Shown here: piece by piece, positions 1-64,000 of the stretch
How the letters are laid out: each line of letters opens with the position of its first letter
Position numbering within the stretch: the first letter of the stretch is position 1
From: Mycobacterium barrassiae
GTDB lineage: Bacteria > Actinomycetota > Actinomycetes > Mycobacteriales > Mycobacteriaceae
Direction of reading: 5' to 3'
Length of the DNA stretch: 64,000 bases
Assembly (NCBI RefSeq): GCF_025822765.1
Contig: NZ_JACKUK010000044.1
Coordinates: forward strand, 63,985-127,984
The notes under the pieces: generated by a model
What the model was told of the DNA's origin: nothing
The model's database searches: none
The model's input: the letters and a program-made list of their open reading frames with translations, nothing else
Translations under genes and position numbers: made by a program

Positions 1-1469
1 ATGAGCGCGACGTCCTCACCGTGCAATCGCAGATCGGCGCGGTCACCGCCGAACGTCCACCACCGCTGCGAGAACTTGAACAGCGCGCTGGCGAGTTTGG
101 CGACCCATGGCCGACGCATGATTCCGCCGAACAACGCCATCGTGTCGGCATCGAGGGCGATCAACGCCTCGCCCTCGTCCTTCGGCGTCAGGCCGACAAT
201 GACCACCGCGACGTCGGCGCTGCGCGCGTCCGTGACCACTCGATGACTTCCGAGCCGCTCCCGCAGGCCCTGCCGTACCGAGACGGTGTGTGGAGGTCTG
301 ACGTTCGACGATCCCGTGTCACCCAGGTTGGGCCGGTCGGCGAGACGGCCGAGTACCGCTACACGCTGCAAATGTTGCTCTGTCAGCGGCAAGAGCGGTG
401 TCCCGTCGGCTTTTTCGTTCCGCAACAGTACCGTCGCCCGGTGGGCCACCTCGCGGGCCAGCGCGCGGTGATCGGCACCGGCGACGACCGATCGAGGGGG
501 AGCGGGTAGGGCACGCGCGGCGAACTCGAGCTGGGTGCGCAGGATACGGGCTCCGGCCCGCACCACGTCGTCCCGCTTCAACTCGCCGGAGCGCAGCGCC
601 GCAGGTAACGCGCGAGCACGCTGCTGCCGGAACGGCATCTCCACGTCCTGGCCTGCCGCAACGGATTTGACCGGATACCGCAGACCCCACACCCAGTCGG
701 TGTGCACGAATCCGGCGAACCCCCACTGGTCGCGCAGAATCTCGGTCAGCACGTGGGAGTTCTCCCCGGCCCATTCGCCGTTGACCGAGTTGTAGGCGGA
801 CATCACCGAATCCACCCCGCCCTCGACGGCTCGGCGGAAGTGCGGAAGGTATCGCTCGTGGAGGATGTCCTCCGGCACGCTGACGTCGACCTGGAACCGC
901 GCCTCCTCCATGGAGTTGAGGGCGAAGTGCTTCACGCTCGTGATCACCCATGGCTTCGCACCTTCGATTGCTGCGCAGCCCATTTCGCCGATGAGCAGCG
1001 GATCTTCACCGTAGGACTCCTGGGCGCGTCCCCAGCCGGGGAACGGGGCGACGTTGATGCATAGACCACCCCAGAAGTTGGCGCCGTGGGCGCGCGCCTC
1101 GGCCGCGATCGCGGCGGCAACGCGCCGTTCGATGTCGATGTCCCAGGTTGCGGCCCGTGCAATGGAGACGGGAAAGCTGGTCGACGGTGCGATGCCCACG
1201 CCGCGCGGACCGTCGGTGAAACGCAGCCCCGGGATGCCGATCCGGTCGATGCGGCCCGCCGTGACGGCGAGGAAGTTCGTCCGAGTCCGCGCACCGTCGA
1301 CGACGGATCTGACCATCGGCTTATCGCCGTCGAGCAGCCACAGCAGCTCGCGGTCCGTCAGCATGCGCAGTATTTCGTCGGCGGCTTCGTCGGAGCTCTT
1401 CTCGCCGCGTCGGACCGCGTCCACAGCATAGGCGAAAGGCGTTTCAGGTGAATAGATCTCGGGGCTCAT
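1..1469 (-). CDS. Glycoside hydrolase family 3 beta-glucosidase, C-terminus cut by window edge
   Basis: This is a GH3 enzyme that would remove terminal beta-linked sugars. The frame is open from the ATG at 1469 to base 1, giving about 489 residues; the end of the protein lies outside the window. The N-terminal domain shows FTDGPRGVGI, SYGEDPLLIGEMG, VKHFALNSME and a TDWVWG stretch that would carry the nucleophile Asp. The part nearest base 1 has the second-domain motifs DVAVVIVGLTP and LRLHGED, as expected of GH3. No secretion signal is visible at the start, so it is probably cytoplasmic. Its ATG overlaps the stop of the upstream threonine aldolase (ATGA), so the two are co-translated. The natural substrate cannot be told from sequence. 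Confidence 0.85.
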   Translation of the reverse strand, partial: MSPEIYSPETPFAYAVDAVRRGEKSSDEAADEILRMLTDRELLWLLDGDKPMVRSVVDGARTRTNFLAVTAGRIDRIGIPGLRFTDGPRGVGIAPSTSFPVSIARAATWDIDIERRVAAAIAAEARAHGANFWGGLCINVAPFPGWGRAQESYGEDPLLIGEMGCAAIEGAKPWVITSVKHFALNSMEEARFQVDVSVPEDILHERYLPHFRRAVEGGVDSVMSAYNSVNGEWAGENSHVLTEILRDQWGFAGFVHTDWVWGLRYPVKSVAAGQDVEMPFRQQRARALPAALRSGELKRDDVVRAGARILRTQLEFAARALPAPPRSVVAGADHRALAREVAHRATVLLRNEKADGTPLLPLTEQHLQRVAVLGRLADRPNLGDTGSSNVRPPHTVSVRQGLRERLGSHRVVTDARSADVAVVIVGLTPKDEGEALIALDADTMALFGGIMRRPWVAKLASALFKFSQRWWTFGGDRADLRLHGEDVAL

Positions 1470-2545
1470 CAGCAGCGTGCGAACTCTTCGGCGACGATGC
1501 CGACGAAATCGTCGACGTCCTCAGGTGTGGTGTCCCATGCGGTCATCCACCGGACCTCGCCGCGGGCCCGGTCCCAGTCGTAGAACCGCACGCGTTCACG
1601 GATCCGGTCGGCCACCTCGGTCGGTAGCGTCGCGAAGATCGCGTTCGCCTGGCTGTCCTGGGTGAAGGCAAGCCCGCGAAGCGTACCGTCGGCGATGCCA
1701 GCCTCCAGTGCGGCGCGCAGGCGTTGCGTCATCGCGTTGGCATGGGTGGCGTTGCGTACCCCCAGATCGTCCTCGAAGAGCGCAAGCAACTGTGCCGATG
1801 CGAACCGCATCTTGCTCGCGAGCTGCATGGTCAGCTTGCGCAGGAACACCAGTCCACTGGAGCCGTCCGAGTGGAGCACCACCACAGCCTCCGCGCCGAG
1901 GAGGCCGTTCTTGGTGCCACCCAGGCTGAGGATGTCGACACCCGCGTCGGTGGTGAACTCGCGGAAACCGACGCCGAGCGCCGCGGCCGCGTTCCACAGC
2001 CGGGCGCCGTCCATGTGGACGGCCATACCGTGCGCGTGTGCGAACTCGCACAACGCCCGCACCTCGTCCGGTGTGTAGACGGTGCCCAGTTCGGTGGCCT
2101 GCGTGATGCTCACCGCGAGTGGCTGGGCGCGGTGTTCGTCGCCCCAGCCCCAGGCCTCGCGGGCGACCAATTCGGGTGTCAGCTTGCCGTCGGCGGTGGG
2201 AACGGTGAGGAGTTTGAGGCCGGTCATCCGTTCCGGGGCGCCGGCCTCGTCCGTGTGGATGTGCGCGCTCGACGCCGTCACGACGGCGCCCCAACGCGGC
2301 AGCAGGCTGGTGAGTGCGACGACGTTGGCGCCTGTGCCGTTGAAGACCGGGAACGTCAGGGCGCGCTCGCCGAAGTGTGCGCGGATCACGTCCGCGAGCC
2401 GTTCGGTATAGCTGTCTTCGCCGTAGGCGACCTGGTGCCCGCCGTTGGCGGCGGCTAGTGCGGTCAGCACCTCGGGATGCGCGCCTGCGTAGTTGTCGCT
2501 CGCGAAAGCACGCCGGTCGGGATCGTGAAGGGTGGATATCGACAC
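1469..2545 (-). CDS. ltaE: Low-specificity L-threonine aldolase
   Basis: PLP-dependent aldolase of fold type I that cleaves L-threonine/L-allo-threonine to glycine and acetaldehyde; cytoplasmic. The beginning FASDNYAGAHPEVL is typical of the family, HMDGARLWNA holds the Asp that contacts the PLP ring, and SLGGTKNG holds the Schiff-base Lys. Length (about 358 aa) is normal. I prefer the GTG at 2545, whose AGGA lies about 7 nt upstream; another GTG at 2560 would add five residues. Overlap of its stop with the GH3 start indicates a two-gene operon. Confidence 0.88.
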   Translation of the reverse strand: MSISTLHDPDRRAFASDNYAGAHPEVLTALAAANGGHQVAYGEDSYTERLADVIRAHFGERALTFPVFNGTGANVVALTSLLPRWGAVVTASSAHIHTDEAGAPERMTGLKLLTVPTADGKLTPELVAREAWGWGDEHRAQPLAVSITQATELGTVYTPDEVRALCEFAHAHGMAVHMDGARLWNAAAALGVGFREFTTDAGVDILSLGGTKNGLLGAEAVVVLHSDGSSGLVFLRKLTMQLASKMRFASAQLLALFEDDLGVRNATHANAMTQRLRAALEAGIADGTLRGLAFTQDSQANAIFATLPTEVADRIRERVRFYDWDRARGEVRWMTAWDTTPEDVDDFVGIVAEEFARC

Positions 2546-2608
2546 ACATCGATCCTGCACTGCTCCTGCACCCGATGACTATGCACGCGCTGAGAGGTCT
2601 ACTCATGT

Positions 2609-2872
2609 ATGGGCGAGAACTTTGCGAAGCAGCAGGGCCCCGCCATTCCGGCGCCGTCGGTGACGAACGACGCCATTGCGCTGCCGCAAATTGTCCCGCG
2701 CGACGAATGGCAGGCCGCCCGCGACGAACTGTTGGCCGAAGAGAAGGCGTTGATGAAGGCGCGGGACGACCTTGGCGTCCCGCCGCGCGCCAGGATGACT
2801 CAGGACGTGCCTGCTGGACGGCCGCAGGGGCCACCCTATGAATGGTGGCGTCTGCACGACAACTACCGATGA
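2609..2872 (+). CDS. Small DUF899-like protein, probably internally deleted
   Basis: An 87-aa protein. Residues about 28-55 (PRDEWQAARDELLAEEKAL and following) match the N-terminal helix of DUF899 thioredoxin-like proteins. The C-terminus (EWWRLHDNYR) resembles the family's usual ending. The roughly 150 residues that normally form the thioredoxin-like core are missing, so this looks like an in-frame internal deletion rather than a working enzyme. It is preceded by a GAGAGG ribosome site. It sits just upstream of the broken ligase gene and diverges from ltaE. The family call rests on short matches and could be wrong. Confidence 0.5.
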   Translation: MGENFAKQQGPAIPAPSVTNDAIALPQIVPRDEWQAARDELLAEEKALMKARDDLGVPPRARMTQDVPAGRPQGPPYEWWRLHDNYR

Positions 2873-2893
2873 CTACCGCTCGTGGACGCAATA

Positions 2894-3019
2894 ATGGGTG
2901 AAGTGGATCTCCCCGTGCAGCCGCCGCTTGAGCCGATGCTCGCCAAAGCCCAGGTCAAGGTGCCGACCGAGGCTGGGGTGTGGTCGTACGAGCCGAAGTG
3001 GGACGGTTTTCTTCACTGA
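2894..3019 (+). pseudogene. 5' fragment of ATP-dependent DNA ligase LigC1, cut by mobile element
   Basis: Forty-one codons from ATG 2894 encode the N-terminus of a LigC-type ligase (PPLEPMLAKA, then SYEPKWDGF). The Lys of EPKWDG (residue 35) is the residue that is adenylated. The frame then leaves the ligase sequence and stops at TGA 3017-3019. The missing continuation (RALVFRDGDEVVLL and onward) is found in frame at 12242, so the two pieces were one gene before about 9.2 kb was inserted between Phe38 and the following Arg. The fragment holds motif I but no other catalytic motif, so it must be inactive. Confidence 0.9.
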
Positions 3020-3023
3020 ACTT
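3015..3023 (+). repeat. Left-end inverted repeat of the element
   Basis: ACTGAACTT, matched in inverted orientation at 12225-12233. It starts 4 bp inside the ligase/element junction. It is a candidate recombinase arm of the attachment site; the crossover would lie in the short spacer between it and ligase sequence. Confidence 0.6.
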
Positions 3024-3115
3024 GTCAAGCGATGGCGGAGTCGCGTTCTTTCGGCGTGAAGCGCCTCTGACAGTCACGAGCCAGCTGCCGGGGGGCAAGC
3101 ACCCTCGGCGCTGTC

Positions 3116-3433
3116 CTAGTTGCAGCCTCCGGCGCTGACCCATCTGCCGTTGTAGCCAATGCAGCCGCTGACGTTGGACCCAGGCGGCGGCGGTGGAGGT
3201 GGCGGCGGATCTTCCGGCAGCGGGGCGTAGTAGGCCGGTGGCGGGACGTAGGGGGCGACTGCATCGGCGATGTTGACACACCCCCCGACCGAGATGCGGC
3301 GCCCCGCGCTGGCGCACACGTCCGCGTTGGCCGTGCCGGTGGGCACAGTCAACACAATGGCGCCGGGCAACGTCAGGAATGCGAGCGCGACAGTCATACC
3401 GCGGACTCGGGCCGTCCAACGCAATCCGTTCAC
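3116..3433 (-). CDS. Small secreted Cys/Pro-rich mycobacterial protein
   Basis: A 105-aa exported protein of unknown function. Residues about 10-37 form a signal peptide (hydrophobic run ending near TANADVC). The mature part has two similar Cys motifs, CASAGRRISVGGC near the start and CIGYNGRWVSAGGC at the end, separated by a linker of nine prolines. Such GRR.SVGGC repeats are common in uncharacterised mycobacterial exported proteins. The GTG start overlaps the stop of the upstream haemophore-like gene (TAGTG), so they are co-translated. It is the last gene before the element's left end. Confidence 0.72.
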   Translation of the reverse strand: MNGLRWTARVRGMTVALAFLTLPGAIVLTVPTGTANADVCASAGRRISVGGCVNIADAVAPYVPPPAYYAPLPEDPPPPPPPPPGSNVSGCIGYNGRWVSAGGCN

Positions 3434-3813
3434 TACTGTTGCCCTTCAAGCAGATTGGGCTCGCCGTATCCGCAGCGGTTACGGAAGTCGACCAGCGGTT
3501 GCCGGATGCCCCTGAGCTCTGCGAGCTCCTGCGGATGTGCGTCGAAATACACTCTGGTGGATTCGGGCACTTCTTCGTGAGGATGCCCGTGAAGGTCAGT
3601 GAAGAATTCGTTCACATCGGGATGGGTGAACAGGTAGGCCGATGTCGCGGCCGCAACCCCAGAGGCGATGCCGGCGAGATCGGCGGCGGCGCAATTCGGT
3701 GGGCGCACCGGGTCGGTGGGCGGCTCGGCGGCGGCCGTACCGCCGCCGAGGAAGAAGCCCGCGGCAAGTGCGAGTGCACAGGCGCTCCCAAGTGGGTTCA
3801 GTGTCAGTCTCAT
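3433..3813 (-). CDS. Haemophore-related (Rv0203-like) secreted protein
   Basis: A 126-aa protein with a signal peptide (residues 1-29, cleavage near AAAEPP). A mature domain follows, starting CAAADLAGIASG and containing AYLFTHPDVNEFFT. This pattern is typical of the small mycobacterial haem-binding (haemophore) family. The two Cys (CAAAD and NRCGYG) could form a disulphide. It would act outside the cytoplasm in haem capture or transfer, which is inferred from family only. It lies 30 bp downstream of the arylsulfatase on the same strand and overlaps the next gene, so it is probably in that operon. Confidence 0.72.
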   Translation of the reverse strand: MRLTLNPLGSACALALAAGFFLGGGTAAAEPPTDPVRPPNCAAADLAGIASGVAAATSAYLFTHPDVNEFFTDLHGHPHEEVPESTRVYFDAHPQELAELRGIRQPLVDFRNRCGYGEPNLLEGQQ

Positions 3814-3843
3814 TGTGAATTCACTTCCTCAGCTCTATGGGTG

Positions 3844-6219
3844 CTACTGGCGGGCCAGGGCGATGCGGACCGCGTCTTCGGGTGAAACGACGTGATTGTC
3901 GGCCTGGGCGGCGTCGGCGATGGCCAGCTGCACGCCTTTGACGCGACCGTTGAACGCATTGTGGGCCGGTGGATAGTCGGGTGAGACGGGGGATCCGGTG
4001 TCGACGCCGACGTCGCAGCCGTCGTCGGCGGAGAAGACGTTGGCCAACGTGGCTTCCACGTGGCCGTCGCCAACCTTCTGGCCGTCGAGGTAGAGCGTCA
4101 CCTCACCGCCCTTGCCCAATCCATCACCGGCGTAGGCGAATTCCATCCGGACCTGATGTTCGCCTGCGGGCAGGGCATCGGCGGACTCGGCGTAGAAGTG
4201 CTTGATCCCGCCGAGGTTGTAGCAGTACTTGAGCTTGCCGCCCGTGGCATACAGGCTCCAGCCGCCGATGTTGGCCCCTTGGGCCACGATCACACCCTCA
4301 GCACCGGTGTCGGGCACCACGATCTGTGCCGTTACCGAATGCGACTTGTTCTTCAGGTTCAGGACGCAGTTTTCTGCCAGCCTGCCCATCCCGGAGAACA
4401 GAACCTGGGTGTTGCCCTTGATGAGGACCGGGCGGCCAGCCAGATCGGAGTTCATCCGGCTGGCAGGGTCGTCATTGAGCGGCAGCACGTTGTAGCGGGT
4501 GGCCTCGATCAACCACAACCGCTGCAGCTCGTGCAGCTTGTCGGGCATGTCTTTCGACAGATCCCGGGCCTGCGACCAGTCAGTGGTGGTGTCGTACAGC
4601 TCCCACACGTCGTCGTCGAATGCGGGTTTGTCTGCACCGACCAGCAGCCAGGGCGTTCCGTGTTTGGTCACCGCCGTCCAGCCCTTGTGGTAGATACCGC
4701 GGTTGCCCAACATTTCGAAGTACTGAGTTTCGTGGCGATCGGGGGCCTGTCCGTCGTTGAACGAGTACAGCATGCTGGTGCCCTCGATGGGGTGCTGCTG
4801 CACGCCATTGACGAACAGCGGCTCAGGGATTCCGGCGGCCTCCAGAATCGTTGGCGCGACGTCGATGACGTGGTGGAACTGGTTACGAACTTCGGCCCTG
4901 GCGGTGATCGCCGCGGGCCAGTGCACAATGGTGCCATTGCGGGTGCCGCCCCAGTGTGAGGCCACCTGTTTGGTCCACTGGTACGGGGTGTCCATCGCGT
5001 GCGCCCAGCCCACCGCGTAATGGTTGTAGGAATCGGGTCCGCCAAGCTTGTCGATCGTGCTCATGAGGAATTCGGGGGTTTCGATGGCGGCCATGCCGTT
5101 GAAGTTCAGCATTTCGTTGTAGGTGCCGTTGAGTGTGCCTTCGGCCGAGGCGCCGTTGTCGCCGATGATGTAGAACACCAGCGTGTCTTCCAGCACGCCG
5201 AGGCGCTCGAGGCTGTCGATGAGCCGGCCGACGTGGTGGTCGGTGTACTCCAAGAAACCGGCGTAGACTTCCATCTGGCGACGCAGCACAGGTTTGAGCT
5301 CCTCGGGCATGTCCGCCCACGCAGGAATCTCGGCGTGCCGAGCGGTGAGTTCGCAGTCCGGGGGAATCACCCCGAGCTCCTTCTGGCGGGCAAACGTCCG
5401 CTCTCGCAGCACATCCCAGCCGTCATCGAACCGGCCCCGGTACTTGTCGGCCCACTCCGCGGGAACATGGTGCGGGGCATGGGTTGCGCCGGGCGCGAAG
5501 TAGGTGAAGAAAGGGATGTCGGGGGCCAAGGCCTTCTGCTGACCGATCCAGGCGATCGCCTTATCGGTCATGTCCTCCATGAGGTGGTAGCCCTCCTCGG
5601 GGGTGCGGTCCACCTCGACCGGCGTGGTGCCCTCATAAAGGCTGGGGTACCACTGATTGGCTTCGCCACCGATGAATCCGTAGAAGTACTCGAAACCCCC
5701 GCCCGACGACGGCCACGCGTCGAATGGCCCGACCGGGCTGGTCTGCCACACCGGCACCTCGTGGCACTTGCCGAACTGCGCGGTGTTGTAGCCATTGAGC
5801 TTCAAGGTCCGCGCGATCGGGGCCATCGTGTTGGGCAATACTGAGCTGTATCCCGGTGCCCCGGAGGCGATCTCAGTGATGCCACCCATGCCCACGGAGT
5901 GATGATTGCGGCCCGTCAGCAGGGCCTGCCGGGTCGGTGAACACAACGCGGTGGTGTGGAACCGGTTGTACTTCAGCCCCCCGTCGGCGAGCCGTTCGGC
6001 CACCGGGGTCTGGCAGGGTCCACCGAAAGCGCTCGACGCTCCGAACCCGACATCGTCGAGCAGAATCAACAACACGTTCGGCGCCCCCGCCGGCGGCCGT
6101 AACCGCTCAATAGGCGGGAACGCGCAGTCCGGGTCCTTCGCGTCATAGGTGATCAACCCGGTGCGGGTCTGACTCGGGATCGGCAGATGCGTTCTGTTCA
6201 CCATGTCTTGCCCGCTCAT
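3844..6219 (-). CDS. Arylsulfatase (AtsA/AtsD type)
   Basis: A 791-aa sulfatase that hydrolyses sulfate esters. The motif ALCSPTRQALLTGR holds Cys93, which would be converted to formylglycine, and LLDDVGFG (D55, D56) supplies the metal ligands. The length fits the long mycobacterial arylsulfatases (about 787 aa). There is no clear signal peptide. I chose ATG 6219 because an AAAGAGGA ribosome site lies upstream and homologues begin about 30 residues before PDCAFPPIERL; the frame is open 90 codons further up, but that stretch is not sulfatase-like. The gene diverges from the AraC regulator across a 141-bp gap. It is cargo of the element. Confidence 0.88.
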   Translation of the reverse strand: MSGQDMVNRTHLPIPSQTRTGLITYDAKDPDCAFPPIERLRPPAGAPNVLLILLDDVGFGASSAFGGPCQTPVAERLADGGLKYNRFHTTALCSPTRQALLTGRNHHSVGMGGITEIASGAPGYSSVLPNTMAPIARTLKLNGYNTAQFGKCHEVPVWQTSPVGPFDAWPSSGGGFEYFYGFIGGEANQWYPSLYEGTTPVEVDRTPEEGYHLMEDMTDKAIAWIGQQKALAPDIPFFTYFAPGATHAPHHVPAEWADKYRGRFDDGWDVLRERTFARQKELGVIPPDCELTARHAEIPAWADMPEELKPVLRRQMEVYAGFLEYTDHHVGRLIDSLERLGVLEDTLVFYIIGDNGASAEGTLNGTYNEMLNFNGMAAIETPEFLMSTIDKLGGPDSYNHYAVGWAHAMDTPYQWTKQVASHWGGTRNGTIVHWPAAITARAEVRNQFHHVIDVAPTILEAAGIPEPLFVNGVQQHPIEGTSMLYSFNDGQAPDRHETQYFEMLGNRGIYHKGWTAVTKHGTPWLLVGADKPAFDDDVWELYDTTTDWSQARDLSKDMPDKLHELQRLWLIEATRYNVLPLNDDPASRMNSDLAGRPVLIKGNTQVLFSGMGRLAENCVLNLKNKSHSVTAQIVVPDTGAEGVIVAQGANIGGWSLYATGGKLKYCYNLGGIKHFYAESADALPAGEHQVRMEFAYAGDGLGKGGEVTLYLDGQKVGDGHVEATLANVFSADDGCDVGVDTGSPVSPDYPPAHNAFNGRVKGVQLAIADAAQADNHVVSPEDAVRIALARQ

Positions 6220-6360
6220 ATCTTGCAGTCCTCTTTCGGTCGCTTCGACATTTGTGACAGCAGTGCCACGATGCGCACGGCGTTTCTCCGATGCCCATCC
6301 TCGCTGCAGACCAGCATCGCCGTCTTGACATTTCTGGACGTCTATTTGACTCTTCTGGAC
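6220..6360. promoter_or_regulatory. Divergent promoter region, arylsulfatase / AraC regulator
   Basis: A 141-bp non-coding gap between the divergent sulfatase and AraC starts. By position it should hold both promoters and the regulator's binding site. I cannot single out an operator by eye. Confidence 0.4.
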
Positions 6361-7380
6361 ATGCAGCTGGTTCGGGGATCGTCGCTGACCGGCTTCATCC
6401 CTCTGATCGCTGCTCATGGGGGCGACCCAGCTGCCGTCCTGGTATTGGCCGACCTCGACGCTGACGACATCGGGCAGCGCGACCGTCACATTTCACTGCG
6501 CAGCGCCATCGGCGCCGTGGAGACCGCAGCCACCATGCTCAACGTGCTCGATTTCGGTCGTCAACTCGCAACCCGGCAAGACATCGACATTCTCGGGCCG
6601 GTCGGCGTGGCGGCCCGCACCGCGGCGACCGTCGCCGACGCCTTCGCGATCCTCGACACCTATATGGGCGCCTACAGTCCCGGCATCGCCATCCGTATCG
6701 CTAGCCATCCCGACCCCGGGCTGTGCCGCTTGGAGTACGACTTCCTCCTCAACCCGGCGCCACCGCAAGCCCAGGCCATCGAGCTCGCCCTCGGTGTCAC
6801 ACTGCGAGTCATGCATCTGTTCCTGGGCACCGCCTATCACCCCGTCTCGGTGCACCTGCCCCACCCAGCGCTGGGCACCAAGACTGACTACCGCCGCTAC
6901 TTCGGGTGCCCGCCGTTGTTCAACGAGCCGGTCTCCGGGTTCACGATGCGCGCCACCGACCTGCAACGGCCGCTGAGTCACGATCCACTGGCCCACCAGC
7001 TCGCAATGACCTATCTGTCAACCGCCTTCGGTGACTCCACCCGGGGCCTGGCCCACAACCTTTGTAACGTCATCCGGCAACTGCTGCCCTCCGGGAGACT
7101 GACCTCCGAACTCGCGGCCCGCCATTTCGGTCTGCACTCCAAAACACTGCAGCGGCGACTGGCTGCCGAGCACACCACGTACGCCGCACTCGTCGATCAA
7201 ACTCGCCGCGAAGTCGCCCACAGGCTGCTGCTCGATACCAACCTGAGCCTGCGCCAGATCTGCCATCAGCTCGGGTATGCCGAACAAAGCGTCCTCACAC
7301 GATCCTGCAAACGCTGGTTCAACGCCACACCCAGCGCCTACCGCAGCCTCGGCCACCGATCGTTAGTGAACAGCGAATGA
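6361..7380 (+). CDS. AraC-family regulator, probable regulator of the arylsulfatase
   Basis: A 339-aa transcription factor. Residues about 1-180 match the N-terminal ligand-sensing domain of the AraC subgroup that begins SLTGF...LGGDP. The C-terminal 100 residues are the paired helix-turn-helix DNA-binding domain (LAARHFGLHSKTLQRRL, then LSLRQICHQLGYAEQS). I chose ATG 6361 because the conserved domain begins two residues in; the frame is open upstream to 6187, overlapping the sulfatase start. Its position divergent from the sulfatase suggests control by sulfate esters or their products. Its stop is 6 bp from the end of the convergent ligase gene. Confidence 0.82.
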   Translation: MQLVRGSSLTGFIPLIAAHGGDPAAVLVLADLDADDIGQRDRHISLRSAIGAVETAATMLNVLDFGRQLATRQDIDILGPVGVAARTAATVADAFAILDTYMGAYSPGIAIRIASHPDPGLCRLEYDFLLNPAPPQAQAIELALGVTLRVMHLFLGTAYHPVSVHLPHPALGTKTDYRRYFGCPPLFNEPVSGFTMRATDLQRPLSHDPLAHQLAMTYLSTAFGDSTRGLAHNLCNVIRQLLPSGRLTSELAARHFGLHSKTLQRRLAAEHTTYAALVDQTRREVAHRLLLDTNLSLRQICHQLGYAEQSVLTRSCKRWFNATPSAYRSLGHRSLVNSE

Positions 7381-7386
7381 ATGTGC

Positions 7387-8496
7387 TCAGCGACGCGGGC
7401 TACGACTTTGCCCAGGCATATCGACTCCGGGGGAATCGAGGCCAGGAAGGATATCGGCGAGTCGGTAGGCCGATGGCTGCTCCAGTTGTGCGTACGTGCA
7501 CGAGCACGGATCGCGGTCGGGTCGCCAGCGGTTGAACTGCGCGGTGTGGCGGAACCGGTCACCTTCCATTTGGTCATAGCGCACCTCAACGACACGCTCG
7601 GGTCGCAACGGGACGAACGAGAGATCCTTACCGGCGTTCCAACGCGACGCCTCGTTCTTGAGCGGTGTGCGGTCACCGGCGTCGTGAGCGGCCCAGTTCC
7701 ACGGGTGGTTTTCGAAACTGGTTACCAGCGGCTGTAATTCGCTGAACAACTGCCGCCTCTTGGCCATCGGGAACGCTCCGATCACGCCCACCGAGGATAG
7801 GGTGCCGTCGTCCGTGTAAAGGCCCAATAGTAGGGAGCCGATCGCGTCGTCGCTGGACTTATGCACGCGATAGCCAGCGATGACACAGTCAGCCGTCCGC
7901 TGGTGCTTGACCTTGAACATGACCCGTTTGTCGGGCTGATAGGTGACGGTCAGCGGTTTGGCGATTACCCCGTCGAGGCCGGCTCCTTCGAGCTCTTCAA
8001 ACCATCGTTGTGCGATCGCGAGGTCGGTGGTCGCTGGTGTGAGGTGGACCGAGGGACCGGAGTCGGCCAACGCTTCAACGAGTGCGTCGCGGCGCTCGGT
8101 AAACGGCCGCCGGGTGTAGTCCTCGTCGCCCAATGCGAGGAGATCGAAGGCTATGAAGGACGCTGGGGTCTTCTCCGCGAGCATCCGTACTCGCGATTGC
8201 GCTGGGTGGATGCGCTGCTGCAGCGCCTCGAAGTCCAAGCTGTGGTCGGCGGCGATGATGATCTCACCGTCGATGACGCATCGCTTGGGCAACTCAGCGG
8301 TGACAGCGGCGACCAGTTCGGGGAAGTACCGGGTCAGGGGTCGTTCGTTACGGCTGCCCAGCTGAACCTCCGCGCCATCGCGAAAGCAGATCGAACGGAA
8401 CCCGTCCCACTTGGGTTCATAGGACGCATCGGGCGGGATGGCCGAGACCGATTTGGCCAGCATCGGTGAGACCGGTGGCATGACGGGTAGCTTCAC
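7387..8496 (-). CDS. ligC: ATP-dependent DNA ligase LigC (intact, carried by the element)
   Basis: A 369-aa stand-alone ligase with an N-terminal nucleotidyltransferase domain and a C-terminal OB fold. It would seal nicks using ATP, as mycobacterial LigC proteins do in minor repair pathways. Motif I is EPKWDGFR, with Lys29 as the adenylation site. Later motifs include FIAFDLLA, DGVIAKPL and FKVKH, and the OB fold has VRYDQMEG and FNRWRPDRD. It starts at a GTG just 4 bp after the TnpB-like stop, so it is almost surely transcribed with the recombinases. It is clearly different in sequence from the ligase gene that the element interrupts. It may be LigC2-like; M. smegmatis is known to have two LigC paralogues. 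Confidence 0.9.
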   Translation of the reverse strand: MKLPVMPPVSPMLAKSVSAIPPDASYEPKWDGFRSICFRDGAEVQLGSRNERPLTRYFPELVAAVTAELPKRCVIDGEIIIAADHSLDFEALQQRIHPAQSRVRMLAEKTPASFIAFDLLALGDEDYTRRPFTERRDALVEALADSGPSVHLTPATTDLAIAQRWFEELEGAGLDGVIAKPLTVTYQPDKRVMFKVKHQRTADCVIAGYRVHKSSDDAIGSLLLGLYTDDGTLSSVGVIGAFPMAKRRQLFSELQPLVTSFENHPWNWAAHDAGDRTPLKNEASRWNAGKDLSFVPLRPERVVEVRYDQMEGDRFRHTAQFNRWRPDRDPCSCTYAQLEQPSAYRLADILPGLDSPGVDMPGQSRSPRR

Positions 8497-8500
8497 AGTC

Positions 8501-11014
8501 TCATTGTGGTCTCTGGTCCGCGAACGGGTTGGCCCCGTGCGAAAGCCGTTGCCGAGCCTCGGATTGTCGAATACGCAGATGCTTGATGCTTTCCTCCAGA
8601 GCGGCGACCTCGCCGAGCCACGCTCGGTCCTTCGCCTCTACGAGGCGCTGCTCGGCGTTCTCGGCCATCTCGTCGATGCGGCCTAGCTGAGCAGGGTCTA
8701 CGCGCAGGAACCGGCATCGAGTGCAGGCGTGCTCGTGGACGCAGGGTGTGCCGTAGGGGCGGTGGCACTCGCCGAGCGCTACGCGGCGCAGTAGGAAATG
8801 TTCTTCGAAGTCGGCCCACTCGTCGTCGTCGGCGACCTTGGCCTCCTCGAAAGGTCGCAGTTGGCGACGGCGCTCGATGAACGCCTGGTGGGCAGTGACG
8901 ATGTGCTCCGGGAACACCGCCGTGTAGCCGCGCGTGGTGTCAAGGTTGAGGTGGCCGAGCAACGCCGCGGCGATGTGCAACGGCAGGCCGTTATTGACCG
9001 CGTCGGTGGCGAACAGGCGACGGAAGTCGTGCGGACTGAAGTGCACCGGGCGACCCGCATCGGTCAACCCGGCGATCGTGGCGAGGTGGATCAGGATCTG
9101 GCGCACATAGTGCCGGCCCAGCACTTCGTGGCGGGTGCCCAAGGGACGTGCGAACAGGTGTGGAAATGGTTCGCTGTGGACCTTGTCGTTGGTGTCGTAG
9201 GCAACTGACAGCGGCACCTGATCCTTGCCGGCCTTGGCGCGGCGCAGCACCTCAAGCAGCACCGCCACCAGTTCCGGGGTCATGGGGATGAGCCGCTCGC
9301 AGTCGGTCTTGGACGGCACGATGTGCAGCAACGGCACCAGAGTGGCGGTGGTGGAGGCGGTGTAGTGCCGAAGCGACAGCTGAGTCAGCTCCAGTAGTTC
9401 TTCGATGCGAATACCTGTGTGACGCAACGTCTCCACGACGGCCCAACCCCAGAATCCTTCCTCTTCCAGCGCGGTTACGTCGATGCGCTGAGCGCGACCC
9501 CGGATCCAGCTCGGTCGTTGCTGCCCTGGAGCGAGGTGCGCCCAGATCCGGGCCCGTTCGTCGCCGTCACGTCGCAGCGGTGGGCAATGCCGCAGAAACG
9601 TGGAGCCGTCGACCACGAACTCCTGGTCGTGGGCGCAGGCCAGGGCGCGCTGCAGCAGCAGCGCGGTGCGGTCCTTGTGGGCGGCAGCCGTCGCCAGTAT
9701 CGCGGGTAGCAGCGGCGTCAGCATGCGGGTGCGGTCCTGCATCGTGGCCTTCTGGCGGCGTTTCTCCTTGGCCGCCGCGCGGCTGAGTGCTCGCGGCACT
9801 GGGCACGGCGCCACCCACACACCCCAGCGGGCGGGGTCGTCGTGCGACCACTCGGCCAAGTCGCGATACATCCCACGGACGGCGAACAGGGTCGAATGCA
9901 CCTCGCGTCGCGGTCGGCCGTCCAGGGTCAGCGCCAAGCGTTCTCGCCACGCAGTCACCACCTCGGCCGAGATCGCCAAGTTGGCCTGACCGGGGTTGAT
10001 CTGCAGGATCTCGCACCAGAACAGCCTGGCCAATCGGTAGGCCAAGCCTTCCAACGAGCCGTAGTCCATGTTGGGCTGAAGCTCTTCGAGGTAGCCCACC
10101 AGGACATCACGCACCCCTGAGGCGGGGATGCCGTATCGGTCGACCATCGTCGCGGCGCTGTGTTGGCGTGAGTTGCCCCGCGCCGACCACGTCGCCCTTA
10201 GCGTGGGTGCTTCCGCCGCCAAGGGGCCCAACGCGACCAGCAGCTCCCAGATGAGGTGTTCGCGCCGCTGCCGCCCCGAGGTACGCACGACATCTGCGTA
10301 AAACAGCAGATCGTCACCGCACACCTCGACAATGGTCTTTCCGGTGCGAATCATCACCCGCGCCAACGCCTTTTCGGCGTCGGCCTGGTACTTGGGCACC
10401 GCGTCCTGGTAAGCGGGCAGCGCGCGTAGCCGTTCCAAGTCCGGACCGCCGTTGTAGTCGAGGAACCTCCACAGGTTCACTCTTTGCTTGGAGTCCAGCA
10501 GCCAACTGTATGACGGCCGTAACGCCCGAACCCGCAGCAGCGCATTGACTGCCTTGAGCGTGGGTGACCAGTGATCGTAGTGCGGCAAAGCGTCATGCTC
10601 GAACCAGGTGCGAGGTGCGGCGTCGTAGCCACTGGCCAGCCACCGCTGCTCCCACGTCTGCCCGGGATATCGAGCCAGCACACCCAACACTGCTCGCGTT
10701 CCTCGAACGATGGGCTGCAGCTGCTGGGGTGCCATGGTTTGGTGATACTCGGCGACGACGTCGCATAGTTCAGTGATGCTCAACGCCTGCATCGCCGCAC
10801 CGCGGGCATGATCGGGCAGCGGCGGGGGCGCATGATTGGCGTCATAACCCCACAGGGGACGTACCAGGCCGGCGGGGCCGAATCGGCTGTCCGCCGGGAT
10901 CGCTTGCAAGTGAGGAGAATCGGGGCGCGACAGCAGCTGGACTTGAGGGCTCATCGCACGGCGCGTCGCCGCGGCCTGTCGGCGTTGCGGTGACCGGGTG
11001 TCCTCAGCGCTCAA
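8501..11014 (-). CDS. Large tyrosine recombinase, TnpB-like
   Basis: An 837-aa site-specific recombinase. The catalytic domain shows the first Arg in TLRHTGIRIEELLELT, the H-x-x-R box in SPHDFRRLFATDA, then LLGHLNLDTTRGY with the GH and the nucleophile Tyr. After the catalytic domain is a Cys-rich stretch (CHRPYGTPCVHEHACTRC), a likely metal site also typical of Tn554 TnpB-type proteins, and then a helical tail. The large N-terminal half (about 450 aa) is probably DNA-binding. Its TTG start overlaps the TGA of the upstream recombinase, so they are translated as a pair. It would work with TnpA on the element's two ends. Confidence 0.87.
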   Translation of the reverse strand: MSAEDTRSPQRRQAAATRRAMSPQVQLLSRPDSPHLQAIPADSRFGPAGLVRPLWGYDANHAPPPLPDHARGAAMQALSITELCDVVAEYHQTMAPQQLQPIVRGTRAVLGVLARYPGQTWEQRWLASGYDAAPRTWFEHDALPHYDHWSPTLKAVNALLRVRALRPSYSWLLDSKQRVNLWRFLDYNGGPDLERLRALPAYQDAVPKYQADAEKALARVMIRTGKTIVEVCGDDLLFYADVVRTSGRQRREHLIWELLVALGPLAAEAPTLRATWSARGNSRQHSAATMVDRYGIPASGVRDVLVGYLEELQPNMDYGSLEGLAYRLARLFWCEILQINPGQANLAISAEVVTAWRERLALTLDGRPRREVHSTLFAVRGMYRDLAEWSHDDPARWGVWVAPCPVPRALSRAAAKEKRRQKATMQDRTRMLTPLLPAILATAAAHKDRTALLLQRALACAHDQEFVVDGSTFLRHCPPLRRDGDERARIWAHLAPGQQRPSWIRGRAQRIDVTALEEEGFWGWAVVETLRHTGIRIEELLELTQLSLRHYTASTTATLVPLLHIVPSKTDCERLIPMTPELVAVLLEVLRRAKAGKDQVPLSVAYDTNDKVHSEPFPHLFARPLGTRHEVLGRHYVRQILIHLATIAGLTDAGRPVHFSPHDFRRLFATDAVNNGLPLHIAAALLGHLNLDTTRGYTAVFPEHIVTAHQAFIERRRQLRPFEEAKVADDDEWADFEEHFLLRRVALGECHRPYGTPCVHEHACTRCRFLRVDPAQLGRIDEMAENAEQRLVEAKDRAWLGEVAALEESIKHLRIRQSEARQRLSHGANPFADQRPQ

Positions 11015-12177
11015 AGCGGCAGCCCCAGCAGCTCTCGGACCGCCGCGGCGTCATAGGCCGGTTCGATGGTCGCCGCGTCGGCCTTCGGTCGGGCGTGATG
11101 TTCAAGGACCTTGCCGATCAGGTCTTCCAGGCGCGGCTGGGTGTAGATCTGGGTGGTGGTGACGCTTGCATGGCGTAGCACGGTCTGCACGTCGACCAAG
11201 GTGAAGGCGGGATCGGCCAGCATCCGCGCAGCGGCGGTGTGGCGAAAGTCGTGCAACGACCAGTTCGCGCCCAAGCTGGCATTGGCGCGGCGCAGCACCG
11301 CGCGCATGGCGTGATAGTTCAGCGGTGCTGGGCGGGAGCGTCGGGTCCACCACACCGGGGCGCCAGGCTCGATAGGTGGTTGCTCGGCCAGGTAGAGCGC
11401 CAGCCACACGAACGAGTCCACCGACGCGGGGACCGTCTCCCGCACGCGACTGCCCTTACTGGTCACCGTGATCGTGTATCGGCCGGCATCCAGTTCGCCG
11501 TGACGCAGGCCCAACAGCTCCGACGCGCGAACGCCTGAGGACAGATAGAAACTCACCAGCGCTCTGTCGCGGTGACTGCGCAGCGCGTTGAACAGAGCTG
11601 CGGCAGCGTCATCAGGGATCGCCCGCCACACCGGTCTGGGTGTCTTCTGCCGATAGTTCGCACGCCGGAAGATCGCAAAGTCTTCCATCGGGTTGTGGTG
11701 AGCATGCGGCCGACCACCATGCCTAGCACGCTGTGCAGGAACGGGATTCACCAACGGACCCAGGTCGGCGGCACAGGCGTGTTCGTAGAACCCGAACAAG
11801 ACCGACAGTTGATGATTGATGGTGCGAGGCGCGTACTTGCCCGACAACTCCGTCTTGCCGGTCACCGCGTTCACCGACCCCGGCGGCGGCGCATCCGCAC
11901 GTCGGCGCAACCGCTGCGGATTGGGCACCGCCCGCAGGTGCTCGACAAACGCGCGGACGTCGACCCGTTCGGCTCGCTCCCAATTGATCAGGCGTTCGTG
12001 GAGGAACCGGAACCACCGCAGCAGGTCGAACGCGTAACTTCGAACTGTGAGTGGACTGCAATCCGACGCCGCCAGCTCCCGCAGGTACGACGTGGCACCC
12101 ACGTGCTCGACATCGGGGAAGATCACCCGCCACGGCAGGCCGGACTCGGCTGACTCCACCCGTCCCAACTCGCCCAT
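11011..12177 (-). CDS. Tyrosine recombinase, TnpA-like
   Basis: A 388-aa integrase-family recombinase. The N-terminal SAM-like core-binding domain is about residues 30-150. The catalytic domain has Arg in YLSSGVRASELLGL, H-x-x-R in LHDFRHTAAARML, then VLRHASVTTTQIY with the His/Arg and the Tyr nucleophile. ATG 12177 has a strong GGAGG 8 nt upstream; a GTG at 12210 is a weaker alternative. The start is about 65 bp from the right junction with ligase DNA, so the promoter must lie in the element end or in the ligase gene. It probably catalyses integration and excision with the larger recombinase that overlaps it. Confidence 0.88.
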   Translation of the reverse strand: MGELGRVESAESGLPWRVIFPDVEHVGATSYLRELAASDCSPLTVRSYAFDLLRWFRFLHERLINWERAERVDVRAFVEHLRAVPNPQRLRRRADAPPPGSVNAVTGKTELSGKYAPRTINHQLSVLFGFYEHACAADLGPLVNPVPAQRARHGGRPHAHHNPMEDFAIFRRANYRQKTPRPVWRAIPDDAAAALFNALRSHRDRALVSFYLSSGVRASELLGLRHGELDAGRYTITVTSKGSRVRETVPASVDSFVWLALYLAEQPPIEPGAPVWWTRRSRPAPLNYHAMRAVLRRANASLGANWSLHDFRHTAAARMLADPAFTLVDVQTVLRHASVTTTQIYTQPRLEDLIGKVLEHHARPKADAATIEPAYDAAAVRELLGLPL

Positions 12178-12224
12178 TACCGGATCCTCCGCCCGCTGCA
12201 CCCACCCCACCGGCAGGCTCGCCG

Positions 12225-12233
12225 AAGTTCAGT
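12225..12233 (-). repeat. Right-end inverted repeat of the element
   Basis: AAGTTCAGT on the plus strand, the inverted copy of ACTGAACTT at 3015-3023. It ends 8 bp before ligase sequence resumes at 12242. Candidate recombinase arm of the right attachment site. Confidence 0.6.
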
Positions 12234-12241
12234 CAACTAGA

Positions 12242-13177
12242 CGCGCGCTGGTGTTCCGTGACGGCGACGAGGTGGTGCTGCTGTCGCGCAGCGGTAAGGA
12301 CCTCGGCCGCTATTTCCCCGAGATGCTGGACGCACTGCGTGAGGAGCTGGCACCACGCTGTGTGCTCGACGGCGAAATCGTCGTGCCACGCGAGATCGAC
12401 GGCCGCGTCCGGCTGGACTGGGAGTCGCTGTCGCAGCGCATCCATCCGGCACAGAGCCGGATCAAGATGCTGGCCGAGCAGACACCCGCGCACTTCATCG
12501 GTTTCGATGCGCTCGCCACGGGCGACACGTCGCTCATGCGTGAACCGTTCCGGGTTCGTCGGGCCGCGCTGGCCGACGCGGTGAACCAGAAGACCTGGTG
12601 CCACGTCACCCGCACGACGGAAGACCCAGAACAGGGCGCGCAATGGCTCGAGACATTCGAGGGCGCCGGGCTGGACGGAGTCATCGCGAAGCGACTGGAC
12701 GGGAAGTATCTGCCCGGCAAGCGAGAGATGGTGAAGGTCAAGCACGCCCGCGACGCCGACTGCGTAGCCATGGGGTACCGGATACACAAGAGCGGCGAGG
12801 GTGTCGGATCGGTGCTGCTCGGTCTATACCGTGACGATGGCGAGCTCCAGATGGTCGGTGGCGCAGCGTCGTTCAGCGTCAAAGACCGGATCAAGCTGCT
12901 CGCCGACCTCGAACCGCTGCGCGAGGGCGACGACATGCGCGAGGGCGATCCTAGCCGGTGGAACTCCGCGGCCGACAAGCGCTGGATCCCGGTGCGACCG
13001 GAGAAGGTCTGTGAGGTCGCCTACGACCAGATGGAGGGAAACACCGTGCACGGCAGGCGCTTCCGGCATGCCGTCAAGTTCGTCCGCTGGCGTCCCGACC
13101 GAGAGCCAGCCAGCTGCACCTTCGACCAACTCGACGTACCGCTGAACTACGACCTCTACGACGTCCTGGAGTCCTGA
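12242..13177 (+). pseudogene. 3' portion of ATP-dependent DNA ligase LigC1, separated from its active-site Lys
   Basis: The frame from CGC at 12242 reads RALVFRDGDEVVLLSRSGKD and onward, the direct continuation of the ligase fragment ending at 3011. It contains the rest of the nucleotidyltransferase domain (FIGFDALA, DGVIAKRL, MVKVKHAR) and the OB fold (VAYDQMEG, FVRWRPDRE), about 311 residues in all. It lacks motif I and its Lys, so it cannot be adenylated. The frame stays open backward across the junction to 12047, so a fusion with element-derived residues might be made. It could still carry transcription into polD1, which starts one base after its TGA. Confidence 0.88.
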
Positions 13178-13178
13178 G

Positions 13179-14228
13179 ATGGCAACGCCCGCAGAAGAAC
13201 TCGACGTCGACGGCGTCAAGGTTCGGTTCACCAATCCCGACAAGGTCTACTACCCGAAGCTGGGTAAGGAGGGCACGAAGCGCAAGCTGGTCGAGTACTA
13301 CCTGGCCGTCGCGTCGGGCCCGATGCTCACCGCGCTACGGGACCGGCCCACGCATCTGCAGCGGTTCCCCGACGGTATCGAGGGCGAGGAGATCTATCAG
13401 AAGCGCGTACCGCAGAAGCATCCCGACTATCTGGAGACCTGCGTGGTGACGTTCCCGTCGGGTCGTACGGCCGACGCGCTCAAGGTCACCCATCCGTCGG
13501 CCGTCATCTGGGCCGCACAGATGGGCACGATCACGCTGCATCCCTGGCAGGTCCGCTGCCCGGACACCGAACATCCCGACGAACTCCGCATCGATCTCGA
13601 TCCGCAGCCCGGCACCGGGTTCGTCGAGGCGCGCACCGTCGCGGTGGACATCCTCAAACCGTTGCTCGATGAGCTTGGGCTCGTCGGTTATCCGAAGACC
13701 TCGGGCGGGCGGGGCGTGCATATCTTTTTGCGGATCAAGACAGATTGGGACTTCATCGCGGTGCGTCGTGCCGGAATCGCGTTGGCGCGCGAGGTGGAAC
13801 GGCGGGCGCCGGATGGGGTGACGACGTCGTGGTGGAAGGAGGAACGTGGGCAGCGGATCTTCATCGATTACAACCAGAACGCCCGCGACCGCACCTTCGC
13901 GTCGGCGTACTCCGCGCGCAAGACCCCGATCGCGACAGTCTCGACTCCGCTGAGCTGGGACGAGCTGCGCGAGGCCGATCCCGACGACTACACCATCTCG
14001 ACGGTTCCGGATTTCATTGCGGGACGGCCGGATCCGTGGGCCGACATCGACTCGGTCGCGCAGTCGATCGAGCCCCTGTTGGAGATGGTTCGCGCCGACG
14101 AGAAGGAGCGGGGACTCGGCGATATGCCGTACCCGCCGAACTATCCGAAGATGCCGGGGGAGCCGCCCCGCGTCCAGCCGAGCAAGAAGGTCGCCTCGCA
14201 TTGGGACGCCGAGGGTAATCCGGTCTAG
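13179..14228 (+). CDS. polD1: LigD-type primase/polymerase PolD1
   Basis: A 349-aa member of the archaeo-eukaryotic primase superfamily, equivalent to the polymerase domain of LigD. Such enzymes add ribo- or deoxynucleotides to short primers in gap filling and end repair. Visible motifs are ELRIDLDPQPGTGF (catalytic Asp pair), TSGGRGVHIFL (the SxGxGxHI nucleotide-binding motif) and RIFIDYNQNARDRT (third acidic residue). Length matches the stand-alone mycobacterial PolD1. ATG 13179 is one base after the ligase stop, so polD1 and ligC1 were an operon. After the insertion, PolD1 either relies on a promoter in the element or in the ligase remnant, or works with the element's LigC. Confidence 0.92.
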   Translation: MATPAEELDVDGVKVRFTNPDKVYYPKLGKEGTKRKLVEYYLAVASGPMLTALRDRPTHLQRFPDGIEGEEIYQKRVPQKHPDYLETCVVTFPSGRTADALKVTHPSAVIWAAQMGTITLHPWQVRCPDTEHPDELRIDLDPQPGTGFVEARTVAVDILKPLLDELGLVGYPKTSGGRGVHIFLRIKTDWDFIAVRRAGIALAREVERRAPDGVTTSWWKEERGQRIFIDYNQNARDRTFASAYSARKTPIATVSTPLSWDELREADPDDYTISTVPDFIAGRPDPWADIDSVAQSIEPLLEMVRADEKERGLGDMPYPPNYPKMPGEPPRVQPSKKVASHWDAEGNPV

Positions 14229-14379
14229 TCGACGTCTAGCCGCGCTTTCCACTTTTTAGGCGGGGGAAATGGGCGCGGGACGAAAATCGTTCACGTAGGT
14301 ATGCCTGGTGCGGTTTCATTGAGTACGTGGTTCAGCAGACAAGCGTGAACCCGGGGGGCCAGAAAGGCGTGTAAACGTC

Positions 14380-15246
14380 ATGACGGAGAAACTCACACCG
14401 CACTTCGAAGAGGTGCAGGCCCATTACGACCTGTCCGACGAGTTCTATCGGCTGTTTCTCGACTCCACCATGACGTACAGCTGCGCCTACTTTGATCGGT
14501 TGCGCGATATCCCGTTGGAAGAGGCGCAGATCGCGAAGATGGATTTATCGTTGCGCAAACTGGGTCTTCGCGCCGGAATGACGCTGCTGGACATCGGTTG
14601 CGGCTGGGGCGGGACGCTTCGCCGCGCGGTGGAGAAGTACGACGTCAACGTCATCGGCTTGACCCTGTCGAAAAACCAGGCAGCCCATGTGCAGAAGGTG
14701 TTCGACGAAATCGACACCACACGAACCATGCGGGTGCTGCTGCACGGCTGGGAAGAGTTCGACGAGCCCGTGGACCGGATCGTTTCCATCGGCGCCTTCG
14801 AACATTTCGGGTACGACCGCTACGACGAGTTCTTCGCGATGGCCCACCGGGTGCTACCGGATGACGGTGTGATGCTGCTGCACACGATCACCATGCTGAC
14901 CCCGCAGCAGATCGTCGACCACGGGCTGACGATGTCTGAAGAGATGACAAGCTTCAATGAATTCATCGCAACCGAGATCTTTCCCGGGGGCCAGTTGCCC
15001 GCCATCGAGATCGTCGAGTTCCACGCGTCGAAGATGGGCTTCAACGTTGCGCGCAGGCAATCCCTTCAGCTGCATTACGCCAGGACACTCGATCACTGGG
15101 CCGCAGCGCTGGAGGCACATCATGACGAGGCCGTGCGGATTCAGTCCGAAGAGGTGTACCAGCGGTATATGCGCTACCTGACCGGATGTGCCGACGCGTT
15201 CCGAGCGGGCTTCATCGACATCAACCAGTTCACGCTGAAGAAATAG
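14380..15246 (+). CDS. Mycolic acid cyclopropane synthase-family methyltransferase
   Basis: A 288-aa SAM-dependent methyltransferase of the CmaA/PcaA/MmaA/UmaA family, which modifies mycolic acid chains by cyclopropanation or methylation. The SAM site is LLDIGCGWGG (residues about 69-78). The N-terminal HYDLSDEFYRLFLD and SCAYF match the lipid-binding entrance region, and SIGAFEHFGYDRYDEFF follows the family pattern. It acts on acyl-carrier-bound mero-chains at the inner face of the membrane. The ribosome site is AGAAAGG about 10 nt upstream. The exact product type (cis or trans cyclopropane, methoxy) cannot be read from the sequence. Confidence 0.9.
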   Translation: MTEKLTPHFEEVQAHYDLSDEFYRLFLDSTMTYSCAYFDRLRDIPLEEAQIAKMDLSLRKLGLRAGMTLLDIGCGWGGTLRRAVEKYDVNVIGLTLSKNQAAHVQKVFDEIDTTRTMRVLLHGWEEFDEPVDRIVSIGAFEHFGYDRYDEFFAMAHRVLPDDGVMLLHTITMLTPQQIVDHGLTMSEEMTSFNEFIATEIFPGGQLPAIEIVEFHASKMGFNVARRQSLQLHYARTLDHWAAALEAHHDEAVRIQSEEVYQRYMRYLTGCADAFRAGFIDINQFTLKK

Positions 15247-15328
15247 CTGTTTCGCCGATAGCGTTGTGACAGAACGGCTGAGCCGAAACCGTCAGCAGGC
15301 TGTGAGTTGCCTGTATGCCATCGGGCAG

Positions 15329-16036
15329 ATGGGCTCGGTCCTTGCTCGTCTACTCGCCGCGACGGCGGCCGTCGCTGCGATGTGGTTCGCGCCCAACGGC
15401 ATTCCCGCCGCGGCAGCGCAGGGGTGCCCGGACATCGAGGTGATCTTCGCTCGCGGGACAAATGATCCGCCAGGCATCGGCGGCGTCGGCCAGGCCTTCG
15501 TGGACTCGTTGCGCTCCAAGGTCGGCGACCGGTCGGTGGGCGTGTATCCGGTGAACTACGCCGCCACCATGAACTTCCTCCGCGCGGCCGAAGGCGCCAC
15601 CGATGCCAACAATCACGCTCAGTTCATGGCGACGAACTGCCCGAACACCAAACTCGTCCTCGGCGGGTTCTCCCAGGGCGCCGCGGTCGTCGACCTGATG
15701 CTGGGCGTCGCCCCGAACGTCGCCGCCATCGCCGGCGTGAATGCCATACCCGGCCTCAACGCCATCCCGGGTCTCGACCTCAACGCCCTTGCGACTCCGC
15801 TGCCGCCCGCCGCGGCCAACCGGGTGGCCGCCGTCGCGGTGTTCGGCAACCCCCTCGGCAGGATCATGGGCCCACTGAACGCGCTGAGCCCCGCGTTCGG
15901 CGCACGGACCATCGACCTGTGCAACGCCGACGACCCGATCTGCGACAAGGGCGATCTGAGCAACCGGGCCCCGCACCATCAGTACGTTCCGGGGATGACG
16001 GATCAGGCGGCGTCCTTCGTCGCCGGACTCGTCTAG
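15329..16036 (+). CDS. Secreted cutinase-family esterase
   Basis: A serine esterase/lipase of the cutinase family (235 aa from ATG 15329). The signal peptide spans residues 1-30 (LLAATAAVAAMWF, then GIPAAAAQG). The catalytic Ser is in GGFSQGAAV, the Asp in DDPICDKG and the His in APHHQYVPG. Four Cys (GCPD, TNCPN, LCNA, ICDK) allow the two disulphides usual in cutinases. ATG 15329 puts the signal peptide at the N-terminus; a GTG at 15266 would add 21 residues and is less likely. The family in mycobacteria ranges from lipases to phospholipases (Culp proteins). The stop overlaps that of the convergent kinase gene. Confidence 0.88.
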   Translation: MGSVLARLLAATAAVAAMWFAPNGIPAAAAQGCPDIEVIFARGTNDPPGIGGVGQAFVDSLRSKVGDRSVGVYPVNYAATMNFLRAAEGATDANNHAQFMATNCPNTKLVLGGFSQGAAVVDLMLGVAPNVAAIAGVNAIPGLNAIPGLDLNALATPLPPAAANRVAAVAVFGNPLGRIMGPLNALSPAFGARTIDLCNADDPICDKGDLSNRAPHHQYVPGMTDQAASFVAGLV

Positions 16037-18234
16037 TTCCCCGTGCGCTGCACCTGCGAATCGAAGTCGCTGTTGAACGGGCAACTCCCGGTGACGGTGT
16101 AGTGCCCGGTGCCGGTGAGCACCGTGATGGGGTCCTGCGCCGGGGTGGGCAGGGGGTACTGCAAGGTGATCTCGCGGTGGGCCGGCCCGCCGTCCTTGCA
16201 CGTTGAGTCCGACGACCTGTTGGCCAGCACCCACTGGTTCTTCTCGAACACGAGAATCTTGACGTCGGTCGGATTGAACCAGTAGCTCAGGCAGCGGTCG
16301 CCGGTGCGAAGGCAGAACGTCTGGATGTCGAAATTCACCTCGGCGCTGCGGTTGCCGTCCTTGTACGTGTCGACCTCCTGATAGCGGCCGTACAGCGCCT
16401 GCGCGGGCGAGGCCACCCGGGCGGGCAGGGTGGCGGGGTCGACGATGGACACGCCCTCGGTGACGTCTCCGGTTCGGGTGAACGTCACGGGTCGGTTGCT
16501 GGCGCAGTTGGGGTTCGTCGACCGCACGATGAAGTCGCCCTTCAGCGACCCGTCGGGCTGCGACTGCAGCGACAGCGATTCCCAGATCTCGGTCGCGCCG
16601 GCGCCCTGGCACGTCGCCTGCTTCGCGCTCACCGACTCCCAACGATCGTCGACCTCGTCAAGCACCAATGACGTTGCCGAGCTGAGAGATCCGTTGGTTT
16701 TCGTCGCGCTCGCCACGCACGCGCCGCCGTCGTCGCATGCCGACTTGATCACCCAGGTCTCACTGCCGCCCGACGCGCCCTGGAACGGCTGACCGTTGGG
16801 TTGGGTGGGGGCGCCGAACTGGGCGGCGAAGGTGCCGTTCAATCCGTTACCCGCGGGTGGGCCGCTGGGGCCGGGCTGTTCGTCTCCGCTGAGGACCACG
16901 AGAATGGTCGCCACGGCGGCGACGATCATCACGATGGCCACGGGGACGATCACCGCGGGCCGTCGGTACCAGGGCCAGGGTGCGTCGTCATCGGCTCGCT
17001 TCTCCGACGGGAGGACCTCGGCCGGTCGAGCCTGGGTGGGGGCGGCCGCGTTCTCGGCATGCACCGCGGGCGCGCCGAGATGCGTTGGTGCCCAAGCCTT
17101 TTCCACATGGTCAGGGATACCGGACTGTGTCGACGCCCACGGGGGCTGCAGTCCTTGGTCGGCCGGTTGAGCCTGTGTCGGTGCCCATGCCTTTTCGACG
17201 TGCTCGGGGGTGCCCGCCTTGGTGGGTGCCCACTGCGGCGACGTCTGCTCGGCCGGCCGCGCCTGTGTCGGCTCGGACGCCGGCTCGACCGTCTCGGCGG
17301 GCCGGGTCTGCTTTGGGTTCCAATGCTTTTCGGTGTCTTCATCCCCGAAGGCCCGCGTTGCCGACGACGGTGCGGTCCCGGCTGCGGTCGGCGTCGAACC
17401 GGGTTTCACCGGCTGCGTGTGGGCGCTGGTGAGAGCCGCCCGCGCCGCGCGGGCCATTTCGGTCGTCGTCTCGAAGCGGTCCTCCGGGTCTTTCGCCATA
17501 CCCGCGGCGATCACGGCGTCGAGTTCCGCCGGCACCCCGGGAATCTTCATCGACACCCGCGGCGGCGGGGCGGTGAGATGACCGGCGATCTGCTGCTCCA
17601 CACTCTCGCCCGGGAACGGCCGCTTCGAGGTGAGGCATTCGTAGAGCACGCAGGTCAATGCGTAGATGTCCGAACGGGTATCGCTCTGGCCGGTGGTGAA
17701 GCGCTCGGGTGCCATGTACGGCCACGTGCCGACCACGTTGCCGGTGGCCGTCAGCTTCGTCTCACCGGCCGCGCGCGCGATGCCGAAATCGATCAGATAC
17801 GAGAAGTCGTCCTCGGCGACCAGAATGTTGGACGGTTTCACGTCGCGATGCACGAGCCCGATCTTGTGGGCCGCGTTGAGCGCCGACGCGATCTGCTCGA
17901 TGATCTTCACCGCTCGAGCGGGCTCCATGGGGCCCTTGGCCAGCACGTGTTCGAGGTCCTGACCCTCGATCAGCCGCATGTCCACATACAGCCGGCCCTC
18001 GATCTCGCCGAAGTTGTGGATCGGCACCACGTGCGGGTTGCTCAGCCCCGCAGCGGCGAACGCCTCATGGCGGAACCGCTGCTCGAAGACGGGATCGGCG
18101 GCCATCTGTGCCGGCAGCACTTTCACCGCCACAACCCGCCGGGTGGCGGTGTCGAACGCCTTCCAAACCTCACCCATGCCGCCGCGACCGATCAACTCGA
18201 CGAGGCGGTACCTACCGAAGGGCGTGCCCTCCAC
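16033..18234 (-). CDS. Receptor-type Ser/Thr protein kinase (PknE/F/J-like layout)
   Basis: A 733-aa transmembrane kinase. Residues about 1-270 are the kinase domain: GRGGMGEVWKA (Gly loop), VAVKVLP (Lys), HRDVKPSNIL (catalytic loop), DFGIAR and APERF. Next is a 160-residue Pro/Ala/Thr-rich linker with repeated VEKAWAPT and PTQARPAE units. A membrane segment (AVIVPVAIVMIVAAVATILVVL) precedes an extracellular domain of about 260 residues with eight or more Cys. GTG 18234 follows an AGGAGG ribosome site; a TTG at 18258 is an alternative. The extracellular domain probably senses an envelope signal. The linker repeats may be phosphorylation sites for FHA partners, which is inference. Confidence 0.9.
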   Translation of the reverse strand: MEGTPFGRYRLVELIGRGGMGEVWKAFDTATRRVVAVKVLPAQMAADPVFEQRFRHEAFAAAGLSNPHVVPIHNFGEIEGRLYVDMRLIEGQDLEHVLAKGPMEPARAVKIIEQIASALNAAHKIGLVHRDVKPSNILVAEDDFSYLIDFGIARAAGETKLTATGNVVGTWPYMAPERFTTGQSDTRSDIYALTCVLYECLTSKRPFPGESVEQQIAGHLTAPPPRVSMKIPGVPAELDAVIAAGMAKDPEDRFETTTEMARAARAALTSAHTQPVKPGSTPTAAGTAPSSATRAFGDEDTEKHWNPKQTRPAETVEPASEPTQARPAEQTSPQWAPTKAGTPEHVEKAWAPTQAQPADQGLQPPWASTQSGIPDHVEKAWAPTHLGAPAVHAENAAAPTQARPAEVLPSEKRADDDAPWPWYRRPAVIVPVAIVMIVAAVATILVVLSGDEQPGPSGPPAGNGLNGTFAAQFGAPTQPNGQPFQGASGGSETWVIKSACDDGGACVASATKTNGSLSSATSLVLDEVDDRWESVSAKQATCQGAGATEIWESLSLQSQPDGSLKGDFIVRSTNPNCASNRPVTFTRTGDVTEGVSIVDPATLPARVASPAQALYGRYQEVDTYKDGNRSAEVNFDIQTFCLRTGDRCLSYWFNPTDVKILVFEKNQWVLANRSSDSTCKDGGPAHREITLQYPLPTPAQDPITVLTGTGHYTVTGSCPFNSDFDSQVQRTGN

Positions 18235-18739
18235 TACGCCTCCTGGGAACTGCGGCAAACCGGCGGGTTCACAGTCTTCACGATCGGGCAGGTGCCCGGT
18301 CCCGTATTAGAGATTGAATTGGCCGTCGGCGTACCGCAACCCACCGGGCGTGATCGGATCCGCAAAGTTTCGTTCCTCCAGCGCTGCGGTGTGAGGTCAG
18401 AAACGTATCTAGCCCGACAATTCCTTGAGAACGCAAGGCAACCCCACAGGTGGGCGATCGCATTCCGGCCAGAATGCCATCCGCCGTCCAAATTTGCTGA
18501 TTTCGATGAATCCGCGGCATTCACCGCCGCTACCTGGGAGAATTCCACGATCTGGAGCGTTCGGGGGAACACCAGCTGGAAGGGGGTGGCTGATGTCGGT
18601 GTCCCGCCGGCCCCACGCGGGTCCGCCGACATCCGTTGCGCTGCCTTCGTTTGTTGCCGACGCCGGTGTCTGGCCCGCGCCGTCGGCAATCGGTTCCACG
18701 CCTGACCGCCAGCACGCCTGTTGTTGAGAGAGAACGACA
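18235..18739. other. 505-bp non-coding region between divergent kinase and mucin-like gene
   Basis: No frame in this stretch resembles a protein, and base composition is less GC-biased than its neighbours around 18300-18540. It should contain the two divergent promoters. A short inverted repeat (GCATTC/GAATGC) lies at 18460-18477, and a GGGGAACA stretch near 18568 could be an ECF-type -35, but neither is convincing. It is long enough to hold a structured 5' leader for the 18740 gene; I did not recognise one. Confidence 0.5.
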
Positions 18740-20326
18740 ATGCAAGATTCACGTGGTGTTCGACGTGCTCGCGGCGTCGCCGTCGCGGTGGCGTCGGTCG
18801 TAGCCGTCGGCTCGACCGCGATGGGCGTCGCGGCGTTTCCCGCCCTCGCGCAACCCGTCGACGAAACGACGGTCGTGGAAACCCCGTACGTGCCTACCGA
18901 AGAGGCCGTGCCGGAGGCACCGCCGGTCGTCGAGGTTCCGCCGCCGGTGATCGAGATACCGACCGCAGCGCCGCCCGTGGTACCGCAGGCTCCGGTGCAG
19001 ACGCCAGTGCCGGTGCAGACCCAGGCCCCGGTCGTAACCGAAGCGCCCGTGGAGACCCAGGCGCCCGTCGTGACAACGACTGCGGCGCCGCCGGTTACGG
19101 CTGAATCCGAACCGACGAGTGCGGCTCCCGCAACGACGGAAGCGGTGACCACCGCAACGACAGCGGCGACCACAGATGCCACGACCTCAGGTGCCACCAC
19201 CTCAGGCGCAACGACAACACCCAGCGGTTCAACGGCGCTCGAGACCTCCACTTCGGCGCCCAGTGGCACGAGCACAACGGCGACGGTGGCCAGTACGTCG
19301 GCATCAGAAGCAACGGCGTCCGAAGAGAGCACATCGGGTGAGACGACCACCGCCACCACGGAGCAGATCGGCGGGACCACCGTCGAGGACTCCGGAAGCA
19401 TCGAACAGGCCGCCGGAGTCACCACGACCCCCGAACCCCAACGGGTCGAGGCGTTGCCTGAGGATGTCGAGCGCGCGATGAACGCCAAGCCGGTGGAGGA
19501 GGTTCCGCCGCCGGCGCCGCCCGCCGAGATCGACAAGCTCAGGAATCTGATCCTGGCGCCGGACGGAAGCACCGACGGCGCGAGCACGCCGACCAGCGCC
19601 AGCCTCGCGGCCGCCGAACAGAAAGTCATGCAATGGCAGCCCGACTGGGTGCAGTACGACAAGTACTACCGGCCGTTGATCTTCAATCCGTACCCCGAGC
19701 CGCTCCAGCTCGTCTACGACGTCGGGGGCGTACCGCGGACGCTGCTCATCGAGCCGTTCGGGCGCGTCGTCACCGAGGTACGTGATCTCGGCTCGTACAA
19801 CTTCACCGCGTTGCGGCTCAATGTCCTTGGCATTCCCATCGACATCGCGGTCGGCAACTTCTTCGGTGGCGGGTACCTGCCGGCGCCGGGGCAGCCGCCT
19901 CCACCCCCGCCACCGCCGGTGCGCACCCTGAACGACGTCCCCGTTCAGGTCAAGTACACCGATGCGACCTACCGTCCGATCGTGGTCCGCAGGGTCGTCG
20001 ACGTCGGTCCCGATCCCTCGCAGGGCGGCGCCCACAAAGTGCTTCTCGACGGTGTGACGCCGGCGTGGGGCGAATGGAAGCAGAACGAACAGGGCGTGCC
20101 GCAGTTCGAGGTGCACCAGACCCAGAGCTTCCCCGGCATGGAGGCGCCTGCGGAGGGCCCGTTGCCAGGCAACTACGACCTGCAGCTGGTCAGCGACTCG
20201 ACGCCTACCGGTCTCAGCGGCAAGGACATCACCTTCATCGTGGCGGCGGTGATCGCGGCGGCGGTCGGCATCGGCGCGATCGCGCTGACCGTCTTCCGTG
20301 GAAAGCGGCGGCGTCCCCAGCATTGA
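18740..20326 (+). CDS. Membrane-anchored mucin-like Thr/Ala/Pro-rich surface protein
   Basis: A 528-aa protein of unknown function. A signal peptide (residues 1-37, ending ALAQP) is followed by about 200 residues very rich in Thr, Ala, Pro and Val (for example TTAATTDATTSGATTSG), a typical O-mannosylation region in mycobacteria. A folded domain (about 290-480) contains WQPDWVQYDKYYRPLIFNPY and is interrupted by a PPPPPPPP run. The C-terminus has one membrane helix (FIVAAVIAAAVGIGAIALTVF) and a basic tail, so the protein is anchored with its bulk outside. A gene for a second exported protein follows 24 bp downstream, probably in the same operon, and a receptor kinase lies divergently upstream. 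Confidence 0.75.
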   Translation: MQDSRGVRRARGVAVAVASVVAVGSTAMGVAAFPALAQPVDETTVVETPYVPTEEAVPEAPPVVEVPPPVIEIPTAAPPVVPQAPVQTPVPVQTQAPVVTEAPVETQAPVVTTTAAPPVTAESEPTSAAPATTEAVTTATTAATTDATTSGATTSGATTTPSGSTALETSTSAPSGTSTTATVASTSASEATASEESTSGETTTATTEQIGGTTVEDSGSIEQAAGVTTTPEPQRVEALPEDVERAMNAKPVEEVPPPAPPAEIDKLRNLILAPDGSTDGASTPTSASLAAAEQKVMQWQPDWVQYDKYYRPLIFNPYPEPLQLVYDVGGVPRTLLIEPFGRVVTEVRDLGSYNFTALRLNVLGIPIDIAVGNFFGGGYLPAPGQPPPPPPPPVRTLNDVPVQVKYTDATYRPIVVRRVVDVGPDPSQGGAHKVLLDGVTPAWGEWKQNEQGVPQFEVHQTQSFPGMEAPAEGPLPGNYDLQLVSDSTPTGLSGKDITFIVAAVIAAAVGIGAIALTVFRGKRRRPQH

Positions 20327-20350
20327 CGAAATCTCGGGTTAAGTAGGTAC

Positions 20351-20806
20351 ATGCGAGTTCCGTCAACCGCGCGCAAGTGGTTCGCGGTGCTGGCGCTTCT
20401 CGCCATCGTCGCAAGCGGTGTCGGCGTCGCGGCCATGATGATCTTCGGAAGTCTGGGTGCGCCCAAGCCGTCGCAGCGGGACGCGGCACCGCGGTCGACG
20501 CTGGCGCCCGCGCCGCCGAAGGTGCCGACTCCGTTCGAGTTCACCGTCGCGGTGAATGTCACCGAGCAGACCTGTGTGCCGGCTGGGCCGTGCACGTACA
20601 AGTACACGATCCAGCCGAAATACATTGGCCTGCACCCACTGCCGGAGACACCGTTCACCGTGTTCTACGAGGTGATCGGCGGGGACGCACCGCAGAAGGG
20701 TGAGTTCACCGTCGAGAAGGACCAGGCGCAGATCCTGACGGACGTCGTCGTCCAAGGCCCGCCGGGAGCACAGCTGAAGGCCCACGTCATGAGTGTGAGC
20801 AGCTGA
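20351..20806 (+). CDS. Single-pass membrane or exported hypothetical protein
   Basis: A 151-aa protein with one N-terminal hydrophobic helix (WFAVLALLAIVASGVGVAAMMIF). A Pro/Ala linker follows, then a probable beta-sandwich domain of about 100 residues (FEFTVAVNVTEQTC through AQLKAHVM) with two Cys that could form a disulphide. No catalytic motif is seen. It lies 24 bp after the mucin-like surface protein on the same strand, suggesting a joint envelope role. Function unknown. Confidence 0.65.
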   Translation: MRVPSTARKWFAVLALLAIVASGVGVAAMMIFGSLGAPKPSQRDAAPRSTLAPAPPKVPTPFEFTVAVNVTEQTCVPAGPCTYKYTIQPKYIGLHPLPETPFTVFYEVIGGDAPQKGEFTVEKDQAQILTDVVVQGPPGAQLKAHVMSVSS

Positions 20807-20855
20807 ATTTTGCGGTTCTGACCCACGGTGCGGTGGGCGGTCGCATTGTTGCCCT

Positions 20856-22136
20856 ATGACGAAGGCGTCACTTCTGCGGGCCAAGGAGGGTCTGCCGCGC
20901 GGCGTCCAGGGTGCAGCTGACCCCCGATTCGCGAACGTCGCGCGCATCTTCGCCGGACTGTTCCCGGGCCGCCGGTTCGGCGGTGGGGCGTTGGCGGTCT
21001 ACATCGACGGCAGACCCGTCGTCGATGTGTGGACGGGATGGTCGGACCGCGCGGGGGAGCAGGTCTGGACAGCCGACACGGGGGCGATGGTGTTCTCGGC
21101 CACCAAAGGGGTCGCGGCCATGGTGATCCACCGGCTGGTCGACCGTGGCCTGATGTCCTACGACGAGCCCGTCGCACGGTACTGGCCGGAGTTCGGCGCG
21201 AACGGCAAGGACGGGATCACGGTGCGCGACGTCCTGCGGCACCGGTCCGGGCTGGCGCATCTCAAGGGTGTGACCAAGGACGAACTGCTCGATCACCTGC
21301 TGATGGAGCAGCGCCTCGCCGCCGCACCGGTCGATCACCTGGTGGGCAGGCAGGCTTACCACGCGCTGACGTACGGATGGATTCTGTCCGGCCTCGCCAG
21401 GGCCGTGACTGGTATGGGCATGCGTGAGCTCATCCGCGTCGAAGTCGCGGAACCGCTGAACACCGACGGCCTGCATCTCGGCCGCCCACCGGCGGGCTCG
21501 CCGACGAAGGTCGCACAGATCCTGGCCCCGCAGGGCACCCGTGCGAACCCGGTCTTCGACTTCGTCGCGCCGAAGGTCGCCGGGTTACCGATCTCGGGTG
21601 CGCTCGGCGCCATGTACTTTCCCGGCATCAAATCCCTTGTGCAGGGCGATATCCCGTTCCTCGACGCGGAGGTCCCCGCGGCCAACGGGGTAGTGACCGC
21701 GCGCGGGCTGGCCAGAATGTATGCCGCTGTCGCCAACGGAGGCAGCATCGATGGCGTCCAGCTGCTCTCACCCGAGCTGACGCAGGGGCTCATCGGAAAG
21801 CCCAAGCCGTGGCCCGATCTGAACATGGGCGTACCGATGCCGTTTCACCTCGGCTACCACGAGTCACCGATTCCCGGTCTGCTCAAGGGTTTTGGCCATA
21901 TCGGCCTCGGCGGGACGCTGGGCTGGTCCGATCCGGAGACCGGCAGTGCGTTCGCGTTCGTACACAATCGACTGCTCACGCCGATGCTCTTCGACATGGG
22001 CTCATTCGCCGGTATCGCCAGGCCGCTACGCAACGCGATCGTCGCCGCGCGGCACGCCGGTCCGGTCGCGGTGCCGAAATACGGTGCGCGCTACCGGGAA
22101 TCGGACGCGCCCAAAAAGGTCGCGGGCCGTCGTTAA
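20856..22136 (+). CDS. Class C beta-lactamase-fold serine hydrolase/esterase
   Basis: A 426-aa member of the serine beta-lactamase/esterase family (EstB-LpqK-LipE type). The nucleophile motif S-x-x-K is in VFSATKGVAAMVI, and HALTYGWILSGL carries the Tyr of the second motif. GHIGLGGTLGWSDPETG near the end corresponds to the third-motif region with HxG-like character. No signal peptide is visible, so it is probably an intracellular ester hydrolase rather than a true beta-lactamase. The TAA stop overlaps the stop of the convergent reductase gene. Confidence 0.83.
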   Translation: MTKASLLRAKEGLPRGVQGAADPRFANVARIFAGLFPGRRFGGGALAVYIDGRPVVDVWTGWSDRAGEQVWTADTGAMVFSATKGVAAMVIHRLVDRGLMSYDEPVARYWPEFGANGKDGITVRDVLRHRSGLAHLKGVTKDELLDHLLMEQRLAAAPVDHLVGRQAYHALTYGWILSGLARAVTGMGMRELIRVEVAEPLNTDGLHLGRPPAGSPTKVAQILAPQGTRANPVFDFVAPKVAGLPISGALGAMYFPGIKSLVQGDIPFLDAEVPAANGVVTARGLARMYAAVANGGSIDGVQLLSPELTQGLIGKPKPWPDLNMGVPMPFHLGYHESPIPGLLKGFGHIGLGGTLGWSDPETGSAFAFVHNRLLTPMLFDMGSFAGIARPLRNAIVAARHAGPVAVPKYGARYRESDAPKKVAGRR

Positions 22137-23200
22137 GCGGTGGAGACGACGCCGCGTGCCTGTGGCAGTGGCAGGTCGTTGTACGTGGCGATGCCCGGTG
22201 CTGCCGCCACGACCGCCGGGATTGCGTGGATCGGCGGCATTGCCGTCATGATGTGGCCCAGCACGAAGAAGTCCTCGATGCTCTTGGCGTTCTCGATCAT
22301 GTCCTGCGGTGGCAGGAAACTGACGGCCATGTTCACCGTCGGCCGCCCTTCGATGGTGATCTTCCAGCCGTCGCCGTCGAGCTGCCAGTCCGGATCCAGG
22401 GTCTGGCCCTTCTTCCACCGGACGTTGATGTCGATCACGGTCTTGCCGCCCACGACGCCCTGCCAGCTGGCGAAGACACCCGCGACGTGGCCGGCCGGGA
22501 TGGTCCACGACGCCATCTCGAGATCCTCGGTCGTCTGCGCGTACTCCGAGACGCACTTGATCTCGTCGAGCGTCACGCCGATCGCATCGGCGACCAGGCG
22601 CACGGCCTCGGCGAACACCGCGGTTCCCTGTGCGGCCATCGGTTGGAGTTCGGGGTCGTCGATGGCGGTGCCGAACCCGACGGGTCGCTCGGTGTCGGGG
22701 GAGTCGTAAAGGGTGGTGTCGGCGGACTCGGCGATGGTGATCTTGTCGATCCGGTCGCACGATGTCGCCGCGACGATCGCCAGCAGTTCGGCGAAACCGG
22801 GGCTGACGCCCGAACCGAACAGCGTCGAGCCGCCTCGCTGGCAGGCCTCCTCGAGCCGGTCCCGCCCGTCGCCCAGGTTGTGTCCGGTGATGAACGAGGC
22901 CGACGCGACGACATTCACCCCCGCCTCGAGGATGCGGACGAGTTCGTCGACGTCGATCCACATCGGGTTGTAGACCACGACATCGGGCTTGAGGGCGAGC
23001 AGCGCGTCGATGTCGTTGGTGGCCTTCACCCCCAACGGCCCGATGCCGGCCAGCTCTCCCGCGTCGCGGCCGGATTTGTCCTTCGACCAGGCGTAAAGGC
23101 CGACCAGTTCGTAATTCGGGTTCTTCGCGATCGCCTCGACCGAACTCTTTCCGACATTTCCCGTCGTCCACTGGACGACCCGATAGGGCGTGTTTGGCAC
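22133..23200 (-). CDS. Dihydrodipicolinate reductase-like NAD(P)-dependent amine dehydrogenase family protein
   Basis: A 355-aa protein with an N-terminal Rossmann fold (RVVQWTTGNVGKSSVEAI) resembling the DapB superfamily. It is much longer than DapB (about 245 aa) and belongs to the group annotated as amine dehydrogenase (2,4-diaminopentanoate dehydrogenase-like). This group is expanded in mycobacteria, usually without known substrate. It starts with GTG. It is divergent from a TetR regulator 73 bp away, which may control it. Confidence 0.75.
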   Translation of the reverse strand: MPNTPYRVVQWTTGNVGKSSVEAIAKNPNYELVGLYAWSKDKSGRDAGELAGIGPLGVKATNDIDALLALKPDVVVYNPMWIDVDELVRILEAGVNVVASASFITGHNLGDGRDRLEEACQRGGSTLFGSGVSPGFAELLAIVAATSCDRIDKITIAESADTTLYDSPDTERPVGFGTAIDDPELQPMAAQGTAVFAEAVRLVADAIGVTLDEIKCVSEYAQTTEDLEMASWTIPAGHVAGVFASWQGVVGGKTVIDINVRWKKGQTLDPDWQLDGDGWKITIEGRPTVNMAVSFLPPQDMIENAKSIEDFFVLGHIMTAMPPIHAIPAVVAAAPGIATYNDLPLPQARGVVSTA

Positions 23201-23273
23201 TCGCTCAGCATAGGAAATACGGGAGCATGACGGAAGGCTTTTTTCCCGACTGGCGAAAAACTAGGCTGCGGTG

Positions 23274-23939
23274 ATGGCGCGAACCAGGGGCCGGCCACCG
23301 AGAATCAGTCGGGACCAGATCGTCGCCGCGGCGCACAGCCTGCCCGCCGGGGGCCTGACCATGCAGGCAGTGGCCGATGAGCTCGGGGTGAGCCGTAAGG
23401 CGCTGCACTATTACGTCGGCGACCGTGAGGGGCTGCTGACCCTGATCCTGCTCGACCAGTTCGAGCGCGAACTCGCCGCCGTCGAGCTGCCTGTGGACGA
23501 CGACTGGCGGGCCACGCTGCGCGCGTATGCGGTGGCCTACCGGGATGGCCTGCTGCGAGTCGGCACGGCTACGGACTTCACCCAGCTGCGCGGGCTGAGC
23601 ACCTCTGCGGCGCTGGGCCTCGCCGATCGCCTTCTCGACGCGATGCTGTCGGCGGGCCTCGATCCCGACAGCGCGCGGCGCGGTCTGACCGCCGCATCGA
23701 ACATCGCTCAATCGGCCGCGCAGACGGTCGTCGCGCAGACTGCGTCAGGGGCACACCGGCACCGCGCGGAAACCATGGAGGCGCTGTCGCGGGAGCCGCA
23801 CGACGCCTACCCGGCGTTGCGTCGGGTACTCGGAGCGGCCGCACCTTCGGAGCGCGATGCCGAATCTCAGTTCGAGTTCGAACTCGAGGTGGTGATCGCG
23901 GGGCTTAACCGGATACTCGAGGGTGCTGAACCGTTGTGA
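23274..23939 (+). CDS. TetR-family transcriptional regulator
   Basis: A 221-aa repressor-like protein. The N-terminal helix-turn-helix is ISRDQIVAAAHSLPAGGLTMQAVADELGVSRKALHYYV in outline (residues about 11-50). The rest is an all-helical ligand-binding domain. I prefer ATG 23274 over the adjacent GTG 23271. Divergent placement next to the amine-dehydrogenase-like gene suggests that gene is its target; the ligand is unknown. Confidence 0.85.
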   Translation: MARTRGRPPRISRDQIVAAAHSLPAGGLTMQAVADELGVSRKALHYYVGDREGLLTLILLDQFERELAAVELPVDDDWRATLRAYAVAYRDGLLRVGTATDFTQLRGLSTSAALGLADRLLDAMLSAGLDPDSARRGLTAASNIAQSAAQTVVAQTASGAHRHRAETMEALSREPHDAYPALRRVLGAAAPSERDAESQFEFELEVVIAGLNRILEGAEPL

Positions 23940-23950
23940 GACAACGTGAT

Positions 23951-24976
23951 TCAGTGGGGGACGAGCGCGACCTTCCCGGTGCGCTGCTGGCCACCGCGGT
24001 CGATCCACGTCAGATCGATGACGTCGCCCGGATAGTGGCGGTCCAACACGTACGTCAGCGTGGTGGCCGAATCCAATTGCGTGCCGTCCAAGGTGATCAG
24101 CACGTCGCCCGGTGCCAACCCGGCTGCCTCGGCCGGGCCGCCGCTTAGGACGTCGGCGATGAGCACGCCGGGCACATCCAACGGAGCGGTGCGCACGCCG
24201 ACGCCGAGCAGCACAGGCGGTCCGATATGCACCGATGCCGACGGCGCCCCCGATCGAATCTGGTTGGCAATGGCCATCGCATCGTTGATCGGGATGGCGA
24301 AACCCTTGCCGCCCGGGCCCATCCGGAAGTTCACCGATGCCGCGGTCGTGACCCCGACGACCTGACCGGCTCCGTTGACGACGGGACCCCCGGAGTCGCC
24401 CGCGACGACCGGCGCCGCGAACTCGATCAGCCCGGTCAACTCGTCCTTGCTGCCTGTGAGGGTGTCCTCGGCTTGGACGGTGCGGCCGAAGGCGGTGATG
24501 GTCCCGACCTCCTGCGTCAGGGGGGCGTTGCTGCCCTGCGCGTTGCCGAGTGCCACCACCGGTTCGCCTTGCACGAGGCTGGCGGAGTCACCGATCGGCG
24601 CGGCGGGCAGCCCGCCTGCCCCGATCAGCTGCAACACCGCGATGTCGTGCTGTCGGTCGTAACCGACGAGTTCGGCCGGATAAGACCGGCCTGCGACGCT
24701 CACAGTGATCCGGTCGGCGCCCGCCACCACGTGAAAGTTGGTCAGCACCTGACCGGCGGGGTCGAGCACGATGCCCGCGCCGTTTCCGATCGCGTTCTGG
24801 TAGTAGATCTCGGTGTCGACGCGCGCCACGGCGGGCTCGACCTGGCTGGCCGCGACGACCGGATCCCCCGGCGCAGCGGTGGACGTTGCCGGATGCACCG
24901 GGGCGACGAGCGCCAGGACCGCGACGAGCGCGATCAAGGGCGTCGCTAGCGCGCGACGCATCGGGAGTATGCGCAT
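23951..24976 (-). CDS. Secreted trypsin-like serine protease with PDZ domain (PepA/Rv0125-like)
   Basis: A 341-aa exported protease. A signal peptide (residues 1-35, PLIALVAVLALVAPVHPA) precedes a trypsin-like domain with His in LTNFHVVAG, Asp in RQHDIAVLQL and Ser in AGDSGGPVV. A C-terminal PDZ domain (residues about 245-335, GVLIADVLSGGPAEAAGL) would bind substrate ends. Size and layout match mycobacterial PepA rather than the membrane-bound HtrA forms. It likely acts in envelope protein quality control or processing. Confidence 0.87.
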   Translation of the reverse strand: MRILPMRRALATPLIALVAVLALVAPVHPATSTAAPGDPVVAASQVEPAVARVDTEIYYQNAIGNGAGIVLDPAGQVLTNFHVVAGADRITVSVAGRSYPAELVGYDRQHDIAVLQLIGAGGLPAAPIGDSASLVQGEPVVALGNAQGSNAPLTQEVGTITAFGRTVQAEDTLTGSKDELTGLIEFAAPVVAGDSGGPVVNGAGQVVGVTTAASVNFRMGPGGKGFAIPINDAMAIANQIRSGAPSASVHIGPPVLLGVGVRTAPLDVPGVLIADVLSGGPAEAAGLAPGDVLITLDGTQLDSATTLTYVLDRHYPGDVIDLTWIDRGGQQRTGKVALVPH

Positions 24977-25004
24977 CTGCCCATTTTGCCCGATATCGCA
25001 GTTC

Positions 25005-25757
25005 TTAATCGTCTACGGCGACGCCGCCGCGCAGTCGTCTGCGCCTACGACGCGTCGGTGTGACCTTTTCGGACGTACCGCTATCAGGTGATTTGCCGTT
25101 GGTCTTGGTCGGCTCGGCGTCTTCGTCGGCGGCCGATTCGGGCTCCTCGGCCGTGACCTCCGCCGGCTTGTCGTCGGGCTGATCCTCGGTGGCAGGCTCG
25201 GTGTCCTCTTCGGCCTCTTCGGCCTCTTCGGCCTTGGCGTCTGCCTCAGCGCTGGCGTCGGCCTGTTCTTCGTCGGCGTCCTTCTTGCGGCGCTGCTGGG
25301 GCTTCTTGGGCTTCAGCGGTTTCGGCGGTGGCGGCGGCAACTCGGCGATATCGGCCAGGTAGAACGCGAAGATGCCCAGCAGGGCGAGCGCGGCGGCGGC
25401 CCCGTACAGACCGAACAGCCACTGTCCCGCGTCGTCCAGCGATAGCCAGATCTCGCTGATCGCCGCACCGATGATCACCACACCGGCGACGACGTGCAGC
25501 GCGATCGATGCGGTGCGCAGCCGCAGCGCCAACAGTGGCGTGCGGAACTCCGGCCTGCGGGTCCGCAGCAGCGTGAACACGACCGGCAGCGCCGCCAGCG
25601 CGATCAACGCGCCCGCAACGATGCGCAGCACCGTGCCGAGGGTGTGCGACGTGACGCCCATCAACTCCCACCAGCGCGGCAGGACGAAGGCGAAATAGAG
25701 GACAGCGGCGACACAGGAGAACGTCGCGTGCCACGTGACCGCGACCCAGCGCCGCAT
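25005..25757 (-). CDS. lucA: LucA-like integral membrane protein (Rv3723 position)
   Basis: A 250-aa membrane protein. Four hydrophobic helices lie in the first 145 residues (for example TWHATFSCVAAVLYFAF, VLRIVAGALIALAALPVVF, ALHVVAGVVIIGAAI, LFGLYGAAAALALLGIFAF). A long, highly charged Glu/Asp/Ala tail follows and ends in an Arg block. The start at ATG 25757 has an AAGGAGGAG site. Position next to tRNA-Ser and the Rv3722c-type aminotransferase matches Rv3723, LucA, which in M. tuberculosis stabilises Mce1/Mce4 lipid importers. The assignment rests on layout and neighbourhood. Confidence 0.7.
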   Translation of the reverse strand: MRRWVAVTWHATFSCVAAVLYFAFVLPRWWELMGVTSHTLGTVLRIVAGALIALAALPVVFTLLRTRRPEFRTPLLALRLRTASIALHVVAGVVIIGAAISEIWLSLDDAGQWLFGLYGAAAALALLGIFAFYLADIAELPPPPPKPLKPKKPQQRRKKDADEEQADASAEADAKAEEAEEAEEDTEPATEDQPDDKPAEVTAEEPESAADEDAEPTKTNGKSPDSGTSEKVTPTRRRRRRLRGGVAVDD

Positions 25758-25830
25758 ACTCCTCCTTGAGGTTTGTTGGACCGAGGTGCGACCAGGCTCT
25801 TCGCTATCTAGCCGCACCTCGGTCCGGGTG

Positions 25831-25916
25831 CGGAGGATAGGGGATTTGAACCCCTGAGGGCTATTAACCCAACCCGCGTTCCAGGCGAGCGCCATAGGCC
25901 ACTAGGCGAATCCTCC
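25831..25916 (-). tRNA. serT: tRNA-Ser (anticodon GGA)
   Basis: The 86-nt minus-strand sequence folds as a tRNA with a long variable arm. The acceptor stem is GGAGGAT paired with ATCCTCC, the anticodon stem CTCGC/GCGGG closes the loop CTGGAAC (anticodon GGA, reading UCC), and the T-arm is GGGGTTCAAATCCCC. The long variable arm (TTGGGTTAATAGCCCTC) is typical of Ser. CCA is not encoded. Confidence 0.95.
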
Positions 25917-25943
25917 GCCGGTCATGGTAGCGGAACAGACTGA

Positions 25944-27428
<1,485 letters not shown>

Positions 27429-27461
27429 GCCAAGTCACTGTTACCGCCATTCGCCGCAGCG

Positions 27462-28220
27462 CTAGGACAGCTTCCTGATGACCTTGCTGCTCACCATGGC
27501 CACTGAACCGACCAGGCTCCGGCGGTAGTCGTCGCACGTTGAGCACGACTCGATATGGCGCGCAACGCGTTTCCGTGTCAGAACCGTGAACTGTCCGTCC
27601 CAGTCCGACAGAGCTACGGCGAGCTCAGGGCATCCGTGCTGTGCGGCACGGCGGGCCACCAGAAGGGCGCCCAGCGAGCGCTCAAAGGTCTGGCGCAGCC
27701 GCTGCAGGAGTTTCTTCGCGCAGTCGTGGCTGACGCCGAGGGCGTCGGCGAGTTCGGGTCCGGCCAGATCCCGGCGGTAGGCCAGTTCCAGGACGTCACG
27801 GTCGCGCTCGGACAATCCGCCCGCTGCCGCAACGACGAGGCGCGCCAGCTCGTTTCGTGCGGTCAGGGTGAACGGCCCGGGGCCGACGAATGCGGCGTCG
27901 GGAATCTGGTCGAGCGCCGGCTCACGTCGACGCTCGTGTAGTTTGCGCAGTGCGGCGCGACGGGCGATGGCGTACAGCCACGGCCGCAGCTTGTCCGGCT
28001 CACGCAGCTTCGGCAGATCGGCGGCCGCGATGCAGAAGACGTCCTGCACGCAGTCGGCCGCAGTGTGGTGGTCGCGGACCAACGTCACGCAATAGTCGTG
28101 CAGCCGCGGTGCGTAGCGGTGGTAGATGGCGCCCAATGCCACCCGGTCCCCGGCGGCTGCAGCCGTGGCGAGCTGCGCATCACTGATGACTCGTACCGGG
28201 GGTGTGGTGGCGGGTGTCAT
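27462..28220 (-). CDS. ECF sigma factor with C-terminal zinc-finger-like tail, linked to RiPP cluster
   Basis: A 252-aa RNA polymerase sigma factor. Region 2 is about residues 16-95 (AAGDRVALGAIYHRYAPRL and WLYAIARRAALRKL); region 4 is about 125-185 (LSERDRDVLELAYRRDLAG, then the LGVSHDCAKKLL recognition helix). An extra 65 residues end with RHIESCSTCDDYR, an H-x3-C-x2-C motif (H222, C226, C229) like that of zinc-binding anti-sigma factors. This suggests a built-in sensor or inhibitor instead of a separate anti-sigma gene. ATG 28220 follows AAAGGACG. It is the last gene on the strand of the RiPP cluster, behind a terminator-like hairpin, and the probable reader of the three shared precursor promoters (inference). 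Confidence 0.82.
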   Translation of the reverse strand: MTPATTPPVRVISDAQLATAAAAGDRVALGAIYHRYAPRLHDYCVTLVRDHHTAADCVQDVFCIAAADLPKLREPDKLRPWLYAIARRAALRKLHERRREPALDQIPDAAFVGPGPFTLTARNELARLVVAAAGGLSERDRDVLELAYRRDLAGPELADALGVSHDCAKKLLQRLRQTFERSLGALLVARRAAQHGCPELAVALSDWDGQFTVLTRKRVARHIESCSTCDDYRRSLVGSVAMVSSKVIRKLS

Positions 28221-28335
28221 TGAAAAATCGTCCTTTTTCGGCGCGAAATTCGTAATCGCCCCGACGCCAGATTCCACTTGCCGACGGGAAGGGTTTCCTG
28301 TCCGTAGGGTAAGGCAGGCACCCACACCCAGTACG

Positions 28336-28393
28336 CACACAGCCGACCGCCCCATGACCGAATCGAGTCGGTGATGGGGCGGTCGGTGGTGTG
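28336..28393 (-). terminator. Hairpin between precursor A1 and the sigma gene
   Basis: A long inverted repeat: CCGACCGCCCCAT at 28343-28355 pairs with ATGGGGCGGTCGG at 28374-28386. After a 2-nt internal loop, CACAC at 28336-28340 pairs with GTGTG at 28389-28393. It follows the A1 stop by about 35 bp. It has no U-tract, as is usual for actinobacterial terminators, and would separate A1 from the sigma gene. The rest of the 28221-28428 gap holds the sigma promoter region. Confidence 0.7.
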
Positions 28394-28428
28394 TGGCCCG
28401 GCTACGTCGGGTGTAGCCGCGCCGCGGC

Positions 28429-28608
28429 CTACTTCGTTTTGTGGGTGGTGCGGGTTCCGGTGCCGTTACCCGTGCCGGTGCCCGTGCCGTTGCCGGTGCC
28501 GGTTCCGGTGCCGTTGCCCTTGCCGCCATGGGCCAGGCTCAGCTCGTCGGCGGTCAGGGTGCGGATGCTCTGGCGGCGCAGGGCCAGCTTGTCGCGGTTG
28601 ATGTTCAT
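28429..28608 (-). CDS. RiPP precursor peptide A1, (Thr-Gly)n core
   Basis: A 59-aa precursor. The leader (residues 1-29) contains LALRRQSIRTLTADEL and ends AHGG, the double-Gly cleavage site for the C39 peptidase of the cluster's exporter. The 30-residue core is almost only Gly, Thr and Asn in GTGTGTGN repeats, with a basic end RTTHKTK. It has 11 Thr, no Ser and no Cys, so the dehydratase could convert many Thr to dehydrobutyrine, but lanthionine rings cannot form within it. ATG 28608 has a strong GGAGGAG site 7 nt upstream. It is preceded by a conserved promoter block (28652-28694) and isolated by hairpins on both sides. Confidence 0.88.
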   Translation of the reverse strand: MNINRDKLALRRQSIRTLTADELSLAHGGKGNGTGTGTGNGTGTGTGNGTGTRTTHKTK

Positions 28609-28651
28609 CGGTGTCTCCTCCTGGTGGGTGCGCGCCGCCCTGGTGGCGACG

Positions 28652-28694
28652 CTCATAGGTATGGGTGTCAAAACCCTTGGGAAGGGACACTTTT
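28652..28694 (-). promoter_or_regulatory. Conserved promoter-like block of precursor A1
   Basis: On the minus strand it begins AAAAGTGTCCC and ends ATACCTATGAG. It aligns without gaps over 43 bp with the blocks before A2 and A3. Common elements are AAANGYGTCCC, a second CC at positions 15-16, and TAMCC/TACC 19-20 bp further on. The ATG is 43 bp beyond the block. It is probably a -35/-10 pair for an alternative sigma factor. Confidence 0.7.
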
Positions 28695-28722
28695 TGAGTG
28701 AAGTGTGTTTCACCGCACGCGG

Positions 28723-28767
28723 AACACCGCCCCGCAACCTGGGTGCAGTCGGTTGCGGGGCGGTGTT
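28723..28767 (-). terminator. Perfect 17-bp-stem hairpin after precursor A2
   Basis: AACACCGCCCCGCAACC at 28723-28739 pairs perfectly with its complement at 28751-28767 across an 11-nt loop. It lies 32 bp past the A2 stop and 29 bp before the A1 promoter block. It therefore probably ends the A2 transcript, leaving A1 under its own promoter. Confidence 0.8.
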
Positions 28768-28798
28768 GTGGGGGCGAGTCGATGTGGTTAACGACCCA

Positions 28799-29044
28799 CT
28801 AGGCGATGGTGACCGTCGGCTTCGGCAGATCGGTCGACGTCAGCGTGGGCTGGCGGGTACCCGTGGTGCGCACCGTGGTGTGCTTTGTCGTCTTGGTCGG
28901 GCCGGTGCCGGTCCCTGTTCCCGTGCCGTTGCCGCCGCCGGTGCCGTTACCGCCCTCGCCGCCGTGGGCCATCATCAGCTCGTCGGCGGTCAGGGTGCGG
29001 ATGCTCTGCCGGCGCAGGGCCAGCTTGTGCTGCTTGGTGTTCAT
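28799..29044 (-). CDS. RiPP precursor peptide A2, Thr-rich core
   Basis: An 81-aa precursor whose residues 7-29 (KLALRRQSIRTLTADEL then MMAHGG) are almost identical to the A1 leader. The core is 52 residues: a Gly/Asn/Thr repeat part (GGNGTGGGNGTGTGTGTG), then KTTKHTTVRTTGTRQ, and a non-repetitive tail ending PKPTVTIA. It has 18 Thr, one Ser and no Cys. A GGAGGG site lies 9 nt before ATG 29044. The promoter block (29084-29126) begins at the last base of the dehydratase stop codon. The extra C-terminal tail makes its product different from A1. Confidence 0.88.
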   Translation of the reverse strand: MNTKQHKLALRRQSIRTLTADELMMAHGGEGGNGTGGGNGTGTGTGTGPTKTTKHTTVRTTGTRQPTLTSTDLPKPTVTIA

Positions 29045-29083
29045 TTCGGTTCCCTCCTGTGGTCGCTGCCCGGATGGGCCGCG

Positions 29084-29126
29084 TCTACAGGTAAGAGCGC
29101 CAACTGCTCTGGGCGGGGACGCTTTT
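29084..29126 (-). promoter_or_regulatory. Conserved promoter-like block of precursor A2
   Basis: On the minus strand it begins AAAAGCGTCCCCGCCC and ends TTACCTGTAGA, ungapped with the A1 and A3 blocks. It lies entirely between the dehydratase stop and A2, so the precursor can be made in excess of the enzymes. Confidence 0.7.
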
Positions 29127-32100
29127 CAGGTGCGCGGCGCCCTTGCGATCTGGCTGGCGTAATGGCGGTCGAGGAAACTCAGCAGGATGAGTTCGTGGGT
29201 GCGGGCCGCCGAACGCAACAGCCGCACGGCGTTGAGGTGGCTGAAGCTGTGCAACAGCGAGGAATAGGACTGCGTCAGTTCACCACGCGCCGAACGGTCC
29301 GCGAGCTCGACGAGCAAGGGTGCCAGTCGTTCCGATCGTCGCCTGAAGACGTCGCGTGCGGGTTCGTAGGCGTGGTCGTGGGTGTCGTCGAGCAGCGCCG
29401 TGATGTCCGCGCGTTCGGTACGCCACCGTTGTCCGATCCCGGGATCGAGGTTGGTCGCATTCGGGTACTCGGGCCGATAGCCCGCCGCGCCGCTCTTCGC
29501 CCACTCTCGGCGCTGCTGCATGTCCAGTCCCGCGTCCGCCAGCAGGCGGTCGGTGGCGTACAGGCCGAGTTTCCAGCGAGCCTCCGGCGCTGCCTCGCCG
29601 AAATCGCCGTCGAGCAGGCGGAGCACCTCGAGCACGGCGTCGCTGTCGGCCGCGTGGATCTGCTCTGCCAGTTCGATTCCGGCGTCGCCGCCGTAGCGCT
29701 CGACCTCGCGGTCGTAGGTGTCGGTCGACACCGTCCACACGGTCCCGTCGCCGAGGTGCGGCGCAAGCGCATCGGTGAGCGCCGGCAGGGCGTGCTCGCG
29801 CAGTGCGGCTGGGTCACCGTGCAGGCGCAGCCGCAGATGGTGGTCGGGATCGGCGTAGCGCAGGAAGAACCAGCGGTCGAGGCTTCCTGCGTCGCGCAGC
29901 TTGTTGATGGCGGGGCCGACGGCGTCGGTGAGGATGCGGTCCGCGGACGCGGTTCCGGTGTAGGCCTTGAGGTACAGCCATTCGCTGCCAGGCGTAAAGC
30001 TGCGTCGCACACCGGGTGCGCGCCATGGAGCCGGGGCCGGCGCGGGCTCGCCGCGACGGATGAAGGGCACGATGAACTCGTGGGCGAACCGCCCCTGCGG
30101 GCCGGTGGCGACCGCGCTCGACAGGACCTCCTCGATGACCGCCGCCGAACGACCGCGCAGCACCTTCGCCGCCGCCGCGGTCAGCGCCGGGCTTGCGGTG
30201 TCGACGTACAACCGGTTGTCGCCGTCGGTGATCAGAAGCTCGGTGGGCAGGCCACGGGCGGCGCTGACGGTCGCCCATCCGGCGACCGGGTCGGCTCCGG
30301 TGACCGCCTTGATCTCGGCGGCCGACAGCCGCCAGCGTGCCCGGGCCAGCACGAGCTTGCCTGCGGTGACGCGTGGCAGCGTCGGCGCGGATGACATTGC
30401 GCCCCAATCCCATGCGAGCCCGGCGGCCACTCCGTCGTTCTGCAGGGCGGCCAAGAACCGGTACACCCCGAAACCCCGCCACGCCGGATTGTGCGCGGTG
30501 GTCAGCCGCGGCCGGACTTCGGCGCCCAGTCGCGGGCTGTACAGCACGACCCGATCGCCGTCGAGACGCACGGTCAGTTCGTCGACGCTGATCTGGCGGT
30601 CCGCGGACGCACCCGAACGTCCCAGCAACACCAGCTCGTAGTCACGCAACAGCGGGCGGGCCAGGACGTTGCCGACCCGGCCCTCGGGGAGGTGGATGAT
30701 CTCGGCGAACACCACCCCGGGGGCGAGGGCCTCCTCGGCACGCAGGTGGTCCCGCACCGCGGCATGCAACCGGCCGTCGCCGTGGCAGAACCGCCCCAGC
30801 AGCTCTGCGCCTGAAGGGCCTGTGACGCTTTGGATTTCGACCGCGTCGTCCAGCAAGCTGCCGAAGACGGCCAAGGCGTCGGGCAGCGGCGGCGGTGTCG
30901 CCGAGGCGAGGCGGGTCACGGTGCCGGCGTCGAGTTCGAGGCTTTCGGCGCCGTTCTCGCGAGCGCGCATCACCAGATCGAGCAGTGTCGCGTCGCGCGC
31001 GGTAAACGCGTAATCGCCTGCGACGCCGCCCAAATCCATGCCCGCAAGCAAGGGGGACTCATCGGCGGCGGGATGCGGCGACCGGTCATAGCCGATCCCC
31101 ATCTCCTCGTCGAGGGCCTCCATCAGCGGCACCTCGCGGTCCTCGTAGCGGTTCGCGAAGTCGGCCTTGAACCGCGCCAATGCCGGGTCGCCGCCCTGAG
31201 GCGAGACGCGGTGCAGCACGTCGATCCCCTTCTCGAGCAGGTGCACGGCGTCGGGGCCCAGGGTCAGGCCCGAGCCGTTGCGGTGCAGGTCGACCTGGAC
31301 CGCCCGGGCGGTGTCGCCGCCGCCTGCCAGCTCGAGCAGGCTGGTGGCCACGCTGTCGTAGGCGCTCGGCGGGTTGCCGAGCCCGGCGGCGTCCAGCCGG
31401 CTGAGTTCCTCCGACACCCGGCTGAGGGTTTCCGACGTCGCGGCAAGCTCCGGCCCGCTCAGGCACGAGAGCACGTGCGCCAACGGCTCGGCGCCGGTCA
31501 CGGCGGGTTCGGCCACCGGGGTGAGCACGTGCGCCTCGACGAGAGCGTCGACGTATTCGCGTGCCTCGGCCAACTCGACGCCGGCCTCGGCCGCCACCGC
31601 CTCGGCGACCTTCTCGACCGAGCACCCGCCGGTGGCCGTGTCGAGCGCACACCGCAACGGCGCGTCGTCCTCGACCACGACCAGATGATGCGTGCGCCTG
31701 CCGTCGCGCAGCCGGCTCTCGATGAGTCGCAACGCACCCGCGGCGTGGTAGCGGCTGGAGTTGGGCTCGACCGCCATCGCGGGCCGCGTCGACGGATCCT
31801 TGAGCAGCCGCTCCACGAGCGTCGCCAGCACCTCGGTGTCGGGTCTGCTGTGCCGGGTGGTGCCCTCCGGGCCGTCGACCGTCAAGGCGGTGGTGTCCGC
31901 CACCGCCCCCAGCGCGCAGCCCGCGAAGAGCCCGAAAGGCGTTGCCCGGGTGCACATCCGGACCAGATATGCGGTTACCGACGCCGCGACCTTGTCATCG
32001 GGCTTGCCCTCGCCCAGGCGTTGCAGCAGCCCGGGCGACGCCAGGTGCAGCGCCTCACGTACGTCCGGGCGCTTCGACAGGATCTGCCAGTACTGCGAAT

Positions 32101-32185
32101 CGCTGCGCAGTCGATCCAGTTCCTCCATCGGGAGCAGCGGGGCGCGCATCACGAAGAATCCACTTGTGGTCAGTTGCGAATCCAT
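29126..32185 (-). CDS. Full-length LanB-type (class I) peptide dehydratase
   Basis: A 1019-aa enzyme with both NisB-like parts. The N-terminal glutamylation domain (about 1-730) starts FFVMRAPLLP, with Arg14 where NisB has its essential Arg, and has YLVRMCTRATPFGLFAG with Arg76 and Arg80. The C-terminal SpaB_C elimination domain (about 735-1010) has EWLYLKAYTG, DRWFFLRYADPDHHLRLRL and SFSHLNAVRLL, whose His983 aligns with the NisB elimination His. It should transfer Glu from Glu-tRNA to Thr/Ser of the precursors and eliminate it to give dehydrobutyrine/dehydroalanine. ATG 32185 has GGAGG and lies 9 bp after the exporter stop. No LanC gene is present in the window. Confidence 0.88.
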   Translation of the reverse strand: MDSQLTTSGFFVMRAPLLPMEELDRLRSDSQYWQILSKRPDVREALHLASPGLLQRLGEGKPDDKVAASVTAYLVRMCTRATPFGLFAGCALGAVADTTALTVDGPEGTTRHSRPDTEVLATLVERLLKDPSTRPAMAVEPNSSRYHAAGALRLIESRLRDGRRTHHLVVVEDDAPLRCALDTATGGCSVEKVAEAVAAEAGVELAEAREYVDALVEAHVLTPVAEPAVTGAEPLAHVLSCLSGPELAATSETLSRVSEELSRLDAAGLGNPPSAYDSVATSLLELAGGGDTARAVQVDLHRNGSGLTLGPDAVHLLEKGIDVLHRVSPQGGDPALARFKADFANRYEDREVPLMEALDEEMGIGYDRSPHPAADESPLLAGMDLGGVAGDYAFTARDATLLDLVMRARENGAESLELDAGTVTRLASATPPPLPDALAVFGSLLDDAVEIQSVTGPSGAELLGRFCHGDGRLHAAVRDHLRAEEALAPGVVFAEIIHLPEGRVGNVLARPLLRDYELVLLGRSGASADRQISVDELTVRLDGDRVVLYSPRLGAEVRPRLTTAHNPAWRGFGVYRFLAALQNDGVAAGLAWDWGAMSSAPTLPRVTAGKLVLARARWRLSAAEIKAVTGADPVAGWATVSAARGLPTELLITDGDNRLYVDTASPALTAAAAKVLRGRSAAVIEEVLSSAVATGPQGRFAHEFIVPFIRRGEPAPAPAPWRAPGVRRSFTPGSEWLYLKAYTGTASADRILTDAVGPAINKLRDAGSLDRWFFLRYADPDHHLRLRLHGDPAALREHALPALTDALAPHLGDGTVWTVSTDTYDREVERYGGDAGIELAEQIHAADSDAVLEVLRLLDGDFGEAAPEARWKLGLYATDRLLADAGLDMQQRREWAKSGAAGYRPEYPNATNLDPGIGQRWRTERADITALLDDTHDHAYEPARDVFRRRSERLAPLLVELADRSARGELTQSYSSLLHSFSHLNAVRLLRSAARTHELILLSFLDRHYASQIARAPRT

Positions 32186-32194
32186 GTCGTCCTC

Positions 32195-34351
32195 CTAACG
32201 CCCCGGCTCGGCGACGAGCTGGCCGGCCACCAGCTGTGCGTAGTGCCCGCCTGCGGCCATCAGCTCGCGATGGTGGCCGACCTCGACGACGCGACCCGCG
32301 TCCATGACGACGATGCAGTCGGCGTCGACGACCGTCGCCAGCCGATGCGCGACAAGCACGACGGTGCAGCCGAGCCGGGCGATGTTGGCGTGCACCTTCG
32401 CCTCGGTGACGGTGTCGAGATTGCTGGTGGCCTCGTCGAGGAGCAGCAGCTGCGGCTGCGTGGCGAGTGCGCGGGCCAGCGCCAGTCGTTGGCGTTGCCC
32501 ACCGGACAATGAGGCGCCCGCGTCGACAAGCGGGGTGTCCCAACCCATTGGCATCGCGTGGATGTCCTCCGCGATGCCGGCCTGCTCGGCGGCGACCTCG
32601 AGCCGCTCCAGCGGCAGGCTCGGATCACCGAGGGACAGATTGTCGCGGATCGACAGCCCGAAGATGTACGGGTCCTGGGTCACCACCCCGATCTGCGAGC
32701 GCACGCTGCGTGGGTGCATGGTCGCCAGGTCGATGCCGTCGAGCAGGACCCGCCCCGCACCGGGTGCGTACAGCCCCAGCAGCAGCCGGCCCAGTGTGGA
32801 CTTGCCCGAACCGGAGCGTCCGACGACGGCGAGTACCTGGCCCGGCCGCACGTCGAGGTCGACGCTGTCGATGGCCGGCGGGCCGTGGGGTGCGTACCGG
32901 AAGGTGAGGCCCTCGGCACGCAGCGCGCCGGTGAGTCGGGGAGCGTGCTGCAGGTTGCGACCTGCTACCTCGGTGGGTGTGTTGAACACGTCGTCGAGGC
33001 GGGCCATGTAGCTACCGAGCAGCTGAATCTGCAGGACGGTTCCGACGAGAACGCCGAGCGGCTCCAGGAATGCGGTGGACAGCGCGGCCAGAGCGAGCAT
33101 GGTGCCGAGTGAAAGCTGGCCGCTCCCAACCAGATATGCCCCGTACAGCAGCACCGCGATCGGGGAGAGTAGCGACAGCCCGTGCAGCGCCGTCTCGACG
33201 GCGGCGGACAAACGCCCGCGGCGCAACGAGACGTTCAGTTCCGCGACGAAAAGGTTGGTCCAGTGTGATACCGCTCGGCGCTCGGCTCCCGCGGCCTTCA
33301 GCGTCTCGACCGCGGAGAACATTTCGTAGGCGTAGGACTGCGAGCGGGCCTCGGTGGCCAGCGCCTCGCCCATCAAGTGCTGATTGCGTCGCCGCGCCGA
33401 CAACAGCACCACAACCTGCGCGACGCCAAGCGCGACCACCAGCAGAGCCAGCTGCGGCGACAGGACGAAGATCACAACCAGATACGCCGTGGCCAGCACG
33501 CCGTCGAGCAGAGCGGCGATCGTTCCGCTGGTGAGGATTTCGCGCACCGTGGCGTTGCTGCGCAGCCGCATCATCAAGTCGCCCGAGGAGCGTTTGAGAA
33601 AGAACGCGTAAGGCAGGTCCACCAGGTGTTCGAGGAAGCCCAGTGTCATCTCGACGTCGAGGCGGCTGCGCAACCGCAGCAGCAAGTGCGCCCGCAGGAA
33701 GGTGGCGAGCGCCGAGTAGCAGATCAGCGCGGCCATCACCGCCGCGACGATCCACAGCAGGCGGTCGTCGCCTGCGGGCACGATCTGGTCGACGATGACG
33801 CCGGTCAGGATCGGCACGGCCAGCGCCATCAGCCGCACCACTACCGACGTGGCCAACACCTTGCCGATGCCGCGCGAGCGGGTCATCAGTCGTCGCGCAT
33901 GGTGGAACGCACCCGGGGGTTTGCTTCCGCCGGTACTGAACGACTCGCTGGGCTCCAGCATGATCGCCACACCGCTGTACAGGTCGCCGACCGCTTTCCA
34001 CGGCACCCGGTAGCGCCCCGCGGCGGGGTCGACGATCGTCACGCCGCGCCGTGATGTCGAATCCAAGACGACGAAGTGCGCGGCGCCCCAATGCAATACG
34101 GTCCCCCGGGGCAGGGCGCTCAGATCGTCGAGTTCGGTCGCCACCCCGCGGGCACGCAGCCCGTACGACGTGGCCGCCTCCGCCAGACGCAGCGCGTTCA
34201 CGCCGTCGCGTCCGGTGCCGGTGGCCGCATGCATCTCCGCCAGTGACACGTGGCGGCCGTGGTAGGCGAGCGCCATGCACATCGCGGCCGCGCCGCAATC
34301 GGCCATCTCGGCCTGCGCGATATACGGGATCGCGCGCCGTCGCGGGCTCAC
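32195..34351 (-). CDS. Peptidase-containing ABC exporter (C39 domain) for the RiPP
   Basis: A 718-aa PCAT-type transporter that cleaves double-Gly leaders and exports the peptide. The C39 peptidase domain (1-130) has Gln13 and Cys19 in QAEMADCGA, His92 in GAAHFVVLD and Asp108 in VDPAAGR, a complete triad. The membrane domain (about 165-450) has six hydrophobic helices. The ATPase domain has GRSGSGKST (521-529), LSGGQ (625-629) and LLLLDEA (645-651). The GTG start overlaps the stop of the upstream membrane-fusion-like gene (GTGA). Cleavage is expected after AHGG of all three precursors. Confidence 0.92.
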   Translation of the reverse strand: MSPRRRAIPYIAQAEMADCGAAAMCMALAYHGRHVSLAEMHAATGTGRDGVNALRLAEAATSYGLRARGVATELDDLSALPRGTVLHWGAAHFVVLDSTSRRGVTIVDPAAGRYRVPWKAVGDLYSGVAIMLEPSESFSTGGSKPPGAFHHARRLMTRSRGIGKVLATSVVVRLMALAVPILTGVIVDQIVPAGDDRLLWIVAAVMAALICYSALATFLRAHLLLRLRSRLDVEMTLGFLEHLVDLPYAFFLKRSSGDLMMRLRSNATVREILTSGTIAALLDGVLATAYLVVIFVLSPQLALLVVALGVAQVVVLLSARRRNQHLMGEALATEARSQSYAYEMFSAVETLKAAGAERRAVSHWTNLFVAELNVSLRRGRLSAAVETALHGLSLLSPIAVLLYGAYLVGSGQLSLGTMLALAALSTAFLEPLGVLVGTVLQIQLLGSYMARLDDVFNTPTEVAGRNLQHAPRLTGALRAEGLTFRYAPHGPPAIDSVDLDVRPGQVLAVVGRSGSGKSTLGRLLLGLYAPGAGRVLLDGIDLATMHPRSVRSQIGVVTQDPYIFGLSIRDNLSLGDPSLPLERLEVAAEQAGIAEDIHAMPMGWDTPLVDAGASLSGGQRQRLALARALATQPQLLLLDEATSNLDTVTEAKVHANIARLGCTVVLVAHRLATVVDADCIVVMDAGRVVEVGHHRELMAAGGHYAQLVAGQLVAEPGR

Positions 34352-34860
34352 CAGAACCTCGGCAGGAAGACGCTTATCAGCCGCTGCCGCGCGGCAGGAA
34401 CGAGAAGCTCACCGGCGGATACCGGGGCCGGCTGTTCCAGCCGGGCGGTCACGTCGGTCGCGGTGACGTCGACGACGACCGCGTCGGCCGTCGCACCCGA
34501 CGGGTCACGGAACTCGACCGTGGCGCCGGGGGCGGGCGGCGGACCCGCGGTGAGATCAGCCGTCACGATCGCCCCCTGCACCACCGCAGGTAACGGCGTG
34601 GACTGTTGGACGGTGATCGTGGCGGCGGCGACCGCGCCCCCGGTCAACAGCACCGCCAGCGCGATGAGGCCGGCGTCGATCCAGCCCGGGTTCTTGATCA
34701 GCTCGCCCGGCCGGGCGCCCGCCGACTGCCGGTCCCGCCAGGTCGCGCGGAACACCGACTCGTAGCGGACCTCGCCGTCAGCGACACCGTCGTCGGTCAC
34801 GACCTCACCCCCGGCCGAGGGTCGGGCAGCATCGAGATGCTCGGCCCCGTTTCTCGTCAC
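34348..34860 (-). CDS. Very short membrane-fusion-like (HlyD N-terminal type) protein
   Basis: A 170-aa protein with a cytoplasmic part of about 60 residues (including RATWRDRQ and PGELIKNPGW), one membrane helix (61-84, AGLIALAVLLTGGAVAAATITV) and an external part of about 85 residues resembling a single beta-barrel or lipoyl-like half. The segment before the helix resembles secretion proteins of NHLM/bacteriocin export systems. The long coiled-coil and second half of normal HlyD proteins are missing. In a mycobacterium it may be a minimal adaptor for the ABC exporter. GTG 34860 follows GGGAGCAG; it is translationally coupled to the exporter. Confidence 0.68.
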   Translation of the reverse strand: MTRNGAEHLDAARPSAGGEVVTDDGVADGEVRYESVFRATWRDRQSAGARPGELIKNPGWIDAGLIALAVLLTGGAVAAATITVQQSTPLPAVVQGAIVTADLTAGPPPAPGATVEFRDPSGATADAVVVDVTATDVTARLEQPAPVSAGELLVPAARQRLISVFLPRFW

Positions 34861-34904
34861 ATCTGCTCCCCAAAGTGTGGCTGCCGCACGATCGCGGCGT
34901 CCTG

Positions 34905-35039
34905 CTATTTCGTCCGGTTCGTCGTCCTGGTCGGAATACAGGTGCCGGTCTTGGCATTGGCACCGCCGTGGGCGATGCTCAGCTCGGCGGGGGTCAGCGC
35001 GCGAATGCTCTGACGGCGCAGCGACAGGCTGTTCTTCAT
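34905..35039 (-). CDS. RiPP precursor peptide A3, short core with one Cys
   Basis: A 44-aa precursor. The leader is residues 1-26 (LSLRRQSIRALTPAEL then SIAHGG), clearly the same as in A1 and A2. The 18-residue core ANAKTGTCIPTRTTNRTK has six Thr and one Cys. It is the only precursor able to form one (methyl)lanthionine ring, or a disulphide dimer, and it shares the basic Thr-rich ending (TRTTNRTK versus TRTTHKTK in A1). ATG 35039 follows GGAGGAG. It is the first gene of the long transcript that continues into the transport and dehydratase genes. Confidence 0.85.
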   Translation of the reverse strand: MKNSLSLRRQSIRALTPAELSIAHGGANAKTGTCIPTRTTNRTK

Positions 35040-35074
35040 CGGTCTCTCCTCCGGTCCGCCTGCTGTGGGCAGGT

Positions 35075-35117
35075 CTCACGGTTAGGAGCACCGACCGGGC
35101 CGGACGGGGACACATTT
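35075..35117 (-). promoter_or_regulatory. Conserved promoter-like block of precursor A3 and the main RiPP operon
   Basis: On the minus strand it begins AAATGTGTCCCCGTCC and ends CTAACCGTGAG, aligned without gaps with the A1 and A2 blocks. It is followed by a 35-nt leader to ATG 35039. It lies in the 145-bp gap to the divergent dnaX, so the two promoters are nearly back to back. Confidence 0.7.
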
Positions 35118-35184
35118 CGGCAGAACTGCCCGTTTGGCCACAGGCGGCGCCGCGGCGTCACCGGGCCTCGGTAGCCTGCTGAGC

Positions 35185-37077
35185 GTGGCGCTCTACCGCA
35201 AGTACCGACCGGCGACCTTCTCCGACGTGGTTGGCCAGGAGCACGTCACCGAACCGCTGTCCACCGCGCTGTCGGCCGGGCGCATCAACCACGCCTATCT
35301 GTTCTCCGGGCCGCGCGGGTGCGGAAAGACGTCGTCGGCGCGCATCCTGGCCCGCTCGCTGAACTGTGTGCAGGGGCCGACGGCCACGCCGTGCGGTGTC
35401 TGCGACTCATGCGTCGCGCTGGCGCCCAACGGCGGCGGCAGCGTCGATGTCACCGAGTTGGACGCCGCCAGCCACGGCGGTGTGGACGACACCCGCGAGC
35501 TTCGCGATCGCGCCTTCTACGCGCCCGCCCAGTCGAGGTACCGCATCTTCATCGTCGACGAGGCGCACATGGTCACCACGGCCGGCTTCAATGCGCTGCT
35601 CAAGATCGTCGAGGAGCCGCCGGAACACCTGATCTTCGTGTTCGCCACCACCGAACCCGAGAAGGTGCTGCCGACCATCCGCTCGCGCACCCACCACTAC
35701 CCGTTCCGGTTGTTGGCGCCCCGGACCATGCGTTCGCTGCTCGAACGGATCTGTGCGCAGGAGAACGTGACCGTCGATGACGCGGTGTACCCGCTCGTCA
35801 TCCGGGCCGGTGGCGGGTCGCCCCGCGACACGCTCTCGGTGCTCGACCAGCTGCTGGCGGGCGCGGATGGCAATCAGGTCACCTACCCCAGGGCGCTTGC
35901 GCTGCTGGGTGCGACGGACGTGGCCCTGATCGACGACGCGATCGACGCGCTGGCGGCGGGCGACGCCGCGGCGCTGTTCGGCGCCGTCGAGGGCGTGATC
36001 GACGCCGGCCATGACCCGCGGCGCTTTGCGACCGACCTGCTGGAGCGCTTTCGGGATCTCATTGTGCTGCAGTCGGTTCCCGATGCGGTGGCCCGCGGGG
36101 TGGTGGACGGCCCCGAGGATGTGCTGGACCGGATGCGCGAGCAGTCGACGCGGATCGGCACCGCCACGTTGACCCGCTACGCCGAGGTGGTGCACGCCGG
36201 GCTGGGGGAGATGCGCGGGGCCACCGCACCTCGGCTGCTGCTCGAGGTGGTGTGCGCGCGGCTGCTGCTGCCGTCGGCCAGCGACACCGAGGCCGCGTTG
36301 TTGCAGCGTGTCGAGCGCATCGAGACCCGGCTGGACATGTCGATCCCGGACACCGAGGGCGGCGCTCCAAAGGTGTACGCCCGCAAGAGCAAGACCGAAG
36401 CGCAGGCCGCCGAGCCGCAGGCCCCAACGCCCGAGCCGGTGCGTAAGCCCGCCCTGGAGCCGACGGTGGCGGTCGAGGCCGCGCCGGAGCCCCGCCCCGA
36501 GCCCCGGCCCGAACCCAAGGCCGCCGCCCCCGAGCCCCGGCCGGAGCCGCCGAAGCCCGATTCGCCTCCGCCGGTGCGCCCGCCCTCCGACCCCGTGGTC
36601 GCCGCGCCGCCGCCCGCCGCCGTCACGGGCGAGCCGAATGCGGCTGCGGTGCGCAGCATGTGGACGACGGTGCGCGAGAAGGTCCGCCAACGCAGCCGTA
36701 CCACCGAGGTGATGCTGGCAGGCGCGGTGGTCCGTGCTGTCGAGGGCGGCACGTTGGTGCTCAGCCACGAGTCTGCGCCCCTGGCCAAGCGGCTGACCGA
36801 ACAGCGCAACGCCGACGTCATCCGCGAGGCGCTCAAGGATGCGCTCGGCGTCGACTGGACGATTCGATGCGAGGCGGGCCCGCCCGGTCCGCCCGCCCCT
36901 GAACCGCAGGAGTCCACGCCCGCCGCTCCTCCGCCGCCGCAGCACGACGACGAGGAGGAGAGCATGCTCGCCGAAGCGGGCAGCGACACCTCACAAGCGC
37001 CGCGGCGCGATCCCGAGGAAGCCGCGCTGGAGCTGCTTCAGAACGAACTTGGCGCCCGTCGCATCGACGGCACCTGA
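35185..37077 (+). CDS. dnaX: DNA polymerase III subunit gamma/tau
   Basis: A 630-aa clamp-loader subunit. The AAA+ ATPase domain shows GPRGCGKTSSAR (Walker A), the zinc site CVQGPTATPCGVCDSC and IVDEAHMV (Walker B). A Pro/Glu/Ala-rich linker (about 400-500) precedes the tau-like C-terminal domain that contacts the polymerase. It loads the sliding clamp and organises the replisome. The start is GTG 35185 (VALYRKYRP), as in M. tuberculosis. No frameshift signal for a separate gamma form was recognised. Downstream is a bidirectional hairpin. Confidence 0.95.
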   Translation: MALYRKYRPATFSDVVGQEHVTEPLSTALSAGRINHAYLFSGPRGCGKTSSARILARSLNCVQGPTATPCGVCDSCVALAPNGGGSVDVTELDAASHGGVDDTRELRDRAFYAPAQSRYRIFIVDEAHMVTTAGFNALLKIVEEPPEHLIFVFATTEPEKVLPTIRSRTHHYPFRLLAPRTMRSLLERICAQENVTVDDAVYPLVIRAGGGSPRDTLSVLDQLLAGADGNQVTYPRALALLGATDVALIDDAIDALAAGDAAALFGAVEGVIDAGHDPRRFATDLLERFRDLIVLQSVPDAVARGVVDGPEDVLDRMREQSTRIGTATLTRYAEVVHAGLGEMRGATAPRLLLEVVCARLLLPSASDTEAALLQRVERIETRLDMSIPDTEGGAPKVYARKSKTEAQAAEPQAPTPEPVRKPALEPTVAVEAAPEPRPEPRPEPKAAAPEPRPEPPKPDSPPPVRPPSDPVVAAPPPAAVTGEPNAAAVRSMWTTVREKVRQRSRTTEVMLAGAVVRAVEGGTLVLSHESAPLAKRLTEQRNADVIREALKDALGVDWTIRCEAGPPGPPAPEPQESTPAAPPPPQHDDEEESMLAEAGSDTSQAPRRDPEEAALELLQNELGARRIDGT

Positions 37078-37130
37078 GCGATTTGTGTGCGTTCAGGAGC
37101 GCTCAGCGCAACAAAACGCACACAAGTCGC
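37078..37130. terminator. Bidirectional hairpin between dnaX and CFA synthase
   Basis: GCGATTTGTGTGCGTT (37078-37093) pairs with AACGCACACAAGTCGC (37115-37130) with one G-U wobble. It begins at the base after the dnaX stop and ends 7 bp before the stop of the convergent CFA synthase gene, so it can end both transcripts. Confidence 0.82.
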
Positions 37131-37136
37131 CAGGAA

Positions 37137-38447
37137 TTAGGGCGTCCACCACGGGCGCAGCGGCAGCCCGCCGTCGTTGCCGTGCGAGTCGACCTTGACC
37201 GCCAGGAACTGGTGCAGCTGAATGATATTCGTCTCGAAGCCCACCCGTGAGCCGGCCATGTACAGCCCCCACACCTTCGCGGTGGGCAGTCCGACGTCCT
37301 CGACGGCTTCGTCCCAGTGCTCGACCAGGTTGCGGCACCAGTCGCGAAGCGTCATCGCGTAGTGGTTACGCAGGTTCTCCTCATGCACCACTTCGAGGCC
37401 GACGTCCTGCGCCTCGGCGATGATGCGGCCCGAACCTGTGAGTTCACCGTCGGGGAACACGTAGCGATCGATGAATCCGCCTGCGGTCGCGGGGGATCGG
37501 TTGTCGTGCCGGGTGATGCAGTGGTTGAGCAGCAGCGCACCGTTGCGCATCTTCGACTTGAGGAAGCGGAAGTACGCCGGGTAGTTCTGCACGCCGATGT
37601 GTTCGGTCAGCCCGACTGACGAGACCGCGTCGAATCCGGATTCGCGGATGTCGCGGTAATCGCCATGACGCACCTCGGCCAGGTCGGAAAGGCCCTGCTC
37701 GGCGATCGCCTGCTGCGCCCAGTCGGCCTGCTGCTTCGACAGCGTCACGCCGATCGCCTTCACCCCGTGCTGCGCCGCGTAGCGGACCATGCCGCCCCAG
37801 CCGCACCCCACGTCGAGCAGTCGATCGCCCGGCTGCAGCCGCAGCTTCTCGAAGACCAGCCGATACTTGTTGTCCTGCGCCTCTTCCAGTGACGCGTCGG
37901 CATCCGGGTAGCACGCACAGGTGTAGGTCATCGACGGCCCGAGCACCCACTCGTAGAACCGATTCGAGACGTCGTAATGGTGGTGGATGGCCTCGGCGTC
38001 ACGAGTCTTGCTGTGCCGCAGGCCCTCCGCGATGCGCCGCCAGCGGGGCAGAGCCTCCTGCGGCGGTGGTGCGATCGGCTTGAGGTGCTCGATGCCGATG
38101 CTGCGGACGATGTTGGCCAGCACACGCGGAGGCGGAAGCTTGAAGTCGAGCTTGTCGGCGAGCGCCCGCAGCAATTCGTAGGGATCGCCGGGATGCACGC
38201 CGATCGGCTCGAGATCGCCCGACACGTAGGCCCGCGCAAGCCCGAGTTCACCCGGCGCCGTCGCGAGATACGTGGTGCCGCGCGGGGTCAACAGGTTGAG
38301 CCCGAGTTTGGCGTCCTCCGGCCCGGCCGCACTGCCGTCGTACGCGGTGAACTTCAGCGGGACCTGGCCAGAGGCGAAGATCGACAGGATCTCGGCAAGC
38401 GTGAGCCGGCCTGTCGCCTGAGTGGTGGGTTCCTTGAACGTGGTCAA
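37137..38447 (-). CDS. Cyclopropane-fatty-acid synthase family methyltransferase (Rv3720 type)
   Basis: A 436-aa SAM-dependent lipid methyltransferase. The N-terminal 130 residues are the extra domain of CFA synthases. The SAM site is LLDVGCGWGGMVRYAA, with SSVGLTEHIGVQNYPAYF and MTYTCACYPD around the active site. It is paired with the FAD oxidase gene upstream (28 bp, same strand), as in the TmsB/TmsA (BfaB/BfaA) pairs that make 10-methyl branched acids such as tuberculostearate: the first enzyme adds a methylene, the second reduces it. This pair is the Rv3720/Rv3719 paralogue set, with less certain product. The TTG start has GGAGG upstream. Confidence 0.85.
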   Translation of the reverse strand: MTTFKEPTTQATGRLTLAEILSIFASGQVPLKFTAYDGSAAGPEDAKLGLNLLTPRGTTYLATAPGELGLARAYVSGDLEPIGVHPGDPYELLRALADKLDFKLPPPRVLANIVRSIGIEHLKPIAPPPQEALPRWRRIAEGLRHSKTRDAEAIHHHYDVSNRFYEWVLGPSMTYTCACYPDADASLEEAQDNKYRLVFEKLRLQPGDRLLDVGCGWGGMVRYAAQHGVKAIGVTLSKQQADWAQQAIAEQGLSDLAEVRHGDYRDIRESGFDAVSSVGLTEHIGVQNYPAYFRFLKSKMRNGALLLNHCITRHDNRSPATAGGFIDRYVFPDGELTGSGRIIAEAQDVGLEVVHEENLRNHYAMTLRDWCRNLVEHWDEAVEDVGLPTAKVWGLYMAGSRVGFETNIIQLHQFLAVKVDSHGNDGGLPLRPWWTP

Positions 38448-38475
38448 CGTGTTCCTCCGCTCTCCGCGTTAGCAC

Positions 38476-39855
38476 TCATCGCCGTTGTACCGCCTTCGCG
38501 TACAGGTCCAACAGTCGTGAGTCGGGGTCGTAGGTCTTTTTGACGGTTTTGTAAGTTTCTCCACCATAGAGTTCCTCGAACTCCTCTGGGCTGTAGTACG
38601 CATCCGAATACAGCGATTTATGCCCGTCCAGTTCACTGACCTTGCGTTCGATCAGCCGGTTGGTGTGCCCCTCGCTGGGGCCGACCGGCACCGACGACCA
38701 GAAGCCGACGTTGACATACGTCTGATGCGCGCGAATCGGGTACAGCGGCCAGGTGGTGTCGTCGCGGAGCCGCAACGGGCACAACCAGATCGGCTCGATG
38801 GGCACGTTGGCCAGGAACCAGTCGACGAACTCGGCCGCCCGTCCGATCGGCACCTCGATGTCCTGTACGACGCGTTCCAGCGGTGGCCGGCCGTTGCGTT
38901 TCTCGATCCGATCGGCGATGTTGAACCGCTGGTCGTAGGCGATCAGCTTCCAGTAGAAGCTGCTTCGCCGGTAGCGCCGCGGCCAGAACCGGCGGATCCG
39001 CGGGTCCTGCGCGCCGAATGCCCTTGAGCACCAGAACCAGTCGGTGTCCCACCGCCACAGGTAGTCGTGGATCGTCAGGCGGTCGTGTTTCTCGCCTTCC
39101 GGATGCTGGATGGAGCGGTAGTAGATCTGCTGGCCGGTGTAGTCGCTGACCGGCCCCGGCGTCGACGTCTGGAAACCGAGCGTCAGATAGCTCTCGTCGG
39201 CCGAGAACACCACGCCGTCGAGGTAATCGACGGGTTTGCCGTCGTGGCCGCCGGTTTCGATGATGCGATCCATCGCCGCAAACAGATCGGCCAGCGTGTG
39301 GAATCGCAGATGGCGGAGCTCGACGAACGGCCGCACCGTCTCCAGCTCGATCTTTATCCGAACCGAATACCCAAGCGTGCCATACGAATTGGGGAAGGCA
39401 TGGAAGAGGTCGGAATTCTGGCTCCGGCTGGCGGTGACGACCTCACCCGCTCCGGTCAGGATGTCCATCTCCAGCACCGACTCATGCGGCAAGCCGTTGC
39501 GGAACGATGCCGACTCGATGCCCAGCCCGGTGACCGCCCCGCCGAGGGTGATCGTCTTCAGCTGAGGCACCACCAGTGGCGAAAGGCCGTGGGGGAGAGT
39601 GGCCGCGACGAGGTTCTCGTAGGTGCACATCCCGGCCACGTCCGCGGTCCGTTTTTCGGGGTCGACCGCGATGACGTCACCGAGGCCCGAGACGTCGAGG
39701 CCCTTGGCCGTCGTCTTGGCGCGGGCCCGGAAGAGGTTCGACGTCGGTTTCGCGAGGCGAACCGTGGCATTCGGCGGGATCGCCCGATAGCTGGCCAGGA
39801 GCCGCTCGACTCCCGCGGAGTGAGCAGTACGTGCGTCGGTCTCCGTCACAGACAC
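38476..39855 (-). CDS. FAD-binding oxidoreductase (Rv3719 type), partner of the CFA synthase
   Basis: A 459-aa flavoprotein of the PCMH/DprE1-like fold. The FAD-binding region includes GDVIAVDPEKRTADVAGMCT and TLGGAVTGLGIESASF; the C-terminal substrate domain has the WFLANVPIEPIWLCPLR stretch. It lies 28 bp before the methyltransferase gene in the same operon, the arrangement of TmsA/TmsB, where the flavoprotein reduces the methylene intermediate to a methyl group. The start is GTG 39855, with another GTG two codons in. Function is inferred from this pairing. Confidence 0.82.
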   Translation of the reverse strand: MSVTETDARTAHSAGVERLLASYRAIPPNATVRLAKPTSNLFRARAKTTAKGLDVSGLGDVIAVDPEKRTADVAGMCTYENLVAATLPHGLSPLVVPQLKTITLGGAVTGLGIESASFRNGLPHESVLEMDILTGAGEVVTASRSQNSDLFHAFPNSYGTLGYSVRIKIELETVRPFVELRHLRFHTLADLFAAMDRIIETGGHDGKPVDYLDGVVFSADESYLTLGFQTSTPGPVSDYTGQQIYYRSIQHPEGEKHDRLTIHDYLWRWDTDWFWCSRAFGAQDPRIRRFWPRRYRRSSFYWKLIAYDQRFNIADRIEKRNGRPPLERVVQDIEVPIGRAAEFVDWFLANVPIEPIWLCPLRLRDDTTWPLYPIRAHQTYVNVGFWSSVPVGPSEGHTNRLIERKVSELDGHKSLYSDAYYSPEEFEELYGGETYKTVKKTYDPDSRLLDLYAKAVQRR

Positions 39856-39931
39856 GGATATACGCTAGTCCGCGGTTGCAGGTGATGCGACCGCACCGAC
39901 ACATGTCACCCCGACCTAGGAGTTTGCACCG

Positions 39932-40369
39932 ATGGGACAGGTCAGCGCGTCTAGCACCGTTCTGATTGACGCCGCCCCCGACACCGTGTTGGCGGCCGTC
40001 GCCGACTACGTGAACGTGCGGCCCAAGATCCTTTCCCCGCACTACAGCGCGTATGAGGTGCTCGAGGGCGGGCAGGGCGCGGGCACCGTGGTCACCTGGA
40101 AGCTGCAGGCCACGAAGTCACGGGTGCGCGACGTGAAGGCCACCGTCGACGTGGCCGGGCACACCGTGATCGAGAAGGACGGCAACTCGTCGATGATCAC
40201 GAACTGGACGGTCGCGCCAGCGGGTGAGGGCTCGTCGGTGACGGTCAAGACGTCGTGGAAGGGCGCGGGCGGCATCGGCGGCTTCTTCGAGAAGACGTTC
40301 GCCCCGCTGGGGCTGCGCAAGATCCAGGACGAGGTCCTGGCGAACCTGAAGAAGCAGGTCGAGGGCTAG
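39932..40369 (+). CDS. SRPBCC (START-like) family protein (Rv3718c type)
   Basis: A 145-aa single-domain protein with a helix-grip hydrophobic cavity (ASSTVLIDAAPDTVLAAVADYVN at the start and a C-terminal amphipathic helix FAPLGLRKIQDEVLANLKK). Such proteins bind lipids or polyketide-like ligands. Its ligand is unknown. It has no signal peptide. The stop overlaps the stop of the convergent amidase. Confidence 0.83.
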   Translation: MGQVSASSTVLIDAAPDTVLAAVADYVNVRPKILSPHYSAYEVLEGGQGAGTVVTWKLQATKSRVRDVKATVDVAGHTVIEKDGNSSMITNWTVAPAGEGSSVTVKTSWKGAGGIGGFFEKTFAPLGLRKIQDEVLANLKKQVEG

Positions 40370-41130
40370 CCCGAACCGAGGAAGCCGGCGATACCGCGGA
40401 CCACGGCGTCGGCGTACTTCTGCCGCCCTTCGGGCGTCTTCATCAGCGCGGAATCCGCGGGGTTCTTCATGTTGCCCAGCTCCACCAGGACCGCGGGGTA
40501 CTGAGCGAGGTTGAGCCCGGCGATATCGGACCGCGGGTTCAGGCCGCCCGAGCCGATATAGGTGGACGGCACCAGGCCCGAGGCCTGCAACTGGTCCTTC
40601 ATGATGGTGGCCAGTCGTACCGCTGGCCCGGCCTGCGCGTCGTTGAGCGGCGGATTCGAGTACAGGACGTGGAATCCGCGGCCGGTGGCCGGTCCGCCGT
40701 CGGCGTGGATGCTGACGATCGCATCGGGCTTCACCGAATTGGCGAGCGCGGCGCGTTCGTCCACGCAGGGCCCGGCGCTGGCGTCGTCGCCGCGTGACAT
40801 GGCCGTGCGCACGCCGAGCGCGGTGAGCGCCTGCCGGATGCGCAGCGTGGTCTCCCAGGTGAACGCGTGCTCGGCATAGCCGTCGTCGGTGGACGTGCCG
40901 CTGGCCTGGCAGTCCTTGGTGCCGCCGCGGCCGGTCGGCACCTGGCGGCTGATCGAGGCGTCGTTGACGGCGTTGTGGCCTGGATCGAGGAACACGATCT
41001 TGCCCGCGATGTTGGCCGGCGCCGCTGATGCAGGGCTGACGAGCGTCGATGCGGCGACGAGCAGTCCTGTCGCCACCGCGGCGCTGGACCGCAGTGCTCT
41101 CGTGGTACCGACACGCAGGCGAGGATGCAC
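40366..41130 (-). CDS. ami1: N-acetylmuramoyl-L-alanine amidase (Ami1/Rv3717 type)
   Basis: A zinc amidase of the Amidase_3 family (254 aa) that cuts peptide stems from glycan strands at division. The signal peptide is residues 1-35 ([20 protein letters not shown]). Zinc ligands are His in FLDPGHNAV, Glu in [11 protein letters not shown] and His in VSIHADGG; the catalytic Glu is in AVLVELGNM. As in Rv3717, there is no cell-wall binding domain. The start is taken at GTG 41130, which puts the signal peptide at the N-terminus. It diverges from ebfC. Confidence 0.9.
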
Positions 41131-41218
41131 GGGCGCCACCGTAGCGCCGACCCCGACTACTGTTGAAGCTCGACCCGACGAAGCAATCAAGTCGAGACCA
41201 ATACGCAAGGGGATCGTC

Positions 41219-41557
41219 ATGCAACCCGGTGGTAGTGGGCAGCCCGATATGTCATCGCTGCTGGCCCAGGCGCAACAGGTGCAACAGCAGCTGATGGAGG
41301 CGCAGGCCGCGCTGGCCGCCGCCGAGGTCAACGGCCAGGCGGGCGGTGGTCTGGTGCAGGTGACGATGAAGGGCAGCGGCGAGGTGATCGCGGTGCGCAT
41401 CGACCCGAAGGTGGTCGATCCGGAGGACGTGGAGACGCTGCAGGATCTCGTCGTCGGAGCCATTGCCGATGCGTCGAAACAGGTGACGATTCTCGCTCAC
41501 GATCGTCTCGGCCCCCTTGCCGGTGGAATGGGCGACTTAGGGCTGCCGGGAATCTGA
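41219..41557 (+). CDS. ebfC: YbaB/EbfC nucleoid-associated protein
   Basis: A 112-aa dimeric DNA-binding protein with N-terminal coiled-coil ([20 protein letters not shown]) and the conserved core [20 protein letters not shown]. It binds DNA with little specificity and is almost always found just before recR, as here. ATG 41219 has AAGGGGA upstream. recR starts 1 bp after its stop. Confidence 0.93.
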
Positions 41558-41558
41558 G

Positions 41559-42170
41559 TTGTTCGAGGGACCGGTCCAGGATCTGATCGACGAGCTCGGC
41601 AAGCTGCCGGGTATCGGGCCGAAGAGTGCGCAGCGGATCGCCTTCCACCTGTTGTCCGTCGAGCCGCCGGATATCGACCGGCTCACGGCGGTGTTGGGGA
41701 AGGTTCGCGACGGGGTCAAGTTCTGCGCGGTGTGCGGCAACGTATCCGACGACGATCGGTGCCGCATCTGTTCGGATGCTCGCCGCGACGGTTCGGTGGT
41801 GTGCGTCGTCGAGGAACCCAAGGATGTGCAGGCCGTCGAGCGCACCCGGGAGTTCCGCGGCAGGTACCACGTACTGGGCGGAGCGCTGGACCCGTTGTCG
41901 GGGGTGGGGCCCGAACAGCTGCGAATTCGTGAACTGCTCAACAGGATTGGCGAGCGGGTGGACGGTGTGGAGATCACCGAGGTGATCATCGCGACGGACC
42001 CGAACACCGAGGGCGAGGCGACAGCGACGTATCTGGTGCGGATGCTGCGCGATATCCCTGGGCTCACGGTGACGCGGATCGCGTCCGGCCTACCGATGGG
42101 TGGCGACCTCGAGTTCGCCGACGAGTTGACGCTGGGTCGCGCGCTCGCGGGGCGTCGCGCGATGGCCTAA
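41559..42170 (+). CDS. recR: Recombination mediator RecR
   Basis: A 203-aa ring-forming protein of the RecFOR pathway that helps load RecA on gapped DNA. It shows the helix-hairpin-helix ([17 protein letters not shown]), the four-Cys zinc finger ([17 protein letters not shown]) and the Toprim domain ([16 protein letters not shown] through [15 protein letters not shown]). The start is TTG 41559, one base after ebfC, indicating coupled expression. Confidence 0.95.
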
Positions 42171-42179
42171 CCATCGCTT

Positions 42180-42234
42180 TCAACGAAATGCAGAGGTTTA
42201 CTCGAACTTTCGCTGCAAAACGTGGATAGCGATG
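42180..42234 (+). repeat. 55-bp direct repeat, upstream copy
   Basis: Starts TCAACGAAATGCAGAGGTTT and matches 43113-43167 at 53 of 55 positions. It lies just after recR and 31 bp before the DUF559 gene. It is a copy of that gene's own 3' end without its stop (AAA replaces TAA). Confidence 0.9.
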
Positions 42235-42265
42235 ACGTGTCGGTGCCCCGGGGCACGATGCGGGC

Positions 42266-43153
42266 ATGGCTGACATCTTCATCGGTAGTGAGGCGATCGC
42301 GGCGGGACGGGTCACCCGCCACGAGTTGAGCCGCTGGTACCGCGCGGTTCATCACGGTGTGTACGCACCGAAGAATGCGGAACTGTCGCTGCGTGACCGT
42401 GCAATCGCAGCGTGGCTCGCCTCGCGCCGCAAAGGTGTGGTCGCCGGGGTGGCCGCCGCGGCCCTGCACGGTGCGCCGTATGTGGATCCGGACCACCCCA
42501 TCGAGCTCGCTGGAGTCAAGATGCGTCCGCAACCGGGGCTGGTGCCCAGGGCGGATCGGATCCTGGACAGCGAGATCACCAGAGTCGCCGGTTTACCCGT
42601 GACGACACGGGTCCGCACCGCGTTCGACATGGGAAGACATCTGAAACGCACCGAGGCGCTGACTCGGTTGGATGCACTCATGTGGAATCAGCGGTATTCC
42701 GTCGGCGAGGTCTTCGATCTCGCGGATGCTCATCCGCGGGCGCACCGAGTCAAGCAGCTGCGTGAACTCCTCCCACTCGTCGACGGGGGTGCGTCCTCGC
42801 CGCGGGAGTCGCGCATCCGACTGTTGTTGCTCGACGCGGGATTTCCTCTACCCGAGACGCAGATACCCGTCCTGCGCGGCGTCACGCCGGTGGCCTGGCT
42901 CGACATGGGGTGGCGTGAATACGAGGTGGCGGTCGAATACGACGGCGACCACCACAGGAAGAATCGTCGTCAGTATGTGAAGGACATCGCGCGGCTGCGC
43001 ATGCTGAAGGAGCTCGGCTGGATCGTCATCCGCGTCATCGCCGAGGACAAGCCGCAGGACGTGATCGAACGCGTCGAGGCGGCACTGGTGAGCCGGGGCT
43101 GCCTCATCGAAATCAACGAAATGCAGAGGTTTACTCGAACTTTCACTGCATAA
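42266..43153 (+). CDS. AbiEi-like / DUF559 endonuclease-domain protein (Rv3714c position)
   Basis: A 295-aa protein. The N-terminal part (GRVTRHELSRWYRAVHHGVYAP, then VAGVAAAALHGAP) resembles the AbiEi-type winged-helix antitoxin region. The C-terminal part (about 175-280: SSPRESRIRLLLLDAG, VAVEYDGDHH, KELGWIVIRV) is the DUF559/Vsr-like nuclease fold, with Glu, Asp and the ExxxDGxxH pattern of an active site. Families of such genes are frequent in mycobacteria; the role is unknown (mobile-element or defence related is plausible). The gene is bracketed by a 55-bp direct repeat, the downstream copy of which contains its last 14 codons. Confidence 0.78.
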   Translation: MADIFIGSEAIAAGRVTRHELSRWYRAVHHGVYAPKNAELSLRDRAIAAWLASRRKGVVAGVAAAALHGAPYVDPDHPIELAGVKMRPQPGLVPRADRILDSEITRVAGLPVTTRVRTAFDMGRHLKRTEALTRLDALMWNQRYSVGEVFDLADAHPRAHRVKQLRELLPLVDGGASSPRESRIRLLLLDAGFPLPETQIPVLRGVTPVAWLDMGWREYEVAVEYDGDHHRKNRRQYVKDIARLRMLKELGWIVIRVIAEDKPQDVIERVEAALVSRGCLIEINEMQRFTRTFTA

Positions 43154-43167
43154 CGTGGATAGCGATG
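43113..43167 (+). repeat. 55-bp direct repeat, downstream copy
   Basis: The second copy of the 42180-42234 repeat, with two differences. It covers the last codons and stop of the DUF559 gene (INEMQRFTRTFTA) and ends 3 bp before the stop of the convergent gatD. Confidence 0.9.
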
Positions 43168-43169
43168 GT

Positions 43170-43886
43170 CTAGACGCGCCGGGGTGCGGCCAGTCGCTCC
43201 GTGCGCAGCAGGTCGACCTCGTCGATCTGCAACGGAGCGAGCTCGCCGACGACGCGCGACAGTAGATAATCCGCGAGCTGCGGATTGCGCGCCAGGCACG
43301 GCCCGTGCAGATACGTGGCGACGACGCCGCCCTGTACCGCCCCGTCGAAACCGTCGCCGGCTCGGTTGCCCGCCCCGCTGATGATCCGCGCCAACGGTCG
43401 CGCCGCGGGGCCGAGAACCGTTCCGCCGCGGTGGTTTTCGAAGCCCGTGAGGCGTTCCGTCAACTCGGGCAGCAGCGGCTGCGACACCACTTCACCGATC
43501 GTCCGCTTGTCCTGCGGGGACGTCGTCACGTCGAGCATGCCCACCCCGTCGACCCGCTCACCCGACGACGTCTCATACCAGTGACCCAGCACCTGGATGG
43601 CCGCGCAGATCGCGAGCACGGGCGCACCCCGCTCGGCCGCCTGCTGGAGACCCGGATACCGCTGCAGGTGCCGGGTAGCCAGCCGCTGCGCGTAATCCTC
43701 CGCTCCGCCAAGGGTGTACAGGTCCAGCTCGGCGGGCACGGGATCGGCCAGCGTGATCTCGACGATCTCCGCGTCGAAGCCGCGCAACCGCAGGCGCTGG
43801 CGCAACACCACGGAATTGCCGCCGTCGCCATACGTTCCCATCACGTCGGGCAGCACCAACCCGATCCGCACCGTCGATTCACGCAT
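43170..43886 (-). CDS. gatD: Lipid II isoglutaminyl synthase, glutaminase subunit GatD
   Basis: A 238-aa class I glutamine amidotransferase (CobB/CobQ-like). It supplies ammonia to MurT, and together they amidate the alpha-carboxyl of D-Glu in lipid II. The nucleophile Cys is in VLAICAAIQVLG; the His is in YLHGPCLAR. It is much shorter than CobQ, as expected for GatD. ATG 43886 lies inside the end of murT (8-bp overlap), so the subunits are translationally coupled. It is the Rv3713 equivalent. Confidence 0.92.
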   Translation of the reverse strand: MRESTVRIGLVLPDVMGTYGDGGNSVVLRQRLRLRGFDAEIVEITLADPVPAELDLYTLGGAEDYAQRLATRHLQRYPGLQQAAERGAPVLAICAAIQVLGHWYETSSGERVDGVGMLDVTTSPQDKRTIGEVVSQPLLPELTERLTGFENHRGGTVLGPAARPLARIISGAGNRAGDGFDGAVQGGVVATYLHGPCLARNPQLADYLLSRVVGELAPLQIDEVDLLRTERLAAPRRV

Positions 43887-45108
43887 GGCGCGACAACGTT
43901 CTTTGCAGGGACAGGAACGCCGTGTAGTTGGCGACGACCTCGACGTGCCCCGGTGGGCATGACGTGATCGCCTCAACGGCGTTGTGCACCAACGTGTGTT
44001 TGACACCGGCGTAGCCCAGCCGGACCGCGAGATCGGTACCACGTTCGCCGGCGGCGACGACGGGCTTGTCGACGAAATGCTCGAAGTTGACGTCCCACAG
44101 CCACGACAGGTCCTCCCCGTCGGGCACCTGACCGTTCACCGAGATCACCACAGAGCCGGCGTCGGTGTCGACCATCGAAAGCGCCTCCTGCCAGCCCGCC
44201 GGGTTCTTGGCCAGCAGCATCCGCACCGTGTGCTGCCCCAGGCGCATCGTGCTGTAGCGGCCGGCCACCTCGTCGACGCCCGACACCGCGGCCACCGCGG
44301 CGGCGGGGTCCGCGCCCAGCGTGACCGCAGCGGCGACGGCCTGAGTCGCGTTGCCGCGGTTGACGTTCCCTGGCAGCGCCAACTCCATCGGCAACGACAA
44401 GCCGTGGGGGCCGTGGATGTGGGTGTCGTCGTACCACCACTGCGGCGACGGCCGCTTGAAATCCGTTCCCGTCGAATACCAGTGGTTGCCGTCGCGGACG
44501 ATGACCTCGCCCGAACGCGGACAGCTCACCGAATCGTTCGCCCATCCGCCGCCGGCGGCCACCCAGACCACATTCGGGCTGTCATACGCCGCCGACGTCA
44601 TCAGCACGTCGTCGCAATTCGCGATGACCACCGTCGAAGGATGACGTGCGAGACCGCCGCGAAGAGTCCGCTCGATGTGATTGATCTCACCGACGCGATC
44701 CAGTTGATCCCGGGACAGATTCAGCAGCACGATCACCGCGGGATCGAGAGCGTCCGCCACATGCGGGACGTGCATCTCGTCCACTTCGAGCGCCGCCAAC
44801 GTCGCGTCACGCGAGCCCGCGAGGGCTGCGACCAACCCGGCATCCATGTTCGCGCCCTCGGCGTTTGTCGCGACCGGCCCGACGGTGCCCAGCGCGGCCG
44901 CGGTCATGCGTGTGGTGGTCGATTTGCCGTTCGTACCGGTCACGATCACCGTGCGACGTGCCTCGCCGAGCTGGCGCAGGATCGACTTGTCCAGCGACAT
45001 CGCGACCAGACCACCGATCATCGCGCCCGCGCCACGACCGGTGACCCGCGACGCCCAACGCGCCCCGGCTCCGGCCGCGAGGGCGACTCGTCCGCGAATG
45101 GTGATCAT
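43879..45108 (-). CDS. murT: Lipid II isoglutaminyl synthase, Mur ligase-like subunit MurT
   Basis: A 409-aa Mur-ligase family ATPase. It shows VTGTNGKSTTTRM (P-loop), ALEVDEMHVPHV, LLNLSRDQLDR and the C-terminal DUF1727 domain (VNGQVPDGEDLSWLWDVNFE) that contacts GatD. It activates the D-Glu carboxyl of lipid II with ATP and uses GatD-derived ammonia at the inner membrane face. The start is taken at ATG 45108 just before the first helix; the frame is open further upstream. It diverges from the DnaQ-like gene 58 bp away. Confidence 0.92.
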   Translation of the reverse strand: MITIRGRVALAAGAGARWASRVTGRGAGAMIGGLVAMSLDKSILRQLGEARRTVIVTGTNGKSTTTRMTAAALGTVGPVATNAEGANMDAGLVAALAGSRDATLAALEVDEMHVPHVADALDPAVIVLLNLSRDQLDRVGEINHIERTLRGGLARHPSTVVIANCDDVLMTSAAYDSPNVVWVAAGGGWANDSVSCPRSGEVIVRDGNHWYSTGTDFKRPSPQWWYDDTHIHGPHGLSLPMELALPGNVNRGNATQAVAAAVTLGADPAAAVAAVSGVDEVAGRYSTMRLGQHTVRMLLAKNPAGWQEALSMVDTDAGSVVISVNGQVPDGEDLSWLWDVNFEHFVDKPVVAAGERGTDLAVRLGYAGVKHTLVHNAVEAITSCPPGHVEVVANYTAFLSLQRTLSRHA

Positions 45109-45166
45109 CCCCGGCAGTCTAAAAGGGCAGAAGCAGGTGCCCGACACGCTGGCGAGTGATCCTGTG

Positions 45167-46213
45167 ATGTCACCCGTCCGTGCCATCCTCGAAAACGTGA
45201 GCCAAACAGGTGCCGAAAGTCGGCGGCCCGGCTCCTGGGGCCGGCCGGCAGCCGAAGATGGCACAGGCTGGGCCGTCGTCGATGTGGAGACCTCCGGTTT
45301 CCACCCCGGACATGCGCGGGTCATCAGCATCGCGGCCCTGGCTCTCGGCGACGACGGCAACGTCGAGAAGAGCCTCTACACACTGCTCAATCCCGGCTGC
45401 GACCCCGGACCCACCCATGTTCACGGCCTCACCGCCGAGATGCTGGAGGGCCAGCCCTGCTTCGGCGACATCGTCGGCGATCTGATCGAACTGCTGCGCG
45501 ACCGCACCCTGGTGGCGCACAACGTCGGCTTCGACTACTCGTTCCTGACCGCCGAGGCCGAGATGGTCGAGGCGGAACTGCCCATCGACAGCGCGATGTG
45601 CACCGTCGAACTGGCCCGCCGACTGGAGCTGGGCACCGAGAACCTGCGCCTGGAAACCCTTGCCGCGCATTGGGGTATCACGCAACTGAAGCCGCACGAC
45701 GCGCTAGACGACGCGATGGTGCTCGCGCAGATCCTCAAGCCCGTATTGGTGCGCGCGCGCGAACGCAAGGTGTGGTTGCCGGTTCGTCCGCTGTCGCGGC
45801 GCGAGTGGCCGAACGGACAGGTGACACACGAGGAACTGCGACCGCTGAAGATGCTGGCGGCGCGGCTGCCATGCCCGTACGTCAACCCCGGCAGATTCGT
45901 CGCTGGCCGGCCGTTGGTCCAGGGCATGCGAGTGGCGCTGGCCGCCGAGGTCGACCGCACTCACGAGGAGCTCGTCGAGCGGATTCTGCACGCCGGACTG
46001 TCGTACGCGGACGCCGTCGACACCGAGACCTCGGTGATCATCTGCAATGAGGCCAATCCCGAGCACGGCAAGGGCTACCAGGCGCGTGAGCTGGGCATTC
46101 CGTCCATCACCGATCGCGATTTCATGAGCCAGCTCCACGCCGTCGTCGGAGGCAGCACCGTCGAGGAGTTCGCCGACGCCTCTCTGGGTGGCGACCAGTT
46201 GGCGCTCTTCTGA
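45167..46213 (+). CDS. DnaQ-like DEDDh 3'-5' exonuclease with C-terminal BRCT-like domain (Rv3711c type)
   Basis: A 348-aa nuclease. The exonuclease domain (about 35-200) has VDVETSGFHPGH (D, E), VAHNVGFDYSFL (D) and KPHDALDDAMVL (H, D), a complete DEDDh set. The C-terminal 100 residues (VAGRPLVQGMRVALAAEV through RDFMSQL) look like a BRCT domain. It may proofread or trim DNA ends; in mycobacteria main proofreading is by the PHP domain of DnaE1, so this enzyme is probably auxiliary. ATG 45167 is chosen; the frame extends upstream over murT. Confidence 0.85.
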   Translation: MSPVRAILENVSQTGAESRRPGSWGRPAAEDGTGWAVVDVETSGFHPGHARVISIAALALGDDGNVEKSLYTLLNPGCDPGPTHVHGLTAEMLEGQPCFGDIVGDLIELLRDRTLVAHNVGFDYSFLTAEAEMVEAELPIDSAMCTVELARRLELGTENLRLETLAAHWGITQLKPHDALDDAMVLAQILKPVLVRARERKVWLPVRPLSRREWPNGQVTHEELRPLKMLAARLPCPYVNPGRFVAGRPLVQGMRVALAAEVDRTHEELVERILHAGLSYADAVDTETSVIICNEANPEHGKGYQARELGIPSITDRDFMSQLHAVVGGSTVEEFADASLGGDQLALF

Positions 46214-46227
46214 CGGACCCCTTGTAT

Positions 46228-46245
46228 CCACTACGAACGTAGTGG
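46228..46245. promoter_or_regulatory. 18-bp palindromic operator, TetR unit
   Basis: CCACTACGAACGTAGTGG is a perfect inverted repeat around AA, 13 bp upstream of the membrane protein's ATG. It is a likely autoregulatory site of the TetR protein encoded as second gene of this unit. Confidence 0.75.
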
Positions 46246-46257
46246 CACCTTCGGCGC

Positions 46258-46707
46258 ATGACGATCACTACACATGTAGTACACCGCTCCCTTAGGGACA
46301 CCTACCGCAGGCACGGTTACTTCTTCCGCGTAGTCGCGATCCTGACCATCGCGATGGGAGTGGGTTTGCACGTGTACCGGATTCTCTTCGGCGACGCGCT
46401 CACGCTCCAGTACGCGATGACGCCGACGACGGACAAGATCCTGCTGATACCGATGACGTACGCCGCGATCACCGGCATCGTGGGCTATCGCCGAATGGCG
46501 TTCGCCAACGGGCCGCACAAGGTGTTGATCACCGTGGCGATCGCGTACATCGCTCTCAGCGTTCCGCTTCACGTCTACTTCGGTGTGATCAAAGGCAACG
46601 TCGACTTCTATCTGACGTTCTTCCCGATGTGGTTCAGCTGGTTCCTGCTGATCCTGCCGTACCCAGCCTTCCTGACGGCGTTCGCGAAGCTGCACTATAA
46701 GAACTGA
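46258..46707 (+). CDS. Four-helix membrane protein, co-encoded with TetR regulator
   Basis: A 149-aa protein with four hydrophobic segments (FFRVVAILTIAMGVGLHVY; ILLIPMTYAAITGIVGY; VLITVAIAYIALSVPLHVYF; FPMWFSWFLLILPYPAFL). No known motif is seen. A second palindrome lies within its first codons. Its TGA overlaps the ATG of the TetR gene (TGATG), so they form a tight two-gene unit in which the repressor probably controls this protein. Substrate or function unknown. Confidence 0.78.
   Translation: MTITTHVVHRSLRDTYRRHGYFFRVVAILTIAMGVGLHVYRILFGDALTLQYAMTPTTDKILLIPMTYAAITGIVGYRRMAFANGPHKVLITVAIAYIALSVPLHVYFGVIKGNVDFYLTFFPMWFSWFLLILPYPAFLTAFAKLHYKN
46267..46280. promoter_or_regulatory. Second palindrome in the start region of the TetR unit
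   Basis: ACTACACATGTAGT shares the CACTAC/GTAGT half-sites of the 46228-46245 palindrome and lies over codons 4-8 of the membrane protein. It is a candidate second repressor site that would block transcription start-up. Confidence 0.6.
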
Positions 46708-47273
46708 TGTCCGCCAATCCCGAACGACGGAACCAGATCCTCGACGCCGCGATCGACATCCTCTGCGATGACGGCGTCGGGGGTCTTACGCATCGTCAGG
46801 TCGACAGTCGCGCCGGCCTCCCTGCCGGCACTACCTCGAACTACTTCCGCACCCGTCCTGCGCTGCTCGAAGCGACTGCGGCCAGAACCGTCGACCTGCA
46901 TTGGCAACGCGTCGAACAACTGCAATCGGCGGTCGGTCCGCTGTCACGAGATGCGTTGGAGGCGTTGATAGTTCAACTGATCCATCCCAACGAACCGATG
47001 CGGCGGGTGACACTCGCGCGGTTCGAGCTCTTCATGGAAAGCACACGACGCCCGGAGTTGCAGCCGATGATGCGTGAACTCCAGGCGGCCGCAGTGAAGT
47101 CCGCGACGCTTATCGTCGAGGCCGCGGGCTTCACTCCGGCTCCTGAGAGGATGGAAGAACTCAGCAGGCTGCTCAACGGCCTGGTGTTCAGCAACCTCAC
47201 CATCGCACCTGAGTCACGTGCGCTGGATATCGCCGGTCTGGTGGACCGACTGCTGAGCGCTTTCCTCGACTAG
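46707..47273 (+). CDS. TetR-family transcriptional regulator
   Basis: A 188-aa repressor. The helix-turn-helix is about residues 8-50 (NQILDAAIDILCDDGVGGLTH, RQVDSRAGLPAGTTSNYF). The C-terminal domain resembles TetR_C_6-type domains and ends LVDRLLSAFLD. It overlaps the membrane protein gene by one base. The paired palindromes upstream of that gene are the obvious target. A decayed copy of this gene's 3' part lies at 47757-47912. Confidence 0.87.
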   Translation: MSANPERRNQILDAAIDILCDDGVGGLTHRQVDSRAGLPAGTTSNYFRTRPALLEATAARTVDLHWQRVEQLQSAVGPLSRDALEALIVQLIHPNEPMRRVTLARFELFMESTRRPELQPMMRELQAAAVKSATLIVEAAGFTPAPERMEELSRLLNGLVFSNLTIAPESRALDIAGLVDRLLSAFLD

Positions 47274-47281
47274 GAAAGCGA

Positions 47282-47668
47282 CTAGGAAAGCGCTTTCGCC
47301 TTCAGGCTTTCGAACTCGGCCTGCGAGATCGTGCCCGCCTCCAAGAGCGCCTTGGCGTCCGCGATCTCCTGGGCGGGCGACCGGCCCGCGGCCTCTCTGA
47401 TGTAGTCGTCGGTCGCCTTCTGGGCCGCCACCGCCGCGGCATGCGCCCGCTGCGCCATGCCCTTGCCGCGAGTCAACAGGTAGATCAATGCCCCGAGCCA
47501 CGGGAACACGATCAGGAAGAACACCCAAATGGCTTTCACGACGCCGGACGTCTCATGGTCGCGCCAGAACAGATCGGTGAGGATTTGGAACAACACAATC
47601 AGGTAGGCGATCCATCCGAAGATGATGAGAAAGTGCCAGAGGAAATCCCACGTCGAACCCCAGTCCAT
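47282..47668 (-). CDS. Membrane protein with PLDc_N-like segments and SHOCT domain
   Basis: A 128-aa protein with two membrane helices (WHFLIIFGWIAYLIVLFQIL; VVKAIWVFFLIVFPWLGALIYLL), as in phospholipase D nuclease N-terminal (PLDc_N) proteins. An Ala-rich helix follows, then a C-terminal SHOCT motif (IADAKALLEAGTISQAEFESLKAKAL). SHOCT helps oligomerisation. ATG 47668 has AAGGAG. Role unknown. Confidence 0.8.
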   Translation of the reverse strand: MDWGSTWDFLWHFLIIFGWIAYLIVLFQILTDLFWRDHETSGVVKAIWVFFLIVFPWLGALIYLLTRGKGMAQRAHAAAVAAQKATDDYIREAAGRSPAQEIADAKALLEAGTISQAEFESLKAKALS

Positions 47669-47730
47669 GCCCGCTCCTTTGTCAACGGTCAGGTGCGCAA
47701 TCTATTTGCGCGCCAGTCAGTTTACTTACA

Positions 47731-47756
47731 GGTGAAGCCGGCGGTGTCATTACGAC

Positions 47757-47774
<18 letters not shown>
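47731..47774 (-). terminator. 18-bp-stem hairpin downstream of leuA
   Basis: GGTGAAGCCGGCGGTGTC (47731-47748) and its exact complement at 47757-47774 enclose an 8-nt loop. It is 130 bp past the leuA stop and is the only strong terminator candidate for that gene. The right arm lies within a sequence homologous to the TetR gene. Confidence 0.65.
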
Positions 47775-49748
<1,974 letters not shown>

Positions 49749-49772
49749 TCACGACCGGCGCATCGCGAACAC

Positions 49773-49848
49773 CCGCGACGGGAAGCCGGTCTGATCAGAC
49801 CCCGTCGCGGCTGCCGAGAAGGAGCACCCGCTGCACGCGTCCACTGTA
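49773..49848 (-). promoter_or_regulatory. Leucine attenuator: leaderless promoter and hairpin before leuA
   Basis: On the minus strand a TACAGT -10 (49843-49848) sits six bases before a GTG, so transcription likely starts at the leader peptide itself. The end of the leader overlaps a hairpin, CCGCGACGGG with CCCGTCGCGG (49801-49810 and 49773-49782), which encloses the palindrome GGTCTGATCAGACC. Ribosome stalling at three Leu codons would decide which structure forms. Leu leaders before leuA are known in actinobacteria. Confidence 0.62.
49795..49836 (-). CDS. leuL: Leader peptide of leuA
   Basis: A 13-codon frame from GTG 49836: VQRVLLLGSRDGV, then TGA. Three adjacent Leu codons (CTC CTT CTC) lie just before the hairpin. 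It has no ribosome site and seems to be translated from the very 5' end of the mRNA. The stop is 73 nt before leuA. Confidence 0.6.
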   Translation of the reverse strand: MQRVLLLGSRDGV

Positions 49849-49882
49849 TCAAGCCCGCGCTCAGGGCAGAAATCCGAGGTCG

Positions 49883-50530
49883 TCAGAGCTGGGAGTCGGG
49901 GAACGCGATCACCGAGAGGAACCGGATCGGGACCTCCACCAGATCGACGGGCCCGTGCGCGCCCTCACCGTCGAACTGCAACGAGTCACCCGGGTTCAGC
50001 CTGTACACCGAGCGGCTGTGGCTGTAGTCCATGACGCCCTCCAGCATGTAGATGAACTCCGTCCCCGGATGCTGGAACAGCGGATAGGTCTGGCTCTTCG
50101 CCGAGAGCGTGACATGCAGACATTCCAGGCGTTTGTGCTCGCCCCGCAACGAGCCGAGCAGCTGGTACTCGTGGCCCTCCTTGGTGCCGTTGCGCACGAT
50201 GCGAGCTCCCGTGCCCGCGGTGACGAACGCGGCGGGACGCTCGACATCGGCGCCGCGGAACAGGCTGGTGACCGGGACGTCGAGACCGTTGGCCAGAAGG
50301 GCCAGTGTGCTCAGGCTGCACGAGGTCTGGGCGTTCTCGATCTTGGACATCATCGCCTTCGAAATGCCCACCCGGGCAGCCATTTCGGCGACCGTCAGCC
50401 CGTTCTGCAGCCGCAGCTGGCGGACATTGCGCCCGATCGCGGCCTCCAACTCGAGTTCCTCGACGGGGGCTTGCGGATCGCGGTCGCGTGCGGTGCCGGA
50501 TCGGTTGCGGAGCAGCGGGACGTCAGACAT
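49883..50530 (-). CDS. XRE-family regulator with cupin domain
   Basis: A 215-aa regulator. The helix-turn-helix (IGRNVRQLRLQNGLTVAEMAARVGISKAMM in outline, residues about 32-85) is followed by a C-terminal cupin (about 120-205: HPGTEFIYMLEGVMDYS and LNPGDSLQF) that would bind a small ligand. It is the last gene of the nitrogen operon and starts 9 bp after the oxidoreductase stop, so it probably senses the pathway's substrate or product. Confidence 0.86.
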   Translation of the reverse strand: MSDVPLLRNRSGTARDRDPQAPVEELELEAAIGRNVRQLRLQNGLTVAEMAARVGISKAMMSKIENAQTSCSLSTLALLANGLDVPVTSLFRGADVERPAAFVTAGTGARIVRNGTKEGHEYQLLGSLRGEHKRLECLHVTLSAKSQTYPLFQHPGTEFIYMLEGVMDYSHSRSVYRLNPGDSLQFDGEGAHGPVDLVEVPIRFLSVIAFPDSQL

Positions 50531-50538
50531 GGCTCACG

Positions 50539-51726
50539 TCAACGCATCTGTCCGGCACCGGAATACGGATACGGACTCGTGAGCAGGTCGCCCTCGGCGA
50601 ATCGGGACAGCCGGAAGTCGGTTTCGGGGATCCGCGGGTCGCCGCTGCGGCCGTCGACGACGAGGTCGGCGATCAACTTTCCGACCGCCGGTGCGATCTT
50701 GAATCCGTGGCCACTGAATCCGGCGGCGATCACCAGTCCGTCGACGTCGGTCCTGCTGATGACGGGGTTCCAGTCGGGTGTGACGTCGTAGCAGCCGGCG
50801 TAGCTGCCGGTGATCGCGGCCGCGGTGAAGCCGGGGAACCTGGTGCCGACGCGTTCGACGGTGTTCTCGACGAACGCCTCGGTGGCGCGGTTGAGATAGG
50901 CGTCGGGGTCGGCGTCCTCGACGTCGGACAGATCGCTGTTCCCGAACAGCAGCTCACCGCCCAGTTCCGGGCGGATGTATTGCAGTGACACCAGATCAGA
51001 GAATACCGGCACGCTGCCGAGTTCGACGCCAGGCGCGATCGTCACGAGCTGTTCGCGAACCACCCGGATGGGCATGTCGATGCCGTACGGCGCCAGGAAC
51101 GGCGACGTCCAGACACCTGTCGCGACAACCACCGTGCCGGCCGAGAGCTTCGTGCCGTCGGCCAGTCGCACGCCGGTGACCTTGTCCTGCTCGATCAGCA
51201 GGTCAGTCACGTTGGCGCCCTGAAGAATCCGCACACCGGCCGCCCGCGCGGAGACCGCGAAGGCCTGTGCCGTCTGGTAGGCATCGCCATACCCGCCGCG
51301 CGCCTCCCACGCGAAGGCCCCGAACGGAGTGAGGTCCGCATGCGGCCACAGCCTGGCGACCTCGGCGGCGTCGATCTCCTCGGTCTGCACGCCGACAGCG
51401 CGTTGGGCGGCGAGGCTCTTGCGCAGCGCGTCGGTGTCACCTTCGCCGACCCCGACCACGTAGCCGGTCTGCCGGAACCCGATGTCGGTGCCGAAGATCT
51501 CCTCAGCCTTCTCGAACACCTCGAGGCCGACGGTGGCCATCGCGGCCAGTGAGCTGACACCGTAGTGGCAGCGCACGATGCCGCTGGACTTGCCGGTCAT
51601 GCCGGACGCAACGGTATTGCGTTCGGCCACAATCACATTGGTGACGCCACGTTGCGACAGCGCCCAGGCCGCGGCGGCCCCCTCGATGCCGCCGCCGACG
51701 ATCACCACATCCGCATTTGTCGTCAT
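50539..51726 (-). CDS. FAD-dependent amino acid/sarcosine oxidase-like oxidoreductase (DAO family)
   Basis: A 395-aa flavoprotein. The FAD dinucleotide-binding motif is VVIVGGGIEGAAAAWAL at the N-terminus, and GLVIAAGFSGHGFKIAPAVG near the C-terminus is typical of the sarcosine oxidase/glycine oxidase family. It oxidises C-N bonds of secondary amino acids. Start ATG 51726 overlaps the upstream stop (ATGA). In this operon it could oxidise N-methylglutamate or a related adduct made by the neighbouring subunits; that link is inferred. Confidence 0.85.
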   Translation of the reverse strand: MTTNADVVIVGGGIEGAAAAWALSQRGVTNVIVAERNTVASGMTGKSSGIVRCHYGVSSLAAMATVGLEVFEKAEEIFGTDIGFRQTGYVVGVGEGDTDALRKSLAAQRAVGVQTEEIDAAEVARLWPHADLTPFGAFAWEARGGYGDAYQTAQAFAVSARAAGVRILQGANVTDLLIEQDKVTGVRLADGTKLSAGTVVVATGVWTSPFLAPYGIDMPIRVVREQLVTIAPGVELGSVPVFSDLVSLQYIRPELGGELLFGNSDLSDVEDADPDAYLNRATEAFVENTVERVGTRFPGFTAAAITGSYAGCYDVTPDWNPVISRTDVDGLVIAAGFSGHGFKIAPAVGKLIADLVVDGRSGDPRIPETDFRLSRFAEGDLLTSPYPYSGAGQMR

Positions 51727-53081
51727 CGGCCGGGAATCCATTCGGTACCGGCCAGCGGAACGCGGGCCATCGCGGCCGCCTCGATGGTGACGGCGACCAG
51801 GTCCTCCGGCTCGAGATGGCATACGTGGGACTTACCGCAGGCCCGCGCGATCGTCTGCGCCTCCATCGTCAGGACCCGCAGGTAGTTGGCCAACCGCCTG
51901 CCGCCTTCGACGGGGTCGAACCCTGACGCCAGCTCGGGATCCTGCGTACTGATCCCCGCCGGGTCGGTGCCGTCCTGGAAGTCGTCGAAGAACCCGGCTG
52001 CGCTGCCGAGCTTCTCGTATTCGGCCGCGTACCGCGGGTGGTTGTCGCCAAGGGCGATCAGCGCGGCCGTGCCAATGGCGACCGCGTCGGCTCCCAACGC
52101 CAGGGCCTTGGCCACGTCGGCGCCCGTCCGGATGCCGCCCGACACGATCAACTGCACTCCTGCTCTTCCCGTCGTTCCGCTCGCCCCGGTGCGATGTACT
52201 CCGAGCTCCTGCAGCGCCTGCACCGCCTGCGGTACCGCCGCGAGTGTCGGTATGCCGACGTGCTCGATGAACACCTCCTGGGTCGCCGCCGTGCCGCCCT
52301 GCATGCCGTCGACCACCACCACGTCGGCGCCCGCGTGCACCGCGAGCTTGACGTCGTAGTACGTGCGGGTGGCGCCGACCTTGACGTAGATCGGCTTCTC
52401 CCAGTCGGTGATCTCCCGCAGCTCGTTGATCTTGATGGTCAGGTCGTCGGGACCGGTCCAGTCGGGATGCCGGCACGCCGACCGCTGGTCGATGCCCTCG
52501 GGCAGGGTGCGCATGTCCGCGACGCGTGGCGAGATCTTCTGCCCCAACAGCATGCCGCCGCCGCCGGGCTTGGCACCCTGGCCGAGAACGACCTCGATCG
52601 CGTCGGCCTTGCGAAGATCGTCGGGATTCATCCCGTACCGCGACGGGAGATATTGGTAGACCAGGTATTTGCTCTGACCCCGCTCCTCAGGGGTCATCCC
52701 GCCGTCACCCGTCGTCGTGGACGTGCCGACCTCGCTGGCGCCGCGACCGAGCGCCTCCTTCGCCGGGCCGGACAGCGCCCCGAAGGACATGCCCGCGATC
52801 GTCACCGGGATATCAAGGTGCAGTGGATGTTTGGCGTAGCGATCACCGAGCACCACGTCGGTGTCACACCGTTCGCGGTACCCCTCCAGCGGATACCGCG
52901 ACATCGACGCCCCGAGGAACAACAGGTCGTCGAAGTGGGGCAGTGACCGCTTGGCGCCCCAGCCGCGGATATCGTAGATGCCGGTGTCGGCGGCGCGGTG
53001 GATGGCCGCAATCGTCGACCTGTCGAACGTGGCTGATTCGCGCAGGCCCAGGCGGGCGCGATCGTCTGCGGTGTAGCTCAT
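51723..53081 (-). CDS. glxD: FMN-binding glutamate synthase-family subunit (GlxD / MgsC-like)
   Basis: A 452-aa protein equal to the central FMN/Fe-S barrel of glutamate synthase. It shows PVTIAGMSFGALSGPAKEAL, GTSTTTGDGGMTPEERG, GQGAKPGGGGMLLG, VVDGMQGGTAAT and, near the end, CGKSHVCHLEPEDL. It is the large subunit of GlxBCD/N-methylglutamate synthase-like complexes, which transfer ammonia or methylamine to 2-oxoglutarate-like acceptors. ATG 53081 overlaps the stop of the glxC-like gene. The true product in mycobacteria is not established. Confidence 0.85.
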   Translation of the reverse strand: MSYTADDRARLGLRESATFDRSTIAAIHRAADTGIYDIRGWGAKRSLPHFDDLLFLGASMSRYPLEGYRERCDTDVVLGDRYAKHPLHLDIPVTIAGMSFGALSGPAKEALGRGASEVGTSTTTGDGGMTPEERGQSKYLVYQYLPSRYGMNPDDLRKADAIEVVLGQGAKPGGGGMLLGQKISPRVADMRTLPEGIDQRSACRHPDWTGPDDLTIKINELREITDWEKPIYVKVGATRTYYDVKLAVHAGADVVVVDGMQGGTAATQEVFIEHVGIPTLAAVPQAVQALQELGVHRTGASGTTGRAGVQLIVSGGIRTGADVAKALALGADAVAIGTAALIALGDNHPRYAAEYEKLGSAAGFFDDFQDGTDPAGISTQDPELASGFDPVEGGRRLANYLRVLTMEAQTIARACGKSHVCHLEPEDLVAVTIEAAAMARVPLAGTEWIPGR

Positions 53082-53770
53082 CAGTACGCCGCCGCGTTGT
53101 CGACGTGGAAGTGGTAGAGCGAACGGGCCGAACCATAGCGGGTGTAGTCGTTGGTGTCGTCGTCGAAACCCGCTGCCGTCAGGAGAGACTCGAGTTCGGC
53201 GTGGTGCTCTGGGCGCATCTCCTTGGGAACACAGTCGGCACCCAGCGATGCGACGTCGCCGCGGACGTAGAGGCGGGCCTCGTAGATCGAGTCACCGAGC
53301 GCCTCGCCGGCGTCGCCACGCACGACGAGTCGGCCCGCCTGCGCCATGAAGGCACTCATGTGCCCGACGTCACCGCCCACCACGATGTCGACTCCCTTCA
53401 TCGAAATGCCGCACCGTGCAGCGGCTCTGCCCTCGATCACCAGCAGTCCGCCGTGCGCTGTGGCGCCTGCGGACTGGGATGCGCTGCCCTTGACCCAGAC
53501 GGTCCCGCTCATCATGTTCTCCGCGACGCCGGTGCCCGCATTGCCGTCGATCGTGACGTGGGCCTGCTGGTTCATCCCGGCGGCGTAGTAGCCGACGTGG
53601 CCGTCGATGCGCACCCGGATCGGCGCATTGAGTCCGACGGCGACGTTGTGTGCGCCGTCGGGATGCGCGATGACGAAGTCGCCCGAGAGGCCGGGTGCAT
53701 GCAGTGCGGCGTTCACCTCGCGCAGCGGAGTGGTCGCCAGGTCGAACGCGGTCGCTGTCACCGTCGCCAC
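53081..53770 (-). CDS. glxC: GXGXG-motif glutamate synthase-like subunit (GlxC / MgsB-like)
   Basis: A 229-aa protein with the right-handed beta-helix of the glutamate synthase C-terminal domain. Repeats end in Gly pairs (VRIDGHVGYYAAGMN, VTIDGNAGTGVAENM, VWVKGSASQSAGATAHGG, IVVGGDVGHMSAFMAQAG). It is the structural subunit of GlxBCD/MgsABC. GTG 53770 has GGAGGTGATC upstream and lies inside the end of the amidotransferase gene (13-bp overlap). It must work with the genes on each side. Confidence 0.85.
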   Translation of the reverse strand: MATVTATAFDLATTPLREVNAALHAPGLSGDFVIAHPDGAHNVAVGLNAPIRVRIDGHVGYYAAGMNQQAHVTIDGNAGTGVAENMMSGTVWVKGSASQSAGATAHGGLLVIEGRAAARCGISMKGVDIVVGGDVGHMSAFMAQAGRLVVRGDAGEALGDSIYEARLYVRGDVASLGADCVPKEMRPEHHAELESLLTAAGFDDDTNDYTRYGSARSLYHFHVDNAAAY

Positions 53771-54636
53771 GCGTAGATCACCTCCGGTTCGGGCTCCCAG
53801 ATCCTGGCCGTCTCCACACCGGGAAGCCCTGCCAGGGCGCGGTATTCGCTGCCCATCGCCACCCAGTCGTCGGTTTCGGCGATGACCGCGGGCTTGCATG
53901 CGATGGCGTCGCGGACCACGGCGAACGAATCCCGGTTCGACACCAGCAGCGTGTAGAAGCCGTCGAACACCGCGCACAGCTCCTTGAGTGCGGACTCGAC
54001 GTCCCGACCGTCGGCAAGCTGCTTGGCGATGAAGCGGGCGCCGACCTCGGTGTCGTTCTCGCTGTCGAATGTCACTCCCGCCGCGCGCAATTCGCGGCGA
54101 ATGGTGGCGTGGTTGGCGAAGGACCCGTTGTGCACCATGCACTGCTCGGGCCCGACGGCATACGGGTGGCAACCCGCGGGCGTCACCGCCGACTCCGTCG
54201 CCATCCTGGTGTGACCGACGCCCTGCCAGCCCTGTGCCTTCGCCAGTCCCCACCGTTCGGTGAGCAGTCGCGGATGGCCGACCCCCTTGAGGACGGCGAG
54301 GTCGGCGCCGAAACCCGCGACGAGTGCGTCCGGATAGGCGACTCGGGCGGCGGCCAGGATCTCCTCCGAAGGAGCCTGCGCGGTAAGGAGATACGTGGCG
54401 TCGAGCTGGGTGACCGAGACGCCGAGCGTCGCGGCCACCTCGTCCGGAGTCGCGTCGACCTCGAGCAGCGAAACGCAACCGTGTCCCGGCGGCGACCACG
54501 TCGGATCACCGTAGATCGCGACACCGGACGAGTCGCTGCCGCGATCGCCCATCTCGCACAACATGCCGGTCACCAGCTCCCCGAGCTGCGGGTGCAGGTC
54601 GGGGTTGCGCAGGTGCAGGCCCACAATGCCGCACAT
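53758..54636 (-). CDS. glxB: Class II glutamine amidotransferase subunit (GlxB / MgsA-like)
   Basis: A 292-aa N-terminal-nucleophile amidotransferase. Cys2 (MCGIVGLH) becomes the nucleophile after Met removal. MGDRGSDSSGVAIY, GVGHTRMATESAVTP and CMVHNGSFANH match the glutamine-binding pattern. It corresponds to the glutaminase domain of glutamate synthase or the MgsA subunit, where it may handle a glutamine analogue such as gamma-glutamylmethylamide. It is the first of three overlapping subunit genes. Confidence 0.86.
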   Translation of the reverse strand: MCGIVGLHLRNPDLHPQLGELVTGMLCEMGDRGSDSSGVAIYGDPTWSPPGHGCVSLLEVDATPDEVAATLGVSVTQLDATYLLTAQAPSEEILAAARVAYPDALVAGFGADLAVLKGVGHPRLLTERWGLAKAQGWQGVGHTRMATESAVTPAGCHPYAVGPEQCMVHNGSFANHATIRRELRAAGVTFDSENDTEVGARFIAKQLADGRDVESALKELCAVFDGFYTLLVSNRDSFAVVRDAIACKPAVIAETDDWVAMGSEYRALAGLPGVETARIWEPEPEVIYAWRR

Positions 54637-54651
54637 CGCGAATCCTCTCGT

Positions 54652-55965
54652 CTAGAAGGCGGTCAGGTAGTGGTCGATTTCCCACGGCGTGACGGCGCTG
54701 TGGTAGGCGAAGAACTCGTCGCGCTTGATGCTCGCGAAGTAGCTGGCCACGCCCTCACCCGCGGCGTCGAGCACCCCGATGACGACGGGGTCGGCCTCGA
54801 GCTCGTCGACGGCGTGCAGCAGCGTCGGCGGTAGCGCTGAACGGCCCAGGGAGCCAACATCTCCGGGATCGCTGCTTCGCTTGATGCCGTCGATGCCGGC
54901 ACCGAGTGCCGCAGCGATCGCCAGGTACGGGTTCGCCGACCCGTCGCCACCGCGCAGTTCGACGCGCTGATCGTCGGGCACCCGGATGTAGTGGGTGCGG
55001 TCGTTGCCGCCGTAGCTCGGGGTGTTGGGCGACCACGAGGCGCCCGACGCCGTGCCGGTCGCGCGGGTCCGCTTGTAGGAGTTGACCGTTGGCGCGACGA
55101 CGGCCTGCAACGCGCAGGCGTGATCGAGGATGCCGCCGATGAACGCGTACGCGGTCTCTGACAGTCCCAGGCCGCGCTCGTCGGGCACATCCGCTCCGGC
55201 GGGAAACACCGGCGACCCGCCGCTCGTCAGCGAAAGATGAAGGTGCAGACCGCTTCCCGTGCGGTCGGCGAACGGCTTGGGCATGAAGGTGGCGATCATG
55301 CCGCGCTCGGCGGCGATCATCGACAGCAGATAGCGCAGCGTGACGACTCGGTCGGCGGTGGTCAGCGCGTCGGCGAACTGGAAGTTCTGCTCGAACTGGC
55401 CGTTGCCGTCCTCGTGGTCGTTGGCGTAGTTGGACCAGCCGAGCCGGTTCATCGCCGTCGAGACCGCGGTGAGGTGGTCGTACATCCGGGTGACGCCGCG
55501 GGCGTCGTAGCACGGCTGCGCGGCGGTGTCGGCCGCATCTGCGGTGGACAGTGTGCCGTCGGCACCGCGATGCAGCAGGAAGTACTCGACCTCCGCGCCG
55601 ACCCATGGTTCGAAACCGGCATCGGATGCCTGCTCGATGATCGCCTTGAGGATGACCCGGGGTGCGTAGGGCCACGGTTCGCCGTTGACGTGTGGGTCGC
55701 AGTGCACGATCGCCAGTCCCTCCTTGAGGAACGGGATCGGCGTGAAGGAGCCGGGGTCCGGGATGGCCATCAGGTCGGGGTCCTTGGGCTCCTGGCCCAT
55801 GGCGCCGACGGCGTACCCCGCGAACCCGACGCCCTCGGTGGCGAGCAGGTCGACGGCCTCGACCGGCACCAGCTTGGCGCACGGCTTGCCGCGCAGGTCG
55901 ATGAACAGCGCGAGGATGAACTTCGTCCCGGACTCTTCGGCCAGAGCTGCGAGATCGTTGGACAT
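54652..55965 (-). CDS. glnT: Glutamine synthetase family protein (GlnT type)
   Basis: A 437-aa ATP-dependent ligase of the glutamine synthetase fold, clearly shorter than and different from GlnA1. It shows GAEVEYFLL (metal Glu), FMPKPFADRTGSGLHLHLSL (Glu/His ring motif), NSYKR and the RVPDDQRVELRGGDGSANPY active-site region. GlnT-type enzymes can make glutamine or gamma-glutamyl amides such as gamma-glutamylmethylamide. It precedes the glxB-like gene by 15 bp. ATG 55965 is chosen because it fits homologues. Confidence 0.85.
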   Translation of the reverse strand: MSNDLAALAEESGTKFILALFIDLRGKPCAKLVPVEAVDLLATEGVGFAGYAVGAMGQEPKDPDLMAIPDPGSFTPIPFLKEGLAIVHCDPHVNGEPWPYAPRVILKAIIEQASDAGFEPWVGAEVEYFLLHRGADGTLSTADAADTAAQPCYDARGVTRMYDHLTAVSTAMNRLGWSNYANDHEDGNGQFEQNFQFADALTTADRVVTLRYLLSMIAAERGMIATFMPKPFADRTGSGLHLHLSLTSGGSPVFPAGADVPDERGLGLSETAYAFIGGILDHACALQAVVAPTVNSYKRTRATGTASGASWSPNTPSYGGNDRTHYIRVPDDQRVELRGGDGSANPYLAIAAALGAGIDGIKRSSDPGDVGSLGRSALPPTLLHAVDELEADPVVIGVLDAAGEGVASYFASIKRDEFFAYHSAVTPWEIDHYLTAF

Positions 55966-56052
55966 TGTGCGGAAACCTTGTCTCTTATCAGGAAACACGA
56001 TACAGGTGGGCCGGCCGGCGCGGTCAGGTAGACCGCGCCGGTCGGCTACGGG

Positions 56053-57309
56053 TCAGGCAGGCTGCAGTTCGTACGACGATTCGCGATGGAACTTGGCGTC
56101 GATGCCCTCTTCTTCTTCCTCGGGCGAGATGCGAATGCCCACCGTCTTCTTCATGACGAAGGCGATCGCGAACGCGATGGCGAACGAGTACACCATGACC
56201 GCGCCCGCGGCCACCGCCTGCTTCCACAGCTGGTCGACGCCGCCGCCGTAGAACAGACCGTTGACACCGTTCGGCATGCCCTCGCTGGCGAAGAAGCCGA
56301 TCAACAGCGTGCCGATCAGGCCGCCCACCAGGTGGACGCCGACGACGTCAAGCGAGTCGTCGTAGCCGAAGCGCTCTTTGAGGCCGACGGCGTACACGCA
56401 GACCGCACCGGCGATGCCACCGACGAAGATCGCCCCGATCGGGGTGACCGCGCCGCAGGCCGGGGTGATCGCGACCAGGCCGGTGATTGCACCCGACGCT
56501 GCGCCGACACCCGTGACGTGGCCGTCCTTGATCTTCTCGACGGCGATCCAGGCCAAAACCGCTGCGCAGGTGGCGACGAACGTCGTGACCATGACCATGG
56601 CCGCCGAATCGCCGGCCGACAGGGCCGAGCCACCGTTGAAGGCGTACCAACCGGCCCACAGCAGACCCGCGCCCAGCAGTGTCAACGGCACGTTGTGCGG
56701 CTTGCGCTTACCGAACATCGCGGACTCGCCGAGCACGATCGCGACGGCCAGCGCCGCAGCGCCTGCGTTGATGTGCACCGCGGTGCCACCGGCGAAGTCG
56801 ACGGCGCCCAGCTTGTTGGCGATCCAGCCGCCGACCGAGTTCTCGGTCACCACGCCGTCGAACGAGAACACCCAGTGCGCGACGGGGAAGTAGACCAGCA
56901 CCGCCCACAGCGTGGCGAACCCCATCCAGGCGCCGAACTTCATCCGGTCGGCCACCGCACCCGAGATGAGCGCGACAGTGATGCCCGCGAACAGCGCTTG
57001 GAACACTGCGAAAAGGCTGATCGGCAATCCGAGGACGGTGGTCTGCGCTTCGAGTAGGTCGGTCAGGCCCGCGAACTCGGTCGGATTACCGACGAACCCG
57101 CCGTACGAGGTGCCGAACACCATCGAGAACCCGAAGAGCACCCACAGCAGGCCCACGATCGCGACCGCGCCGAAGGTCATCATCATCATGTTGGTCGAGC
57201 TCTTCACGGACACCATGCCGCCGTAGAACAACGCGAGCCCGGGAATCATCAGCGTGAGGCCGATGATGCAACACAGCATGAATGCCGTGGTGCCTGTGTC
57301 TACGTCCAT
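56053..57309 (-). CDS. amt: Ammonium transporter of the Amt/Mep family
   Basis: A 418-aa channel with about 11 membrane helices (for example AFMLCCIIGLTLMIPGLALFY and AVAIVGLLWVLFGFSMVFG). Amt hallmarks include DFAGGTAVHINAGAAALAVA (pore His) and DVVGVHLVGGLIGTLLIGFF (second pore His). The charged tail EEEEEGIDAKFHRESSYE may contact a PII protein. ATG 57309 has AGGAG upstream. It heads the nitrogen operon and would import ammonium or methylammonium. Confidence 0.93.
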   Translation of the reverse strand: MDVDTGTTAFMLCCIIGLTLMIPGLALFYGGMVSVKSSTNMMMMTFGAVAIVGLLWVLFGFSMVFGTSYGGFVGNPTEFAGLTDLLEAQTTVLGLPISLFAVFQALFAGITVALISGAVADRMKFGAWMGFATLWAVLVYFPVAHWVFSFDGVVTENSVGGWIANKLGAVDFAGGTAVHINAGAAALAVAIVLGESAMFGKRKPHNVPLTLLGAGLLWAGWYAFNGGSALSAGDSAAMVMVTTFVATCAAVLAWIAVEKIKDGHVTGVGAASGAITGLVAITPACGAVTPIGAIFVGGIAGAVCVYAVGLKERFGYDDSLDVVGVHLVGGLIGTLLIGFFASEGMPNGVNGLFYGGGVDQLWKQAVAAGAVMVYSFAIAFAIAFVMKKTVGIRISPEEEEEGIDAKFHRESSYELQPA

Positions 57310-57347
57310 GTACGTCTCCTGGAGTGAGGCGGCCCGCCAGACGGGCC

Positions 57348-57363
57348 GTTCACTGTCAGTAAC
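57348..57363 (-). promoter_or_regulatory. Candidate GlnR-type half site upstream of amt
   Basis: On the minus strand GTTAC, six bases, TGAAC, close to the actinobacterial GlnR pattern GTNAC-N6-GAAAC. It lies 39-54 bp before the amt start. The same GTTAC also forms an inverted repeat with GTAAC (57359-57378). Only one plausible half site pair is visible, so support is weak. Confidence 0.35.
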
Positions 57364-57439
57364 CAATGTTTCTGTTACGTAGACTCACGTGCGATGTTGC
57401 CTGCAGGTTAAAAACTGACGGGTCGCTAGAGTTTCTGCG

Positions 57440-57895
57440 ATGAGACTTGATCGACGGTGGTGGGTCGCCATCGGCGTCGTGGTCGTCGTCGCCATCGCGG
57501 TCGTGGCGTCCAATACGTTCTTCAACCGGACGCCCGAGGAGTGCAAGCCCGTCCAGGCCTTCCTCGAATTCAACAAGTCGCAGGGTGACTTGATCGACTC
57601 GAAGGCCAGCGACAGCGACCCGGCCGTGCCGACCGTCGCCGAGGACGCCGTCTACCAACAGTGGGCCGATGGCCTGGCGCAGCGCGCCCAGGAGATCAGT
57701 GACCTCGACCTGGCGGCCACGGCGATCCAGGTCGCCCACTCGGCCTCACAGTTCGTCGCGATGCTGCCGCGGATGCGGGTCGAAGCCGAACACCACAAAC
57801 AGGGCACGCCCGCACCGCCGGTCTACTTCGAGATGACGATGCTCAACAAGCGCATCACCGACGGGCTCACCGAGCTGGCTGACGCCTGCGACTGA
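57440..57895 (+). CDS. Single-pass membrane or exported hypothetical protein
   Basis: A 151-aa protein with one N-terminal hydrophobic helix (WWVAIGVVVVVAIAVVASNTFF) and a mostly helical external domain with a Cys near each end (EECKPVQAF and ADACD), possibly linked by a disulphide. No known motif. It lies alone between the divergent amt gene and ask. Function unknown. Confidence 0.65.
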   Translation: MRLDRRWWVAIGVVVVVAIAVVASNTFFNRTPEECKPVQAFLEFNKSQGDLIDSKASDSDPAVPTVAEDAVYQQWADGLAQRAQEISDLDLAATAIQVAHSASQFVAMLPRMRVEAEHHKQGTPAPPVYFEMTMLNKRITDGLTELADACD

Positions 57896-58021
57896 CGGTC
57901 GCGGACGCCCGAGATTCGCCGGGACGACCGGCGGAGTAAATGGGATGCACCAAGCCCTTATCCTTGATGGGACTGTGCTGGACCGATAGGCGCGGTCCCG
58001 ACCATTTGAAAGGCATCAACA

Positions 58022-60321
<2,300 letters not shown>

Positions 60322-60326
60322 CGCCC

Positions 60327-61445
60327 TTGCGCCGGTCAGCAGGTCTCCTCTCGGTTGTTCTCTGCTGCAGTCTGGTCACGGCGACAGTCGCCAACGCCGA
60401 CCCGCCGGTGCCCGCGCCTGACCCGATCCTGCATCCCCTCGCCCCTGGCCAGGTTGTGCGGATCGCTCCCACAGCCGGAACAGGCACCCCTACAAGGGAT
60501 TACGGCATCGGTGCGACGGACCTCTGCGAGTTCATGGAGTTCCCGAGTGGCATCCTGCAGGTCTGCGGCGACAGCTTCGCCGGCCAGGCCGTCGGCTTCG
60601 GCGGCTGGCACTCACCCATCGCGTTGCATGTCGAGACGGATTCGATCGACGACCCGAGCGGGGTGCGGTACGACGGCGTCACGGGAACAGACCGGCCACT
60701 GCTGGCGGACCCCACCGAGCCCGGTACGTCGCAGTTGCCTGCCGGCGTCGTGCAGATCAACCGTGAGAACTACCTGATGGTCACCACGGTCCGCGACCTC
60801 AATCCATTGACTTCTCGATTGGTGAAAGCCGATCCGGCGCGGGGCAATTGGCCGACGCTACCGGGTTCCGAGCGCGATGCCTCCTACGCGGACTCGCGGC
60901 AGTCGCAGATCAGCGGATATTACGACCCCATCCCCAGGTCGGATTCCAAGACCGGCTGGGTGTACATCGTCGCCAACAACTTCGACCGCACCGGACCGAT
61001 GGTGCTGTACCGCGCCCGGCCCGAGACCTTCACCGACCGCTCCAGTTGGCAGGGCTGGTCGCAGGAACTGGGCTGGGGGCATGCGCCGACGCCGTTGTGG
61101 CCGGACATGACCGGCGAGATGAGCATCCGACAGATCGACGGTAAGACCGTGCTGTCGTACTTCAACGCCACCACCGGAAACATGGAAGTACGTGTGGCCC
61201 ACGATCCGACGGGTCTGGGGACCGCACCGGTGACCACCGTCGTCGTCGCCACGGAATGGCCGGACCCCGTGGAAGACCTTGGGCCACCGGAGCACAACCG
61301 GCTGGCGCAGCCCTATGGCGGATACATCTCGCCCGGCTCCACACTCGACGAGCTACGGGTTTTCATCAGCCAGTGGAACACCGCTCCCCGCGGCGGGGCG
61401 CCGTACCGCGTCATCCAATTCGCGGTGAACCCGTTCAAGCCCTAG
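60327..61445 (+). CDS. Secreted DUF4185 protein (Rv3707c type)
   Basis: A 372-aa exported protein. A signal peptide spans residues 1-24 (LLSVVLCCSLVTATVANADP) and a single DUF4185 domain with a five-bladed propeller-like pattern follows (ATDLCEFMEFPSG, GGWHSPIALHV, YVVANN-like YIVANNFDRTGP). DUF4185 includes mycobacterial endo-D-arabinanases (GH183), so a role in arabinan turnover is possible but not proven for this member. TTG 60327 start, 5 bp after asd. The stop overlaps the convergent ANTAR gene. Confidence 0.8.
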   Translation: MRRSAGLLSVVLCCSLVTATVANADPPVPAPDPILHPLAPGQVVRIAPTAGTGTPTRDYGIGATDLCEFMEFPSGILQVCGDSFAGQAVGFGGWHSPIALHVETDSIDDPSGVRYDGVTGTDRPLLADPTEPGTSQLPAGVVQINRENYLMVTTVRDLNPLTSRLVKADPARGNWPTLPGSERDASYADSRQSQISGYYDPIPRSDSKTGWVYIVANNFDRTGPMVLYRARPETFTDRSSWQGWSQELGWGHAPTPLWPDMTGEMSIRQIDGKTVLSYFNATTGNMEVRVAHDPTGLGTAPVTTVVVATEWPDPVEDLGPPEHNRLAQPYGGYISPGSTLDELRVFISQWNTAPRGGAPYRVIQFAVNPFKP

Positions 61446-62140
61446 TCGGCACCCACGCCGCGTTCGTGTTCTTCGACCAGCCAGCGGGCCACATCGGCGA
61501 GCTTCATGTTGACGTCCTGTGAGGCGCGGGTCAGCATGGCGAACGCCTGCACACCCGTGAGGTTATTGCGCTGCATCAGCAGCCCTTTGGCCTGACCAAT
61601 GATGTCGCGACTGGCCAGGCCGGCCTGGAACTGGTGCTCGGCGGCCGCACCCGCCATTGCGACCGCGGCGTGCTGAGCCAGGATCAAGCCGATATCCAAT
61701 GAATCCTCGGTGAACCCGCCGGTTTCGGCGCCGTACAGGTTGAGGGCGCCAAGATTGTTGCGACGCACGAACAGTTGAAACGACAACAGGCTGCGGACAC
61801 CCAATTGCAATGCCGCAGTGGCGAACTGAGGCCAGCGGGTGTCGGTGCTCATGTCGGTGATGTGCACTGTGGTTTGCTCTTTGAGCGCCGAGAGCGAAGG
61901 CCCGTCGCCCAGCTCCGTTTGCAGGTCGTCGAGTTTTGCCACAACTGGATCGGTCGGTACCTCGGGCACTACCCGGTTGCCTTCGATGAGCGAGATGCCG
62001 GCCCACTGGGCCCCGGGCACGATCTTTGCGGCCGCGTCGACGATCGCGCGCAAGGTGTCGGTGGTATCCCGCTGGCCCTGCATTTCCACCGCGAGATCGC
62101 CCAGCGTCTGGGCGAGTCGGTGACCGGCTTCTTCCGGCAT
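61442..62140 (-). CDS. GAF-ANTAR domain regulator
   Basis: A 232-aa cytoplasmic regulator. The N-terminal GAF domain (about 20-160) would sense a small ligand. The C-terminal ANTAR domain (about 170-225: RDIIGQAKGLLMQRNNLTGVQ in outline, AFAMLTRASQDVNMKLADVA) binds paired RNA hairpins to prevent termination. The target transcripts are unknown. Confidence 0.9.
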   Translation of the reverse strand: MPEEAGHRLAQTLGDLAVEMQGQRDTTDTLRAIVDAAAKIVPGAQWAGISLIEGNRVVPEVPTDPVVAKLDDLQTELGDGPSLSALKEQTTVHITDMSTDTRWPQFATAALQLGVRSLLSFQLFVRRNNLGALNLYGAETGGFTEDSLDIGLILAQHAAVAMAGAAAEHQFQAGLASRDIIGQAKGLLMQRNNLTGVQAFAMLTRASQDVNMKLADVARWLVEEHERGVGAD

Positions 62141-62181
62141 GAGTTCAGGTATACCCCGAACCGGGGTCGTCTAGTCAAACC

Positions 62182-63273
62182 TCACTGCGCAGGTCTGCGT
62201 CGTTCCTGCTGGTAGGAGACCATGAACTCGGTGAGGACTGTGACCATTGCAGGGATCGCATCGCGTGCGATGACCTCGTAGCCGTGTGTGCTCAACGTGG
62301 GCAGACACAGCAGACCGGCCTTCGGCGAGAGGCCGGAAGCTTTCGCATGAGAGGCGTCCGACTCGAACGCCCCCAGTACTGCCGGCTGCGGTGCGAGGCC
62401 ACGCTCGGCGGCGATCTGCATCAGCCGGTCCGCGACGTTCTTGTCGTACACGCACTCGGCGTCGCTGTAGGCGATGATCGGGCCACCGGTGACACTCGTG
62501 CCGTACTCCGCCTCGGTCGGACCGACCTCCAGCGCCAGCGTCAAGTCGCCGGGCAGCGAACTGCTGGCATAAGAGCCGCCGACACCGCCGATCTCCTCGC
62601 CGGTGGTGAAAACGACGTACACATCGGCGTTCGGTCGCCGGCCACCGGCGCGCAGCTCTCGTACCGTCTGCAGCAATGCGGTTGCGGGCGCGCGATCGTC
62701 CATGAAGTACGAACCGAGGTACTCGCCGACCTCCACCAGTGTGCGCCTGCTGCTTTCGATGCACACCCGGGTCCCGGGCCGCACGCCCGCCTCCGACAGC
62801 TCGTCGGTGGTGCGGCCGGTGAAGACGTAGACGTGGGACCAGTCCAATGCCTTATCGCCCTGATCGGGTTTGGTCTCCCAGATCCGTTGGCTTTCCTTCG
62901 TAGTGTGTTCCGAGCCCAAAGACAGGACACCACAAAGGGTTTGACGATCGCCGAGGATCGCGACGGGGCCGAGACCGAAGTTGGCGGGGTACATGGTGCC
63001 CAGTTGGCTCATGTGCAGCGTGCCATCGGGCTCCACGCGTTTGACGAGCATCGAAAGTTCGTCCATGTGCGCCATGACCCTCAGTGCTGAGGCACCCCCA
63101 CTGCCGCGGACGAGGCCGACCACGTTGCCGGCCTCGTCGATCCACGACTCATCGACGGTGGAGGCCAGTTCGCGCAAGCACACCTCGCGTACCGCGTCCT
63201 CCTGGCCGGATGGCCCGTACGCCCACAGGAGCTCTTGCAACAGGTCGCGGTCCAGCTCGGTTTGACCGGTCAC
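62182..63273 (-). CDS. M42-family metallo-aminopeptidase
   Basis: A 363-aa zinc/cobalt peptidase of the M42 (TET/glutamyl aminopeptidase) family. Metal and catalytic residues are seen in VMAHMDELS (His), SYFMDDRAPA (bridging Asp), FTTGEEIGGVG (Glu pair), LALEVGPTEAE and LSTHGYEVI (last His). It trims N-terminal residues from short peptides in the cytoplasm. The GTG start overlaps the stop of the small basic protein gene (TAGTG). Confidence 0.88.
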   Translation of the reverse strand: MTGQTELDRDLLQELLWAYGPSGQEDAVREVCLRELASTVDESWIDEAGNVVGLVRGSGGASALRVMAHMDELSMLVKRVEPDGTLHMSQLGTMYPANFGLGPVAILGDRQTLCGVLSLGSEHTTKESQRIWETKPDQGDKALDWSHVYVFTGRTTDELSEAGVRPGTRVCIESSRRTLVEVGEYLGSYFMDDRAPATALLQTVRELRAGGRRPNADVYVVFTTGEEIGGVGGSYASSSLPGDLTLALEVGPTEAEYGTSVTGGPIIAYSDAECVYDKNVADRLMQIAAERGLAPQPAVLGAFESDASHAKASGLSPKAGLLCLPTLSTHGYEVIARDAIPAMVTVLTEFMVSYQQERRRPAQ

Positions 63274-63491
63274 TAGCTGGACTTCTTGCCGCCTTTGCGC
63301 CCGGCTGCCTTCTTCTGCGACTGGTTGCCGCCGCTGCCGCTACCGCTGCTTCCAGAACTCTTGCCGCCCCTACTCGAGGCGCCCGGTGAGTTCGAGATCG
63401 CCGCTGCGCGCGACTTGCTCATGCCCTGCTTGCGCAGTCCCTCGTATTGCTTGTCGTTCTTGACGCTGGATCCGTGGTCTTTGGCCATCAT
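63273..63491 (-). CDS. Small Gly/Ser/Lys-rich DUF7218-like protein
   Basis: A 72-aa basic protein. The N-terminal part (KNDKQYEGLRKQGMSKSRAAAISNS) is the conserved core, and the rest is low-complexity (SGSSGSGSGG) ending in AAGRKGGKKSS. Such short proteins are common in actinobacteria and have no known function, though they may bind nucleic acid. Two adjacent ATGs (63491, 63488) follow GGAGCGGG. Confidence 0.78.
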   Translation of the reverse strand: MMAKDHGSSVKNDKQYEGLRKQGMSKSRAAAISNSPGASSRGGKSSGSSGSGSGGNQSQKKAAGRKGGKKSS

Positions 63492-63550
63492 CCCGCTCCT
63501 TCCGAACGAGGGACGGATACCCGATTTCGACGTGGGCACACGCTCGGCGG

Positions 63551-64000
63551 TCACGGTCGTGCTGTGAGCCCCTTTGTGGCAGGCCCCTCGATGAGGGTTC
63601 CGTCGGGCGCGAAGCGGGAGCCGTGCAGCGGGCAGTCCCACGAGCAGTCGGCGTCGTTCCACTTCACGATGCCGCCGAGATGCGGACACACCGGCGAGAC
63701 GATGCGGGTCGTGCCGTCGACCACGCTCTTGGCCTGCAGGTGCCACGGCGGCCCGCTGACCAGGCCTTGTCCCTCACTCGGAGTCACGCCGGACGCGGTG
63801 ATCGGCGAGACCCATCCCTTCGCCAGGTTGAAACCGACCTCGAGGTTCGCCATCAGCGCGGTGCTGATGCCTGCGGCTTCGTGTGGGCTCCAACTCGCGA
63901 ACGCGCGCCGCCAGTCCATCCTGCCGCCGAGTATCTGAGACGAAAGCGCCAGTGCCGCAGCGACACCATTCGACATGCCCCACTTGTCGAACCCTGTGGC
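63551..64000 (-). CDS. FAD-dependent oxidoreductase with C-terminal Rieske domain, N-terminus outside window
   Basis: The visible 149 residues are the end of a larger protein: the frame is open to base 64000 (TGFDKWGMSNGVAAALALS), a typical end of the DAO-fold half. The rest is a Rieske [2Fe-2S] domain with CPHLGGIVKWNDADCSWDCPLHG in outline, giving C-x-H and C-x2-H ligands. Such fusions oxidise amine- or glycine-betaine-like substrates, but the substrate is unknown. The TGA is at 63551-63553. Confidence 0.85.
   Translation of the reverse strand, partial: ATGFDKWGMSNGVAAALALSSQILGGRMDWRRAFASWSPHEAAGISTALMANLEVGFNLAKGWVSPITASGVTPSEGQGLVSGPPWHLQAKSVVDGTTRIVSPVCPHLGGIVKWNDADCSWDCPLHGSRFAPDGTLIEGPATKGLTARP

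Follow-up and report, generated by a model that had tools for sequence, protein, structure and literature searches.

A mobile mycobacterial RiPP cluster with a full-length LanB dehydratase and no LanC, predicted to release linear dehydrobutyrine-rich peptides

Genes and regulatory features of the cluster

The DNA analysed here, a 64,000-nt stretch from Mycobacterium barrassiae that we refer to as the window and whose coordinates are used throughout, contains a cluster of seven minus-strand genes at positions 27462-35039 (Table 1). An initial annotation had described seven genes on one strand, among them three precursor genes with one leader type and genes for a complete LanB, a C39 exporter and a sigma factor, and this description was confirmed: all seven genes are present, precursors A, B and C each have a leader ending in Gly-Gly, LanB contains both the glutamylation and the elimination domain, and the exporter and the sigma factor matched their profiles. 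Two of the three cores (A and B) lack Cys, as had also been claimed, and core C contains one.

Table 1. Features of the cluster in the window
Feature	Position	Strand	Remarks
Sigma factor, ECF-type, 252 aa	27462-28220	-	PF04542, TIGR02937
Hairpin 3' of precursor A	28336-28393	-	29-nt arms, 86% complementary
Precursor A, 59 aa	28429-28608	-	30-aa core KGNGTGTGTGNGTGTGTGNGTGTRTTHKTK, 11 Thr, no Cys
ECF-like promoter motif, precursor A	28658-28690	-	Exact consensus match
Hairpin 3' of precursor B	28714-28776	-	26-nt arms, 85% complementary
Precursor B, 81 aa	28799-29044	-	52-aa core, 18 Thr and 1 Ser, no Cys
ECF-like promoter motif, precursor B	29090-29122	-	Exact consensus match
LanB dehydratase, full-length, 1019 aa	29126-32185	-	PF04738 and PF14028
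C39 peptidase-ABC exporter, 718 aa	32195-34351	-	PF03412, PF00664, PF00005
Small membrane protein	about 34348-34860 (start codon uncertain)	-	One TM helix and beta barrel (model)
Precursor C, 44 aa	34905-35039	-	18-aa core ANAKTGTCIPTRTTNRTK, 6 Thr, 1 Cys
ECF-like promoter motif, precursor C	35081-35113	-	Exact consensus match

We searched 297 genomes of the genus for LanB-like proteins (E ≤ 1e-5) and obtained matches in 17, of which 11, including the window genome, encode orthologues with at least 67% identity and six encode distant proteins (29-36%). Further orthologues outside this set were found in M. nebraskense and in two Nocardiaceae. The 11 genomes and M. nebraskense form the set of 12 mycobacterial orthologue genomes considered below (completeness 89% for G041 and 84% for G287, with no figure given for M. 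nebraskense); in G287 the orthologue consists of two contig-end pieces.

In the single LanB of the window genome, PF04738 was matched at residues 39-667 (E 2.6e-137) and PF14028 at residues 736-1009 (E 3e-63) over the whole model (1-255 of 255). Eight of the nine residues reported as essential in the accessible text of the literature map onto the protein and do not vary among the 13 orthologues that were aligned, so that no loss of active-site residues, which the initial annotation had named as an argument against dehydration, was found. The elimination residues R787 and R830 and the likely elimination residue H983 are invariant in the LanB orthologues, and the predicted fold of the elimination domain resembles MadB, MibB and NisB, all of which ranked above pyridine synthases in the fold comparison. 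The dN/dS ratios of four LanB pairs including the window protein were 0.145, 0.156, 0.218 and 0.193, which are rough values because dS was 0.63-0.94, and LanB is under purifying selection. In the C39 exporter, residues C19, H92, D108, K517, D639, E640 and H669 are identical in all 14 aligned sequences. For the small membrane protein, no Pfam family matched more than two of 13 aligned sequences (best DUF6703, E 0.0024), and the AlphaFold model (mean pLDDT 66), which shows one TM helix and a beta barrel, gave no fold match at E ≤ 0.001. As neither an adaptor family nor an adaptor fold was matched, the earlier label "minimal adaptor" for this protein is unproven.

The sigma factor was recognised by PF04542 (E 1.4e-12) and TIGR02937 (56.2 bits, cut-off 42.9), and its C-terminal His/Cys motif weakly resembles a zf-HC2 zinc finger (E 0.015, below cut-off). 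From three sites in the window we derived the motif GYGTCMC-N18-CYCNTAMC, in which M was widened after inspection of relatives. Across the window genome it is matched exactly at three places, one 5' of each precursor gene and beginning 74-82 nt upstream of its start, and the reversed motif, used as a control, has none. A sigma orthologue was found in the locus in seven of the 12 mycobacterial genomes (the window and L023, L026, L027, L030, L033 and L034) and not at L024, L028, L029 and L035 or on the G287 fragments. With the stricter window-only consensus, the motif was present with no more than three mismatches at 11 of 12 precursors of the sigma-positive loci outside the window (shuffle P ≤ 0.056); the remaining precursor lies directly behind another one. 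At loci without a found sigma gene, it was present at none of 11 precursors (best 4-6 mismatches), where the sigma absence is unsure for two G287 sequences located on contig fragments and otherwise covers the fetched locus. This co-occurrence suggests that the sigma factor drives the precursor genes, and the gene spacing indicates that the promoter of precursor C probably also serves an operon of the small membrane protein, C39 and LanB genes. RNA folding gave z-scores of -6.25 for 28325-28428, 3' of precursor A, and of -4.57 for 28705-28798, 3' of precursor B; the hairpin following precursor A is terminator- or stability-like and has no T run, and no strong hairpin was found 3' of precursor C.

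Precursor peptides, LanC and chromosomal sites

In total, 25 mycobacterial precursors were collected, 24 at LanB loci and one in G290 that is unlinked and has a Gly-Thr array. Cys is absent from 23 of them, the exceptions being precursor C of the window and one L026 precursor with a single Cys each. Most of the precursors contain Gly-Thr arrays, in place of which NPSGG repeats are found in L024 and L028 and Gly-Ser arrays in G287. Between L027 and L034, core A with its stop codon (33 codons) differs by eight synonymous and no amino acid changes, which argues that the array is kept as protein and not as a DNA repeat. The search for the leader pattern across related mycobacteria, which the initial annotation had proposed, showed that the leader is confined to genomes with a LanB orthologue: a model built from 24 leaders matched exactly these 11 of the 297 genomes and none of the other 286. 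Since the model was built from the same loci, only the absence elsewhere counts as independent. The co-occurrence of leader and LanB is not due to chance. Ten of 25 aligned sequences (23 mycobacterial and two from Nocardiaceae) matched lant_leader_L1a, the NCBI model of class I lanthipeptide leaders (best E 0.003), and the N-terminal 35 residues of precursor A reached 14.2 bits, which is under the cut-off of 22. The unlinked G290 precursor (L102, contig 21, inside the ORF at 1360-1722) shares the leader and combines a Gly-Thr array with a proline-rich tail; LanB is encoded on a different contig, and an ORF adjoining the precursor resembles an ECF sigma factor by eye.

LanC had been reported as missing from the cluster, and we extended this to the genome: a search with LANC_like (PF05147) at E ≤ 0.001 found nothing in the 5.9-Mb, 99.98% complete window genome. 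LanC does not adjoin LanB in any of the 12 mycobacterial orthologue genomes, and in 11 of them LANC_like is absent from the entire genome. The twelfth, G254, contains one unlinked LanC-like domain, which is fused to a kinase domain and hence belongs to a different class. Consequently, a strictly co-conserved unlinked cyclase, by which the initial annotation would have made this an ordinary lanthipeptide, was not found among the 12 genomes. As PF05147 detected LanC beside the distant LanBs of G066 and G052, the search works in the genus. A second, distant LanB (about 29-36%) occurs in four mycobacteria at L041:7852-10806 (984 aa), L042:8051-10999 (982 aa), L043:7582-10605 (1007 aa) and in G144 (L044); three of these genomes have no LANC_like match, and G063 has an unlinked one. 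Near the distant LanB of L041 an EspA/EspE-family protein is encoded, and an L042 ORF of similar size has no Pfam match.

The nearest LanC-positive clusters are those of Smaragdicoccus niigatensis and Nocardiaceae bin.485 (L025 and L032). They have the same leader and proteins 70-71% (LanB), 50-51% (small membrane protein) and 79% (C39) identical to those of the window, but differ in that lanC overlaps the lanB stop (ATGA), that there is one precursor with three Cys (core RAFSDHGSGCATSDRCATYACPRSSSSW), and that neither a sigma gene nor the promoter motif was found in the locus. Cys is thus present in both precursors of the LanC-positive Nocardiaceae. In four more distant LanC-positive loci with related C39 proteins (50-56%), LanC directly precedes LanB, and all 23 candidate precursors (1 + 14 + 3 + 5), which were taken from a leader regex and not individually checked, contain Cys, a single one in the G531 candidate. 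Three of the loci surveyed, L073, L074 and L075, come from one genus of the same class and encode LanC, LanB and a C39 exporter beside 14, 3 and 5 Cys-containing candidate precursors. At five other LanC-positive loci, with LanBs near 30%, the regex gave no convincing precursor. Across the relatives, LanC and Cys travel together. G303, from the same order, has 14 LANC_like matches.

In free trees the LanC-positive pair was nested among LanC-negative sequences. A single mycobacterial clade was not rejected (p-AU 0.31 for LanB, 0.195 for C39, 0.154 for both and 0.209 with the four outgroups added), and the trees are compatible with a single loss of LanC, with repeated losses or with its regain. 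Searches of the order and class yielded seven genomes besides that of the window with a strong LanB match, and since LanC adjoins LanB in all seven, its presence may be ancestral; the mycobacteria G063, G276, G144 and G148, which have none beside their distant LanBs, speak against this.

The cluster is mobile. In the window, L023 and L033 it lies between an aspartate-aminotransferase-like gene and dnaX, flanking genes which we take to be aspC and dnaX. L027, L030 and L034 have one other site in common, and the remaining loci are at neither of these two; L026 shares a family of neighbouring ORFs with L029 and a different one with L035. In five of five examined relatives with the cluster elsewhere, the flanking genes are contiguous and the site is empty (38-95 nt between the matches); in a sixth relative, G277, the cluster sits between them. 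The only genes recurring across sites are those for the small membrane protein, C39, LanB and the precursors and, in seven genomes, the sigma factor; the next most widespread ORF family, short-chain dehydrogenases, occurs in four of 16 loci at variable distance. A search among plasmids gave no close relative. Small SRP RNA (26017-26113) and tRNA-Ser (25830-25916) genes are located just upstream of the aspartate-aminotransferase-like gene.

Predicted product and alternative readings

We propose, with a probability of roughly 0.6, that the cluster is a mobile RiPP cluster of class I lanthipeptide ancestry that has no cyclase and releases linear, cationic, Dhb-rich peptides. In the proposed pathway, the sigma factor would recognise one promoter 5' of each precursor gene, as its co-occurrence with the motif suggests. 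LanB would bind the common leader, esterify core Thr (Ser in some relatives) with glutamate from Glu-tRNA and eliminate the glutamate, yielding Dhb or Dha. This dehydration is predicted from the conserved catalytic residues and by analogy with NisB and MadB, for which the accessible text of the sources describes Glu-tRNA-dependent glutamylation followed by elimination (PMC7296275, PMC12241602). No ring closure would follow, because LanC is absent and two of the three cores lack Cys, and the C39 exporter would cleave after Gly-Gly and release the peptides, with (Gly-Dhb)n arrays expected in mature cores A and B. Linear dehydrobutyrine-rich peptides are therefore the most likely predicted product. 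From the frequent pairing of A and B and the cationic tails we would guess at an inter-bacterial or cell-surface peptide. We give about even odds to a further reading, a RiPP family based on LanB only, whose cores were free to turn into repeats once the cyclase was lost and in which a dedicated sigma regulon would serve the export of linear poly(Gly-Dhb) or Dha-rich peptides.

Four other explanations have to be weighed, all of them unlikely. The best of these is an unlinked or non-enzymatic addition of a thiol to Dhb, for which the dehydrated peptides would be an intermediate. The thiol could be that of the lone Cys in precursor C or of a small molecule such as mycothiol, and the products would carry thioether decorations or a single ring. 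Dhb is electrophilic and mycothiol is abundant in mycobacteria, and in precursor C and the L026 precursor Thr is close to the Cys; however, no cyclase or transferase is co-conserved, and almost all mycobacterial precursors (23 of 25) offer no Cys. Somewhat less probable is that LanB makes another change, such as stable glutamylation of Thr or Ser, amino acid addition or cycloaddition by the C-terminal domain. Against this stand the full length of both domains, the invariance of R787, R830 and the likely elimination residue H983, and the predicted fold, which is closer to the dehydratases MadB, MibB and NisB than to pyridine synthases. We consider it very improbable that the cluster is the remnant of a class I lanthipeptide cluster, in decay after the loss of lanC and without a useful product. 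The missing LanC and the sigma gene not found at some loci would fit decay, but LanB has dN/dS values of 0.15-0.22, open frames and invariant active sites, and Gly-Thr arrays and promoters are conserved in several species and at several sites. An ordinary lanthipeptide system with LanC supplied from elsewhere in the genome, for which the unlinked G254 domain could be cited, is hardly credible, since that domain is kinase-fused, the idea is refuted at PF05147 sensitivity in the other 11 genomes, and two of the three window cores offer no Cys for cyclisation. A non-homologous cyclase could still exist.

Relation to known systems

One published survey (PMC7268733) covers class I lanthipeptides whose leaders are of the LxLxKx5L/Gly-Gly type and whose clusters encode a C39 protease. 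In the accessible part of that paper, these systems have in common with the window a full LanB, a related leader ending in GG and a C39 protease in the cluster, but the window differs in having no LanC and mostly Cys-free cores, so that no lanthionine is expected. As far as its accessible text describes, the survey found clusters starting from LanC matches and would thus miss LanC-less clusters such as this one, a blind spot of all LanC-seeded surveys. Of the features of class I lanthipeptides, the window has the full LanB, whereas LanC beside LanB is absent and Cys is lacking in cores A and B. By its sequence features, the cluster seems to be a LanC-less derivative of class I lanthipeptide clusters.

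PEARLs (peptide aminoacyl-tRNA ligases) are LanB-like proteins without an elimination domain, whereas the window LanB has a complete one (PF14028). Linaridins of the cypemycin type are linear, Dhb-rich peptides, and a linear dehydrated product is likewise predicted for the window cluster, formed there by a class I dehydratase. Linaridin dehydration is ascribed, in the accessible text of the source, to kinases and lyases that bear very little resemblance to their lanthipeptide counterparts (PMC10880069). The window dehydratase, in contrast, is a LanB, and the genes that recur at the locus include no further enzyme of this kind. LanB-type dehydration without LanC is known from goadsporin and thiopeptides. 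There, according to the available part of the source, YcaO first forms the azoles and a split LanB acts afterwards (PMC10676384). The window LanB has its domains in one protein, and neither a YcaO azole enzyme nor a pyridine synthase is among the recurring genes of the cluster. In the titles and abstract openings searched, mostly of non-subscription literature, no LanC-less full-length LanB system was named for mycobacteria, and no description of the export of linear poly(Gly-Dhb)- or Dha-rich peptides was found in the accessible portions of this literature.

Taken as a natural experiment, related clusters with about 70% LanB identity carry either LanC and Cys or neither of them, with two single-Cys exceptions among 25 precursors. 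Such cluster pairs make it testable how a class I dehydratase acts without its partner, how cores evolve after the loss of ring closure, and whether class I dehydratases can build long runs of dehydroamino acids.
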